The position numbers were made by a program, and so were the translations under genes. From the NCBI GenBank assembly GCA_004293725.1, contig REAW01000006.1, forward strand, positions 246,167 through 310,166: DNA of 64,000 nucleotides. The letters are read 5' to 3'. Under the pieces are notes generated by a model. It was not told the origin of the DNA. It saw nothing but the letters and a program-made list of their open reading frames with translations, and did no database searches. Shown in pieces: positions 1 through 64,000 of this stretch; position 1 is the stretch's first letter; every line of letters begins with the position of its first letter. This DNA comes from Curvibacter sp. (lineage in GTDB: Bacteria; Pseudomonadota; Gammaproteobacteria; Burkholderiales; Burkholderiaceae_C).

Positions 1-86
1 GTTGCTTTTTTCTTTCATGAAAAATTCTGGGAGCGGTCGGCCCAGCGCAAGGTTGGTTCAGTAGCCCTGCCACTAGGAGCTCTCGC

Positions 87-1274
87 ATGAACCAAGCGCC
101 TATTATTGTGATCGGTGCTGGCATTGCCGGCTGGACCACCGTGCGTGAATTCCGCAAGCTCGACGCACACGCCCCGGTCGTGCTGGTTACCGCCGACAGC
201 GGCGACTTCTACGCCAAACCCACCCTTTCCAATGCTTACGCCCAGAAACGTGCGCCATACCAGTTGGTGACCACGCCAGCCGCAAAAATGGCGGAGACTT
301 TGCAAGTTACGCTGCTCCCGCATGCGCGGGTGGAGAGCTTTGATACGGCAGCGCACAGTATTGTGGTGCGACAAGACGACGCACTCCAAACGCTGACCTA
401 CCGCCAACTTGTTCTGGCAACAGGCGCACACCCGATCCGCGTTCCGCTGCTCGGCAACGCAGCCGATCAGGTGCGTTCCGTCAATTCGCTGGATGACTTT
501 GCTGCATTTCACGCGGCGCTCGGCGTGGACGCAACGATTGCGGCAAGTGGCGCTAGCAAAACGGTCTTGATCATGGGTGCTGGCCTGATTGGCTGCGAGT
601 TTGCCAACGACTTGGTCCAGGCGGGTGTGCGGGTGCATGTGGCCGACCCCGCCCCACGCCCTCTGGCGGCCCTACTGCCTGCAGATGCCGGAGAGCAATT
701 GCAGACTGCGTTGTCTGAATTGGGCGTGCAATGGCATTTCGGCACCTCGGTGACCGCGTTAGACAGTAGCCCTAGCGGCGGTTTGCTGGCCACGTTGGCC
801 GACGGCAGCACAGTGGTCGCGGATTTGGTGTTGAGCGCGATTGGCCTGCGCGCCTATACGGCGCTGGCTCTGTCCGCCGGGCTGGCGTGCGAGCGGGGTG
901 TTGTGGTGAACACACATCTACAAACGTCCACCCCGGACGTGTTTGCCCTCGGAGACTGCGCCCAGTACGACAGTGCGGGACAACGTACTTTGCCCTACGT
1001 GATGCCGGTCATGACAGCGGCACGGGCGCTTGCAGCCAGTCTGGCGGGCACGCCGACCGAAGTTGTTTTTCCGTTGATGCCAGTCAGTATCAAGACGCCC
1101 GCATTACCGCTATTGGTGGCTGCAGTACATCCGGCTACGCAAGGCCAGTGGGAGCCGGAAGGAAGCGAAGGCGCTTGGCGCTTTATGGATCTTTCGAGCA
1201 TGCAGCGCGGGTTCGTGCTGGCTGGAAAAAGCACCGCCCGCAGAATGGAAATGACCAAGCTAACCCACGCCTGA
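87..1274 (+). CDS. FAD-dependent NAD(P)H oxidoreductase (rubredoxin reductase-like)
   Basis: 395 aa; N-terminal IIVIGAGIAGWTTVREFRKLD and internal VLIMGAGLIGCEFANDL dinucleotide folds, DVFALGDCAQ motif. Confidence 0.85.
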   Translation: MNQAPIIVIGAGIAGWTTVREFRKLDAHAPVVLVTADSGDFYAKPTLSNAYAQKRAPYQLVTTPAAKMAETLQVTLLPHARVESFDTAAHSIVVRQDDALQTLTYRQLVLATGAHPIRVPLLGNAADQVRSVNSLDDFAAFHAALGVDATIAASGASKTVLIMGAGLIGCEFANDLVQAGVRVHVADPAPRPLAALLPADAGEQLQTALSELGVQWHFGTSVTALDSSPSGGLLATLADGSTVVADLVLSAIGLRAYTALALSAGLACERGVVVNTHLQTSTPDVFALGDCAQYDSAGQRTLPYVMPVMTAARALAASLAGTPTEVVFPLMPVSIKTPALPLLVAAVHPATQGQWEPEGSEGAWRFMDLSSMQRGFVLAGKSTARRMEMTKLTHA

Positions 1275-1419
1275 TTCTGGTCATAACTCCATACACCATT
1301 CGCATAACCTTGCCCCCCACATCAGCAGGGAGTTAGTGAGCGAGGTCTACAATGCAAACCCCAATATCGCGCTGTGGGACACGCGCCTGTGCTAGGGCCC
1401 CAGCTGCAGAGGAAGCCGA

Positions 1420-3780
1420 ATGTCAGAACCCACAACGCCGCTTGCGCCACGCCCCCCTGTTTCCAACTCTGCTGAGAAGAAAGCCCAGCTGCGGCAAGCA
1501 GCACTGGAGTACCACGAGTTTCCCACTCCAGGCAAAGTGGCTATTTGTGCTACCAAGCAACTGATCAACCAACATGATTTGGCGCTCGCTTACTCCCCCG
1601 GCGTGGCAGCTCCCTGTGAAGAGATTGTCAAAGATCCCAACAACGCTTTCAAGTACACCAGCCGTGGTAACTTGGTCGCAGTCATTACCAACGGCACCGC
1701 TGTGCTCGGCTTGGGCGATATTGGTCCGCTGGCCTCCAAGCCGGTGATGGAAGGCAAGGGGGTGCTGTTCAAGAAGTTCGCCGGCATTGATGTGTTTGAC
1801 ATTGAAATCGACGAAAAGAACGACCTCGACAAGCTGGTGGACATCATCGCCTCGTTGGAGCCCACCTTTGGCGGCATCAACCTTGAAGATATCAAGGCCC
1901 CGGATTGCTTCTATGTGGAGCGCAAATTGCGCGAACGCATGAAGATTCCGGTCTTCCATGACGACCAGCATGGCACAGCCATCTGCGTCGGCGCTGCCAT
2001 CTTGAATGGGCTGAAAGTTGCAAACAAAGACCCGAAGAAGGTCAAACTCGTGACATCAGGCGCCGGCGCTGCCGCACTTGCCTGCCTGGGCTTGCTGGTT
2101 AAGCTGGGAATTCCCCGCGAGAACATTTTTGTGACTGACCTTGCCGGTGTTGTCTATGAAGGCCGCACCGAGCTGATGGACGAAGACAAGATTCAGTTCG
2201 CCCAAAAGACCGATGCCCGCACGTTGCGTGAAGTGATGGTTGGCGCAGACATCTTCCTTGGCCTCTCCGCAGGTGGCGTTCTCAAAGGTGACATGGTGAT
2301 GTCCATGGCCGATCGGCCCTTGATCTTTGCACTGGCCAACCCAACGCCGGAGATACTGCCAGAAGAAGTAAAGGCAGTCCGAGACGACGCCATCATGGCA
2401 ACAGGTCGGACTGACTATCCGAACCAGGTCAACAACGTCCTGTGCTTCCCTTACATCTTCCGTGGTGCACTCGACGCAGGGGCGTCCACCATTACCCTGG
2501 AGATGGAGATTGCCGCCGTCCATGCGATTGCTGAGCTGGCACAGGCAGAGCAGAGCGAAGTGGTGGCAGCGGCCTACGCGGGGGAACAACTGGCCTTTGG
2601 CCCGGAGTACTTGATTCCCAAACCGTTTGACCCGCGTCTGATGATGAAAATTGCACCCGCGGTTGCGCAAGCTGCAGCGGATAGTGGCGTAGCCCTTCGC
2701 CCCATCACCGACATGGATGCCTACCGCGAGCGCCTGCAAAGCTTTGTCTACGCGTCCGGCACGATGATGAAACCCATCTTCAACGCCGCCAAAAAAGCTC
2801 TCCGCAAGCGTGTCGCGTATGCCGAGGGAGAGGACGAGCGCGTGCTGCGGGCCGCACAAATCGTGGTTGATGAACGCTTGGCATTGCCTACGCTCATCGG
2901 CCGGCCCGCGGTCATCGCGGAGCGCGTGGAAAAGTTTGGCCTGCGCCTCAAAGAGGGCGTGGACTACAACGTAGTCAACGTCGAGCAAGACCATCGCTAC
3001 CGTGATTTCTGGCAAACGTACCATCAAATGACGGAGCGCAAAGGCGTAACTGTGCAGATTGCAAAAATTGAAATGCGACGCCGTCTGACGCTAATTGGTG
3101 CCATGCTGCTGCACAAAGGTGATGTGGATGGTCTGATCTGTGGCACATGGGGCACTACCGCTACCCATCTGCATTACATTGACCAGGTGATCGGCAAGCG
3201 GCACGGCGGTAGCCCGAGCACTCCGCAGGACGTGCGAATCTACGCCTGCATGAACGGCTTGATGCTGCCGGGCCGCCAAGTGTTCCTGGTAGACACCCAC
3301 GTGAACTACGACCCGACCGCCGAAGAACTATCCGAAATCACTGTGATGGCGGCGGAAGAAATGATGCGTTTTGGCTTCAAGCCCAAGGCAGCCTTGCTTA
3401 GTCACTCCAACTTCGGTAGCAGCAACGAGCCCAGTGCTGTCAAAATGCGGCGCACTTTGCAACTATTGAGGGAACAGGCACCTTGGCTGGAAGTGGACGG
3501 AGAAATGCACGGGGACGTGGCGCTGGATGGCGCAGCCCGCAAAGCGCTGATGCCGAACTGTACCTTACATGGCGACGCCAATCTGCTGGTTTTGCCCAAC
3601 ATTGATGCAGCCAATATTGCCTACAACCTGTTAAAAACCGCAGCGGGCGGCAATATTGCGATTGGCCCGGTGCTGCTCGGCGCGGCCAAACCCGTGCATG
3701 TGCTGACTGCCAGCACTACCGTGAGAAGAATTGTAAATATGACGGCACTCACTGTGGCCGATGCCAATGCCACCCGTTGA
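1420..3780 (+). CDS. maeB: NADP-dependent malic enzyme with C-terminal phosphotransacetylase-like domain
   Basis: 786 aa; [26 protein letters not shown]-terminal PTA-like region. Confidence 0.93.
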
Positions 3781-3829
3781 CGTCTTCCGTTTCAGTTAGT
3801 ACTCACTCAGATTGCTAAAAAACCCCTAG

Positions 3830-3866
3830 GGCCTTGCTTATTTCTTGAGCAAGGCCTTGCGTTTTT
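3830..3866 (+). terminator. Rho-independent terminator after maeB
   Basis: Perfect 9-bp arms GGCCTTGCT/AGCAAGGCC followed by TTGCGTTTTT. Confidence 0.75.
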
Positions 3867-3935
3867 GTGCTGAATACGCGACACTACACACTTGCTTTTT
3901 CGGGTTTACCCGCAGTAGATACACAAGGATTCAGG

Positions 3936-4325
3936 GTGCGCAAGGGTGTTCTCAAGTTGGTACTTACTGGCTTGCTTTTGGCCACGACACTCGTTGTTGG
4001 CTCTCTCTCTGCCAAAGATACGCGGCCATTGCCGCCAGGTACCGAAGTTGCTCTGGGTAGTCTGCCAGTCCAAGCCCAAACCACGTATGCACTGGTTCGG
4101 CAAGGTGGGCCCTTCCCATACGCGAAAGATGGCACCATCTTCGGCAACCGTGAGCGATTGCTGCCCCTGAACACCCGTGGATATTACCGCGAGTACACCG
4201 TAAAAACCCCTGGGGTCCAAACCCGCGGAGCACGCCGATTGGTGTGTGGTGGGTCGGCTTCAATGCCTGATGCTTGTTACTACACGGCCGATCACTATGC
4301 GAGCTTTCGCAAGATCGTGCCCTGA
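3936..4325 (+). CDS. Secreted barnase-family guanine-specific ribonuclease
   Basis: N-terminal hydrophobic signal; FGNRERLLP, YYREYTV, RRLVCGG, YYTADHYASF match barnase/RNase N1 catalytic blocks. GTG start at 3936 chosen over the ORF-track start at 3867, which abuts the terminator. Confidence 0.85.
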   Translation: MRKGVLKLVLTGLLLATTLVVGSLSAKDTRPLPPGTEVALGSLPVQAQTTYALVRQGGPFPYAKDGTIFGNRERLLPLNTRGYYREYTVKTPGVQTRGARRLVCGGSASMPDACYYTADHYASFRKIVP

Positions 4326-4358
4326 ATTGAATTTTTACTTTGAGAAAGAGAATCGGGG

Positions 4359-4760
4359 ATGGATATGCCACTTCGAACTGTCAGAACGAATATCGTTCAA
4401 TCAATCCGTGCCTTTCGGGTATCGGATCTGCAGGAGGCTGCACAGGGTTTGGGACACCACTTCCTTTACGCCAATCTGGCAAATGCGCAAACCAAGCAGG
4501 ATGTGCTGGACATGGTAGGCCAACAATTCATGCTGCCCACCACGGTTAGCAAGAACTTTGATGCGCTATACGACAGCATGACCGACCCAGTGCACAAGTC
4601 AGGCCCCCAGCCTGGCTTCATCGCCGTGTTGGAGCACATTCCGGCAAATGTGAAGTTCGACAAGGAAGCGCGAGAACAGTTGTTAGACATTTTTCGCGAT
4701 ACCGCAGATTACTGGGGAGACCGGAAGATACCGTTTCGATGCTTCTATTCTTTTCTGTAG
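4359..4760 (+). CDS. Barstar-family ribonuclease inhibitor
   Basis: NFDALYDSMTDP and IPFRCFYSF motifs; directly downstream of the barnase-like gene. Confidence 0.85.
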   Translation: MDMPLRTVRTNIVQSIRAFRVSDLQEAAQGLGHHFLYANLANAQTKQDVLDMVGQQFMLPTTVSKNFDALYDSMTDPVHKSGPQPGFIAVLEHIPANVKFDKEAREQLLDIFRDTADYWGDRKIPFRCFYSFL

Positions 4761-4957
4761 CCCGTTCTGCACACACAAGCCAAGCAGAACGGGCGAACGA
4801 GGCAAGCAGCGAAGGTGCGGCCACCGAAGTGGTGGGCATGGAGCTGGGAACGGATATCGGAGAAAAAATGCCGACTGACAAGTTGTTGGACATCTCTCCA
4901 TTGGCGCTGCGCATGAGCAGCCCTTTCAATGCTGGGTACTGGCTGGCCGCAGCCTGA
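4739..4957 (+). CDS. Hypothetical small ORF, possibly the -1-frame C-terminal extension of the barstar gene
   Basis: 72-codon ORF overlapping the barstar 3' end in the -1 frame, followed by a terminator at 4995-5023. Confidence 0.35.
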   Translation: MLLFFSVARSAHTSQAERANEASSEGAATEVVGMELGTDIGEKMPTDKLLDISPLALRMSSPFNAGYWLAAA

Positions 4958-4994
4958 TAGACCCGGCCGAAAAGATCCTTTTTGCTCCCGATCA

Positions 4995-5023
4995 AAGCCT
5001 GTCTCAATGACAGGCTTTTTTTC
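4995..5023 (+). terminator. Rho-independent terminator
   Basis: AAGCCTGTC-tcaat-GACAGGCTT followed by TTTTT. Confidence 0.85.
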
Positions 5024-5089
5024 TGTCGTTGTGATCCGGCACATGCACAGCGGGCCCAATGGGAAAGGACCAGGTGCGCACGTGCACTC

Positions 5090-5899
5090 TCACGCCACAA
5101 CACGTAGTTTCTGGGCCAGGGCAATGTAATCTTGCACGGGTACTTCTTGAGCCCGGCGCTGGAGATCGAAAGTCCCTGCAAAGCACTTTTCGTCTAGCCA
5201 TCGGCCTAGGGTATGGCGAAGCAGTTTGCGACGCTGGCTGAAGGCCACTTGAACCATTTCCGAGAACAAGCGCTGATCAATATCCGGCGGCTCCGCCAGG
5301 GGCACCATGCGCACCACAGCGCTATCCACACGCGGCGGTGGATCGAAGCTCTCCGGCGGCACGAACAGAACATCCTCCATGGCGTACCGCCACTGCAGCA
5401 TTACGCTCAGACGGCTGAAGTCGGAGGAATCTGCAGGCGCAACCATGCGGTCAATCACTTCCTTTTGTAGCATGAAGTGTTGGTCTTCAATACACCCCAC
5501 ATGGTCCAGCAAGTGAAACAATATGGGGGTAGAGATGTTGTATGGCAAATTGCCCACCACGCGCAACTTGGGTCGCACGACTGCGCCAGAGCTAGCTACA
5601 AGTTTTGTAGCTGCCGACGCAATATCAATGCTACTAAAGTCGACTTTGAGCACATCAGACTCAATCACTGTCAACTGCCCGTGGCTGCGCAGGCGTTTGG
5701 CCAGGTCACGGTCCAGTTCGATGACGGTAAGGTGGCCCAAGCGCTCCACGAGTGGCTGGGTCAGCGCCGCCAAACCTGGACCAATTTCCACCATGGGTTG
5801 GCCTGGCTGCGGATCGATGGCATGAACGATGGCATCAATGATCCCGGCATCGGACAGGAAATGCTGTCCAAAGCGTTTGCGCGCAATGTGCTTAGTCAT
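5090..5899 (-). CDS. rsmA: 16S rRNA (adenine1518/1519-N6)-dimethyltransferase
   Basis: [42 protein letters not shown]. Confidence 0.96.
5595..5611. repeat. Dispersed 17-nt palindrome copy
   Basis: GCTACAAGTTTTGTAGC, inside rsmA. Confidence 0.6.
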
Positions 5900-5904
5900 A
5901 ACGG

Positions 5905-7212
5905 CTATTGGGGTGGTTCGCGCATTTCCACGAAGGCTCGGCCTCTTACGTCCTGGGCCCAATTCCGATATGCCTCTTCATAGCGACTGCGGCGCAGTTC
6001 GCTTCGAACCGATTCCCGCACCTCTTGCGGGCTTAATTCCACGCGGCGACGCTCCATGAGCTGAATCAGATGCACCCCAAAACGAGAAACCAAGGGTTGA
6101 CTGATTTCGTTTTCCTTGAGCGCGTTCATCACTTCTTCAAACTCCGGCACGAACATGCCGGGATTAGCCCAACCCAAGTCACCGCCCCGCTCGGCCGAAG
6201 TGTCTTGCGAAAGGCCTTTTGCGGCGGAGGCAAAGTCAACCTTACCACTGACGATGCGTTGACGCGCATCGGCCAGCTTGGCGATTGCTTGTGCTTGCGA
6301 TTGTTGAGGGCTGCTGCGCAGCAATATATGGCGTGCACGGCTTTGAACCACGGTGCGCACCAAGCGTGCGGGCGCGCGTTTTTCGATCACTTTGAGGATA
6401 TGAAAGCCTGCCCCGGAGCGCACAATCTCTGATACCTCACCGACGTTGAGAGTTTGGGTCGCCTCCACAAACAATTCCGGATAGCGATCGGCCCGACGCA
6501 CACCCATATGGCCCCCGTTGGCCCTATCAGCCGCCGAAACTTCTTTCACCAGGCGTTCAAAGTCTTCTCCCGCCCGGATCCGTGTCAGCACGCCCTTGGC
6601 CTGTACAAACAGTGCAGCAGCTTGCTCGGCAGTGGCCTTTTCAGGCACAGCAATAAGGATTTGGGCCAAGTTGATATCAAAGCTTAGCGGGTCAGCATTG
6701 CTGTCGAGCCGAGCCTGCATGGCACGCTCCACATCCACATCGGACACCCTGATGGTGGACTCCACAGATCGCTCATGCAAACGGTTCAGCGCCAGTTGGT
6801 CTCGCAGACCATCCCGGAAAGTTGCAACACTTACTCCATCCTTCGCCAAGCGCTGGTGCAGTCCAGCGACGTCTACCTGATTCTGCGTGGCCACTTCTCG
6901 CTCTGCTTGGTCGATCGCAGGGGTGTCAATGCGAATGCCGGACTCTCGGGCCAGTTGCAATTGGGCACGGTCGTTGATCATGCGCTCCAACACCAGACGC
7001 CGCAATTCAGCAGCCGGTGGCTTTGTCTGGCCTTGCTGTTCGATTTGTTGCGCCACGCGTTTGATTTCGCGTTCCAACTCTTGGTAGGTAATCGGCTCGG
7101 AATTCACCAGTGCCACGATGTAGTCCAACGACTGCGTGGTTTGCGCGTGCGCCGACGGCAGCGCCAAGCCGCACACACAGGCTAGGGCCGATGCCCACAA
7201 GCGTAATTTCAT
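5905..7212 (-). CDS. surA: Periplasmic peptidyl-prolyl isomerase / OMP chaperone
   Basis: Signal peptide, N-terminal SurA domain, two parvulin domains; located between rsmA and lptD. Confidence 0.95.
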
Positions 7213-7217
7213 GGTTC

Positions 7218-9713
7218 TCAATCGTAGTTACTGAAGCGGCTGTTAGAGCCGCCGGAGTCCCGCAAGTTCTGGTAGCGCGAGATGTTGGATTTCAAAGTTT
7301 GCAACGGGCTTGGCCCCAAACGGGTAAAGCCGACAAACTCCAGCTCAAACTTGATACTCTGGGTGGCCGACGAAGCACTGGTCTGCACCCGCCCCACCAC
7401 CACCCGAGCCAACCAGCAGCCCGCATCGTACTCGACGCCTAAAAGGGTGTCGACCAATCGGTTTTCGTTCATGCTGTAGTTCAAGCGTCCCACTGCGTAG
7501 TAACGGTCTTCCCCTTGGCCGCGACCCGGACCCAAGTCCTGCCCGCGATCGCCCCACAGGTCGTTGAGCGGCCACTGCCAGCTTGCCTCCACTTGCTCGC
7601 TCGCATCGCGTTGGAAGCGGTACGCAGCATTCAACACGCGGTAGCTGCTGGGGCTGTAACGCGCGCCAATGGTGGAGCGTACCGACTGATCGGTACGCGC
7701 GTTGTACTGCACCGTGGAGTCCAGCGCCCAGCGCTCATTGATGTTGACGCCAGCGCCCAACAGCACATCGCTGAAACCAGAGCGCGCAGGCGTATTTGTG
7801 GGGACGAGGGTAACCAGTTGATCTTCAAAACGGAAGCGTTGTGCAATACCGAAACGGGCCAATTGCGCCCCGGTATCGGCATCCAGAAAGCGCGTTGTTG
7901 CACCTAACGTTAACAAGTTGTTGTCCGATATCTTGTCATGGCCCCCATAGGCGTTCTCGGTAAAAATCGTCGCAAAGTTGAAATCATTCGCGCCAGTATC
8001 GTAGTTGGGCAACACGCTCTGGTTGCGATATGGCGTGCGCACGTAAAAGGCGCGTGGTTCAAGAGTCTGCACCATGCTGCGCCCCCAAAGGTTGGTGTCG
8101 CGCTCAAACACCAAGCCAGCGTCCAGGCTAAAGGTCGGCACCGTACTGTCAGCCGAACGAGTTCCATCTGCCAGCATGGCGTCAAACTGGTAGGCGGTCG
8201 TATGCAGCTGCAATTTGGGCGTGATGTACCCGGCAGGCACGACAAAGGGCCTGCTCACTTGGGCCAGCCCATACATCCGCTGTGCATTCGGCTGGCGGGT
8301 GAGCAACCTGTCGGACTCGAATTGCGTCAAGTCGCCCTGCACGGACCAATCAAAACCGCGGTCATTGAGCTGGCTGTACGCCACATTCACTTGACGAAGG
8401 CCATAGGGGGGCACGATCACTGATGTACTTGCCTGCAAGGTCTGCCAGGTGAGAGATCGCGCAGTAACGGCCAATCCGCCTTGCCCCCACCTTGCCTGCA
8501 TATCGCTGGCCAAGGTACGCGATTTGAGCGCACCGTTGGCGCTGAAATCGCTCCAATAGAAGTCATCACTGACGCGGTTCAAATTCAGGCTGTATGACAC
8601 ACTGCCGGCACCCGTAAGCAAACTCCCCGTTTGGTTGAGCGAAGCTCCCCATCGATCCGTACTGCGCAGCTTGTCACTGGGCATGTAGTTGGCGCGAAGT
8701 ACGCCTGAATAGGTAGGCTCCAAATAGCGAAATTCGCCGCCCAGATCCACTCCACGCGCAGTCATGAGCGTGGGAGTGATGGTTGCATCGCGGTTGGGAG
8801 CGATATTCCAGTAGTAAGGCACGCTGAGTTCGGGACCGTTCACGGTATCCAAACCAATGCTCGGTGGGAGTACACCCGACTTGCGTTTGTCGCTCAAAGG
8901 GAAACTGATTGCGGGTACCGGCAGAATGGGCACATCTTTGAAGCTCAGGTAGCCACCATGGGCTACGCCTACATCCTCACCGGTGTCGAACTCTATGTTT
9001 GCGGCCTTGAGCACCCAGTCGGGCATCCAGCCAGGGCCTGGCTTGCGCCGACAGGTGGTGTAGGTGGCGTTGTACACCACGGTGTTGTTAGCGTCCACAA
9101 AGTCAGCGCGGCTAGCCTCACCGTGGGCGTCGCCCTGCAAAAACTGGTATCGTGGCTCCAGAAAAAAGCCTTCGAACCGCTCCACCTGTAGCTCCAGCAG
9201 CGGGCCTTCAAACACATTACCGCCCCGGTTGATGCGCACATTGCCACTGGCCTTGGCCTGGTCGTTGGCTGCGTTGTATTCCAGCCGGTCGGCCTTGATG
9301 ACAGTACCGGGTTTGCGCATTTCTGCCTGGCCTTCCACGACAGTCTCTAAATCTGGTCGACCAGATATCCGCTCACCCATCAGGAAAGTCGGTGCGTCGC
9401 TGCGTTGTGCAGGCGACAGCGAATCGACAAGCGCAGGGCTGGCTTTCAACCGGGCTGGCTCTGCTCTGGTACCGTCCATATCAGACGAATCCTGCTGGGC
9501 TTGGGCCGCCATCTGGGCGCACGCAATACCAACCAGTGCAACGAGGCGGGTCAGCGGTGGCAGACAGGGGCGCGGCCTGCGAAACAGGGCGCGAGAGGAA
9601 AAACGCATGGGGCGAAGCGCAGGTTCAGTCAGCAAATCGGTTCGAAGAAGGAGCCCATCAGTGGCAAGCGCCGAGTGGCGCCACCAAGGGCCTTTGTAGA
9701 ATGGATTATCCAT
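7218..9713 (-). CDS. lptD: LPS-assembly protein LptD
   Basis: OstA-like N-terminal region (VIKADRLEYNAANDQAKASGNVRI) and large beta-barrel region; surA-lptD synteny. Start at MDNPFYKG or further downstream at MRFSSRAL is uncertain. Confidence 0.95.
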   Translation of the reverse strand: MDNPFYKGPWWRHSALATDGLLLRTDLLTEPALRPMRFSSRALFRRPRPCLPPLTRLVALVGIACAQMAAQAQQDSSDMDGTRAEPARLKASPALVDSLSPAQRSDAPTFLMGERISGRPDLETVVEGQAEMRKPGTVIKADRLEYNAANDQAKASGNVRINRGGNVFEGPLLELQVERFEGFFLEPRYQFLQGDAHGEASRADFVDANNTVVYNATYTTCRRKPGPGWMPDWVLKAANIEFDTGEDVGVAHGGYLSFKDVPILPVPAISFPLSDKRKSGVLPPSIGLDTVNGPELSVPYYWNIAPNRDATITPTLMTARGVDLGGEFRYLEPTYSGVLRANYMPSDKLRSTDRWGASLNQTGSLLTGAGSVSYSLNLNRVSDDFYWSDFSANGALKSRTLASDMQARWGQGGLAVTARSLTWQTLQASTSVIVPPYGLRQVNVAYSQLNDRGFDWSVQGDLTQFESDRLLTRQPNAQRMYGLAQVSRPFVVPAGYITPKLQLHTTAYQFDAMLADGTRSADSTVPTFSLDAGLVFERDTNLWGRSMVQTLEPRAFYVRTPYRNQSVLPNYDTGANDFNFATIFTENAYGGHDKISDNNLLTLGATTRFLDADTGAQLARFGIAQRFRFEDQLVTLVPTNTPARSGFSDVLLGAGVNINERWALDSTVQYNARTDQSVRSTIGARYSPSSYRVLNAAYRFQRDASEQVEASWQWPLNDLWGDRGQDLGPGRGQGEDRYYAVGRLNYSMNENRLVDTLLGVEYDAGCWLARVVVGRVQTSASSATQSIKFELEFVGFTRLGPSPLQTLKSNISRYQNLRDSGGSNSRFSNYD

Positions 9714-10866
9714 GAGCCCAAGCAACTCCCCTCTTCCGAACGCTCCCAACCCAAGCACCCCCGACATCCAATGGGCCGACCCCTCTCGCGAGGCCCTGTT
9801 TGCAAGCTGGTTTGGTTCTTTACAAGCCCCCCACCAGCTTGACCCTGGCAGCGTGGTCCTTGCATCAGCGGATGCCAGTTTTCGGCGCTACTTCCGGGTA
9901 CAAAGCGCGCACGGCACGCGGGTCATCATGGACGCTCCGCCCGACAAAGAGAAGAGTCAGCCCTTCGTAGACATCGCCCAGCTGCTGCGCCAAGCCGGCT
10001 TGCGGGCTCCCGAAATACTCGCTTGGGATGCCGCACACGGCTTCTTGCTACTAAGCGACCTGGGCGCGCAGACTATGTTGCAGTACATGGCATCCCGCGG
10101 TGACCTCAACCGGGCCTACAGCGTTACCGGCGAAGCGCTTAGCGCCCCTCCGCTGGACTTGTACTTGGGCGCGGTGGACACACTGGTGCAATGGCAACTA
10201 GCCTCCAGACCGGGAGTATTGCCGCCGTACGACCATGCCCTGCTGCTGCGCGAACTGGAACTATTCCCCCAGTGGTACATCGGCACGCATCGCCAATTCA
10301 CTTTGGATGCGGCCCAGCGCACATTGCTCGATGACACCTTTGCTTTGCTAATTGCAAACAACCTGTCCTGGCCCAATGTCTTCGTGCACCGCGACTTTAT
10401 GCCGCGCAACCTGATGGTGCCAGTGGGCGGCCTGCCGCCCAAACCTGACGCAACCACGCTGGGGGTGCTGGACTTCCAGGACGCCGTTTACGGCCCCATT
10501 ACCTACGACATCGCCAGCCTGATGCGCGACGCTTTTCTAACGTGGGACGAAAGTTTTTGCCTGGACGTGACCATCCGTTACTGGGAACGAGCACGCAAGG
10601 CTGGCCTGCCCGTGGGTGACGACTTTGGCGAGTTTTACCGCGGGGTGGAGTGGATGGGCCTGCAGCGCCACCTCAAGATTGCGGGCCTTTTCGCCCGCCT
10701 GACCCTGCGCGATGGCAAACCGCAGTATCTGGCCGACACGCCGCGTTTTATCCACTACATCCGAAGCACCTGCGGCCGCTATATGCAGCTCAAACCCTTG
10801 CTGCGCCTGGTAGAGAACATCGAGGGTATTGAGCTGCCTCCTGTCTTCGCATTTGGGCGCACATAA
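9712..10866 (+). CDS. amgK: Aminoglycoside-phosphotransferase-fold sugar kinase (AmgK-like N-acetylmuramate/GlcNAc kinase)
   Basis: VFVHRDFMPRNLMV catalytic loop, GVLDFQDAVYGPITYDIASL; divergent from lptD. Confidence 0.8.
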   Translation: MSPSNSPLPNAPNPSTPDIQWADPSREALFASWFGSLQAPHQLDPGSVVLASADASFRRYFRVQSAHGTRVIMDAPPDKEKSQPFVDIAQLLRQAGLRAPEILAWDAAHGFLLLSDLGAQTMLQYMASRGDLNRAYSVTGEALSAPPLDLYLGAVDTLVQWQLASRPGVLPPYDHALLLRELELFPQWYIGTHRQFTLDAAQRTLLDDTFALLIANNLSWPNVFVHRDFMPRNLMVPVGGLPPKPDATTLGVLDFQDAVYGPITYDIASLMRDAFLTWDESFCLDVTIRYWERARKAGLPVGDDFGEFYRGVEWMGLQRHLKIAGLFARLTLRDGKPQYLADTPRFIHYIRSTCGRYMQLKPLLRLVENIEGIELPPVFAFGRT

Positions 10867-10917
10867 ACCATTCAAATAAGAATTCGGCGTCCAACCCTTG
10901 TGGGTATTGCGCGAATA

Positions 10918-10934
10918 GCTTCTAATTTCATAGC
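10918..10934. repeat. Dispersed 17-nt palindrome copy (imperfect)
   Basis: GCTTCTAATTTCATAGC between amgK-like gene and rsmE. Confidence 0.5.
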
Positions 10935-10948
10935 ATCACGACTTCGCC

Positions 10949-11698
10949 ATGCCCCGCTTTTTTTGCCCCGCCCCCCTGGCAACGGATGCCCTGCTGGAGC
11001 TTCCTGCAGGTGCGGCGCGCCATGTACAAGTGCTGCGACTACAGCCCGGGGACGCAATCACTCTTTTCAATGCGGGGCCGGGCTGGGACAGTGCCAGCAG
11101 CCCCGGTGGCGAATTTGATGCCACCGTTACCCGCATGGGCCGCAGTGATGTGCAAGTACAAGTAGGCTCCCACCATGCCACTGAACGCGAACCTGCCCGT
11201 CGCGTGCACTTGGCGGTTGGAATGCCGGCCAACGACCGCATGGACTGGCTGGTGGAAAAAGCCACCGAACTCGGCGTCGCAAGCATCCAGCCGCTCATGA
11301 CGGAACGCAGCGTGCTGCGCCTGTCCGGCGAGCGTGCAGCGAAAAAGGTGGCCCACTGGCAAAGTGTCGCCATATCCGGCTGCGAGCAGTGTGGCGGCAA
11401 CCGGGTGCCAACCGTGCATCCGTTGCTGACGCTTCCCCAGTGGCTGAAGGCCCTGCCCGCCGAGGCACACGACAGGCAGCGCCTGCTATTGTCCTTGCGC
11501 AAAGGCGGCGGACCCTTGACTGCCGGGCCCTTAAAGCAAGAAGCCGTGTTCCTTTCCGGGCCTGAAGGAGGCCTGGGCGGAGCCGAAGAAGACCTGGCGA
11601 TAGCCCAAGGTTTTGTGCCGGTGTCGCTGGGTCAACGCGTACTGCGCGCCGAAACGGCAGCCTTGGCGGCACTCACCACATTGGCACTTCTGCCCTAA
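10949..11698 (+). CDS. rsmE: 16S rRNA (uracil1498-N3)-methyltransferase
   Basis: VEKATELGVASIQPLMTERS, FLSGPEGGLGGAEE. Confidence 0.93.
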   Translation: MPRFFCPAPLATDALLELPAGAARHVQVLRLQPGDAITLFNAGPGWDSASSPGGEFDATVTRMGRSDVQVQVGSHHATEREPARRVHLAVGMPANDRMDWLVEKATELGVASIQPLMTERSVLRLSGERAAKKVAHWQSVAISGCEQCGGNRVPTVHPLLTLPQWLKALPAEAHDRQRLLLSLRKGGGPLTAGPLKQEAVFLSGPEGGLGGAEEDLAIAQGFVPVSLGQRVLRAETAALAALTTLALLP

Positions 11699-11723
11699 AT
11701 CCACTCCGCCTCCGGGCGCTTCC

Positions 11724-12893
11724 ATGAACCGCAACCTCTGGTTACTGGCCCTGTGCCAAGGGCTCTTCCTCACCAACAACGTCACCTTCATTGCCATCAA
11801 TGGCTTGGTCGGGTTGTCGCTGGCACCGTATGGCTGGATGGCGACGCTGCCCGTGATGGGCTATGTGGTGGGTGGGGCGTTAGCCACGCCGCTGGTGGCG
11901 CAAACGCAAGCGCGCTTTGGTCGACGCACCTCGTTTCAAATTGGGCTGGCGGTGGCCGTGGTTTCCGCCCTCTTGGGTGCTTGGGCGGTGGCCGAAAAGC
12001 AGTTTTGGTGGCTGGTAGCGGCCACCGTGGTGGCGGGTTACTACAGCGCCAACGGCCAGCTTTACCGCTTTGCTGCAGCCGAACTGGCGCTGCCCGCCTT
12101 CCGCGAAAAGGCCGTGTCGCTGGTATTGGCCGGCGGTCTGATTGGCGCCATAGCAGGCCCCAACTTGGCAGCCAGCACCCGTACGCTGCTGGAGGTACCG
12201 TTTGCCGGTGCTTATGTGGTGTTGGCTGGCGTGGCATTGCTGGCCATGGCGCTTATGGCCTTCGTGCAGTTTCCAGCCCACCAGCCACCCACGGCCCAGA
12301 CCCAACACGGCCGTTCGCTGGGGGAAATAGCGCGCCAGCCGGTTTTCATGGTGGCGTGTATCTGTGCAGCGCTGGGCTATGGGGTCATGAACCTGCTGAT
12401 GGCGGCCACTCCGCTGGCCATGCAGCAATGTGGCTTGGGCTTTGACGACGCTGCCTTTGTGCTGGAGTGGCATGTGATCGGCATGTTTGCGCCCGGCTTT
12501 TTCACTGGTCATTTGATCAAACGATTCGGCACCCTCACCATCATGGGCGTAGGCGTTCTGCTGAACCTGCTGTGTATCGCGGTGGCACTCACCGGCGTGG
12601 AGCTCCACCAGTTCACCATTGCGTTATTTCTTTTGGGCGTGGGCTGGAACTTCCTGTTCACAGGCAGTACCACGCTGTCGATGCAGGCCTACCGGCCCGA
12701 AGAAAAAGACCGGGCCCAGGCTGCCATCAACTTTGCGGTATTTGCGGTCATGGCGCTAAGCTCCCTCGCCTCGGGGGCGTTGGTGGTTACCAGCGGCTGG
12801 ACCTGGCTCAATCTGGGCTCGCTGCCCCTGGTGCTGCTAACCGGCGCAACGCTGCTGTGGTTGGGGATACAACAACGCCGCGCAACGCGGTAA
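11724..12893 (+). CDS. MFS transporter
   Basis: About 12 hydrophobic segments; ARFGRRTSFQIG loop; start at ATG 11724. Confidence 0.85.
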   Translation: MNRNLWLLALCQGLFLTNNVTFIAINGLVGLSLAPYGWMATLPVMGYVVGGALATPLVAQTQARFGRRTSFQIGLAVAVVSALLGAWAVAEKQFWWLVAATVVAGYYSANGQLYRFAAAELALPAFREKAVSLVLAGGLIGAIAGPNLAASTRTLLEVPFAGAYVVLAGVALLAMALMAFVQFPAHQPPTAQTQHGRSLGEIARQPVFMVACICAALGYGVMNLLMAATPLAMQQCGLGFDDAAFVLEWHVIGMFAPGFFTGHLIKRFGTLTIMGVGVLLNLLCIAVALTGVELHQFTIALFLLGVGWNFLFTGSTTLSMQAYRPEEKDRAQAAINFAVFAVMALSSLASGALVVTSGWTWLNLGSLPLVLLTGATLLWLGIQQRRATR

Positions 12894-12914
12894 CGATGCC
12901 TGCATGACCTTACG

Positions 12915-14990
12915 TCATGTCATCTGTGGTTTGTCATGGTGGGCTGCCATCCACTCTTCCAGCGCCTCTACCGCCAGAGGCCGGGCAATGTAGTAGCCCT
13001 GCAGGGTATGGCACCCACTCTCACGCAAAAATGCCTGCTGCTCTGCCGTCTCTACCCCCTCGGCTACTACCGTGAGCCCCAGCGCGTTGGCCAGCCCCAC
13101 CACTCCACGCACAATCGCCCTTGAATCGCTATCTTCCGCGGCATCACTGACAAACGACCGATCTATCTTGAGCTGGTTGGGCCGCAGCCGTTTCAGGTAG
13201 GCGAGTGAGGAATACCCTGTACCAAAGTCATCAATGGCGATACCGACACCCAGCTGCCGCAGGCGCTCAATAATGCGCTGACTGGTTTCCGTTTCAGCCA
13301 TCAAGACACTTTCTGTTATCTCGATCTCCAGTTCATTCGGAGATACACCGCTGGCGTCCAACGCGGCTTGCAGGCTATCAAGCAGACGGTGGTCCCGAAA
13401 CTCCAAGGCAGAGACGTTAACGGCCATATTGCCGACCAGAATGCCCCGGGCCTTCCAGGCTGCCAACTGACGGCAGGCCTCACGCAGGGTCCAAACACCC
13501 ATCTCGGAAATCTTGCCGGACTCTTCTGCCAAACCGATGAACTGTCCCGGCAGCATCAGCCCACGCGTGGGGTGCTGCCATCGCACCAGGGCCTCTACCG
13601 CGACCACCCGCCCGGTCTGGGCATCCACCTGGGGTTGATAGTGCAATACCAGTTCATTGTGCGCAATCGCATGGGCCAATTGCTGCTCCAACTCCAAAGT
13701 AGCCTGCAAACGGGAGTTGAGCTCCGAATGATAGAAACTGTAGCGTGCACGGCCAAGGGCCTTGGCTTGGTAGACCGCAATGTCAGCATGCTTGACCAAG
13801 GTCTCAAAATCCTGCGCATCTTCCGGAAACATCGCAATGCCAATGCTGGCTGAAACCCTGACGCTGGTGTTGCCCAGCTGCACAGGCTCTTCGACACTGC
13901 GCAAAACACGTTGTGCCATTTCGCCCAGTGATTCCCAATGGTCGATGTCGCGCACCATGACTAAAAACTCATCGCCACTCTGGCGGCACACCACATCGAC
14001 CTCCCGCAATGTGTCACGCAGCCTGCGGGCCACTTCAATCAACAGTTCGTCGCCTGCCGCATGGCCCATGGAGTCGTTGACGGCTTTGAATCGGTCCAGA
14101 TCGAGAAAGAAAATACCAAATTGCTGCTGGCTGCGGTGGGCCTGCAGCATTTCGCGCTGCACCAAGTCGGTAAACAGCGCGCGATTCGGCAGCCCTGTAA
14201 GTTGATCGTAGAACGCCATTTGCTGCAACTGCGCATTCTTGCTGCCCAATTGGCCAAAAAGAGTACGCAACTCTTCCTGCACGCGCCCCAAATGGCGACC
14301 CAGCAGGCCTAACTCGTCCTGGCGACGCCAAACAAAACGGGGGCGCGCAGACGCACCGTCCTGTCCATGATCCAGCAGGGCAGAGGCCTGCTCCTTGAGC
14401 CGCTCAATAGGGCGCAGCACACGTGACACCAGCACCGGCATCAACACCGCCAAAATGGCCAGCACTTGCAGGGCTACCAACGACAGCATCTGGCTACGCC
14501 GGGCCTGCAACAAGCCTTGGCCATAGGTCGCGTCAAACCACACCACCAATGTGCCCAGTACCTCGCCCGAGCGCACAACCGTCTGGGTGCGCCGTGTCAG
14601 ATTACCACTGGCAGTTTCGCCGCTCAAGGACTTGCGGTAGTCTGGTCGTGTGCGTTCCATTTCCGCAGCATTGCTAAGCCCGTCTTCGATGCGCACTGCC
14701 ACGACCTGCGGGCTTTCCAACAACCGCACTGTTGCTGCATCCAGTGCGATCCGGTCGACCACCCACATAGGCTCGGCAATCGACACACTCCCAATGTTCA
14801 TGAGCGCGGTTTCACTTTGGGCCAGCAAGGCTTTTTGCGATTTTTCGGCCAGCTCCTGCTCCAGCGTCAACAACAGCAACGCAGGCAAACTCACACCCAC
14901 CACGACCACCAGCATCATGGTGTAGCGCAGGGGCAAACCCGCGCGCCATCGCGCACGCACAGCAGCAAGATTCAATGGAAAGTGACTCAT
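12915..14990 (-). CDS. GGDEF/EAL dual-domain c-di-GMP protein with N-terminal periplasmic sensor
   Basis: RQSGDEFLVMV (SGDEF variant), VEALVRW, DDFGTGYSSLAYL. Confidence 0.93.
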   Translation of the reverse strand: MSHFPLNLAAVRARWRAGLPLRYTMMLVVVVGVSLPALLLLTLEQELAEKSQKALLAQSETALMNIGSVSIAEPMWVVDRIALDAATVRLLESPQVVAVRIEDGLSNAAEMERTRPDYRKSLSGETASGNLTRRTQTVVRSGEVLGTLVVWFDATYGQGLLQARRSQMLSLVALQVLAILAVLMPVLVSRVLRPIERLKEQASALLDHGQDGASARPRFVWRRQDELGLLGRHLGRVQEELRTLFGQLGSKNAQLQQMAFYDQLTGLPNRALFTDLVQREMLQAHRSQQQFGIFFLDLDRFKAVNDSMGHAAGDELLIEVARRLRDTLREVDVVCRQSGDEFLVMVRDIDHWESLGEMAQRVLRSVEEPVQLGNTSVRVSASIGIAMFPEDAQDFETLVKHADIAVYQAKALGRARYSFYHSELNSRLQATLELEQQLAHAIAHNELVLHYQPQVDAQTGRVVAVEALVRWQHPTRGLMLPGQFIGLAEESGKISEMGVWTLREACRQLAAWKARGILVGNMAVNVSALEFRDHRLLDSLQAALDASGVSPNELEIEITESVLMAETETSQRIIERLRQLGVGIAIDDFGTGYSSLAYLKRLRPNQLKIDRSFVSDAAEDSDSRAIVRGVVGLANALGLTVVAEGVETAEQQAFLRESGCHTLQGYYIARPLAVEALEEWMAAHHDKPQMT

Positions 14991-15031
14991 GGGCTATTGA
15001 GGATCATCAGGCTTTCTGGACGTCCAAAATC

Positions 15032-15874
15032 TTAAAACCGCTGGTCCAGCCACCTGTGAAGGGCGGCGAATACCGGTGTTGCATCCAGTTCGTTAAAGAT
15101 CTCGTGGTACAGCCCCTCAAAACAGTGGGTGGTGACCACTGCAGCCGGTGCCGCCGCTGCAAAGTCACGGCTACCCTGGGGCGCCACCAAGCGATCGTCG
15201 CCAGCGTACATCAGCAACGTGGGCACTTTCCATCTGGGAGCCAAAGCGACAGTAGCGGGGCCTGCGGTGGCGATAAAGCGGGCCAACCGGGCTGAAATGC
15301 GGTCGTGCACCAGCTTGTCGGACAGGTAGGCGGCCACCACGGCCGGGTCGTGCGAGATAAAGCTGGCGTTCAAGCCATTGCCAACCCGCAGGCCTGGGAA
15401 GAATTTGGGCAACACGGCTACCAACAGTTTCTGAAATGCACTGAGGCCCGGGTTCAGTGCGGGCGAGGACATGACCAGCCCATCGACCGGGCGGATTCCA
15501 AGCGAAACAAACCGCCCGGCCACCAAGCCCCCCATGCTGTGACCCAAGATGATGAGAGGCACACCCTTGTCCATGCGGGCCCGCGTGCTGTCCACAATAT
15601 CAGCCAAATCATCCAGGAGGCGGGTGTCGGTGGGCAAACTGCCCGGTGCACCACCGGATTCGCCATGGCCACACTGGTCATACCCTCGCACCGCAAAGCC
15701 CCAGGCATTGAGCTGGCGGGCGACATGGTCATAACGGCCGGCGTGCTCGCCCAAACCATGCACCAGAATCACGACGCCGCGCACGTGAACGCCGGCCTCT
15801 AGCGGCCAGTCTTGAATGACCACGTTATCGCCATCGCTGGCCACAAAGGTAGAAAGTGTCGTGTCAGCGCACAT
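15032..15874 (-). CDS. Alpha/beta hydrolase (monoacylglycerol lipase-like)
   Basis: VHGLGEHAGRY, GHSMGG nucleophile elbow, YHEIFNE. Confidence 0.88.
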   Translation of the reverse strand: MCADTTLSTFVASDGDNVVIQDWPLEAGVHVRGVVILVHGLGEHAGRYDHVARQLNAWGFAVRGYDQCGHGESGGAPGSLPTDTRLLDDLADIVDSTRARMDKGVPLIILGHSMGGLVAGRFVSLGIRPVDGLVMSSPALNPGLSAFQKLLVAVLPKFFPGLRVGNGLNASFISHDPAVVAAYLSDKLVHDRISARLARFIATAGPATVALAPRWKVPTLLMYAGDDRLVAPQGSRDFAAAAPAAVVTTHCFEGLYHEIFNELDATPVFAALHRWLDQRF

Positions 15875-15890
15875 GCGGTGCTTTCATCAT

Positions 15891-17351
15891 TCAAGGAAAA
15901 CGCGAGATCACCTGGGCCACTGCCGCCGTGAGTTTCTTGGCATAGGGAACATGCAAAAACTCATTGGGTCCATGCGCATTGCTTTTGGGACCCAACACAC
16001 CACAAACCATCATCTGCGCCTTCGGGAAACCCTTGGAGAGCATGTTCATGAGCGGAATCGTGCCACCTTGCCCGATGTGCCCACAGGGCGCCCCAAATTG
16101 CGCAAGGGATGCTTCGTTGAGCGCAGCTTCGAACCAAGAGGCGGTGTCGGGGGCATTCCATCCAGTGGCGCTGGACAGCCCTTCGAAGGTGACTTTGGCT
16201 TGGTACGGCGCATTGTCTTCCAGCAGCGCTTTGAGTTCTTGCACGGCAGTGGCAGCTTCGACCATGGGCGGCAGCCGCAAGCTGAGTTTGAACGCCGTGT
16301 ACGGTCGCAACACATTGCCAGCGTTCTTCAGCTCCGGAAACCCGTCTGCACCAGTGACACTAAGTGTAGGTTGCCAGGTGCGCTTGAGCAGTGCCTCGAG
16401 CGGATCGGAGGTGGTGGGCAGGGCAAACGTCGTGGCACCACCGCAGTCATAGTGCGCCCAAGGGAAGCGCTTGAACAACTCTTCACCCAAAATAACCGCT
16501 GTGGCTTTTGCTTGTTGCAAGCGTTCAGCCGGCACCTCGCAGTGAAAGCTGGCGGGCAGCAGGCGACCCGTGGCACTGTCTTCCAATCGATCCAACACTT
16601 GGCGCATGATCCGAAAACTCGACGGGACCAGGCCACTGGCATCGCCTGAATGGATACCTTCGGTCAAAATCTCCACCTTGAGGACACCACTGGCCATGCC
16701 GCGAAGGCTGTTGGTAAGCCAGAGCTGGTCGTAGTTGCCGGCGCCCGAGTCCAGGCACACCACCAAGCCTACATCGCCCAAGCGGGGCTTGAGGGTGTCG
16801 ATGTAGTGCAACAAGTCGTAGGAGCCGCTTTCCTCGCAGGTTTCGATCAACCCCACAATGCGGGGATGTCCGACGCTTTGGGTTTTGATAGCCTGCAGCG
16901 CCGCAATGGCAGCGTAGGCCGCGTAGCCATCGTCAGCACCGCCACGGCCATACAGCTTGCCATCTTCATACTTGGGTGTCCACGGGCCCAGATCGTTGCG
17001 CCAGCCAGAGAATTCGGGTTGTTTGTCTAGATGCCCATACATCAGCACGGTCTGGGCAGAGGTGCTGCCGCTCGCCGCCACTTCAAAAAAAAGCACCGGC
17101 GTACGGCCTGGCAGACGCACCACTTCCAGTGTGAGGCCGGGCACTTTTTGTGCCTCTATCCATTGGGCGGTGTTGCGTACCACCGTCTCTAGGTAGCCCG
17201 CATTCGCCCATTCGGTATCGAACATAGGGGACTTCGCGGGGATTCGGATGTAGTCCTCGAGCCGGTGAACAATGTCACGGTCCCAGGCTTGGCTGACTTG
17301 CTCTAAAGCTTCTGGTGCATTCAAGGCACTTGTGGGTACACGGGCGTTCAT
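15891..17351 (-). CDS. M20-family dipeptidase/metallopeptidase
   Basis: VLMYGHLDKQP, GRGGADDGYA, EESGSYDL; start at MNARVP. Confidence 0.9.
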   Translation of the reverse strand: MNARVPTSALNAPEALEQVSQAWDRDIVHRLEDYIRIPAKSPMFDTEWANAGYLETVVRNTAQWIEAQKVPGLTLEVVRLPGRTPVLFFEVAASGSTSAQTVLMYGHLDKQPEFSGWRNDLGPWTPKYEDGKLYGRGGADDGYAAYAAIAALQAIKTQSVGHPRIVGLIETCEESGSYDLLHYIDTLKPRLGDVGLVVCLDSGAGNYDQLWLTNSLRGMASGVLKVEILTEGIHSGDASGLVPSSFRIMRQVLDRLEDSATGRLLPASFHCEVPAERLQQAKATAVILGEELFKRFPWAHYDCGGATTFALPTTSDPLEALLKRTWQPTLSVTGADGFPELKNAGNVLRPYTAFKLSLRLPPMVEAATAVQELKALLEDNAPYQAKVTFEGLSSATGWNAPDTASWFEAALNEASLAQFGAPCGHIGQGGTIPLMNMLSKGFPKAQMMVCGVLGPKSNAHGPNEFLHVPYAKKLTAAVAQVISRFP

Positions 17352-17428
17352 GTTGAACTCCTGAATTGGCAAAATTGTTAAGGCATCATCATGCCATGGG
17401 TATTGCTGTTTCTGTCTGTCACCAACTG

Positions 17429-18256
17429 TTAGCGCGGCGCCAACTGGCGCCAGCCCAAACCGGCGGTAGTGGCGCCTGGCGCAGCTCCGCCGCGGGGCCG
17501 GTATTCACATCCCACCCACCCGGCATATTCCAAGCTGTCCAACAACGACAGCAGATAGGGATAGTGCAACTCGCCTCCATCGGGTTCTTGCCGCTGCGGG
17601 ACGCTCGCTATCTGAATATGTCCGACAGCACCCGTGGGCACGTACTGGCGCAGCTTGGTGGCGACATCGCCCTCTGTAACCTGGCAGTGGTAAAGGTCCA
17701 TTTGCACCTGCAGGTTTGCTGCACCTACTTCGGCCACCACACCATGGGCTTGGGCCTGGTGACGCAGGAAGTAACCCGGCATATCCCGTGGGTTGATCGG
17801 TTCGATGAGGAGGGAGCAGCCCTTTTTGGCGGCTTGCTCGGTAGCCCAGCGCAGGTTGCGCACATAACATGCGTGCAGAGCGGCGACATCAGCGCCTTCT
17901 GGCACCAGCCCCGCCATCACGTGGATGCGCGCGCACTGCAGTACCTCAGCGTACCGCAAGGCCTCGGTGATGCCAGATCTAAATTCCACCTCACGCCCAG
18001 GAAGACAGGCCATGCCGCGCTCACCCCGGTCCCAGGCAGTAGCCATGGTGGCAAGGTCGGTGCCACCAGGGGGGGCGTTGAAGAGCACCTGCTGCAGACC
18101 CGCATGCCGAAGGGCTTGGGCAATTTCGGGGGCGCTACATGCATAAGGAAATAAAAACTCTACGCCGGCAAACCCATCGGCCGCCGCCGCCGCAAAACGC
18201 TCCAGGAACGGGAACTCGTTATAGAGGAAGCTCAGGTTGGCTGCAAACCGTGGCAT
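17429..18256 (-). CDS. hyi: Hydroxypyruvate isomerase-like TIM-barrel protein
   Basis: [55 protein letters not shown]. Confidence 0.88.
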
Positions 18257-18282
18257 GGCAAGTTGTGGTTTCAGCAGCCCAG

Positions 18283-18864
18283 TCAGCGGGCTAGTTTGTA
18301 GACGGAAGTACCGGCACGCAAATTGGGCGCCCAACGAACCGTACGCCCGCCTTGTAAACCGAAACTGTCAAGCACACGCAGGCCATTGCGCTGCGCGAGC
18401 ACCGCCAGGTCGGCGTGCGTACCCACGCGGATGTTGGGCGTGTCATACCACTGGTAGGGCAGGCGCTTGGTGACGGGCATGCGGCCTTGCAAAATGCTCA
18501 GGCGGTTGGGCCAATGCGCAAAATTGGGGAAGGCCACAATGCCCACGCGGCCTACCCGCGCGGTTTCCCTGAGCATGGTCTCGGCGTTTCGCAGATGCTG
18601 CAAGGTGTCGATCTGCAACACCACGTCAAAGCTTCCGTCGCCAAAAACAGTCAGTCCCTGGTCCAGGTTGAGTTGCAGCACATTTACACCGCGCTGTACG
18701 CAGGCCAGTACATTCGCATCGTCCAGCTCCACGCCATAGCCAGTGCATCCGCGCTGACGCTGCAGATAGTCCAGCATGGCTCCGTCGCCGCAGCCCAGAT
18801 CGAGTACGCGTGAGCCATGGGGCACCAAACCCGCAATCGCTTGGAGAGTGTTCAAGTCCGTCAT
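18283..18864 (-). CDS. metW: Methionine biosynthesis protein MetW
   Basis: [18 protein letters not shown]; coupled to metX by overlap. Confidence 0.93.
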
Positions 18865-19985
18865 GCCGCGACCTCCGCAGGACGCGCCATGCTAGCAAAG
18901 TAGGAGCGCATTACGCCCATGTAGCGCTGGTCATCGAGCAAAAAGGCATCGTGCCCGTGCGGCGCATCAATTTCGGCGTAGCTCACGTCACGCTGATTGT
19001 CGAGCAGGGCCTTGACCACCTCGCGGCTGCGCTTGGGGCTAAAGCGCCAGTCTGTAGTGAAACTCACGAGCAAAAACTTGCAAGTTGCGCGTGCCAGGGC
19101 TTTGCTCAGGTCCCCGCCAAAGGGCTTGGCCGGGTCAAAGTAGTCGAGCGCGCGTGTGATCAACAAATACGTGTTGGCGTCAAAGTATTCGGCAAACTTG
19201 TCGCCTTGGTAGCGGAGGTAGCTTTCGATCTGGAATTCAACTTCCTGGGTCGAGTACCGGTAGCCACTTGCGCTGTCCAGCACAGCCTCCTTGAGTTCGC
19301 GGCCAAACTTTTCGTTCATCACGTCATCACTCAGGTAGGTGATATGACCAATCATGCGGGCGATACGCAAACCGCGCTTGGGAATGACGCCGTGCTCGTA
19401 AAAATGCCCGCCGTGGAAATCCGGGTCGGTGACGATGGCGCGGCGCGCCACCTCATTGAAGGCAATGTTTTCCGCGGTAAGGTTGGGCGCACTGGCCACC
19501 ACTACGGCATGGCGCATGCGGTCTGGGTACTGCAGCGTCCAACTCAGGGCCTGCATGCCGCCCAAGGAGCCACCCAGCACAGCGGCCAAAGTTTGAATGC
19601 CCAGCGCGTCCAGCAGACGGGCCTGGGCATTGACCCAGTCCTCCACCGTGACCACCGGGAAGTCGGCGCCATAGACCTTTCCTGAGTCGGGGTGGGTGTG
19701 CATGGGACCGGTGGAGCCGAAGCAGGAACCCAGGTTGTTGACACCGATCACAAACAATTTGTCCGTGTTCACCGGCTTGCCCGGGCCGATCATGTTGTCC
19801 CACCACCCCTCGGATTTGTCTTGGCCCGCGTAGACACCGGCCACATGGTGCGAGGCATTGAGCGCGTGGCAGACCAGAACGGCATTGGACTTGTCGGCGT
19901 TGAGCGTGCCATAAGTCTCGTAACTCAGCGAATAACCATGAATGGAGGCGCCGCTTTGCAACTGCAAAGGCGCGTCGAAGGTCAT
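18861..19985 (-). CDS. metX: Homoserine O-acetyl/succinyltransferase
   Basis: [36 protein letters not shown]; start chosen at MTFDAPL. Confidence 0.95.
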
Positions 19986-20006
19986 GGACAAAGGCGTGGC
20001 AATCAG

Positions 20007-20047
20007 CATAAAAACAAAACCCGGCAACGCTAAACGCGGGCCGGGTT
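20007..20047 (-). terminator. Rho-independent terminator just upstream of metX (same strand)
   Basis: Minus strand AACCCGGC-N14-GCCGGGTT followed by TTGTTTTTA. Confidence 0.75.
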
Positions 20048-20151
20048 GTAGTGCCTGATGGCGGGTCCGTGTTTAGCTGTATTTATTAAGCGCCCGCAAG
20101 CTGGAGCAAATTGGCGCTGGAGCCTGCAGTATAGCAAGAGGGCGCTTTGCG

Positions 20152-21126
20152 CTAAACCAGTATGCGCCCCCAAGCAGCTGAAATGGTGGGCTGGGAGAAC
20201 CGGGGCACGATCATGCTTTGTGCTTCTTCAACGGCATCGCCAAAGATGGTGGGCTGCTCCAGCATGCGTGCAAGTTCGCCGCTGCGAATGTCTGTGAAAT
20301 AGGCGCCAAACTCCGCGTAACTATCCAATGTATCTGCCGCGGTGGGCAGACCCAGAGCCAGTGCAGTCATCAGCCGGTTGGAGCTGACGGCCATTTTTCG
20401 CAGATCTTGGGGATCGCTAGGAATCAAGCACAGGTCCGACTGCTTCGCAGCATCCCGCATGGTGTCGAGCGACCACTCGCCTACCACTATTTCCAACGGC
20501 ACACGTGCCTCAATCGGCCGGTCGATGAGTATTCTCAAACCCGTTTCATTGGATAGAGCGATGAGTCGCAGGCTACTGTCAGCTACCAACCCCTCTTCCA
20601 GGAAAGAACGCAGATACGCGACATTGCTGGCATGGCCAAACCACAGCGCTGTCACCGGCTGCCCCTTGGTTTTTTTGGGCGCAATGCAGTCTATTTCAAT
20701 GGCGTCTGGCACCACATGCACCGGTCCTTGCCAAAAGTCGGACAGCATGTGACGCATACCTGAATTGGGCACCGTGAAGGCATCGGCAAGCTCCAGCACG
20801 GATCCGTAAAACGCCGACATGACCGATTCGAACCCAAGATGGTGGTCTGTGTAGTCCACCCAGATTGAAGCGCCGCAGTCCTTTGCCTGTGCAACATTCC
20901 TAAGCCACTGCGCTTGTCTCACCTGAATATCATGACCTCCGATTTTGGTCACCAGCAGTCTGTCGGGCTTGCCTTGCACCACTTCACCCCACGTTACAGT
21001 TTGGTGCGCCGCCAGAAGTGCAGCTGAGGCCGGAAGCGCCCGCATTCGCACACTCGCAAGGTTCGAGCTGGCCAATGATGCGGCACTCTCAAAGTGCCCT
21101 GCCATCAGGAAGTGCGTGGAATGCAT
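20152..21126 (-). CDS. Glycosyltransferase-like protein (GT-B fold, tentative)
   Basis: 325-codon ORF; GT-like C-terminal half (ALWFGHASNVAYL, LALGLPTAADTLDSY). Confidence 0.6.
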   Translation of the reverse strand: MHSTHFLMAGHFESAASLASSNLASVRMRALPASAALLAAHQTVTWGEVVQGKPDRLLVTKIGGHDIQVRQAQWLRNVAQAKDCGASIWVDYTDHHLGFESVMSAFYGSVLELADAFTVPNSGMRHMLSDFWQGPVHVVPDAIEIDCIAPKKTKGQPVTALWFGHASNVAYLRSFLEEGLVADSSLRLIALSNETGLRILIDRPIEARVPLEIVVGEWSLDTMRDAAKQSDLCLIPSDPQDLRKMAVSSNRLMTALALGLPTAADTLDSYAEFGAYFTDIRSGELARMLEQPTIFGDAVEEAQSMIVPRFSQPTISAAWGRILV

Positions 21127-21137
21127 ACGGTAGTAAT

Positions 21138-21767
21138 CTAGGCTTGTGCGCCTGAAGGCATTTCCAAGTAGGCTTCATAGAGATTGGCAAACTGCAAGGC
21201 ATCGCGGGTTCCCACCATGACGGTCTGGAGATAAGGCAGGTACTTTCTACCTTGGTTGTCCATCTGCGCCATCTTGTTGTCAATGCCTTCATCCTGGCTG
21301 AAGGACAGGAATTCACCTGGTTTGTAGGTGGAGTACATGGACGGCAACCACAATGTCACCTGGTCAAAAATTGCCTGGATTCCTTTGGGAGAGAAGCGGA
21401 AATAGTCGTCGGGGTATTTGTGATACCGCCACACCCAAGGGTGGCACGAATAGATGACTCCTTGCTCAGAAAGAAGATTTTGGATGTTTGATGCCATCAC
21501 CCAGGGCTTGGGCGAATGCTCCAGAACGGAACAGATGATGATGAGGTCGAACTTTTGGTCCCTGAGCGGGCCTAAGTCCTCTTCGAGGTTCACCACGTGG
21601 TCGACGTTGACACCGCTTTCCAGGTCCACGCCGACGTAGTCGCAGTGTTTGAACAACTCACGAAAGGGCTGGGTATTCCCATAGTCTTTGGAGCCGATCT
21701 CCAGCACCTTGCCAGCAAAACCTTTGAAAACACGCTGTGCAAAAATGAACTGATTAACGTCCCCCAT
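21138..21767 (-). CDS. Class I SAM-dependent methyltransferase
   Basis: VLEIGSKDYGNT, CDYVGVDLESG, FDLIIICSVLEHSP; ATG at 21767 preceded by GGAGG Shine-Dalgarno, so preferred over 21869. Confidence 0.8.
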   Translation of the reverse strand: MGDVNQFIFAQRVFKGFAGKVLEIGSKDYGNTQPFRELFKHCDYVGVDLESGVNVDHVVNLEEDLGPLRDQKFDLIIICSVLEHSPKPWVMASNIQNLLSEQGVIYSCHPWVWRYHKYPDDYFRFSPKGIQAIFDQVTLWLPSMYSTYKPGEFLSFSQDEGIDNKMAQMDNQGRKYLPYLQTVMVGTRDALQFANLYEAYLEMPSGAQA

Positions 21768-21892
21768 GTGGCCTCCGATGTCTGCCGCGGATGGCGCGGC
21801 ATTGATTGCGGTCCAGTCTAAGCGCGTAGGGTGTTCGCCATCATCGCGTAACGCCGGGCTTCGCCCCATAGTTCATAGGATCAGTGCGCCAA

Positions 21893-22462
21893 TCAGGCCA
21901 GCAGAACGAATACACCCAGCCCGGCGAATATCAGCGCTGATACGACGTGCACCATACGCAGAGGTACCAGGCGCGTCATGCGCTCGCCCAGCCAAACCAC
22001 GGGTGCATTGGCCAGCATCATGCCCAGCGTGGTTCCTGCCACCACCCACAGATAGGCGTTGTATTTGGCGGCGAGCATGACAGTGGCAATCTGCGTTTTG
22101 TCGCCCATTTCGGCCAGAAAGAAGGCGACGACAGTGGTGCCGAATACGCCCCAGCGCGGCTGCGTATCCGTGCCTTCGTCGTCCATGGTGTCCGGGATCA
22201 GCATCCACACTGCCATGGCGATGAATGAGCCTCCCAGTATCCAGCGCAGGGTGGTGGGGCCGAGCACGGTTGTAACCCAGGCGCCCAGCGCGCCTGCCAT
22301 GGCGTGGTTGGCTACGGTGGCCACCAGGATGCCCCAAACGATAGGCCAAGGCTTGCGAAACCGCGCAGCCAGGATAAGGGCGAGCAGCTGGGTTTTGTCG
22401 CCCATTTCTGCGAGTGCAACGATACCGGTGGAGAGGAGAAAAGCTTCCATGATGAGGTCCAT
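21893..22462 (-). CDS. GDT1/UPF0016 (TMEM165-like) family cation (probably Mn2+) exporter
   Basis: Two repeats of the ALAEMGDKTQLL / FLAEMGDKTQIA signature. Confidence 0.93.
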   Translation of the reverse strand: MDLIMEAFLLSTGIVALAEMGDKTQLLALILAARFRKPWPIVWGILVATVANHAMAGALGAWVTTVLGPTTLRWILGGSFIAMAVWMLIPDTMDDEGTDTQPRWGVFGTTVVAFFLAEMGDKTQIATVMLAAKYNAYLWVVAGTTLGMMLANAPVVWLGERMTRLVPLRMVHVVSALIFAGLGVFVLLA

Positions 22463-22645
22463 GGCCGGGGACCTACCTATGACTGCACGACACCCCCGGC
22501 CGAAATCAGAGGCGTGCAGTCAAAGGTCTCGCCAAGGCCCGCGTTGCGGGCCTTGCTTGCGCCATGCATGCCGTTGCCGACACCACAAGTCTGTTGACGC
22601 AAGCCCCTCTCAATGAAGAAGGGCGGCTACTCCCCAATGACAGCC
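22463..22645 (-). promoter_or_regulatory. yybP-ykoY-type (Mn2+) riboswitch leader
   Basis: Minus strand contains GGGGAGTAGCC (22635-22625) and multiple helices directly upstream of a GDT1-family gene. Confidence 0.75.
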
Positions 22646-23075
22646 TTAATTGTAACTTCCAGCCTACCGCAACACAATCTTTCAGTTTGGCGTGGGTTTG
22701 TGATTGATTCATGTACGGATTAGTCTGCTGCGGGACGATCCCTATACCCTTCTAGGTTGTAAACCTCAGTTACCAAGGGATCTGGATTTACTCGCGGGAA
22801 CCTTGTCGATTGACTGTGAACCACACATTACACCTACGCCTAAGTCGACGCGTCCCAGCGGATTACACAAGCTTCTAAAGGCGAGTTACCCATTTGCGTC
22901 GGCGGCAAATGCTTCGCGCATCTTCAGGCTTTGCTCGGAATCGTCAATTCCCACTACCAAAGGGCTCAACAACCTGCGAGCCATCGCGAGGGTTTGTACT
23001 TTCATTGGTGCGTCCTGAGCAAGCTACTCAGGGGCATACGAATCGCGGGCCAAATTGGGAATTTTCTTCATTGCC

Positions 23076-23564
23076 CTAAGGCCTCAACCGGCGGCGCAAA
23101 AGAGGGCCGACCGACCACTGGCCACACCCATACAGCACCAAAGCCGCCAACAGCACGCCCCAAGTCAGATGCTGCTGCAGCGCAGCCGGCGCGATTTCAG
23201 CCAGCGCCAGCACGGCCACCCCATTGATCAGGCTCAGTCCGATAGAGGCAAATCGCCCGGCCAATCCGAGCACCAAGAGCACCGGCAAGACCAACTCGCC
23301 CGCCGTGCCCAGTACGGCGGCTACTGCGGGGGAGAGCAAAGGCACGTTGTATTCATTTGCAAACAGTAGCAGCGTGATGTCCCAATCCCTTATCTTGGTA
23401 AGGCCTGCCAAGAAAAACACCTGGGCCACGTACAACCTCGCCAGCAATGCCGCCAGTGGCTGCAACGCATTGAGGCCATGCTCTAGGCCGTCCCATAGGG
23501 CTAGGGCGCGCGATGCCAAGGATAGGCTGGGGGAGTGCATGAGGGGCCTAGTGGTGGGATGCAT
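23076..23564 (-). CDS. DoxX-family membrane protein (bufferin-locus associated)
   Basis: LLARLYVAQVFFLAGLTKIRDW...FANEYNVPLL; downstream of DUF2063 gene. Confidence 0.88.
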   Translation of the reverse strand: MHPTTRPLMHSPSLSLASRALALWDGLEHGLNALQPLAALLARLYVAQVFFLAGLTKIRDWDITLLLFANEYNVPLLSPAVAAVLGTAGELVLPVLLVLGLAGRFASIGLSLINGVAVLALAEIAPAALQQHLTWGVLLAALVLYGCGQWSVGPLLRRRLRP

Positions 23565-23582
23565 TGTGAAAAGTGAAAAGAG

Positions 23583-24353
23583 TCAAAGGGGATGGACGGC
23601 CATCAGCAGTCCAGTTTCTATGGCTTCTGAGAGCCAATTGTTGATTTCCAGTTGCGGCGCCGCGTCTATTGCAGCGCCCAGTGTTAGGTTCTGCAACAAC
23701 GCGGACACAAACCCTGCCTCGCCGGGCTGTGCATTCCGCACACGCGGACAGTACCCTTGGCGCCAGACCACTACGTCTTCGGCATGGCCGTTGCGCAGCA
23801 AGGTAGCGGCTTGTGTCATGGTTACGCCGTCATCCCTATGCGCCCGCACCAAGCTGGCGATGGGCCAAGGGCTGCAAATTACTGCAGTACCGGGCGCCAA
23901 TTGGACGGTCAGCGCATCCAGATCGTGGCTCCCCAGAAGCGCCAGGGTGGCGGGCTGAAGCGCAGCGTCTGCCGCTCCAGTGCAGGTGTGCAGCGCCCAC
24001 TCCACCCGCGCAACGTCGGCCAGGTAAGGCTCGTCGGCCAGTTGCACGCTGGCGGCCACAAACTCAGCCAGGGTGTCACCCCATTGCGCCATATCTCCGC
24101 ATTGCGGTGGCGTGGCGTGCCACAACGCCCGCGCCAAGGCTGAAAAACTTTCGTCTCCCAGCATTTGGGCGAGCACGGGGTACGCCGCCAGCAGCGCCCG
24201 TTCTGCGAGGGCGTGGCCATTTGCCTTATAGACTTTTAGGCCTCTGACGCCCATGGAATCTGCGCAAACAGCTATATTTCTTATAGCAAATTCTGATGCG
24301 GGCAACAATAGGCCTTTTAGCAAGGCTTGCTGCTGCTGTTCCAACACGCTCAT
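23583..24353 (-). CDS. DUF2063 / HvfC-BufC family protein
   Basis: [16 protein letters not shown]...[42 protein letters not shown] overlap with the upstream DUF692 gene. Confidence 0.88.
24271..24287. repeat. Dispersed 17-nt palindrome copy
   Basis: GCTATATTTCTTATAGC preceded by TGCGCAAACA, inside the DUF2063 gene. Confidence 0.6.
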
Positions 24354-25282
24354 GCCACAGCCTCCCTTGCTAAGCCGTTTTGCGCCGACTGCGCCGCACG
24401 GCGCGCGATGGCCGCCTCTTCCAGCAAAACGTCCAGTTCGGGAACATCGGTATCCCACTCCACCAGAGTGGGTACAGGGCCAAAGCGCGCAAGGGCGTGC
24501 CGATGCAGCGCCCACACTGCGGGGCTGACGCGACTGCCGTGGTCGTCAATCACGATGTCACCATGCACATCGGCCACATGGCAGTGGCCGGCAACGTGTA
24601 TTTCGCCCACCGCATCCGGTGGAATGGCGTCGAGCCAGTCGCGGCAGACCTGCAGCGGGTCCGACAACAGGCCTGCCAACTCAGCATTGCGGGCGTTGAC
24701 ATAGATGTTGTTGACGTCTACCAGAAGTAGACAGCCAGTACGCCGGGCCATGGTGGCCAGAAATTCGGTTTCGGGCCAGTCCTGCGCACCTGCTCCGTTC
24801 CAACGCACGTAGGCAGACAGGTTTTCCACCATGAAGCGGCGCTGTAAACGCTCTTGCACTTGGTCCACATGGCGACACAACACATCCAAGGCTTCGTCAG
24901 AAAACGGGATGGGCAGCAGATCAGCGCCATGTACCGTCTGGGTACCCAGTATTCCGCGTGCAAAGCACGCATGGTCACTCACCCGCACGGGGTTCACCTG
25001 TCGGACCAAATCGGCGAGTTGATCGAGATGCCAAGGGTCCAAGCCCACGGCCGACCCCAAAGACAGGCCGACGCCATGCAAACTGATGGGGTACTGCTCG
25101 CGGGCCCGCATCAACACCGCTAAGGCCGCACCGCCACTAGCAAAGAAGTTTTCTGAATGAACTTCCAAAAAATCCAATGCGGGCTGCCGCTCCAGCAGCT
25201 CCGTGTAATGGGGGTGCCGCCACCCGATGCCCACTTCGGCCTTTCGGGCAGGCGCTGGCCTGTCACGCGGGGTGGCAGCCAT
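24350..25282 (-). CDS. DUF692 / MNIO-family multinuclear non-heme iron oxidase (BufB/HvfB-like)
   Basis: [62 protein letters not shown]. Confidence 0.93.
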
Positions 25283-25288
25283 GGGGAA

Positions 25289-25558
25289 TCAGCTTTTCAT
25301 TTTCTTGGCTTCTTCCATGGACATTCCCTTCATGTCTTTGCATGTGCCCTTGGCGACGTACTTCCACTCACCTTTGTCGTTGTCCACTTTGGACTGCCCA
25401 GCACAAGAGTGTGTACCGGCCAGATTGGCGCAGTCGTTTTGTCCTGCCTTGGCAATTCCAAAGCATTTCTCTTTTTCTTGTGCCGCCACGGGGGCGGATA
25501 CCAAAGCCAATGTCATGAGACTGGCGGCTGCGGTTGCGATCAAGGCACGTTGGTTCAT
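25289..25558 (-). CDS. DUF2282 / BufA1-like RiPP precursor (bufferin)
   Basis: Signal peptide plus [43 protein letters not shown] with four spaced cysteines. Confidence 0.92.
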
Positions 25559-25770
25559 GTGATAACTCCTAAGTTTGAAAGGAAAACAACCAGATGGGCC
25601 CGACACACCATTGCGCCAGATTGCTGGTTATGCCTTTGTCCGGCCAAACATACGGTTTCTTACACCAGTGCATTGCATTTATTTCTAGACAAGGGTTTAC
25701 CCTTTTTTGGAAAGGCTTACCGACACAACGGAGCCTTACACTGCGCCCACTCCATCTTGAAAAAATCGCT

Positions 25771-26340
25771 ATGCTTAGTTTTGAACTGCAGGTCGCCGAA
25801 TTGCGTGATTACCTACTCAGGTTCGCGCGCCTGCAATTGCGCAATGAAGCGTGGGCAGAAGATGCGGTTTCCGAGACAGTTTTGGCAGCCATTGCGAAAC
25901 CACAGGGATTTCAGAGCCGCTCACAACTCAAAACTTGGTTGGTTGGCATCCTCAAACACAAGATCATCGACGCTTTACGTCACCACAGCCGGGAAGCCAC
26001 TACCTTGGATGCCAACGCTGACAACCAAGTCGACCCTTTGGATCAAATGGCCTTCAAGCCGGATGGGCACTTTTCCGAAATGCCTTCAGAATGGGGCAAT
26101 CCAGAGCAAGACGCGAGCCGCCGGCAGTTTTTTGAGATTCTGGAAGCTTGCGCCAGCAAATTGCCTGCTGTACAGGGCCGCTTGTTCCTGATGCGGGAAT
26201 GGTTGGAGCTCTCGAGTGAAGAAATATGTAAGGAACTAGAGCTCACACCGACAAACCTGTATGTGCAACTGCACCGCGCCCGACTCCGATTGCGCGAATG
26301 CCTAGAGCTGCACTGGTTTGCAAAGGCCGTTCAACCATGA
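25771..26340 (+). CDS. ECF-type RNA polymerase sigma factor
   Basis: Region 2 (LRLQLRNEAWAEDAVSETVLAA) and region 4 (LSSEEICKELELTPTNLYVQLHRARLRLRECL). Confidence 0.9.
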   Translation: MLSFELQVAELRDYLLRFARLQLRNEAWAEDAVSETVLAAIAKPQGFQSRSQLKTWLVGILKHKIIDALRHHSREATTLDANADNQVDPLDQMAFKPDGHFSEMPSEWGNPEQDASRRQFFEILEACASKLPAVQGRLFLMREWLELSSEEICKELELTPTNLYVQLHRARLRLRECLELHWFAKAVQP

Positions 26341-26564
26341 TCCCATTCCGAAAAAGCTGCAAACAAGCCGCAGCCCTTCTTGTCGCCAGAGAAGACCGGC
26401 CGCTGGATATCAGCGAGCGTTTAGCGCTACGTTTGCACCTATTCGCGTGTGCAGCCTGCCCCTCATTTGAAAGTCAAATATTGACGATGCGCAACAGCAT
26501 GCGACAGTGGCGCAGTTACACCGATGTCGAGTCAGATCCAGATTCAGGTGTAAAAAAATCATAA
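26337..26564 (+). CDS. Small zinc-finger anti-sigma factor (zf-HC2-like)
   Basis: LHLFACAACPSF (H-x3-C-x2-C) and ATGA overlap with the sigma gene. Confidence 0.75.
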   Translation: MIPFRKSCKQAAALLVAREDRPLDISERLALRLHLFACAACPSFESQILTMRNSMRQWRSYTDVESDPDSGVKKS

Positions 26565-26695
26565 ATTTGTAGGTGGTTTTTTAAAAAAGGCGCATAATGA
26601 CTGCGCATTGCTCAGAATACGGGCGTGCAAGTTTGCGGTGTTAGGTCAGTTTCGCGTCTGCTTTAAGTCTTCACTGGTTTGTTGATTGCGGTTAA

Positions 26696-26731
26696 GGACT
26701 CCATCGCGTTTTGAGTTATTTTCAGGAGTCC
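26696..26731 (+). promoter_or_regulatory. Hairpin sequestering the Shine-Dalgarno of the RRM gene
   Basis: Perfect 7-bp IR GGACTCC (26696-26702)/GGAGTCC (26725-26731); the 3' arm contains the SD GGAG. Confidence 0.55.
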
Positions 26732-26735
26732 CTCC

Positions 26736-27182
26736 ATGGGCAACAAACTTTACGTAGGCAACCTGCCTTATTCTTTCCGTGATGAAGATCTGCAACAAGC
26801 GTTTGCGGCACACGGTTCTGTTTCCAGCGCCAAAGTCATGATGGAACGCGACACCGGTCGCTCCAAAGGCTTTGGTTTTGTGGAAATGGGCAGCGATGCT
26901 GAAGCACAAACCGCAATCAACGCCATGAACGGTCAGCAGTTCGGTGGCCGCGGCTTGGTGGTGAATGAAGCCCGTCCGATGGAACCACGTCCTCCCCGTT
27001 CCGGCGGCTTCGGCGGCGGTGCTGGCGGTGGCGGCGGCTTCGGTGGCGGCGGCCGCTCCGGTGGTGGTGGCGGCTACGGTGGCGGCGGTGACCGTTCCGG
27101 TGGCGGCGGCTACGGTGGTGGCGGTGGCCGCTCCGGTGGCGGCGGTGGCGGCGGTTACGGCGGTGGTCGTAGCAGCTACTAA
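26736..27182 (+). CDS. RRM-domain glycine-rich RNA-binding protein
   Basis: KLYVGNLPYSF (RNP2), KGFGFVEM (RNP1), Gly/Arg/Ser/Tyr-rich tail. Confidence 0.95.
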   Translation: MGNKLYVGNLPYSFRDEDLQQAFAAHGSVSSAKVMMERDTGRSKGFGFVEMGSDAEAQTAINAMNGQQFGGRGLVVNEARPMEPRPPRSGGFGGGAGGGGGFGGGGRSGGGGGYGGGGDRSGGGGYGGGGGRSGGGGGGGYGGGRSSY

Positions 27183-27213
27183 GCGGCACACTTGAAGTAC
27201 ACGTACTTCGCAT

Positions 27214-27238
27214 AAAGGGACCTTCGGGTCCCTTTTGC
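27214..27238 (+). terminator. Rho-independent terminator with UUCG loop
   Basis: AAAGGGACC-TTCG-GGTCCCTTTT. Confidence 0.9.
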
Positions 27239-27255
27239 TTTGGTGGAGTGTTATT

Positions 27256-28035
27256 TCAAACTTCGTCTTGTCTGCGTTTGCGGGGACGACCCGTCAACAC
27301 TTTGTCAAACAAACCGTTGGGCAAAGCGCGCAGGGCCTTTGCCGCCCAACCCATCTGCCAAGGGATCACGCGGTACGTCGCTCCTTGCGAGATGGCATCA
27401 AACGCTCGATCTGCAAATTCTTCAGGTCGCATGAGAAAGGGCATGCTGTAGCGGTTTTGACGTGTCAATGGTGTATCGATGTAGCCCGGACACAGGGTGA
27501 CGACCTTCACGCCAGTGCTGCGCAGCTCGCCGCGCAATGATTCACAGTAGTTGATCACGGCCGCCTTGCTCGCACAGTAAGCCCCATGGCCCGGAAGCCC
27601 GCGAATGCCCGCCACACTGCCGATTCCCACCAAAGCCCCGCTACCACGCTTTTCCATGGAGCGCACAAACGGGTGAAACGTTGCTGCCAATCCCACGTTG
27701 TTGGTATTGAATGTGCGCACCATAACATCCAGATCACTGCGCACCCCAGTGTCCATGCCAATGCTGATGCCAGCATTGGCAATCACCACATCGGGCACAC
27801 CCAACTCAGCCATGCAAGTTTGCCCGGCGGTCACGATGGCATTTATGTCAGACACATCCGCATGGTAGATGCGGTAACGCGTCGCTTCAAGCGACTGACT
27901 GCGGGCCCAGAGTTCAGTCTCTTCGGTGCGCCGAGCCACCAGGGCCAGCGTGTAGCCTGCCTGGTAATAGCGCCACGCCAACGCTTGGCCAATGCCGCTG
28001 GAAGCACCGGTTATGAAAATCAATGCTGCCATCAA
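27256..28035 (-). CDS. SDR-family oxidoreductase
   Basis: ITGASSGIGQALA, NAGIS, YCASKAA. Confidence 0.92.
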   Translation of the reverse strand: MMAALIFITGASSGIGQALAWRYYQAGYTLALVARRTEETELWARSQSLEATRYRIYHADVSDINAIVTAGQTCMAELGVPDVVIANAGISIGMDTGVRSDLDVMVRTFNTNNVGLAATFHPFVRSMEKRGSGALVGIGSVAGIRGLPGHGAYCASKAAVINYCESLRGELRSTGVKVVTLCPGYIDTPLTRQNRYSMPFLMRPEEFADRAFDAISQGATYRVIPWQMGWAAKALRALPNGLFDKVLTGRPRKRRQDEV

Positions 28036-28059
28036 GTACTCCAGAAAATTGGCTTCGGT

Positions 28060-28674
28060 CTAGCCTGGGTCTGGCACCAAGGTGCCGCGCACACGTCCGC
28101 GCAACTGCATAACTTGGTCCACATTGTCAAACTCCATGGCATCCGCCGTAAAACGATCCTTGCCCCGTGTCAACGTCACAGGCTGGTGGGACCTGACTAT
28201 CTCCGAATCCAAGAAGGCATGCAGAAACTCACCACGGTACTCCATGCGCGGCGTCATTTTTCCATTCGTCGCTGTTTCCGCTTCGCGCACCACGATTGCG
28301 TTTCCCAAGAGTTGCACCTCGGTTCCACTGTCGTTGGTAAGTCCTTTCAAGGCACTGGCCGTCGTCAAGCGCCCTTTCGCATCGTATGAGCGGATGCGTA
28401 TCGCATCTATTTCTATCCATTTGGTATCGGGGAAATGGCGTGCGACATCGCCCAGTACCTCTGAGCGCATGACACCCTTTGCATCGTATGTCTTGATAGA
28501 AAAGCCATGCATGAAGTAGTCGGGCTCATGTCCGCGCACGCGCTCGACTTGGGCCACTTCCGGCAAAGGCGTACTACGCACCAACCAGTAAGTTCCAAGC
28601 GCAAGCCCTCCCATCACCAGGAGGGGCAGGTAGAGAAGGAATCGCTCCCACCCGTCGTACAAGTAGCGCTTCAC
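28060..28674 (-). CDS. lptC: LPS export ABC transporter periplasmic protein LptC
   Basis: Single N-terminal TM, DYFMHGFSIKTYDAKG; GTG start overlapping the kdsC stop. Confidence 0.88.
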   Translation of the reverse strand: MKRYLYDGWERFLLYLPLLVMGGLALGTYWLVRSTPLPEVAQVERVRGHEPDYFMHGFSIKTYDAKGVMRSEVLGDVARHFPDTKWIEIDAIRIRSYDAKGRLTTASALKGLTNDSGTEVQLLGNAIVVREAETATNGKMTPRMEYRGEFLHAFLDSEIVRSHQPVTLTRGKDRFTADAMEFDNVDQVMQLRGRVRGTLVPDPG

Positions 28675-29222
28675 TGGGTGTATGCTCCAAGCAGCTCGGC
28701 ATATCGTCCGCTTGCCACGAGTAGCAGATCGCATACATCACGCACTGCACCATGGCCCCCGGGCACTCTGGTTACATAGTGAGCCGCACCGATCACTTCT
28801 ACATGGGCGTTGGCAGGTGCGCATGCCAATGCCGCTGGCCGCATTACTGGAAGGTCCGGCCAATCATCACCCATGGCTGCGGCTTGCGACCACTGCAAGC
28901 CCAATGTCTTTAGTGTTTGTTCAGCGGCAGGCCGTTTATCTTCAGTCCCAAAGTGCGCGTGCTCTACACCCAGTGCATGCAGCCGCAATCGCAAAGGTTG
29001 CGAATCCCGTCCGGTAATGATGACGGGAGTGATGCCTGCTTTTTGTAGCAACTTTAGACCATGGCCATCCAAGGTATTGAAGCGCTTGAGGGTTTCGCCA
29101 GACTCCGAGAATAGCAGTCCGCCATCGGTCAAAACGCCATCCACATCAAAAAACGCCACTTGGATTCCCTGCGCGCGCAATAGCAAATCGGGCGCAAACT
29201 GGATGTGAGGTTTCATTGCCAT
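28671..29222 (-). CDS. kdsC: KDO-8-phosphate phosphatase
   Basis: VAFFDVDGVLTDGGL, TGRDSQPLRLR, GDDWPDLPVM. Confidence 0.93.
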   Translation of the reverse strand: MAMKPHIQFAPDLLLRAQGIQVAFFDVDGVLTDGGLLFSESGETLKRFNTLDGHGLKLLQKAGITPVIITGRDSQPLRLRLHALGVEHAHFGTEDKRPAAEQTLKTLGLQWSQAAAMGDDWPDLPVMRPAALACAPANAHVEVIGAAHYVTRVPGGHGAVRDVCDLLLVASGRYAELLGAYTQ

Positions 29223-30223
29223 TAAATGACTTTCGCTCGCATGAGATCGTTGCTGTTGAGTGCGCCGCAGAGTACGCCTTGCGCATCAATTACCAAAACA
29301 CTGGTAATGCGTTTCGCTTCCATGAGGTCGGCAGCAGTCACTGCCAAGGCATCAGAGCTTATCGTGAAAGGGGTCGGACGCATGACATCCTGAGCGGTCT
29401 TCGCGCGTAAATCTGTACCTTGCTCGACCAGGCGGCGCAGGTCCCCATCGGTGAATATTCCTAGAACCGCTCCATCGCCAGCAACCACGGCGGTGGCACC
29501 CAATCCTTTTGCGCTCATTTCTCGCATCAGCTCGCTGAAACTGGCAGTATTCAAGACCCGAGGAACCGCATCGCCCGCACGCATTACGTCACTCACGTGC
29601 GTCAGCAACTTTCTCCCCAAAGCTCCACCGGGATGAGACCGTGCAAAATCTTCCGCGCGAAATCCCCTCGCATCCAACAACGCCACAGCAAGCGCATCCC
29701 CCATGGCCAGTTGGGCGGTGGTACTCGCAGTGGGCGCGAGATTGAGAGGACACGCTTCCTTGGAAACGCCAGTGTCAATCCAAAAGTCCGCGTACCGCGC
29801 CATCGTGGAGTCCGAGTTGCCAGTCATCGCAACCAATGGCGATCCCAATCGCTTGAGAACAGGAAGGATTGCCGCCATTTCGAGAGACTCTCCACTGTTT
29901 GAAATCATCAACACCAGATCGGTAGCCGTCACCATCCCCAAATCCCCATGGCTCGCTTCGCCTGGGTGCACAAAGAGCGCCGGGGTCCCGGTTGATGCCA
30001 ATGTAGCGGCAATCTTTCGGCCTACGTGGCCACTTTTGCCCATGCCCATCACGACCACGCGGCCTTGAATAGCAAGGATGCGTTCCACGGTGCGCGCGAA
30101 GCCTTCGCCCAAACGGTCCTTGAGTCCCAAAATGGCTGCTGCTTCGATGTCAAACGTTTCTTTGGCCAGAGCCAGGGCCCTGTGCGCGCGTGAAGACCCG
30201 GCGCTTGCTGCATGTTCTGTCAT
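29222..30223 (-). CDS. kdsD: D-arabinose-5-phosphate isomerase (KpsF/GutQ family)
   Basis: SIS domain GMGKSGHVGRKIAATLASTGTPALFVHPGEASHGDLGM plus two CBS domains. Confidence 0.93.
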   Translation of the reverse strand: MTEHAASAGSSRAHRALALAKETFDIEAAAILGLKDRLGEGFARTVERILAIQGRVVVMGMGKSGHVGRKIAATLASTGTPALFVHPGEASHGDLGMVTATDLVLMISNSGESLEMAAILPVLKRLGSPLVAMTGNSDSTMARYADFWIDTGVSKEACPLNLAPTASTTAQLAMGDALAVALLDARGFRAEDFARSHPGGALGRKLLTHVSDVMRAGDAVPRVLNTASFSELMREMSAKGLGATAVVAGDGAVLGIFTDGDLRRLVEQGTDLRAKTAQDVMRPTPFTISSDALAVTAADLMEAKRITSVLVIDAQGVLCGALNSNDLMRAKVI

Positions 30224-30265
30224 GGCGTTATTTTATAGACGCATATCTCTTGCTAGTATGGGCAC

Positions 30266-32251
30266 ATGACTGGATTGGAAATTACCCTGCTCTACCTGTT
30301 GGCTGCCGTATTGGGCGTGGTGCTGTGCCGCTCGTTGAAACTGCCTCCCATGCTCGGGTATTTGGTCGTAGGGGTGGTCATCGGCCCTAATGCATTGGCT
30401 TTGTCGCAAAACTCGGAGGCTGTGCGCCATCTTGGCGAATTTGGTGTAGTTTTTTTGATGTTTGTTATCGGCCTGGAGTTCAATTTGCCACGCTTGCGCG
30501 CCATGCGCAAGCACGTTTTCGGGTTGGGTCTATTGCAAGTTGTGGTGACAATTTTTCTCGCTACCGCAGCGACTCTGGGCATGGCCGTGCTGTTCCCAAG
30601 GATTTGGGATATGGAGTGGCAAGCCGCTTTGGCGCTTTCGTGCGCGCTCGCCATGAGTAGCACTGCCATTGTGGTGAAACTGATGGTGGAGCGGCTGGAA
30701 TTGGATTCCGAACATGGGAAGCGTGTCATGGGTGTGCTGCTATTCCAAGATTTGGCAGTGGTTCCCCTATTGGTGCTTATCCCGGCGCTGGGCGCCTCGG
30801 GCGAGCAGTTGTTTGAAGCGCTAGCTCTGGCGGCATTCAAGGCCGCTGTATTGGTCACCGTGCTGTTGGTGGGCGGCCAACACTTGATGCGTCATTGGCT
30901 GACTTTGGTGGCTCGCCGCAAAAGCGACGAGCTGTTTGTATTGAACCTACTGTTTATTACGCTGGGGCTCGCGTGGCTGACGGAGTTCGCTGGGTTGAGC
31001 TTGGCCCTTGGAGCATTCATTGCCGGCATGCTGATCTCAGAGACAGAATTCAAGCACCAAGTTGAGACCGACATCCGCCCCTTTCACGATGTGCTCTTGG
31101 GTTTATTCTTTATATCCATCGGTATGTTGCTCGACTGGCGTTTGGTTCTGGAACGTTGGCCGCTGGTTTTGCTTTTGGTAGTGGTACCAATTCTGTTCAA
31201 GGCGGCGCTGGTCACCGGGTTGGCTAAAGCGCTAGGTACATCTCCCGGTGTTAGCCTGCGCACTGGCCTGTATTTAGCGCAGGCAGGCGAATTCGGCTTT
31301 GTTTTGCTTACTTTGGCGCAAAAAAATTCTTTGGTTCCCCCCGCGCTGCTAAACCCCATTTTGGCCAGCATGGTGCTGTCCATGCTGGCGACGCCGTTTA
31401 TCGTGATGTACACCAACCGGATCGTCATGAAGTTGGTAAGTAGTGAGTGGCTGCTGCAGTCCCTGCAGATGACGACGATTGCGAGAAAGTCCATCAGCGC
31501 AAACCAACACGTCATCATTTGCGGCTTTGGTCGGTGCGGCCAGAACCTTGCACGCATGCTGGAGCACGAAGGCATACCCTACATGGCACTCGACCTGGAC
31601 CCGGACCGGGTGCGCCAAGCCGCTGCAGCGGGACATTCCGTGGTTTTTGGAGATGCGGCCCGACTACAAGCGCTGATGGCAGCGGGCTTGGCCCGTGCAA
31701 GTGCTGTGGTGATTACCTATTTGGGGGAGGGCGCAGCGCTTAAGGTACTTGGCAATACCCACTCGCATGCGCCCCAGGTTCCTGTGATAGTTCGCACCCA
31801 AGACGACCATGCATTGGACAAGTTACGCGCTGCAGGGGCCACAGAGGTGGTGCCCGAAGCGATTGAAGGATCCCTGATGCTGGCCAGCCATGCATTGGCC
31901 CTTGTGGGTGTTCCCATGCGCCGCGTGATTCGTATTGTGCAAGACCAACGGGATGCCCGCTACAACCTCTTGCGCGGATTTTTCCATGGCGCCGATGATG
32001 ACTCCATCGATGAGTTGCAACACGAACGCCTGATTACCGTGAGCCTACCCTTGGGAGCAAAGGCGTCGGGCAAGCTCTTGTCTCACTTCAATCTGGAAGG
32101 GTTGGAAGTCCGTCTGCTGAGTTTGCGGCGAAGCGGTGGCGTAAATACCCGCGTTGACTCCCAGACAACCATCGAAGGCGGTGATACGCTGGTCTTATCT
32201 GGTAACGCTGAGTCGCTGGCTTTGGCCGAACAAAAGCTCCTCAAAGGTTAG
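30266..32251 (+). CDS. CPA2-family cation:proton antiporter (KefB/YbaL-like) with TrkA-N domain
   Basis: 661 aa, multi-TM N-terminal half, HVIICGFGRCGQNLARML Rossmann domain. Confidence 0.92.
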   Translation: MTGLEITLLYLLAAVLGVVLCRSLKLPPMLGYLVVGVVIGPNALALSQNSEAVRHLGEFGVVFLMFVIGLEFNLPRLRAMRKHVFGLGLLQVVVTIFLATAATLGMAVLFPRIWDMEWQAALALSCALAMSSTAIVVKLMVERLELDSEHGKRVMGVLLFQDLAVVPLLVLIPALGASGEQLFEALALAAFKAAVLVTVLLVGGQHLMRHWLTLVARRKSDELFVLNLLFITLGLAWLTEFAGLSLALGAFIAGMLISETEFKHQVETDIRPFHDVLLGLFFISIGMLLDWRLVLERWPLVLLLVVVPILFKAALVTGLAKALGTSPGVSLRTGLYLAQAGEFGFVLLTLAQKNSLVPPALLNPILASMVLSMLATPFIVMYTNRIVMKLVSSEWLLQSLQMTTIARKSISANQHVIICGFGRCGQNLARMLEHEGIPYMALDLDPDRVRQAAAAGHSVVFGDAARLQALMAAGLARASAVVITYLGEGAALKVLGNTHSHAPQVPVIVRTQDDHALDKLRAAGATEVVPEAIEGSLMLASHALALVGVPMRRVIRIVQDQRDARYNLLRGFFHGADDDSIDELQHERLITVSLPLGAKASGKLLSHFNLEGLEVRLLSLRRSGGVNTRVDSQTTIEGGDTLVLSGNAESLALAEQKLLKG

Positions 32252-32317
32252 TCCCCGGGGAGGCGCTCTTGGGGGCACAATATCCCCTGCCCTTGTTTTT
32301 GTACTTGCTCAGCTTTT

Positions 32318-32872
32318 ATGCAACACCTTAGCGTTAACCAATACCTCCGGGACAATATTCGCACGGTGCCCGACTGGCCAGCGCCCGGCGTTCAATTTCG
32401 AGACATCACGCCGCTTCTTCAAGACGCCAAAGTCTTCAGGGTGTTAATTGACGCATTTGTCCACCGCTATATGGATTCAAGTATGCGGCCCGATGTGGTG
32501 GCGGGTTTGGATGCTCGCGGCTTCATTTTGGGTGCTGTTGTTGCTTACGAGCTCAATATTGGCTTTGTCCCGATCCGCAAGAAGGGGAAGCTTCCGTTCA
32601 CCACGGTGGAGGAAACCTATGAACTCGAATACGGCAGTGCCACTGTGGAACTGCACACCGACGCGGTAAAGGCCGGTGATCGTGTGCTTCTGATCGATGA
32701 TCTCATTGCCACTGGCGGTACCATGATGGCAGGAAAGAAGCTGCTAGAACGGCTGGGAGCCCACGTTATGGAGGGCGCGGCAATCGTGGACTTACCGGAA
32801 CTGGGTGGCTCTGCCAAGTTGCGAGAGGCTGGCCTTCCCTTGTTTACATTGCTTGATTTTTCAGGGCACTAA
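32318..32872 (+). CDS. apt: Adenine phosphoribosyltransferase
   Basis: [32 protein letters not shown]-binding motif. Confidence 0.95.
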
Positions 32873-32888
32873 CCCCGGCTTATTCGAT

Positions 32889-33596
32889 TCAGTGCAATTC
32901 CCCATATTGCGTTCCGCTCAACGGCGAATTCCGCTCATCTAACTCGGTGTCTTGGAAATGGGGGGGCGCCGGGTTGCGACGTCCGGTGCGCACAATTTCT
33001 CCGGGCGCCGACAAGGTTGCGGGAGATGGAGCCGCCGCCAGTGCCTGTTTAAATGCGGCAACTTCATCCGGTTGCAAAGGTTCATAGCGCGACGGAGCCG
33101 ATGCTTCTGCTGCCTTTTGTGGGGGAGCCGCCTCCACAAGACCGGAACTTCGCGCTAAACCTGCGGTGACATGTTCGTTGATTCGCCAATACACGGCCGT
33201 TACCAAGATGTCGTGCTGTGACTTCGCCACTTTGGCAATGTGACTCTCCATATCAGCGAGGCGTTGAGGGTCCACTACGTTTTGGCGCGCCAAGTCCATC
33301 ATGATCAAGTACTGCCGACCGCGGGAGTCCAATGACAGTACCTTGAACTTGTAGCTAGAAGATAACAGCCCAGCCCGTGTCATGGACTCTCTGACTACTG
33401 TGTAAAGCAGTTCTCGGCGCTCTAGGCGCTCGTGTTTGCGGTTGGCCGCACTTCCTGATTCAGAGTTGCCCCTACTTGCACGCGACTTACTGTTATGGCC
33501 AAAGGGTTGGGTGGCATCCATATGCCCGAGGCTCGAGCTTTCAGCAGGAACTGGAGGGGACGGTGTCTTTTTGCCAAACCAATGGAACAAGGACAT
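32889..33596 (-). CDS. Conserved hypothetical protein
   Basis: 235-codon ORF between apt and mnmE; no recognised domain. Confidence 0.7.
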   Translation of the reverse strand: MSLFHWFGKKTPSPPVPAESSSLGHMDATQPFGHNSKSRASRGNSESGSAANRKHERLERRELLYTVVRESMTRAGLLSSSYKFKVLSLDSRGRQYLIMMDLARQNVVDPQRLADMESHIAKVAKSQHDILVTAVYWRINEHVTAGLARSSGLVEAAPPQKAAEASAPSRYEPLQPDEVAAFKQALAAAPSPATLSAPGEIVRTGRRNPAPPHFQDTELDERNSPLSGTQYGELH

Positions 33597-33640
33597 TGCA
33601 ATTGCTTTCGTGTGCGTCGTTCATTGGAGTGTAGTGCAGG

Positions 33641-35047
33641 CTATTTACCAATGCAAAACTTCGAAAAGATCACGCCCAGTAAATCATCGGAGCTGAACTC
33701 TCCCGTGATTTCGCCAAGTGCGTTTTGGCCCAATCTCAGCTCTTCGGCCAGCAGATCCAGAGTATTGGCACCCATTCTGAGATGTAAGTGCGCCTCTTCT
33801 AAATGCGCGTCGACTTGGCGCAAGGCCTGCAAATGTCGCTGGCGTGCAATAAAACCGCCGCTTTCCGATGGCTGCCAGCCCGCAGAAGCCAGTAGGCGCT
33901 CGCGCAAGGCATCCAGACCAACGCCTGTTTTGGCTGAAAGTACGATGCCCGTGTCCGGACCTCGTTCGGTTATCGCATCAGCTTTGTTCCAAACATCGAT
34001 CACCGCCGTACTTTTTGCAAGTTTTTGCACCAAACTCCTCATGATTTCGGCGTCCGCAGCTATGTATTCGATAGTATTTCGGCGCGTTAAATCATGCAAA
34101 AAGAGTACGGCGTCAGCAACCTCAATGGCCTGCCAGGCCCTTGCTATGCCAATCTGCTCAATTGCATCTTCGCTGCTGCGCAGGCCCGCTGTATCCACCA
34201 CATGAATGGGAATGCCTTTGATCTGAATTGTTTCCTGCACCTTGTCGCGTGTGGTGCCCGCAATCGGCGTCACGATCGCCAACTCGGCACCCGCCAAGGC
34301 GTTCAACAATGATGACTTTCCGGCATTCGGCTGGCCAGCGATGACCACTGTGATTCCCTCGCGCAATAAGGCTCCCTGGGTGGCCTGATCCAACACTTGT
34401 CGAACCATACTCTGCAGTTTTTGTAGCTGCCCCAGCGCATCTGCCTTCTGCAGAAAATCGATTTCTTCCTCCGGAAAATCTAGTGTGGCTTCTACCAGCA
34501 TGCGAAGATGAATCAAGGCCTCAAGCAGCGTGTGCACCTGCTTGGAGAAAGCCCCTGCCAACGACTGCGTTGCACTGCGTGCCGCCGCCTCGGTACTCGC
34601 ATCGATCAAGTCGGCAATCGCCTCGGCCTGGGTCAAGTCGATCTTTCCGTTCAGGAATGCCCGCTGCGAAAACTCTCCGGGCTCGGCAATACGAAGGGCT
34701 GGCAAGATTGCGCCGCCCGACCCGGTGGGCACGGTGGCTGCCAACTCTAGGCAGCGTGCCACTAGCAATTGCAAGACCACAGCTCCGCCGTGGGCTTGCA
34801 GCTCTAATACGTCCTCACCCGTAAATGAATGGGGGCCCGGAAAAAACAAGGCCAGCCCCCGATCCAGCGGCTGGCCTTGTGCGTCCGTAAAGGGGAGGTA
34901 AGTCGCCTCACGGGGCCGCAATACGCGGCCGAGCAGGACTTGGGTAAATCCGGATAGGTCTTTGCCACTGATCCGGACAATGCCCACGGCACCCCGACCG
35001 GGAGCGGTTGCAACGGCCACGATAGGGTCGCTATGGCGTGTCAACAC
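33641..35047 (-). CDS. mnmE: tRNA modification GTPase MnmE
   Basis: [17 protein letters not shown]-terminal FCIGK. Confidence 0.97.
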
Positions 35048-35068
35048 GGCAGCGCTCCCCTGCTACGC

Positions 35069-36778
35069 CTACTTGAACTTGGGCAGATTGAACTGAGGCG
35101 GAACGCCCATGCGAGTATTGATGATCCACTGTTGGGCGATGGACAAAATGTTGTTGGTAATCCAGTAGAGCACCAAGCCCGACGGGAAGAAGAAGAACAT
35201 CACACTAAACGCCAGAGGCATGTACCACATCAGCTTAGCCTGCAAGGGGTCTGGCGGGGCAGGGTTCAAGGCGGTCTGCAGCATGGTAGTCATCGCCATG
35301 ATCAATGGCAGGATGTAATAGGGGTCCGGCGAAGACAAATCTTGAATCCAGCCTAGCCACGGCGCATTGCGCATTTCAACGCTGGACAAAAGCACCCAGT
35401 ACAACGCAATGAATACGGGTATCTGCACCATGATGGGGAAGCAACCACCCATAGGGTTGACTTTTTCCTCACGGTAGATGCGCATCATCTCCTGCTGCAT
35501 TTGCTGCGGGTTGTCTTTGAGACGCTCCCGCATTTCCATGATCTTGGGGTTAACCGCCTTCATCTTGGCCATGCTCGCGTAAGCTTTGGCGTTGAGCCAG
35601 TAAAAGGCAATCTTGAGCAGGAGCACCAGCGCCACGATGGACCAGCCCCAGTTTTGAATAAAGCTGTGCAATTTGTCCAGCAACCAATACAAAGGCTTGG
35701 CCAGAATCGTCAGCCAACCATAGTCCTTCACCAACTCGAGCCCGGGAGCAAGGGCTGCCAAGGCCTTCTCTTCCTGGGGGCCAACGAAGAGGGTGGCACC
35801 AACGGTGTGGGTTTTTCCTGGCTCGAGAGCTGGCAACGGCGAAATCATAGTTGCTCGGTAGCAGCAATCCGGCGTGGTGGAGCCAATGTCTACACCATCT
35901 AGAGAGTACGAGCGCGCTGTGCCGGTGGGCAATATCCAAGCAGTGGCAAAGTAATGCTGCACCATCGCGATGTAGCCGTTGTCCGCTTCTTTTTCAAAGG
36001 TGGCTGTCTTCTTCTTGATCTCGCTGAACTCCACCTTTTGATACTTCTTGGCTTCGGTGTACACCGCAGGGCCAGTAAAGGTGGAATAAAAGGAAGACTC
36101 TCCCGCAGGTTTGTTGCCGTCGCGAACCAGCTGCAAGTACAGCTGAGGCGATAGTGGCGTACTCGAAGCGTTGGTAAGTTCATGCTTAACAGCGATGTCG
36201 TAAACACCCCGACGCAATGTATAGGTCTTGACCAGCTTCAGTCCCCCCACTTCGGGCGAAGTGAAAGTGATCACCAGTTCGTCCTGGCCTTCTTTCAGCG
36301 ATCGGTCACCGCCAACGGTCATCACCGTTTTGTGGGTCGGCGACGCGCCGCCGGCAGCGCCCGGAATCACGCCCGTCTGCGCAAGGTATACCCGCTCTTT
36401 GGAATCGTCCAGCAATACGAAGTTGCGGATCTTGTCGGCCATGTCCGTGTGCTTGAGAAACTCGGAGCGCACCAAGGACCCGCCTTCGGTATCAAAGGTC
36501 AGCTTTAGCACATCTGTGCTGACCTCAAACCGTTCGCTGGGCACCACTTGTACCGCGGGGGCTGCGGGGGCTGCAGGCACCACACCCGCTTTTGCAACCG
36601 CAGCCGGAACCAAGCTATCTGGCTTGCTTTCAGGCGCAGCTGTTGCAGGTGCTGAAGTCTTGGCAGGGCTGGGGAAAAATGTGGCTTTATTGCCGTTATG
36701 GATCTGCCATTGATCCCACAGCAACACCATGGAAAAGCCAAAGATCACCCACAAGATGGTGCGGCGAATATCGTTCAT
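35069..36778 (-). CDS. yidC: Membrane protein insertase YidC
   Basis: 569 aa; FIQNWGWSIVALVLLLKIAF, GGCFPIMVQIPVFIALYWVL. Confidence 0.97.
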   Translation of the reverse strand: MNDIRRTILWVIFGFSMVLLWDQWQIHNGNKATFFPSPAKTSAPATAAPESKPDSLVPAAVAKAGVVPAAPAAPAVQVVPSERFEVSTDVLKLTFDTEGGSLVRSEFLKHTDMADKIRNFVLLDDSKERVYLAQTGVIPGAAGGASPTHKTVMTVGGDRSLKEGQDELVITFTSPEVGGLKLVKTYTLRRGVYDIAVKHELTNASSTPLSPQLYLQLVRDGNKPAGESSFYSTFTGPAVYTEAKKYQKVEFSEIKKKTATFEKEADNGYIAMVQHYFATAWILPTGTARSYSLDGVDIGSTTPDCCYRATMISPLPALEPGKTHTVGATLFVGPQEEKALAALAPGLELVKDYGWLTILAKPLYWLLDKLHSFIQNWGWSIVALVLLLKIAFYWLNAKAYASMAKMKAVNPKIMEMRERLKDNPQQMQQEMMRIYREEKVNPMGGCFPIMVQIPVFIALYWVLLSSVEMRNAPWLGWIQDLSSPDPYYILPLIMAMTTMLQTALNPAPPDPLQAKLMWYMPLAFSVMFFFFPSGLVLYWITNNILSIAQQWIINTRMGVPPQFNLPKFK

Positions 36779-37047
36779 GAAGTTTTCTTTTCAGAAGGAG
36801 AGGAAATCAGACGGCCAAAGAGCCGGGGACGTTCAGAAGGAACCGGATCATAGCCACCCTCACACCAGGGGTGGCATCGCCCCAAACGAGCCACCGTAAG
36901 GTAGGCCCCGGCTGCAGCGCCATGGGTCTGCAACGCTTGTAACGAATATGCTGAACATGTGGGCTCAAAGCGACACGCGGACCCCAGCCACGGACTCAGG
37001 AGCAAACGGTAGGCCTTTACCAACCCCACGAGAGCCGCTTGCATCAT
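36775..37047 (-). CDS. yidD: Membrane protein insertion efficiency factor YidD
   Basis: YRLLLSPWLGSACRFEPTCSAYSLQALQTHGA. Confidence 0.96.
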   Translation of the reverse strand: MMQAALVGLVKAYRLLLSPWLGSACRFEPTCSAYSLQALQTHGAAAGAYLTVARLGRCHPWCEGGYDPVPSERPRLFGRLISSPSEKKTS

Positions 37048-37514
37048 GGCCGCAAACCAGGAGCGGGGTTCGCGCGAGCCCGTACAAACAGCTGCTGCAA
37101 CTCGCTGCGCACTGCCGCCTTGAGGACATCCGACGTAGCGCTATGAAACTGGGCACGGTCGAACCCGGATCGCAAACGTACCAAATGGGCACGCAACTCT
37201 AAACCCGCTGAAAGCTCAGCTCCCAGCGCATAGATTTGGCGCTTGATGGTATTGCGCGTTACAGCACGCTTAGCCCAGCGCTTGGGCACCATGGCACCCA
37301 ACCACACCGCAGACTCTGGAAACAACAAAGCCCCCGACTCGTCGGGGGCCATTTCCAGTGCTCGCGCGTGAAGCGCGAAATGCGCTGTTTTGGACACAGT
37401 TATTCCACCAAGCACCGCTTGAAACTGGGCACGGGTTTTAAGGCGCCGCACCGGAGCACTGTCGACATGTAGCGAATCCGCTTTGACCAAAAGCCAGTCA
37501 GCCTTGGCTTGCAA
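37044..37514 (-). CDS. rnpA: Ribonuclease P protein component
   Basis: Synteny between rpmH and yidD; VPKRWAKRAVTRNTIKRQIY. Confidence 0.92.
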   Translation of the reverse strand: MQAKADWLLVKADSLHVDSAPVRRLKTRAQFQAVLGGITVSKTAHFALHARALEMAPDESGALLFPESAVWLGAMVPKRWAKRAVTRNTIKRQIYALGAELSAGLELRAHLVRLRSGFDRAQFHSATSDVLKAAVRSELQQLFVRARANPAPGLRP

Positions 37515-37526
37515 GATTCGCGCGAA

Positions 37527-37661
37527 TTAGACAGCCAGGCGCTTGCGGCCCTTGGCGCGGCGTGCGTTGATCACAGCACGGCCACCGCGAGTTTTCATGC
37601 GAACCAGAAAACCATGGGTACGGGCGCGGCGGATTTTGGAAGGTTGGTAAGTGCGTTTCAT
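37527..37661 (-). CDS. rpmH: 50S ribosomal protein L34
   Basis: [44 protein letters not shown]. Confidence 0.98.
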
Positions 37662-37850
37662 GTGAATTTTCCTAACAGGCTCTGTGGGTATCCGCACCCA
37701 TTTCACACAAGAAACAAGGCACGAATTTTGGTCTATCGCCCCGAACACAATCAGGGGAACCCGGCATTATCGCAAACTTTCTTAATCACAGCAACACCTT
37801 AGGGCGTTATTGGTGTGCAGCACTGTAAGATTGGTCTTTGCCGTCAAAAG

Positions 37851-37908
37851 TGTGGATAAAGTCTTAATAAACTACAATCCAACGCTCAGCAATCCAAAAC
37901 TATCCACA
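37851..37908. promoter_or_regulatory. DnaA boxes upstream of dnaA (candidate oriC edge / dnaA autoregulation)
   Basis: TGTGGATAA at 37851-37859 (perfect) and CTATCCACA at 37900-37908 (one mismatch). Confidence 0.6.
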
Positions 37909-37924
37909 GAAGCTGACTCCAACA

Positions 37925-39337
37925 ATGACTCAGGGATCCTCCCCACCTACACCAGATCGTCACAGTCAGGAACTGGGTCAAAGCCTGTGGCAGAGCTGCG
38001 TGGATCAGTTAGCCCAAGAGTTACCGGAACAACAGTTCAACACTTGGATAAAACCGTTGGCCGCTCATGTGCATGACGACATGTCCAAGGCGACGATCTT
38101 TGTGGCAAACCGCTTCAAGCTGGACTGGGTCAGAGCCCAATACAGCCAAAGGATAGCAGCGCTCCTAGAAAAACTTTACGGCCAACCCGTCGTGGTTGAG
38201 TTAGCAATCACTCCCCGTGAAGCACCCGTCAGGCAAGTTAGCATGCCGCGGACTGCCGAGGTTCCGTCTGCCGTTGAAGAGACAGAAGTGGGCGAAGACC
38301 GCGTGATTGGCGGCACCAAGAATCGCCTCAACAGCCTGCTTACGTTTGAAAGCCTGATCGAAGGCACAGCCAACCGCATGGCCCGCGCCGCTGCAATGCA
38401 CGTAGCCACCATGCCAGGGCATCTTTACAACCCGCTGTTCATTTACGGTGGCGTGGGTCTGGGCAAGACCCACTTGATGCACGCCGTGGGAAACCGCCTG
38501 CTAGCCGACAAGCCCGGCTCCAAAGTTCTCTACATCCACGCAGAGCAATTTGTATCTGATGTGGTTAAGGCCTACCAACGCAAAACTTTCGATGAGTTCA
38601 AGGAGCGCTACCACTCTCTTGATTTGCTGTTGATTGACGATGTGCAGTTCTTTGCCAACAAAGACCGCACCCAAGAAGAGTTTTTCAATGCCTTTGAGGC
38701 CCTGCTGGCCAAAAAGTCGCACATCGTGATGACCAGTGACACCTACCCCAAGGGCCTGGCGGATATTCACGAGCGCTTGGTTTCGCGCTTTGACTCCGGC
38801 CTGACGGTGGCCATTGAGCCGCCAGAACTTGAAATGCGAGTGGCCATTTTGATCAACAAGGCGCGTGCCGAGGGCACCGAGATGCCTGAAGAGGTGGCCT
38901 TTTTTGTAGCCAAGAACGTACGCTCGAACGTGCGCGAGCTTGAAGGCGCACTGCGCAAGATCCTGGCCTACTCGCGGTTCAACCAGAAGGAAATATCTAT
39001 CCAACTTGCGCGCGAAGCTTTGCGCGACTTGCTGTCGATTCAGAATCGGCAGATTTCGGTGGAAAACATCCAGAAGACGGTGGCCGACTATTACAAAATC
39101 AAGATTGCTGACATGTATAGCAAGAAGCGCCCCGCCAGCATCGCACGGCCCCGCCAGATTGCCATGTACTTGGCCAAAGAATTGACCCAAAAGAGCCTGC
39201 CTGAGATTGGCGAGCTGTTTGGCGGACGCGACCACACCACCGTATTGCATGCAGTTCGAAAGATTGGCGGGGAGCGACAGCAACTCACCGAACTGAACCA
39301 GCAGTTACACGTCCTTGAGCAAACGCTAAAAGGTTGA
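37925..39337 (+). CDS. dnaA: Chromosomal replication initiator DnaA
   Basis: [36 protein letters not shown]. Confidence 0.98.
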
Positions 39338-39460
39338 ATGCAAAAACAAGTGCAAGGCCCCCTCTAGTTGCAATCAAAAAAGGGGAAAATGGCGAGATAG
39401 TTTGTAAAGCAGGGCTTTTATTGCCTTGCAACCCTGGTTGAGTTACAAAATGAGGTTGAC

Positions 39461-40567
39461 ATGATCGTATTGAAGGCAACGCAAGACAAGGTTCTATCGG
39501 TTCTGCAGTCCGTAGCCGGTATTGTCGAGCGTCGTCATACGCTGCCTATCCTGGCCAACGTATTGCTGCGCAAAACCGGCACCTCCATCCAATTGACCAC
39601 CAGCGATCTGGAGATTCAGATTCGCACGACGACCGAACTGGGCGGTGACACCGGTAACTTCACCACCACCGTTGGCGCGCGAAAGCTGATTGACATTCTG
39701 CGCACCATGCCCGGCGACCAAACCGTGTCGTTGGAGTCCAGCCAAAGCAAGATCATCCTTAAAGGTGGCAAGAGCAAGTTCACCCTGCAAACCATGCAGG
39801 CCGAAGACTTTCCATTGGTTCAAGAAAGCGCCAGTTTTGGTCCCGTGTTCAGCGTGCCACAAAAGACCCTGAAAGACCTGCTGAGCCAAGTGTCCTTCGC
39901 CATGGCCTTGCACGACATCCGTTACTACCTCAACGGCATCCTGTTTGTGGCCGAAGGCAAGCAACTCAGCTTGGTAGCTACCGATGGGCACCGCTTGGCA
40001 TTTGCCTCCGCCACGCTGGATGTGGAAGTGCCCAAGCAAGAAGTCATCCTGCCGCGCAAGACCGTGATTGAACTGCAGCGCCTGCTGAGCGATGCCGAAG
40101 GCGCCATCGAAATGCAATTTGCCAACAACCAGGCCAAGTTCACTTTTGACGGCATGGAATTCGTGACCAAACTGGTCGAGGGTAAGTTTCCCGACTACAA
40201 CCGTGTCATCCCCAAAAACCACAAGAACAGCATCACCCTCGGCCGCGAGGCTTTGCTCAAAACGCTGCAACGCACCGCCATCCTGACCAGCGACAAGTTC
40301 AAAGGCGTGCGCCTGAACATTGACCCCGGCAGCCTGCGCGTTGCCAGCAACAACGCCGAGCAAGAAGAGGCGGTCGACGAGTTGGACATCGACTACAGCG
40401 GTGACAGCATCGAGATCGGTTTCAACGTCACCTACCTAATCGACGCCCTGACCAACATGGGCCAGGAAATGGTGAAAGTGGAGCTGTCGGATGGCAACAG
40501 TTCGGCCCTGATCACCATCCCGGACAACGCCACCTTTAAATACGTGGTGATGCCCATGCGAATTTGA
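39461..40567 (+). CDS. dnaN: DNA polymerase III beta sliding clamp
   Basis: 368 aa; synteny dnaA-dnaN-gyrB; C-terminal YVVMPMRI. Confidence 0.98.
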   Translation: MIVLKATQDKVLSVLQSVAGIVERRHTLPILANVLLRKTGTSIQLTTSDLEIQIRTTTELGGDTGNFTTTVGARKLIDILRTMPGDQTVSLESSQSKIILKGGKSKFTLQTMQAEDFPLVQESASFGPVFSVPQKTLKDLLSQVSFAMALHDIRYYLNGILFVAEGKQLSLVATDGHRLAFASATLDVEVPKQEVILPRKTVIELQRLLSDAEGAIEMQFANNQAKFTFDGMEFVTKLVEGKFPDYNRVIPKNHKNSITLGREALLKTLQRTAILTSDKFKGVRLNIDPGSLRVASNNAEQEEAVDELDIDYSGDSIEIGFNVTYLIDALTNMGQEMVKVELSDGNSSALITIPDNATFKYVVMPMRI

Positions 40568-40568
40568 C

Positions 40569-40585
40569 GCTACAAAATCAGTAGC
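40569..40585. repeat. Dispersed 17-nt palindrome copy
   Basis: GCTACAAAATCAGTAGC between dnaN and gyrB. Confidence 0.6.
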
Positions 40586-40596
40586 TGCCAGTGCAA

Positions 40597-40630
40597 CCAA
40601 ACCCCCGGCTATCGGGGGTTTGGTCATTAA
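40597..40630 (+). terminator. Terminator-like hairpin between dnaN and gyrB
   Basis: Perfect 11-bp stem CCAAACCCCCG/CGGGGGTTTGG with 5-nt loop; weak U-tract. Confidence 0.55.
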
Positions 40631-43598
<2,968 letters not shown>

Positions 43599-43670
43599 GC
43601 GTTTTTGGCTGCCATTACAAGCAAAAGCACCTCTGGCACCCACGGAAGACGCCCAAAAAACAGCTCTTGT

Positions 43671-44028
43671 TTAGGGTGCACTGAATCCTGCGGCCTTGTG
43701 GCTGCCGTCGCAATAGGGTTTGTTCTTGGACTGCCCGCAGCGGCACAGGGTGGCCCGGGGCGAGGCTTGGCGCTCGCCACGCACTGTCAGTTCGGCTTCG
43801 ATAGCCAGGGGGCCGTTTTCCCGCACCCACACGGATGGCACCAGACGGGCACGCCTTGGCCACATGCATCAACTCTTCTACGGGCTGGGCATCCGGGTGA
43901 ATCCAGGCACCCTGGACATTGGGCACGAACACATCCGGGTGCGACAACACACAGCTCCGGGAGTGAATGCACTTGTGGGCATCAAAGTGGATGGTGGCGT
44001 CTTTACCGACAACGGTTTCTACAGGCAT
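43671..44028 (-). pseudogene. Fer4_19 + CDGSH iron-sulfur protein, apparently frameshifted
   Basis: Frame from 44028: KCIHSRSCVLSHPDVF...AKACPSGAI; other frame to 43671: RENGPLAIEAEL...RCGQSKNKPYCDGSHKAAGF. Confidence 0.7.
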
Positions 44029-44171
44029 GGAGGTCTCCTTGGGGTGATGACTACAACGCTAAAGCAATCTTCTGCTGGCTTGCAACTGCGTGCCTCCCGG
44101 CTAGTATGCACGGCGCATGGCCCGGTGATGTAATCAGACCCATACCCACACCCATACCATCCGGGAAACCC

Positions 44172-44486
44172 ATGAAGACCCTCATCTCTAGCCTCGCCCT
44201 CACCCTCATGGCACTCTCGGCCCAGGCCAAAGACATCATCATCGACGTGCGCAGCCCGCAAGAATTTGCCGCCGGGCATGTGGAAGGCGCTATCAACATC
44301 GAGCACAGCGCCATCGCGCAAGCCATTGCCAAAGCTGGCGTAAGCAAGGACGACACGGTGCTGCTGTACTGCCAGTCCGGCCGGCGCAGCGGCATCGCGC
44401 TGGACACGCTCAAGAACCTGGGCTTCAGCAAGGCCGAGAACGTGGGCGGCATTGAGCAGGCCCGCAAGACCCTGGCCAAAAAGTAG
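44172..44486 (+). CDS. Periplasmic rhodanese-like domain protein
   Basis: Signal peptide then IIIDVRSPQEFAAGHVEGAINI, VLLYCQSGRRSGIA. Confidence 0.9.
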   Translation: MKTLISSLALTLMALSAQAKDIIIDVRSPQEFAAGHVEGAINIEHSAIAQAIAKAGVSKDDTVLLYCQSGRRSGIALDTLKNLGFSKAENVGGIEQARKTLAKK

Positions 44487-44521
44487 AGCCGGGGCACGCG
44501 CAAGGCGGCAACGAGTGGCGA

Positions 44522-44553
44522 GTTGCCGGTTGCCGGTTGCCGGTTGCCGGTTG
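44522..44553. repeat. 7-bp tandem repeat (GTTGCCG x4 plus partial)
   Basis: Read directly. Confidence 0.9.
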
Positions 44554-44617
44554 TTAAACATCCCGCAATTGATGTTGCAATAGTTGTGATAACTTGTTTA
44601 TTTACATACACTTAGGT

Positions 44618-45838
44618 ATGTCTGATAAGTCGCAAAAATTCGCGCAGTATGATCATCCAGTCCAGATGGAGCCGCTTCTTCCCGCAGAGCAAAAGCTGGG
44701 CCCTTTGCTGGAAAAAGCGCACGACCTGATACGCGCCTCGGACCAACTGGCAGGCAGGTGTCAGGCCGGGGCCCTGGAGGGTTTGCGCGGACTTTTGCGC
44801 GCCATGAACTCCTACTACACCAACCGCATTGAGGGACAACACACCCTGCCGGTCGAGATCGAACAGGCTCTGCGCAACGAATACGCCGCAGACGCGGACC
44901 GGGCACGCAAGCAGCGCCTTGCTCTGAGCCACATGGCCAGCGAACAGGCTCTAGAGCGCCACTGGTTTGCATCGACGCCACAAGACGTCTGGTCCGCCAC
45001 CGCGGTCCAAAGCATCCACCAGGACTTGTTTGCCCGGCTAGCCCCTGCGGACCGCCTTTTGCCGGACGGCCAGCCCCTGGAACCCGGCGCCTTGCGTACG
45101 CGCGAGGTAAGTGTTGGTCGCCATGCGGCACCCCTGGCCTCGGCGCTGCCGCAGTTCCTGAACCGCTGGGCCAGCTTTTACGCACAGGTCAGGCGGGGCG
45201 AAATGCAAGTGCTGGCCATTGCCGCATCGCACCACCGACTGGCATGGATACACCCGTTTGCGGACGGAAACGGCCGGGTGGCACGCCTGCACACCCATCT
45301 GGCCTTGGGCCACATGGGGCTGACGAACGGGCTCTGGTCCCCGCTGCGCGCCTTTGCCCGCAGCACGGGCGACTACTACGCCCTGCTGGACTCAGCAGAC
45401 CATGCACGCGCCGGAGACCTCGACGGACGGGGAAACCTGTCAGAGAAAGCGCTCTGCGATTGGGTGGACTACGTGCTCACGCAGTGCCTGGACCAGGTGC
45501 ATTTCATGTCCGGCCTGCTGAACCTGGGCGCCATGCGCGACCGCATTGCCGCGTGCCTTGGCTATGAAGAAAACGTGGTACGCAGCGGCGTCCGCACCGA
45601 AGCACTTGCCGCCTTGCATTACCTGTTTGCGACGCAAGGCACATTGGACCGGGCCGACTTCAAAGCCATGCTGGGCCTGGGCGACCGCCTGGCCACCGCA
45701 CAGGTGAGCGCCCTGCTCAAGCGGGGCCTGCTGGCCACCGACAGCCCCTATGGCAAATTGCGATTTGGTGTGCCGCAACACGCATTGCGGTTCTACTTTC
45801 CCGGCCTGTGGCCAGAAGCGGAAGGGAACTATTCCTGA
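44618..45838 (+). CDS. Fic-domain protein (class II, N-terminal inhibitory motif)
   Basis: HPFADGNGRVAR Fic motif; TNRIEG matches the [ST]xxxE[GN] inhibitory motif. Confidence 0.9.
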   Translation: MSDKSQKFAQYDHPVQMEPLLPAEQKLGPLLEKAHDLIRASDQLAGRCQAGALEGLRGLLRAMNSYYTNRIEGQHTLPVEIEQALRNEYAADADRARKQRLALSHMASEQALERHWFASTPQDVWSATAVQSIHQDLFARLAPADRLLPDGQPLEPGALRTREVSVGRHAAPLASALPQFLNRWASFYAQVRRGEMQVLAIAASHHRLAWIHPFADGNGRVARLHTHLALGHMGLTNGLWSPLRAFARSTGDYYALLDSADHARAGDLDGRGNLSEKALCDWVDYVLTQCLDQVHFMSGLLNLGAMRDRIAACLGYEENVVRSGVRTEALAALHYLFATQGTLDRADFKAMLGLGDRLATAQVSALLKRGLLATDSPYGKLRFGVPQHALRFYFPGLWPEAEGNYS

Positions 45839-45839
45839 C

Positions 45840-46355
45840 ATGAAAATGCCCATGGCGGCAGCCACCCTGACCGGCCTGGCGCCGCTGGTGTCACCCGCAA
45901 CAAAGGTGCTGATACTGGGCAGCTTCCCCGGCGTGCGCTCGCTGCAGGCGCAGCAGTATTACGGCCACCCGCAAAACCAGTTCTGGAAGATACTACAAGC
46001 CATTTGGCCCTCTAGCGCTTATGAAATATGCGCGAGCAGCTATGAAAATCGCAGCAAATGGCTGCTGGAGCGTGGCTTGGGCGTGTGGGACGTGTACGCC
46101 AGTTGCGAACGCGAAGGCAGCCTGGACAGTGCCATCCGCAACGCAGTGCCCAACGACATTGCCGCACTGCACCTGCCGCAGTTGGCGGCAGTAGCCCACA
46201 ACGGCGGCGAGAGCTTCAAACACGCCCGCCACACCCGCACCCTGGGCGTGCCCGTCTACCAGCTCCCCAGCACCAGCCCGGCCAACGCCAGCTGGAGCTT
46301 TGCGCGCAAGCTGGCGGAGTGGCGAGAGGTGATGGAGCGGCACGGGCTGGCGTGA
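45840..46355 (+). CDS. DNA-deoxyinosine / uracil-DNA glycosylase superfamily protein
   Basis: VLILGSFPGVRSLQAQQYYGHPQNQFWKIL; YQLPSTSPANASW. Confidence 0.88.
   Translation: MKMPMAAATLTGLAPLVSPATKVLILGSFPGVRSLQAQQYYGHPQNQFWKILQAIWPSSAYEICASSYENRSKWLLERGLGVWDVYASCEREGSLDSAIRNAVPNDIAALHLPQLAAVAHNGGESFKHARHTRTLGVPVYQLPSTSPANASWSFARKLAEWREVMERHGLA
46010..46055. repeat. Longer copy of the dispersed element inside a coding region
   Basis: CCTCTAGCGCTTATGAAATATGCGCGAGCAGCTATGAAAATCGCAGC. Confidence 0.6.
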
Positions 46356-46364
46356 ACGCCGCAC

Positions 46365-46886
46365 CTACCGCGACTTGGGTTTGAGCGTCATTTGTTTGTC
46401 CGACAGCGTGATCTCAAACTGGTTGAGAAAGCTCTGGCCCAGCAGTGCCTCGTCGGCTTCGCCCCCCACCAGCCCCACACCCACCCGCACACCCGACACC
46501 TGCGCAGGCCCCATCGACACCGGCACACCACTGAGCACCCGCCCCTGCAAATCGCCATTGGCAGTTTTAAACACCGTAGGCGTGCCGCCTTGCAAGCCCG
46601 CCTGCTGTGCAAATGCCTCGCTCACCGTCACCATGGAAGCGCCTGTGTCCACCAAAAACCGCGCTGGTTTGCCGCCCACCGTGCCCGTGGCGTAAAAGTG
46701 CCCGTCACGCGCCATGGGGATCACCAGCACCCCGCCCGGCAACACCGCCACTGGCTTGGGCTTGAGGTACTGCACGGACAGCAAATACAGCGCGCCCATG
46801 ACGGCCATCCACACGGCCACGATAGCGAACGGACCCCATTTAAGGCCAGTAGGGAGGTTGTGAGAGCCGGGAGGTTGGTTGGGCAT
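46365..46886 (-). CDS. Membrane-anchored retropepsin-like aspartic protease (clan AA, TIGR02281-type)
   Basis: N-terminal TM; FLVDTGASMVTVSE. Confidence 0.87.
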   Translation of the reverse strand: MPNQPPGSHNLPTGLKWGPFAIVAVWMAVMGALYLLSVQYLKPKPVAVLPGGVLVIPMARDGHFYATGTVGGKPARFLVDTGASMVTVSEAFAQQAGLQGGTPTVFKTANGDLQGRVLSGVPVSMGPAQVSGVRVGVGLVGGEADEALLGQSFLNQFEITLSDKQMTLKPKSR

Positions 46887-46951
46887 GAAATTGGGCTTTT
46901 GCCAAGGTAGGTACTGCGTGAGCAGCTATAACAAACAGAGCAAATTGGGTA

Positions 46952-47740
46952 CTAAATGAATCCAAACCGTTGCGCGTGCCGCCTTAAAAATTCTGGCGCG
47001 GGCGCAAGTCGCGAGGGCATGCGAATCGGTGCATTGTCGAACCGAAGTAATGACTCTTGCAGAAACGCATCTGCGCTCTTGGTTTTGAGTGCGCGGCTTA
47101 CCCGAACGGTGTAATCGGGTAACACGGTAATCAACCCCTGGTCGTACGCACGGTCGTGCAACGCTGACAGGCATAGCCCGTTTTGTGGGTTTAAGCGGTT
47201 GTGGGTGTCTTCGCTCCACGGAACGATATGGCTCGCAATGAGCAATTTTTCGTTTTGCAAACCACTGATGCAACAAGTGCTGTTATAGCCCACCAGCACA
47301 GACTTACGAAAGCGGGCTTGGTTGACACGAACTTGCACGGTAGCGGCCCGTGTGCGGCCCAGTTCCGTGGGCGGCAACTCTAGCTCTAACTCATCGATCA
47401 CCTCTATCCCTTGCCCGGCCGCTAACTTCCCATAGATTGAAGCGGCTTCAAGAACAGTGGCGTCCCAGTTCGCCAAAAGCTCACTCCAAACCGCTTTATC
47501 GATATTGGAAGCTTTATCCATCCCTTTTCGACCACTTGCCAGAACTGCTGGGTCTAGACTTGCTAAGTTGCACAGCTTGAGAGCCACCGAATTCGCGGTA
47601 CGGCCAATCCATGTAGCCAACTCAATTATTCTGGCGTTACGCGCATGGAGCTGCCCATAGTTGAGTTGCAAATAGATATGCAACCCAGCCAGCACCTGTT
47701 CACGGGTCCAGTCATTGCGTGGTTTTTTCTCGTTAGGCAT
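46952..47740 (-). CDS. HNH endonuclease domain protein
   Basis: CCISGLQNEKLLIASHIVPWSEDTHNRLNPQNGLCLSALHDRAYDQGLI. Confidence 0.87.
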   Translation of the reverse strand: MPNEKKPRNDWTREQVLAGLHIYLQLNYGQLHARNARIIELATWIGRTANSVALKLCNLASLDPAVLASGRKGMDKASNIDKAVWSELLANWDATVLEAASIYGKLAAGQGIEVIDELELELPPTELGRTRAATVQVRVNQARFRKSVLVGYNSTCCISGLQNEKLLIASHIVPWSEDTHNRLNPQNGLCLSALHDRAYDQGLITVLPDYTVRVSRALKTKSADAFLQESLLRFDNAPIRMPSRLAPAPEFLRRHAQRFGFI

Positions 47741-47815
47741 CCCGCCATCCTCCTCTAAGGGCAGTATGCCAGGGGAATAATGGCTGGCGTATCCGTTGAT
47801 TACTTGGAGATTGAT

Positions 47816-48028
47816 ATGAATAAAGGAGGGAAAGCCGCCTTGGTTTCGGGACTTTGTTTTTTTCTGATTTACGTTTTAGTTCTTCTCTTAGATCTGCTTG
47901 CGACTGGTTGGGGTTCAGACGCTAGGGATCGATATTTCGCCTTGTCGGAGTACGCAATCTTTTTCAGTGGTGGACTATGGATTGTTTTGCTTGCTAGGTT
48001 TTGGTTCAAAAAAAACAAGCTCATTTAG
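47816..48028 (+). CDS. Small two-TM membrane protein, hypothetical
   Basis: ATG 47816 preceded by GGAGA; two hydrophobic helices. Confidence 0.55.
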   Translation: MNKGGKAALVSGLCFFLIYVLVLLLDLLATGWGSDARDRYFALSEYAIFFSGGLWIVLLARFWFKKNKLI

Positions 48029-48090
48029 ATTTAGCCTCTTGAAGGTAATCTGTGATGCGTCCAAAGCCGTCTGTTGCGATGGACACTTGT

Positions 48091-48111
48091 GATTACTGAT
48101 TACTGATTACT
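48091..48111. repeat. 7-bp tandem repeat (GATTACT x3)
   Basis: Read directly. Confidence 0.9.
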
Positions 48112-48520
48112 ACTTCGGCATCGGGTTGTGTGCAATCCGATAGCCAGCCCGCTTACTCGCCCTAAAAGTGTCTTCAGGCGGTAAGCACTCCGAAGGCGGT
48201 ACGTAGTAAACCGTCCAATCGCCGTAGTACTTTCCGGCGTAGATCAGCATGTCCCCCTTGATCCCAAAGTCTTGCTGAGTCAGGTGGTCGCGAAAATACC
48301 TTTTCGCGTCGCACTCGGATTCGAACTCGATCTTCACGTCGTTCGCATAGGTGGTGTGGCACCACACAAGCGGACCGATGGTGGGTCCATTGAAGCCCCA
48401 ACCATCCATCTTTTGGTTGGGATCGTCCCGTCCATGGAAAAGTCCCAAGTACAAACCGGGCTTGGCCGGGCTTTGGCCGTATTCAGGAATTGCGTCGTCA
48501 TTCTTCACACAAGTAGTCAT
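48110..48520 (-). CDS. Hypothetical protein
   Basis: 136-codon ORF with coding-like composition. Confidence 0.6.
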   Translation of the reverse strand: MTTCVKNDDAIPEYGQSPAKPGLYLGLFHGRDDPNQKMDGWGFNGPTIGPLVWCHTTYANDVKIEFESECDAKRYFRDHLTQQDFGIKGDMLIYAGKYYGDWTVYYVPPSECLPPEDTFRASKRAGYRIAHNPMPK

Positions 48521-48654
48521 CACCTTCTCCTTTGAAAAAGGGGAAGCGTAAGAAGCTTGGATCATTTTGTGACCCAGGGCTTTGCCTGGGGTGACAGCTC
48601 AATTTCCAGCAGCGAAACTCGTGGCGGCAGAGTGCACCTAAAATACAAGCCAAA

Positions 48655-48705
48655 TCACCCTCTAGCCCCCGTTCCATCTGCGCAAGCAGCTATCAATTTC
48701 ATAGT
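48655..48705. repeat. Longer copy of the dispersed element abutting the aroG start
   Basis: CACCCTCTAGCCCCCGTTCCATCTGCGCAAGCAGCTATCAATTTCATAGT then ATG. Confidence 0.65.
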
Positions 48706-49806
48706 ATGCCTCACTCCACCATCGCCGCCCTCACGACCCACGACACCACCCGCATTGACGATCTGCGCATTGGCGCGGTGCGCCCGCTCATTACCCCCGC
48801 GCTGCTGGAAGAAAAGCTGCCGGTGCCGGCCGCTACCGAGGCGCTGGTGGAGAGCAGCCGCGCGGCCATATCGCGCATCCTGCAGGGGCAGGACGACCGG
48901 CTGGTGGTGGTGGTGGGGCCCTGCTCCATCCACGACCACAGCCAAGCCATGGAATACGCCCGCCTGCTCAAGGCGCAGGCCGATGCGCTGAGTGCCGACC
49001 TACTGGTGGTGATGCGCGTGTACTTTGAAAAGCCGCGCACCACCGTAGGCTGGAAGGGCTACATCAACGACCCGCACCTGGACGGCAGCTTTGCCATTAA
49101 CGAAGGGCTGGAGATGGCGCGCCGCTTGTTGCTGGATGTGCTGGACACCGGCCTGCCTGCGGCCACCGAGTTTTTGGATTTGCTCTCACCGCAGTTCATC
49201 AGCGAGCTGGTGAGCTGGGGCGCCATTGGTGCGCGCACCACCGAGAGCCAGAGCCACCGCCAGCTGGCCAGCGGCCTCTCGTGCCCGGTGGGCTTCAAGA
49301 ACGGCACCGATGGCGGCATCAAGGTGGCGACCGATGCGATACAGGCCGCTCAAGGGGCGCATGCCTTTATGGGCATGACCAAGATGGGCCAAGCCGCCAT
49401 CTTCGAGACACGCGGCAACAACGATTGCCACGTGATCTTGCGCGGCGGCAAGGCGCCCAACTACTCTGCAGCCGATGTGGATGCCGCCTGCGCGCTGCTG
49501 AAGGCGGCCAGCCTGCGTGAGCAGGTGATGATTGACGTGAGCCACGCCAACAGCAGCAAGCAGCACGCCCGCCAGATCGTGGTGGCGCAAGATGTGGCGG
49601 CGCAGATTGCCGCTGGTGATGCGCGTATTACCGGCCTGATGATCGAGAGCCACCTCAACGAAGGCCGCCAGGACATCGTGGACGGCAAGCCGTTGCAACA
49701 CGGCGTGAGCGTGACCGACGCCTGCATCAGCTGGGCGCAAACCGTGCCGGTGCTGGGGCAGCTGGCAGCCGCTGTGCGCACGCGCCGTCAGAAGGCCGCC
49801 GCTTAA
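48706..49806 (+). CDS. aroG: 3-deoxy-7-phosphoheptulonate synthase
   Basis: VVVGPCSIHDHSQAMEYA, GTDGGIKVATDAIQAA, IDVSHANSSKQH. Confidence 0.93.
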   Translation: MPHSTIAALTTHDTTRIDDLRIGAVRPLITPALLEEKLPVPAATEALVESSRAAISRILQGQDDRLVVVVGPCSIHDHSQAMEYARLLKAQADALSADLLVVMRVYFEKPRTTVGWKGYINDPHLDGSFAINEGLEMARRLLLDVLDTGLPAATEFLDLLSPQFISELVSWGAIGARTTESQSHRQLASGLSCPVGFKNGTDGGIKVATDAIQAAQGAHAFMGMTKMGQAAIFETRGNNDCHVILRGGKAPNYSAADVDAACALLKAASLREQVMIDVSHANSSKQHARQIVVAQDVAAQIAAGDARITGLMIESHLNEGRQDIVDGKPLQHGVSVTDACISWAQTVPVLGQLAAAVRTRRQKAAA

Positions 49807-50250
49807 TCAGTACTGCTTGTAGGGCAAGAACTTGCCCGACAGCACCACATTCACGCGGTCGCCCTTGGGGTCGGGCTGGCGCACGATGTCCATGGAGAAG
49901 TCGATGGCGCTCATGATGCCGTCGCCAAACTCTTCGTGGATGAGTTCTTTGATGGTGGTGCCGTACACGCTGACGATTTCATACCAGCGGTAGATCAGCG
50001 GGTCGGTGGGCACCGGCGTGGGGAGCGAGCCTTTGTAGGGCACCACTTGCAGCCACTTTTGCTCTTCCGCAGTCAGGCCGAAGATCTTGCCGACGATCTT
50101 GGCTTGCTTGTCGTCCAGCGTCATCTGGCCCAGGCAGGCGGCCGTAGTCCACTCTTTGCTCAAGCCCACTTTCTTGGCCACCGATTCCCAGGTGATGCCT
50201 TTGCTGACTTTGACGGTGATGATTTTCTCGGTGATGTCGTTGCGGTTCAT
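49807..50250 (-). CDS. cynS: Cyanate hydratase
   Basis: LIYRWYEIVSVYGTTIKELIHEEFGDGIMSAIDF. Confidence 0.95.
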   Translation of the reverse strand: MNRNDITEKIITVKVSKGITWESVAKKVGLSKEWTTAACLGQMTLDDKQAKIVGKIFGLTAEEQKWLQVVPYKGSLPTPVPTDPLIYRWYEIVSVYGTTIKELIHEEFGDGIMSAIDFSMDIVRQPDPKGDRVNVVLSGKFLPYKQY

Positions 50251-50324
50251 GGAATGCTCCTGCGGTGTTGAATGGCAGGAGAGCGCAGCAAACATCGTGC
50301 CGCTTGATGTTGCGGCCTGTGAAC

Positions 50325-51443
50325 TCAGGGCAGGCTGGCCTTCACCGCAGCCCAGTCCAGCGCCAGTGGCTCCCAGGGGCCGGGGTGCTGGGCAGCCAGA
50401 GCCCGCAGCTGGGTGGCACGCTCTGCTGACGCGGGGTGGGTAGACAGCAGCGCAGGGGGAGTGGCACCCTCGCTTTGGGCAGCCAGCTTGTCCATAAAGC
50501 GGGCTATGCCGCCGGGGTTGATTTTGGCGGCCACCATACGACGCAAGCCTTCGGCGTCGGCTTCTGTTTCGGCCTCGCGTGAAAATTTCATTTCCAGCAG
50601 GCTGGTGGTGGCTTCGCTCAGAACTGCACCGCTCCAGTCACCCAGCAGCACGGCCGCGCCAGCGCGCAGCCCCATGCTTTTAACCATGCCTTGCAGGCCG
50701 TGGCGCAGCTCGGCGTGGGCAACCTCGTGGGCGATCACGCCTGCGGCTTCCTCGGGGGTGTCTGCGCCTTTGAGCAGGCCGCTGTAGACCACCACTACAC
50801 CGCCGGGTGCGGCAAATGCGTTCATCTCTTGGTTGTCGACCACCAGCCAGCGGTAGCGGTGCAGGGTGCCGGGGGTCAGGCGCTCGCCCATGTACTTCAC
50901 GGCGTCTACGGCGGGGCCGCTGTCGATCACGCGCATTTGGGCACGGGTTTGCGCCAGCACCAGGTCGCCCAGCTTGGCCTCTTGCGCGTGCGGTATTTGC
51001 CGCACAGCCCAGTCCACCACATCGCCCCCACGCAGCACCAGCAAAGCGAGCGCCAACACTGGCAACAGGGCTACCGCAGCCAGTGCTGCCCACCAGAGTT
51101 TGAAGCGCCGCTCTACGCCGCGCGCCTTGTTCTGGGCCGCGCCGTGGTGCTGCGCAAGGTTGGCAGGCATGCCTGCGGCAAACGCCGTGCGTGCAGCACC
51201 CGCGTCCACAAAGAACTGCACCTGGCCACCGTCAGCAGGCCACGCCACACTGAGCTGCGCGGCGTTAAAGCCGCCGGCACTTACCGCGGGGTGCTCGGGC
51301 GCCAGCCACTCGCGGTCGGTGGCACCGTCTTGCACCCCCACCACCAGCCGCCCCTGGCGCCACTGGCCGATGGCGGGCACGCCCACACTGTCAAGGCCGG
51401 GCGCAAAAAGCCGGCCGCCAAAGGTGCCGGTGGTACCGAGCAT
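50325..51443 (-). CDS. M48-family metallopeptidase
   Basis: VIAHEVAHAELRH (HExxH), SREAETEADAEGLRRM. Confidence 0.9.
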   Translation of the reverse strand: MLGTTGTFGGRLFAPGLDSVGVPAIGQWRQGRLVVGVQDGATDREWLAPEHPAVSAGGFNAAQLSVAWPADGGQVQFFVDAGAARTAFAAGMPANLAQHHGAAQNKARGVERRFKLWWAALAAVALLPVLALALLVLRGGDVVDWAVRQIPHAQEAKLGDLVLAQTRAQMRVIDSGPAVDAVKYMGERLTPGTLHRYRWLVVDNQEMNAFAAPGGVVVVYSGLLKGADTPEEAAGVIAHEVAHAELRHGLQGMVKSMGLRAGAAVLLGDWSGAVLSEATTSLLEMKFSREAETEADAEGLRRMVAAKINPGGIARFMDKLAAQSEGATPPALLSTHPASAERATQLRALAAQHPGPWEPLALDWAAVKASLP

Positions 51444-51452
51444 GGTGAAGGC

Positions 51453-52259
51453 TTAGTCGTTTCGGCCACCGCCAATCAGACCCCCCAGCACGCCGGCGCC
51501 CAACAAAGAGCCCTGGTCTGCGGAGCTGCCGCCTGCGGCGGGTGCCGACAGGATGATGCGGTTGGCCAGGCGCGACAACGGCAGGCTTTGTAGCCACACC
51601 TTGCCGGGGCCGCGCAGGGTGGCGAAGAAGAGGCCTTCGCCGCCAAATATGGCGGATTTGATCTTGCCCACAAACTGGATGTCAAAGTCCACCGTGGGTT
51701 GGAAGGCCACTACGCAGCCGGTGTCCACCCGCAGCGTTTCGCCGGGGGCCAACGTGCGTTCCATCAGCGTGCCACCGGCGTGCACAAAGGCCATGCCGTC
51801 ACCGTCAAGCTTTTGCATGATGAAGCCTTCGCCCCCAAACAGGCCCACGCCCAGCTTCTTTTGGAAGGCAATGCCCAGCGCCACGCCCTTGGCGGCGCAC
51901 AAGAAGGAGTCTTTCTGGCAAATGATGGTGCCGCCCAGTTTGCTCAGGTCCATGGGCACGATCTTGCCGGGGTAGGGCGCGGCAAAGGCCACGCGCTGTT
52001 TGCCGGCGCCGCTGTTTTGAAACACGGTGGTGAACAGACCTTCGCCGGTGAGCAGGCGCTTGCCTGCGCCCATCAGCTTGCCAAAGAAGCCGCCTTGTTG
52101 CGAGCCATCACCAAAGATGGTGTCCATGGTGATGCCTTCTTGCATGTACATCATTACGCCGGCTTCGCCGATGGCGGCCTCACCGGGGTCCAGCTCCACC
52201 TCGACGTATTGCATCTCGGAACCAAAAATTTCGTAGTCCACTACATCCATTGCCATTGC
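51453..52259 (-). CDS. TIGR00266/AIM24-family protein
   Basis: [33 protein letters not shown]. Confidence 0.88.
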
Positions 52260-52458
52260 GCACTCCTCTGAAAAAATCACCCAACAGTGGGCACAGGCCG
52301 CAACGATAACAGCCCGTATTGGTACGCTTGGTACCCCTGTGGAAATCAGGCTTGTGCAGGTGCAGTGTTTGACATATAACTGTCATCTTGCTGTCTCAAT
52401 ATCCGAAGGGCTCGGCCTTTTTCTGGCTGAAACTTCAATCCACTTCAAGGACAATTCC

Positions 52459-53526
52459 ATGACTTTCAAGCGTGCTTCTATTGCTGCTGCCGTAGTGACT
52501 CTGGTGTTTGGCAGTTCTGCCATGGCCCAGGAAAAAACCCTCCGCCTGCTGACCTGGGCCGATTACGCACCCGCTGCAGTGGTGGCACAGTTTGAAAAGG
52601 AAACCGGCTACAAGGTTGAGCTGACGTTGTCCAACAACGAAGAAATGATTTCCAAGCTGCGCGCGACTGGCGGCGCGGGCTTTGACCTGGCCCAGCCTTC
52701 GCAAGACCGCATTGCTGGCCCGCAAAAAGAGTTTGGTATCTACAAGCCGATGGACCTGAGCAAGCTCAAGAACGAGCTGTTCATCCCTTCCATGTTGGAC
52801 GCCACCAAAGGCAACACCACAGTGGACGGCAAAGTCTATGGACTGCCGCACATCTGGGGCACTGACGGCCTGGTGGTCAACACCAAGCTGGCCCAGATGG
52901 CCGACTACACCGACCTGTGCAAGGCCGACTTCAAAGGCAAGGTGGCCTACCGCCTGAAGCGCCCCACCCTGCTGGCATTTGCATTTGCTGCCGGCAAGAA
53001 CCCGTTTGCCCTGTACAACGATGCCAAGGCCTATAGCGCGCTGATGGATGAAGTGGGCAAGACGCTGATTGCCTGCAAGCCCAACGTGAAGTTCTACTGG
53101 GACAACAAGGACCAATTGCTCAATGGCATGCGTGCCGGTGAAATTGTGGGTGCCATGATGTGGGACACAGGCGGCTGGAAGCTCAACGGCGAGAAGGCCG
53201 AGATCCAGTTTGTTGCCCCCAAGTCAGGCGCCATGGGTTGGATTGACACCTTCGCCATCCCGGCCAAGGGCAGGAACGACGCAGCAGCCTACGCATGGAT
53301 CAACTTCAACATGCGCCCTGAAATTGCCGCCAAGGTGGCAGGATCGGCAGGCAACTTCACTGCTTCCAAGGGTGCTGACCAGATGATGGAAGCCAAACTC
53401 AAGGCCCAGTTTGCTGCCAGCTTCCCCGAAGCCGCGTTGAAGAACATCAAGTGGTACCCCGCAGTGCCCGCTGGCATTGAAGAAATCGAAGGCCGCGTAC
53501 TCGACCGTATCAAGGCAGCAAACTAA
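52459..53526 (+). CDS. Polyamine-type ABC transporter substrate-binding protein
   Basis: Signal peptide; LRLLTWADYAPAAVVAQFEKETGYKVELTLSNNEEM; upstream of ABC ATPase/permeases. Confidence 0.88.
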   Translation: MTFKRASIAAAVVTLVFGSSAMAQEKTLRLLTWADYAPAAVVAQFEKETGYKVELTLSNNEEMISKLRATGGAGFDLAQPSQDRIAGPQKEFGIYKPMDLSKLKNELFIPSMLDATKGNTTVDGKVYGLPHIWGTDGLVVNTKLAQMADYTDLCKADFKGKVAYRLKRPTLLAFAFAAGKNPFALYNDAKAYSALMDEVGKTLIACKPNVKFYWDNKDQLLNGMRAGEIVGAMMWDTGGWKLNGEKAEIQFVAPKSGAMGWIDTFAIPAKGRNDAAAYAWINFNMRPEIAAKVAGSAGNFTASKGADQMMEAKLKAQFAASFPEAALKNIKWYPAVPAGIEEIEGRVLDRIKAAN

Positions 53527-53535
53527 GCGGCAGCG

Positions 53536-54666
53536 TTGAGCGCCGCCACTATTGACCTCGAAGCCGTAGGCGTAGCCAAACGCTACGGCGCATTTGCTGC
53601 GGTGGACGACTTGTCGTTCACCGTGCAGCGCGGGTCGTTCTTCTCTATCCTCGGCCCGTCCGGCTGTGGCAAGACCACGCTCTTGCGCATGGTGGCGGGC
53701 TTTATTCAGCCCGATGCGGGCGAGATTCGCATTGGCAGCAAGCCCATGAACGGTGTGCCGCCCAACCAGCGGCCTGTGAACATGGTGTTCCAGCACCTGG
53801 CGCTGTTCCCCATGATGAATGTGGGCGACAACGTGGGCTATGGCTTGGCTCGCCGCGGTGTGCCGGCCGATGAGATCAAGCGCCGTGTGGGCGAGATGCT
53901 GGAGCGGGTGAGCCTGCCTGGCGCCCAAGGCAAGCGGGTAGACCAACTCTCGGGTGGGCAAAAGCAGCGCGTAGCCATTGCACGCAGCCTGGTGCTGGAG
54001 CCCACGCTGCTGTTGCTGGACGAGCCGCTGGGCGCGCTGGACCTGAAGCTGCGCGAACACATGAAGATTGAGCTCAAGCAGCTGCAGGCAGCGTTTGGTA
54101 CCACTTTTGTCTACATCACCCATGACCAGTCCGAAGCCTTGGTGTTGTCGGACCATGTGGCTGTGATGAACCACGGCCGCTTTGAACAACTGGGCACGCC
54201 GCAGGCGCTGTATTACGAACCGCACACACCGTTTGTGGCGGGTTTTGTGGGCGCCAACAACCGACTGGTCGGCAAGGCCGTGGGCGTGCAGGGCGACATC
54301 GTGCAGGTGACTACGGCCACCGGTTTGGCCCTGCATGCACGGGCTGCCCATGGCCACGGGCACATCAAGGCGGGCGACGCTGTAGAGGCTTTTGTGCGCC
54401 CAGAGGTTGCCAGACTTGCGCGGGCAGCTACTGAATTTATAGCGTCCGGCATGCCGCACTTCACCGGTGTGGTGGAGAGCCTGCTGTTTGATGGCGCCAA
54501 TTCGGCCGTGCTGCTGCGCGAGAAACACAGCGACGCGGAGTTCCGCATTGCACTGCCGCAGACTGGCCAGTTTGCCGACCTGCGCGCGGGTGAAGATGTG
54601 GTGTTTGGATTTGACCCCCAGCGTGCCGTATGTTTTGTTGCACCGGCGCAGGCCCATGCTGGCTGA
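53536..54666 (+). CDS. ABC transporter ATP-binding protein (PotA/PotG-like)
   Basis: GPSGCGKTTLLRMVAG, LSGGQKQRVAIARSLVLEPTLLLLDEPLGALD; TTG start. Confidence 0.93.
   Translation: MSAATIDLEAVGVAKRYGAFAAVDDLSFTVQRGSFFSILGPSGCGKTTLLRMVAGFIQPDAGEIRIGSKPMNGVPPNQRPVNMVFQHLALFPMMNVGDNVGYGLARRGVPADEIKRRVGEMLERVSLPGAQGKRVDQLSGGQKQRVAIARSLVLEPTLLLLDEPLGALDLKLREHMKIELKQLQAAFGTTFVYITHDQSEALVLSDHVAVMNHGRFEQLGTPQALYYEPHTPFVAGFVGANNRLVGKAVGVQGDIVQVTTATGLALHARAAHGHGHIKAGDAVEAFVRPEVARLARAATEFIASGMPHFTGVVESLLFDGANSAVLLREKHSDAEFRIALPQTGQFADLRAGEDVVFGFDPQRAVCFVAPAQAHAG
54426..54442. repeat. Dispersed 17-nt palindrome copy
   Basis: GCTACTGAATTTATAGC inside the ABC ATPase gene. Confidence 0.6.
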
Positions 54667-55540
54667 GGGCGCACCCCGCAGCCACATGGCACGGCTTTTG
54701 GGCATGCTGCTGCTGGCGCCGGCCCTGCTGTGGCTGGTGGGGCTGATCATCTTGCCGCATGCCGAGCTGGCGGTGCTGTCGCTGCGCGCACGTGTGGCGC
54801 CCCGGGTTTATGAGCCCAGCTTCGCGCAGTACATGACTTTTATTGAAGAACCGCTGTACTGGCGCACCTTTGTGCGCACGGCCGTGATGTCGCTGATTGC
54901 CACGGCCATCACGCTGCTGATGGCGTTTCCGATCGCATGGACGATTGCCAAGATTGTGCGCGGCCGCGCCAAGGCGCTGCTGTTTGTGTTGTGCCTCATT
55001 CCGTTCTGGGTAAGTGAAACCGTGCGCACGCTGGGCTGGATGATTCTGCTGCGCGAATCCGGCGTGTTGCCTGGCATTCTGGTGTGGCTGGGCGTGACGC
55101 CCGCCCCGGTGGAGATGCTGTACCACGACGCCACCATCCTCGTTGGGCTGGTCTACACCAGCATGCTGTTCATGGTGATTCCGCTGATCAGCGCGCTGGA
55201 GAGCTTGGACGATTCGTTGATTGAAGCGGCCTACGACCTGGGTGGCAACGGCTGGTCCATCCTGCGGCACATCATCATTCCGCACGCCGCGCCGGGCATG
55301 GTGGCGGGCTGCATTGTGGTGTTCATGCTCACGCTGGGCAACTACCTCACACCCACCTTGCTGGGTGGCAAAAACTCGCTGTGGTTCACGGAGCAGATCT
55401 ACACCCAGTTCATCACCCGCTTCAACTGGGAGCAGGGCGCGGCGTTTGGTTTCCTGCTGCTGGCACTGAGCACCGGCTTGGTGTGGCTGGGGCTCAAGCT
55501 CTCGGGCCAAAAGTTTGGCGAAGTGATGCAGCGCTCATGA
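54656..55540 (+). CDS. ABC transporter permease (PotB/PotH-like)
   Basis: Multi-TM; EAAYDLGGNGWSILRHIIIPHAAPG EAA loop. Confidence 0.92.
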   Translation: MLAEGAPRSHMARLLGMLLLAPALLWLVGLIILPHAELAVLSLRARVAPRVYEPSFAQYMTFIEEPLYWRTFVRTAVMSLIATAITLLMAFPIAWTIAKIVRGRAKALLFVLCLIPFWVSETVRTLGWMILLRESGVLPGILVWLGVTPAPVEMLYHDATILVGLVYTSMLFMVIPLISALESLDDSLIEAAYDLGGNGWSILRHIIIPHAAPGMVAGCIVVFMLTLGNYLTPTLLGGKNSLWFTEQIYTQFITRFNWEQGAAFGFLLLALSTGLVWLGLKLSGQKFGEVMQRS

Positions 55541-56400
55541 TCCCCTCGCTCCCCCGCCCCGCCTGGCTACGCACCAGCACCGTGGCCTACGGTGTGCTGT
55601 TTTTTGCCTTTCTGTTTTTGCCGCTGGCGGTGGTGGCAGTGTTTGCATTCAATGATGCACCCTACCCCGCACCGCCCTGGAATGGCTTCACGCTGGACTG
55701 GTTTTTGGGCGGGGCAGACGGCCCGCGCCGTGGCCTGTTTGCCGACAAAGCCTTGCTAGGCAGCCTGTGGACCAGCGTGGTGGTAGCCTGCTGGGTCACG
55801 CTGCTGTCGGTGCTGGTGGGCACGGCCAATGCTTTTTTGATAGAGCGCACCAACTTCCGCGGCAAGCAGGCGCTGAGCATGCTGATGTTGGCGCCGCTGG
55901 TGATTCCGGGAGTCATTCTGGGCATCTCCATTCTGGCGCTGGCGAGCCGCGTGGCCAACCTGGCCGATGACCTGTGGGGCCTGGAGCTGGAGTTTTTGCG
56001 GCCCGGCCTGCCGCTGGTGGTGCTAGGGCAGTTTTCTTATATCGCCTCCATTGCAACACTCACCATTTCTGCCCGGCTCAAGCGCTTTGACATTACGCTG
56101 GAGGAGGCGGCCTACAACCTGGGTGCCTCGCGTTTTGCGGTGTTTACCACCATCACGCTGCCTTACTTGCAGCCCGCGCTCATTGGTGCGGCGGCCATTT
56201 CTTTTCTCATGTCGTTCGAGAACTTCAACACCACGCTGATGCTGGTGGGTTCAGACGCGCCGCTGACCGTGATGATGTACGGCCGCATGCGCGAAGGTGC
56301 AACACCGGTGCTCAATGCGGTGAGCCTGTTCCTCATGGTGGCCTCCGCCATCCTGGCACTTACCTTGCTCAAACGCTCAAGCACTCCACAAGAGCGCTGA
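55537..56400 (+). CDS. ABC transporter permease (PotC/PotI-like)
   Basis: Multi-TM; EEAAYNLGASRFAVFTTITLPYLQPA; ATGA overlap. Confidence 0.92.
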   Translation: MIPSLPRPAWLRTSTVAYGVLFFAFLFLPLAVVAVFAFNDAPYPAPPWNGFTLDWFLGGADGPRRGLFADKALLGSLWTSVVVACWVTLLSVLVGTANAFLIERTNFRGKQALSMLMLAPLVIPGVILGISILALASRVANLADDLWGLELEFLRPGLPLVVLGQFSYIASIATLTISARLKRFDITLEEAAYNLGASRFAVFTTITLPYLQPALIGAAAISFLMSFENFNTTLMLVGSDAPLTVMMYGRMREGATPVLNAVSLFLMVASAILALTLLKRSSTPQER

Positions 56401-56421
56401 GCCTCTGTGCGGCACGCAGGG

Positions 56422-57795
56422 TCAGGCCTTGCGCAGGTGCCAAGCCTTGGGCCGGGTGAAGGTCTGGATGCCATAGGTGGAGAGCGTGAGGCCCACACCC
56501 GAATCACCATGGCCGCTCCACGGCAGGCGCGGGCTTACACGGTCGCAGCAGTTCCAGTACACCGTGCCTGCGTTGACTTGCTCCAGCACGGCTTTGGCGC
56601 GCGCTTCATCGGGGGTAAAGACACCGGCAGTCAGGCCGTAGCGCGTGTCGTTCATGAGCTTCACGGCTTCTGCGTCGCTGCTGACTTTCTGGATACCAAT
56701 GACCGGGCCAAAGCTTTCCTCGCGCATGATCTCCATGCCGTGGTTTACATCGGAAAACACGGTGGGTTCGAACCAGTTGCCTTCGCCGGTGCCGCGGTGG
56801 CCACCGGTGTGCAGGGTGGCGCCTTTGGCTTTGGCGTCGTCCACCTGGGCTTGCAGAATGTCGAGCTGGGGCGCGCGGGTGATGGCGCCAATGTAGGTGT
56901 CTTCGGCTGCGGGGTCACCGGTTTTGAAGGTTTTGACAGTGGCAACGAAGGCTTGCACAAACTGGTCGTACACCTTTTCATGCACATACACGCGCTCTAC
57001 CGAGCAGCAGCTTTGGCCCGTGTTGTACATGGCACCATCAGCCAGGCTCTCTGCGGCCACTTGCACGTTGGCGTCTTCGCACACGTAGGTGGGGTCTTTG
57101 CCGCCCAGCTCTAGTTGCAGCTTCACAAATTTGTTGCCCACCGCTTGGGCAATACGCGCGCCGGTGGCGTAGGAACCGGTGAAGAATACGCCGTCCACCT
57201 TTTGCTCCAGCAGCGCAGCGCCCACGGCACCTGCGCCCACCAGGCAAATCATGGCGTCTTCGGGCACTCCCGCCTTGTGCAGCAGGCGGGTGATTTCCAG
57301 CCCGGTGAGGGTGGCGTACTCGGACGGTTTGTACAGCACCGTATTGCCGGTAAGCAGCGCAGGCACGATGACGTTGCACCCCACAAACCAGGGGTAGTTC
57401 CAAGCCGAGATGTTGGCCACCACGCCCAGTGGCGTGTGTTGGATTTGCTCGGTCATGCCGCCTTCTGCGAAGACGGTTTGCGTGGCCAGGGTGGCGTCGG
57501 CCTCGGCCAAAAAGAAGTCAATGCGGCCCAGCAGGCCGTTGAGTTCGTTGCGCGACATCTTGATGGGCTTGCCGGTCTCACGCGTCATGGTGTAGGCCAG
57601 CGACTCCAGGTCGTGCACCACGCCTGCACGGAAGGCCACGATGCAGGCCTTGCGTTCGGCCAGCGGGGTGGCGGCCCACCCGCGCTGTGCGGCCCGGGCG
57701 CGCGCGGCTTTGGCGGCTACGGTGGTGGCATCGTCCGCGCCCAAGGTGGTGATGAGGTGGCCGGTGGCCGGGTTGTGAATGGCGAGTTGGCTCAT
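56422..57795 (-). CDS. NAD(P)-dependent aldehyde dehydrogenase
   Basis: LQLELGGKDPTYV, NTGQSCCSVERVYV, SAWNYPW. Confidence 0.94.
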   Translation of the reverse strand: MSQLAIHNPATGHLITTLGADDATTVAAKAARARAAQRGWAATPLAERKACIVAFRAGVVHDLESLAYTMTRETGKPIKMSRNELNGLLGRIDFFLAEADATLATQTVFAEGGMTEQIQHTPLGVVANISAWNYPWFVGCNVIVPALLTGNTVLYKPSEYATLTGLEITRLLHKAGVPEDAMICLVGAGAVGAALLEQKVDGVFFTGSYATGARIAQAVGNKFVKLQLELGGKDPTYVCEDANVQVAAESLADGAMYNTGQSCCSVERVYVHEKVYDQFVQAFVATVKTFKTGDPAAEDTYIGAITRAPQLDILQAQVDDAKAKGATLHTGGHRGTGEGNWFEPTVFSDVNHGMEIMREESFGPVIGIQKVSSDAEAVKLMNDTRYGLTAGVFTPDEARAKAVLEQVNAGTVYWNCCDRVSPRLPWSGHGDSGVGLTLSTYGIQTFTRPKAWHLRKA

Positions 57796-57811
57796 GGTGG
57801 TCCAAAAAAAA

Positions 57812-58627
57812 TCAGAGTTCAGGAGATAAGGAATGGCTGGCTGCAGCGCGCACGCTGTGCGCCTGGGCCAGAAAATCGGTTAGCAACGGAGTGTCGTCGA
57901 GTGTGCCGTGCTCGGGTTTGTGGAACTCGGGATGCCATTGCACGGCAGCGATCCAGTCGGAGCCAGTGGCGCGAATGGCTTCGATGGTGCCGTCGTCAGG
58001 GCAGCGCGCTTCCACCTCAAAGCCGGGCGCCAGGTCTTTGATGCACTGGTGGTGAACGCTATTGATTTTATAGCTGCTTGCGGAATCCAGAAGCGCACTG
58101 AGCCGTGTTTTTGGTACTAACTCCAGTTGGTGAAAGTTCTGGTCGTAGCGATCGGCGTCGCGGTGCTGCAGGGCTTCGGGGCGCTGGGTGGGAATGTCTT
58201 GCACCAGCGTGCCGCCATAGGTGGCGTTGATAAGCTGCAGGCCGCGGCAGATGCCAAACACCGGCTTGCCTGCGGCAACAAACGCTTTCACCAACGCCAT
58301 CTCATAGGCGTCGCGTACTTTGTCGCCCTGCCAACGCGCATCTATTGGCGCCTCGCCATAACTGCCGGGCCACAGGTCGGCACCGCCATGCAGCACCAAG
58401 CCATCAAGCCAGGCGGCGTAGTCGGCCAGCGTGATGCTGCCGCGTGCCGTGTCGCCGTCTACCGAGGGCACCATCACGGGCATGGCCCCGCCCGACATGA
58501 TCCAGTGCGGGACCGACACCTCCAGGTAGTTGAGCGTCTTTTTGGCAAACGCGGCGCGCGCCGGGTCCGGGTGCATGAAGCACGCACTGACGGCAATTTT
58601 GAGGGGCTGCCCGGCGCGCTGCATCAC
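57812..58627 (-). CDS. Class I GATase-type gamma-glutamyl hydrolase (PuuD-like)
   Basis: LHGGADLWPGSYGE, KPVFGICRGLQLINATYGGTLVQDI, AVQWHPEF. Confidence 0.92.
   Translation of the reverse strand: MMQRAGQPLKIAVSACFMHPDPARAAFAKKTLNYLEVSVPHWIMSGGAMPVMVPSVDGDTARGSITLADYAAWLDGLVLHGGADLWPGSYGEAPIDARWQGDKVRDAYEMALVKAFVAAGKPVFGICRGLQLINATYGGTLVQDIPTQRPEALQHRDADRYDQNFHQLELVPKTRLSALLDSASSYKINSVHHQCIKDLAPGFEVEARCPDDGTIEAIRATGSDWIAAVQWHPEFHKPEHGTLDDTPLLTDFLAQAHSVRAAASHSLSPEL
58058..58083. repeat. Dispersed 17-nt palindrome copy with flank
   Basis: GCTATTGATTTTATAGCTGCTTGCGG inside the gamma-glutamyl hydrolase gene. Confidence 0.6.
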
Positions 58628-59757
58628 ATGGCCGCCTTGAAGAGGCGCTCGAAGTCTTCTGCGGTGCAGGGGCGTGGGTTGGTCTGGTGGCAGATGTCGG
58701 CGGTGGCCACCTGCACCAGGCGCGGCAGGTGCTCTGGCTTCACGCCATGGTTGGCCAAGCCGCCAGTAATGCCCACGCTGGCTTTGGTGTCGCGCAGCCA
58801 GGCAACGAACGCCTTACCACCGCCCGCCACGCCACAGACATGGGCCAGCTCATCGAACTTGGCCGGCACGGCCTCTTGGTTCCAGGCCATCACGGTGTCG
58901 ATCATCAGCGCGTTGGCCAGACCATGGTGCAGGTCACACACTGCCCCCAGCGCATGGGCGCAGGAGTGCACCGCGCCCAGGTCTTTTTGGAATGCAATGG
59001 CGCCCATCATGGAGGACATCATCATGTCGGAGCGTGCAGCAAGGTTGCCTGGCTCTTTGACGGCGGTGACCAGCGCTGCGGCGGCAATGCGGGTTCCCTC
59101 CAGGGCAATGCCATCGCACAGCGGGTGATAGGCAGGCGAGAGGTAGCTCTCGATGTTGTGGGTGAGTGCGTCCATGCCGGTCGCTGCAGTGACGTGCGGG
59201 GGCAGACCGAGGGTGAGCTCGGGATCCGCAAACACGGTTTTCGCCAGGATCTTGGGACTGAAGACCACGCGCTTGAGATGTGTGTCGTTTTCGCTGACCA
59301 CGCTGGAGCGGCCCACTTCGGAGCCGGTGCCCGAGGTGGTGGGCAGCGCAACAAAGTAAGGCAGCGGGTTGACGATGGGGCGCACCTGCGGGTGGTCCCA
59401 CACGTACTCCAAAATGTCGCCCTCATGCGTGGCGGCCAGTCCTACTACCTTGGCCACGTCCAGCGCGGCTCCACCGCCAAAGCCAATCACGCAGTCAGCC
59501 CGGTGTGACTTGTAGGCAGCGGCACCGTCCATCACCTGGCTGCAGGTGGGGTTGCCGAACACACCGCTGAAGACGGCAACGTCGAGCCCGGTGAGATGGG
59601 TCTGAAACTCGGCCAAAACGGGCAGGGCACCCAGGGCCTTGTCGGTCACGATGAGGGGGCGTTTCAAGCCCAGTTCCAACAGGTGCTGGGCCACCAGTTT
59701 GCGGGCGCCCGCACCAAACTTGATGGGCGTGGGAAAGGAGAAAGATGTGATGCTCAT
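58624..59757 (-). CDS. Iron-containing alcohol dehydrogenase
   Basis: VIGFGGGAALDVAKVVG, GMDALTHNIESYLS, CAHALGAVCDLHHGLANA. Confidence 0.94.
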   Translation of the reverse strand: MSITSFSFPTPIKFGAGARKLVAQHLLELGLKRPLIVTDKALGALPVLAEFQTHLTGLDVAVFSGVFGNPTCSQVMDGAAAYKSHRADCVIGFGGGAALDVAKVVGLAATHEGDILEYVWDHPQVRPIVNPLPYFVALPTTSGTGSEVGRSSVVSENDTHLKRVVFSPKILAKTVFADPELTLGLPPHVTAATGMDALTHNIESYLSPAYHPLCDGIALEGTRIAAAALVTAVKEPGNLAARSDMMMSSMMGAIAFQKDLGAVHSCAHALGAVCDLHHGLANALMIDTVMAWNQEAVPAKFDELAHVCGVAGGGKAFVAWLRDTKASVGITGGLANHGVKPEHLPRLVQVATADICHQTNPRPCTAEDFERLFKAAM

Positions 59758-59766
59758 GAAGTTTCT

Positions 59767-61176
59767 CTAGATGATTTCGAAGTAGCGTTTCATTTCCCAA
59801 TCGGTTACTGCGTCCAGCCACTGGCGCCACTCCCATTCGCGGGTAGCGGCAAAGTGGTCAACGAATGTATCGCCCAGCCAGTCGCGCGCCACGGCCGATT
59901 CCTTGAAGATCCGCGTGGTTTCTATCAGCGTGCGCGGGGCACGCGGAATATGCTCCGCCCCACCATTGGTCCCGGTAATGGGCGGTGTCGTTAGCTTAAG
60001 GCCTTTTTCGACGCCGTCCAGCCCTGCCGCTATGACGGCGGCCATGGCTAGGTAGGGGTTGACGTCGGCGCCGGGGCAGCGCGTTTCCAGCCGCGTGGCC
60101 TTGGGTGAGCCAGCGATGACGCGGAAGCTGGCGGTGCGATTGTCCATGCCCCAAGTGGGCTTGACCGGGGCCCAGAAGCCATCCACCAGGCGCTTGTAGC
60201 TGTTGATGGTGGGCCAGATCAGCGGGCCAAAGTCCATCATGCATGCCACTTGGCCCGCCAGATAACTCTCGAAAAGTTTGCTCATCTTTCGGGGTGACTT
60301 GGCATCAAAGAACAGGTTGTTCTTGCCATCGCTCAGGCTTTGGTGGATGTGGCCACTGCAACCAGGTAACGGTTGGTGCGGCTTGGCCATAAAGCTGGGC
60401 ATGATGCCAAAACGCGCACCAATTTCCTTGGCGCCGGTCTTGAACAGCACGGCCCGGTCTGCTTGTTCAAGTGCTTCGGAGAAACCAATCGCGACTTCAA
60501 ACACGCCGGGTCCCGTCTCGGTATGCAAGCCTTCAATGGGTACTTTGAAGGCGAGCATGTCGTCCATGATGGCATTGAAGAATCCGCGGTTTTGGTTGGC
60601 ACGGAGCAACGAGTAGCCAAACATGCCGGGGGTAAGCGGCTGCGCACCCACGCCCTTTTTGTCGGCCCAGCTTTGTGGGGTCTCCAGAAAGTTGTACCAC
60701 TCGAATTCCATGCCGGTCATGGGCATCAAGCCCATTTTTTCAGCACGCTTGAGCACGCGCTTCAGGGTCTGGCGCGGGCAGAGCGGGTGCGGGGTTCCAT
60801 CGCTGTTGACAAATTCGCCCAGGAAAAAGGGCACCCCGTCATCCCACGGCACGTGGCGCGCCGTGTTCAGGTCCAGCCGCGCCAGCGCGTCTGGAAAGCC
60901 ATGCTGCCAACCGGTAACGGTGGTGTTGTCGTAGCAGTTGTCCATCATGTCCCAGCCCAGCACCACGTCGCAGAAGCCGAAGCCCCCCGCCGGGTAGGGC
61001 TCGGCCGCACCGAGAAACTTGTCCCGGTGCAGGTACTTGCCACGCAATACACCATCGATGTCAGTTACCGCCACCTTGACTTTGGGCGCGCCAGACTTTT
61101 GCACTGCGGCCAAGGCGGCGTGGGGTGCCGGCTGCTTGGTGCGTGCAGGGTTGGCAGGGGGCTTGCGTGTCGCCAT
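59767..61176 (-). CDS. Glutamine synthetase-family gamma-glutamyl-amine ligase
   Basis: GMEFEWYNFLETPQ, PGCSGHIHQSL, NRTASFRVI. Confidence 0.92.
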   Translation of the reverse strand: MATRKPPANPARTKQPAPHAALAAVQKSGAPKVKVAVTDIDGVLRGKYLHRDKFLGAAEPYPAGGFGFCDVVLGWDMMDNCYDNTTVTGWQHGFPDALARLDLNTARHVPWDDGVPFFLGEFVNSDGTPHPLCPRQTLKRVLKRAEKMGLMPMTGMEFEWYNFLETPQSWADKKGVGAQPLTPGMFGYSLLRANQNRGFFNAIMDDMLAFKVPIEGLHTETGPGVFEVAIGFSEALEQADRAVLFKTGAKEIGARFGIMPSFMAKPHQPLPGCSGHIHQSLSDGKNNLFFDAKSPRKMSKLFESYLAGQVACMMDFGPLIWPTINSYKRLVDGFWAPVKPTWGMDNRTASFRVIAGSPKATRLETRCPGADVNPYLAMAAVIAAGLDGVEKGLKLTTPPITGTNGGAEHIPRAPRTLIETTRIFKESAVARDWLGDTFVDHFAATREWEWRQWLDAVTDWEMKRYFEII

Positions 61177-61195
61177 TGATGTCTCCAGTGTTGTT

Positions 61196-62674
61196 TTACT
61201 TGCGTGCTTTTTCAGCCACTTCCATGGCGAACTCTTCTTCTGGCGAGAGGATCAGGCGGTTGCGTCCAACCAGTGCAAAGTAGGCAATGCAAACGCCAAA
61301 CCACACGGCTACCCACATCACGCCAGTACGGTAGAGCGGGTCACTGAGTTGGAAGTAGAGGGTGACCACTGCAATCACCACGGTAAGCCCGGCACCAAAC
61401 ACGCCCAAGGGGCTGCGATAGGGGCGCGGCAGATTGGGCATGTTTTTGCGCAACAAGATAAAGGACAGGCCTTGCATGATGTAAGAGAACATCGCTCCAA
61501 AAACCGCCATGTTGAGGAGCGTGCCTCCAATGACAGCGGCACCCTTGTCAGAGCCCAGGCTGAACCACAGCACAAACATGACTGCCAGCGCCACCACCGA
61601 GCCCACGATCATGGCCAGGTGCGGGGTTTTGCGGCTGCCATGGGTGATGGAAAAAGCCGAAGGGAAGTAGCCGGCACGGCTCAGTGAGTAGATCTGGCGG
61701 CCTTTGGCAAAAATGATGGTGTGAAAGCTTGCAATCAGGCCCAACACGGCGACCAACGCCAACGCCTTGGCGATGCCATCACCATAAATGGCCTTGAAGC
61801 CATCCAACAGGGGTTCGCCCGACTTGGCCAACGTGTGTGAGCCAATGCCCGCAATGGAGGGGTTAAGCAACAGCACCAAGAAAGCAGAGAAGATCAACGT
61901 GAAGATGCCGGCCAAAATGCCGCGTGGCATGTCGCGCTTGGGGTCTACCGATTCTTCGGCAGCCAGGGGCAATTGCTCAATGGCCAAGAACAGCCATACC
62001 GCAAATGGCATGGCGGCGAGCACGCCGGTGATCCCCATGGGCAGCAGAGGGCCGTTGCCGTTTTCCAGCAATACGCCACCTTCACCCACGTTCATGGCCC
62101 AGCGGCTGAAATCGATGTTGGGCAACGCACTCACCCAAAACACGGCCAGGCAAGCCAAGGCCAGCAGCGTGACGACCAGTGTGACCTTGAAGGAGAGTTC
62201 CACGCCCACGACGTTGAGGCCCACAAAGAATATGTAGAAGCCAATCCACCACAAAGGCAAGTATTCGGTGGGGGTGCCGAAGATTCCGCCCATGTAGCTG
62301 CTGATGAAGTAGACGATGACCGCAGGGGTGATGACGTACTCGACGTTTTCAGACAAGCCCGTCAAAAAACCGCCCCAAGGCCCCATGGCAGTGCGGGCAA
62401 ACGAATAGGCACCACCAGTGTGCGGCAATGCAGGAGACATTTCGGCCAGCGAGAAGGTCAGCCCCAAGTACATGATCGCAATGATGATGGTGGCAAAGAA
62501 CATGCTGCCCCAACCGTTGGCCAGTCCAAAATTCCAGCCGGAGAAGTGGCCCGAGATCACGGCCCCAACTCCCAAGGCCCATAGGGACCACACACCGGCG
62601 TAGCGGCGCAGGCCGCGCTTCTCAAAATAGGCTTGGTCAACTTTGGTGTACTGGACACCTGAATGCTCGGACAT
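61196..62674 (-). CDS. APC-family permease, ethanolamine-permease-like
   Basis: VISGHFSGWNFGLANGWGSMFFATIIIAIMYLGLTFSLAEMSPALPHTGGAYSFARTAMGPWGGFLTGLSENVEYV. Confidence 0.88.
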   Translation of the reverse strand: MSEHSGVQYTKVDQAYFEKRGLRRYAGVWSLWALGVGAVISGHFSGWNFGLANGWGSMFFATIIIAIMYLGLTFSLAEMSPALPHTGGAYSFARTAMGPWGGFLTGLSENVEYVITPAVIVYFISSYMGGIFGTPTEYLPLWWIGFYIFFVGLNVVGVELSFKVTLVVTLLALACLAVFWVSALPNIDFSRWAMNVGEGGVLLENGNGPLLPMGITGVLAAMPFAVWLFLAIEQLPLAAEESVDPKRDMPRGILAGIFTLIFSAFLVLLLNPSIAGIGSHTLAKSGEPLLDGFKAIYGDGIAKALALVAVLGLIASFHTIIFAKGRQIYSLSRAGYFPSAFSITHGSRKTPHLAMIVGSVVALAVMFVLWFSLGSDKGAAVIGGTLLNMAVFGAMFSYIMQGLSFILLRKNMPNLPRPYRSPLGVFGAGLTVVIAVVTLYFQLSDPLYRTGVMWVAVWFGVCIAYFALVGRNRLILSPEEEFAMEVAEKARK

Positions 62675-62834
62675 GAACGACTCCTTGACTGGGTTGGACA
62701 ACAAAATGACCACTCCATTCTGTAGAGGGGCTTGTCGAAGGGCTATCCGGTATTGGCAAGGTCTGGAGGTGGTGCATAGCCGGGTGTAAACCCCTAGAAA
62801 CACCCCGGCATGTTTTTTGCAGAATCTTTGGCTT

Positions 62835-63824
62835 ATGTCCCAACATCCCATTTCGGCAATCCATCTGCAACCCCAGCCAGGCGTTGGGCCGGCATTGGGG
62901 TTCGAATCCGCGATGTATTCGGATGTGGACGAGCAGGCGGCTGCATTGACCGGCTGGAATCAGTCGTACCTGCAACTCTCTGGCGGGGGCTTTCGCGGTG
63001 CCATTCAGCGCGTGGACTTAGGACCAGTGCGATTGTTCATGGAGGGCCTGGGGTCCACGGTGTACCAAAACGGCCAACTGCAACCGGGCGTACTGGCGCT
63101 GGGGGTTCCGCTGCATTGCGACGGCAACAGTGTGTTCTGTGGTGCGCCGTCGCGACGGGATTTGCTACACATTTTTTCTGGTCACTCGGGGTTTGAATTC
63201 CGCACCGGGAATGACCACGTGATGATGGGGTTGGAACTGGACCCGGAATTGACCAACACCTTGTACCCGTGGGGGCACGGTGCACTTGCCCGCAACGAGG
63301 CGGGGCTGCGCGCCACCGACCCGCAAGCTATGGAGAGCCTGCGCCAGGTGATGCTGATGCTGTTTGAAACTGCGCACTCCGCGCCAGCCATGTTCTCTTT
63401 GCCAGCCCTGCGCGCAGGTATGGTTGACACCTTGGTAGAACGCGTGGCGGCACTTAATCTCGCGGCGACCAACGCCGATAGCTCGCACGATGTGCATTGG
63501 CAGTTGGTGCAGCAAACCCGGGCGTTGGTACAAGGTCAACTCCATCAAGCGCCAACCGTTGGCGCACTGTGCATGGAACTGGGTGTGAGCCGACGCACGC
63601 TACAAAATGCGTTTCAGCGCATATTGGGCGTCAGCCCCTTGGCCTATCTGCGGGCTATCCGACTTGGGGCCGTTCGCCAAGCCCTGAAGACAGCCAGCTC
63701 AGTCACTGAGGCCGCTACTGACATGGGCTTCTGGCACTTTGGACACTTTGCCAAAGACTACCAAGCCATGTTTGGCGAGTTGCCCTCCCAAACCCACAAG
63801 CGCTATCTACTGCCGCTGCAATAG
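62835..63824 (+). CDS. AraC-family transcriptional regulator, EutR-like
   Basis: C-terminal VSRRTLQNAFQRILGVSPLAYLRAIRLGAVRQALKTASSVTEAATDMGFWHFGHFAKDYQAMFGELPS closely resembles EutR HTH region as recalled. Confidence 0.88.
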   Translation: MSQHPISAIHLQPQPGVGPALGFESAMYSDVDEQAAALTGWNQSYLQLSGGGFRGAIQRVDLGPVRLFMEGLGSTVYQNGQLQPGVLALGVPLHCDGNSVFCGAPSRRDLLHIFSGHSGFEFRTGNDHVMMGLELDPELTNTLYPWGHGALARNEAGLRATDPQAMESLRQVMLMLFETAHSAPAMFSLPALRAGMVDTLVERVAALNLAATNADSSHDVHWQLVQQTRALVQGQLHQAPTVGALCMELGVSRRTLQNAFQRILGVSPLAYLRAIRLGAVRQALKTASSVTEAATDMGFWHFGHFAKDYQAMFGELPSQTHKRYLLPLQ

Positions 63825-63844
63825 GGGAGCACCTGGCGAGGCGC

Positions 63845-64000
63845 TTAGGTATCAAGAGAGGTCCAAACCCCTTGTTGGTTGCTGGAGGCGATGGCTGCCG
63901 CTACAAAGCGAATGCCCTGCAGGCCGTCAGTCGCATTGGGGAAATGCAGGTGCAACGGGTCTGCCTTTTGGCCACTGCGGCGCGCCGCAATCGCCTCGGA
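63845..64000 (-). CDS. C-terminal fragment of Gfo/Idh/MocA-like oxidoreductase (runs off window)
   Basis: Minus strand reads ...SEAIAARRSGQKADPLHLHFPNATDGLQGIRFVAAAIASSNQQGVWTSLDT*; partial and absent from ORF track. Confidence 0.6.
   Translation of the reverse strand, partial: SEAIAARRSGQKADPLHLHFPNATDGLQGIRFVAAAIASSNQQGVWTSLDT

Follow-up and report, generated by a model that had tools for sequence, protein, structure and literature searches.

A Buf1 bufferin operon of Curvibacter sp. facing a zinc-type ECF sigma switch, with a putative anti-sigma promoter embedded in the sigma gene

Which switch governs the bufferin operon of this Curvibacter sp., and does it serve that operon alone? The stretch of DNA analysed here (the window, 64,000 nucleotides) was described in an initial annotation as holding an MNIO RiPP locus of the bufferin type that diverges from an ECF sigma/anti-sigma pair. 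This description is upheld by family models, by gene order and by the enzyme's invariant iron ligands, and the minus-strand order DUF2282-DUF692-DUF2063-DoxX agrees with both family models and coordinates. The locus comprises the following features:

23076..23564, minus strand: DoxX-family membrane protein (HvfX/GigT-like), last gene of the buf operon (PF07681, 1.2e-12; NCBIfam HvfX 50.3 bits, below the cut-off of 80)
23583..24353, minus strand: BufC, MNIO partner of the DUF2063 + RRE type (PF09836 (DUF2063), 2.1e-14)
24350..25282, minus strand: BufB, MNIO (DUF692) bufferin maturase (PF05114, 1.9e-92; NCBIfam MNIO_BufB NF050167, 317.5 bits, cut-off 310)
25289..25558, minus strand: BufA1, DUF2282 bufferin precursor with a Sec-type signal peptide (PF10048, 1.2e-25)
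25635..25664, minus strand: predicted ECF promoter of bufA, TGTAAG-N18-GACAAA, 76 nt 5' of the bufA ATG (conserved motif)
25771..26340, plus strand: ECF sigma factor of the PRK12520/TIGR02943 family (NF009173, 287 bits, cut-off 255; TIGR02943, 225 bits, cut-off 162)
26227..26255, plus strand: predicted intragenic ECF promoter, TGTAAGGA-N15-GACAAA, over sigma region-4 codons 153-162 (exact pattern, synonymous-codon bias, codon-shuffle test)
26337..26564, plus strand: zinc-type (ZAS) anti-sigma factor of 75 aa (zf-HC2; NF052368, 63.3 bits, cut-off 50)

ATGA overlaps can be read directly in the sequence at the bufB stop/bufC ATG, as described earlier for the enzyme and its partner, and at the sigma stop/anti-sigma ATG; the intergenic distance between bufA and the sigma gene is exactly 212 bp, as had also been noted. 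This layout, with a sigma factor at least 50% identical, is common to 34 of 80 named relatives, which excludes chance as its origin. The nearest named relatives belong to Rhodoferax and Curvibacter (Comamonadaceae). Since the flanking genes, RRM on one side and GDT1 and metX on the other, are kept in many relatives, the buf locus is, by this genomic context, long established rather than recently inserted. The window forms the end of a 310-kb contig, and the locus holds the single MNIO gene found in the 2.95-Mb genome, which is 83% complete. In many relatives, sigma and bufA are separated by a TlpA-like thioredoxin gene, which in several of them has its own copy of the promoter motif described below.

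The profile searches suggested by the initial annotation recovered DUF2282, DUF692 and DUF2063 with the E-values listed above. The precursor BufA1 carries a Sec-like signal (...SAPVAA/Q, judged by eye) and four cysteines, C32, C43, C52 and C73, in line with the earlier reading; all four columns are kept in the aligned relatives and in Cupriavidus metallidurans. In Buf1 precursors, the two central cysteines undergo modification and the outer pair is joined by a disulfide (PMC12452194); by analogy, C43 and C52 would be the modified residues here and C32 and C73 the disulfide partners. The iron ligands of VcMbnB (H55, H91, E135, D165, N168, H194, D209, H211 and E238; PMC8888699), transferred through an alignment with 3BWW, correspond to H69, H104, E153, D189, N192, H229, D246, H248 and E275 of BufB. 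A DUF692 protein lacking such residues would have spoken against the proposed locus; here all nine predicted ligands are present and invariant among 78 aligned sequences, and by this measure the BufB enzyme is intact. No sequence match to BufC was obtained from the PDB by profile search, and fold comparison alone gave matches: the AlphaFold model (pLDDT 93.1), compared with solved folds by Foldseek, matched TglI (8hi7, E 2.6e-5) and NGO1945 (3dee, E 5e-4), both of which are MNIO partners. As modelled, BufC thus has an MNIO-partner fold. Given the family models, the intact BufB ligands, the BufC fold and the four-cysteine precursor, the RiPP core is assigned to the ordinary Buf1 bufferin operons, a known kind.

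The regulatory pair is less ordinary. The small anti-sigma with an H-x3-C-x2-C motif postulated earlier is recovered by NF052368, and its ligands are spaced C8-X25-H34-X3-C38-X2-C41, all four being invariant in the aligned relatives. The protein is of the soluble type, with no evident transmembrane helix, and it has the hallmarks of a ZAS factor of the MseR/HrsE/RsrA type: the pattern C/H-X23-26-H-X3-C-X2-C, and a position directly 3' of an ECF sigma gene with an ATGA overlap. In the 80 named Buf1 loci plus that of Cupriavidus, we counted 35 with a ZAS factor, seven with NrsF and none with both. A large survey of bufferins searched for NrsF anti-sigmas and mentions no other class at Buf1 loci (PMC12452194); 35 of the 80 named relatives thus have a ZAS factor in place of the NrsF type named there. 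On these family assignments, the regulation of the locus is a variant with a ZAS switch, a class other than the one reported for bufferin loci.

Between bufA and the sigma gene, sequence is poorly kept except for TGTAAG(A)A and GACT(A)A at fixed spacing. In relatives with a ZAS-sigma pair, the conserved bufA promoter reads TGTAAGAA-N15-GACTAA. By a defined pattern, the motif faces bufA in 28 of the 35 ZAS-linked sigma loci (mean of 0.01 in shuffles), and the spacing from TGTAAG to GAC is 17 bases in 25 of these 28. It is nearly absent with other regulator classes (two of 41 loci, L041-L081), and this extends to L029, a Comamonadaceae locus with the NrsF regulator. The copy in the window is a weak match, with an 18-nt spacer and GACAAA. 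In its core bases (-35 core) and spacing, the family motif resembles the sigmaE consensus of Neisseria meningitidis, GTMAGBWTT-N12/13-CGTCTAAH (PMC2893595). We interpret the conserved bufA motif as a putative start site of the divergent sigma factor.

The same motif occurs well beyond bufferin loci. An exact scan for TGTAAGAA-N14-16-GACTMA in 31 relatives and 201 family genomes (about 230 in all) gave 38 matches, as compared with a single match for the reversed pattern used as control. The genes 3' of these matches are msrP (nine), bufA (nine), DUF1223 (five), a solute-binding protein (three), secreted thioredoxins (two or three), msrA (one) and a few others. A close orthologue of the sigma factor is present in 15 of the 20 genomes with the motif, against 75 of 181 others (Fisher p 0.008); as it is missing from the remaining five, ECF sigma factors other than that of the window may use the same motif. 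In the Curvibacter genome itself, near matches (six) do not exceed the control (12); they precede genes for a secreted thioredoxin-like protein, a YHS-domain-like protein (below the Pfam cut-off), the same solute-binding protein and a peroxiredoxin-like protein. The motif was not found at this genome's secreted msrBA operon, and its weak PF00174 matches are probably not MsrP. Taken across the relatives, the presence of one motif 5' of msrP, msrA, DUF1223, secreted-thioredoxin and solute-binding-protein genes suggests that the bufferin is part of an envelope-oxidation regulon. The earlier suggestion of a self-contained module is therefore half retained: the ECF promoter facing bufA supports one sensing and producing module, but the motif at msrP, msrA, thioredoxin and other genes elsewhere argues against its being self-contained, and the sigma factor probably runs a wider envelope-repair regulon that extends past the buf locus. 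This regulon picture agrees with those of Neisseria sigmaE, Haemophilus RpoE2 and Caulobacter sigmaF.

One of the two exact pattern matches in the Curvibacter genome falls inside the sigma gene itself, 81 nt 5' of the anti-sigma ATG, where it overlaps the codons for CKELELTPTN in the region-4 helix-turn-helix. The codon of the invariant Cys153 is TGT in 57 of 63 orthologues, whereas TGT serves 30 of 152 other cysteines of the same sigma genes and 99 of 541 cysteines in bufABC and the anti-sigma genes. Lys154 is always encoded by AAG in these 63 orthologues; a change from Lys to Gln uses CAG, and the GTMAG form persists. Codon 160 has G at its third position in nearly all orthologues, be it a codon for P, S, A or T. 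Ranked by synonymous bias among 178 codons, position 153 comes first (z 13.8), 160 third (8.7) and 154 tenth (5.7). When synonymous codons were shuffled within each gene, the pattern TGTMAG-N17-GACNA was expected in 8.5 +/- 2.5 of 64 sigma genes and was observed in 55. An order-wide set, collected by the anti-sigma model and not by the sigma, hence independent of the first, gave 17 of 30 observed against 3.2 +/- 1.6 expected. The antisense strand gave no match. A chance match was rejected, as the element lies at the same place in relatives, and the codon tests exclude protein conservation as its cause. The TGT bias, the G at codon 160 and the shuffle result together place the constraint at silent sites, and by these statistics the intragenic element is kept by synonymous codon choice.

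The simplest reading is that the element is probably a sigma-dependent promoter that serves only the anti-sigma, through which the sigma factor would feed back on itself. A promoter facing the sigma gene was found at none of the 35 ZAS-sigma loci, and at none of 93 loci when sigma autoregulation was sought. From the intragenic motif and the lack of a sigma-facing promoter in these 93 loci, we predict a sigma-driven brake without positive autoregulation. We consider it reasonably likely that, across the Burkholderiales, ZAS-linked ECF sigma genes contain, over the codons of the promoter-reading helix, a promoter recognised by the sigma that they encode, that it is used only to make more of the brake, and that Comamonadaceae bufferins are effectors of this self-limiting response to envelope oxidation. 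If so, the sigma gene stores the recognition site of its own product in silent positions. The embedded promoter would also be separable from the sigma protein, as silent changes should abolish the former and leave the latter unaltered.

Put together, the picture that we favour, and hold to be quite likely, is that of a Buf1 bufferin operon controlled by an ECF switch of the thiol/zinc-sensing kind, with a wider repair regulon and an embedded anti-sigma promoter. By analogy with MseR and HrsE, the cytoplasmic ZAS protein would hold the sigma factor at rest, and oxidants or thiophilic metal ions would free it by attacking the Zn-Cys site. With no membrane segment evident in the anti-sigma, the signal would have to reach the cytoplasm, as thiol oxidation or zinc displacement. 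The inducer could differ from that of Neisseria or Haemophilus. RNA polymerase with the freed sigma would then start at the conserved motif 5' of bufA. As in characterised Buf1 members, BufA1 would be modified by BufB and BufC at its two central cysteines, these becoming thiooxazoles, and its product exported by Sec to bind Cu in the periplasm. The same sigma factor would raise periplasmic methionine-sulfoxide and thiol repair, if its motif is used as its position in the relatives suggests, and the intragenic copy would yield extra anti-sigma, so that the response is damped or ended. The net effect would be negative feedback without positive autoregulation, the sigma having no such promoter of its own. 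Copper-buffering peptides would thus be tied to the repair of oxidized periplasmic proteins via one conserved promoter, which offers a guess as to when bufferins are made.

Other explanations can be confronted with the same data. The locus could be a Cu (or Au) resistance module of the GIG type, induced by periplasmic Cu or Au, the oxidation-repair genes being incidental. Buf1 products do bind Cu, and gigPABT, arranged in the same order opposite a divergent sigma factor, is Cu/Au-induced and contributes to Cu resistance (PMC10304878). Yet its regulators are not orthologous to those of the window, RsqA being an NrsF protein (PF06532, 6.5e-73) and RpoQ a PRK12536 sigma as compared with ZAS and PRK12520 here, and msrP, msrA and thioredoxin genes are likewise preceded by the motif of the window family; we regard this explanation as unlikely. 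Far less probable still, and already contradicted by the sequence, is an oxazolin-type RiPP locus (HvfABC). The earlier label 'HvfABC-like' holds for the enzyme superfamily and the regulator class: MNIO, DUF2063 and DoxX are in common, and Haemophilus and Neisseria have regulators of a like class. It fails for the precursor, which is a DUF2282 (Buf1) protein devoid of the EGKCG repeats of HvfA, and for the HvfB and HvfC models, whose scores of 192 and 22 bits lie far below the cut-offs of 360 and 142. Membership in HvfABC was rejected on these grounds.

Two alternatives concern the intragenic element, and we give little credence to either. It could be no promoter at all but a consequence of the conserved protein sequence CKELxLTPTN, an idea that draws on the strong conservation of the amino acids and on the location of the -10 codons within the DNA-reading helix. 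This does not account for constraint at silent positions: TGT at codon 153 stands against about 20% elsewhere although TGC is preferred, codon 160 ends in G for four different residues, and shuffling produces far fewer matches than are observed. The element could instead be a site where the sigma-RNA polymerase binds or pauses, or could feed a downstream gene, without being a dedicated promoter of the anti-sigma. Holoenzyme is known to occupy intragenic sites that give no transcript, and some loci of the order-wide set have an MNIO gene 3' of the anti-sigma on the same strand, so that transcription from the element could extend beyond the brake. Its distance to the anti-sigma ATG is, however, close to that between the bufA promoter and its own ATG (81 and 76 nt), and it is kept in Comamonadaceae, where the anti-sigma alone follows closely.

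The divergent-sigma layout of a bufferin operon is already published for gigPABT-rpoQ-rsqA of C. metallidurans (NC_007974, L082), with the same DUF2282-MNIO-DUF2063-DoxX order and a divergent ECF sigma/anti-sigma pair (PMC10304878). This Cu- and Au-inducible locus has a membrane NrsF with its PRK12536 sigma, whereas the window has a 75-aa soluble ZAS protein with a PRK12520/TIGR02943 sigma. Deletion of rpoQ, a different sigma, led to increased and not decreased gig expression (PMC10304878). In Caulobacter, the same four-gene Buf1 operon (bufferin 1, CC3254-3257) is under the ECF factor sigmaF, whose regulon includes YedY/MsrP (PMC3511200); its anti-sigma is again a membrane NrsF and its promoter, GTAACC-N16-CGAA, is unlike that of the window.

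Closer in regulator class is the sigmaE-MseR system of Neisseria, with a ZAS anti-sigma of identical ligand spacing (C4, H30, C34 and C37 in MseR; PMC2893595) and nearly the same promoter, and with a DoxX/DUF692/DUF2063 operon and msrAB in one sigmaE regulon (PMC2893595; PMC3240639). The sigma/anti-sigma genes lie there inside an autoregulated operon with an EGKCG-type precursor, whereas those of the window are divergent and without a sigma-facing promoter; in meningococci, sigmaE expression is unaltered by oxidants (PMC2893595). Haemophilus RpoE2-HrsE also relies on a small cytoplasmic ZAS anti-sigma, and the DoxX-DUF692-DUF2063 cluster (hvf) of H. influenzae is RpoE2-dependent and HOCl-induced, as are msrAB and mtsZ (PMC7907618). 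Unlike in the window, the sigma gene is unlinked from the RiPP operon and the precursor is of the HvfA type.

For a promoter embedded in this way, no report outside Corynebacterium was found in the part of the literature covered, and none of codon-level conservation for its sigH-rshA locus. The system of C. glutamicum differs from the window by an actinobacterial sigma, another promoter sequence and the lack of a bufferin. Its topology is nevertheless like that proposed for the window: a SigH-dependent promoter inside sigH, demonstrated by Northern blot and primer extension, serves the ZAS anti-sigma alone and provides negative feedback (PMC3489674).

In L019, L022, L127, L149, L140, L128 and further loci of the comparison, a gene for a secreted TlpA-like thioredoxin is located between the sigma gene and bufA, on the bufA strand, and in several of these loci it has an ECF motif of its own. 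The genome of the window encodes the same kind of secreted thioredoxin apart from the bufferin operon, at L186, where the motif is present with one mismatch. An msrB-msrA operon for secreted methionine-sulfoxide reductases is also found in this genome (L097; G000:C45), and no ECF motif lies upstream of it.

Two further elements adjoin the bufferin operon in the window:
22454-22647, minus strand: manganese riboswitch (RF00080, 78.7 bits)
21893-22462, minus strand: GDT1-family cation exporter gene, with the riboswitch directly upstream

Additional strong synonymous biases were observed in the sigma gene (window 25771-26340) at codons 53, 61 and 178, in the form of CTC at residues L53 and L61 and of a T-ending codon at L178. 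Close to the start of this gene (window about 25720-25750), the relatives have in common the sequence (A)GTGTA(C/A)GG, which reads TACACT on the sigma strand and is possibly its housekeeping -10 element.

In L159, L161, L163, L171, L172 and L184, from the order-wide set, the MNIO gene is co-directional with those for sigma and anti-sigma, and the promoter predicted inside the sigma gene might also serve the RiPP genes there. In L005, no sigma gene was detected and the anti-sigma is a 39% fragment; bufA and its promoter motif are kept, and the locus possibly represents a decayed regulator. The Buf1 locus L029 also comes from Comamonadaceae and its precursor is 75% identical, but it lacks the TGTAAG promoter and is a natural regulator swap: the ZAS pair is replaced by an RpoQ/NrsF pair, a sigma factor with a membrane anti-sigma, as in the Cupriavidus gig locus.
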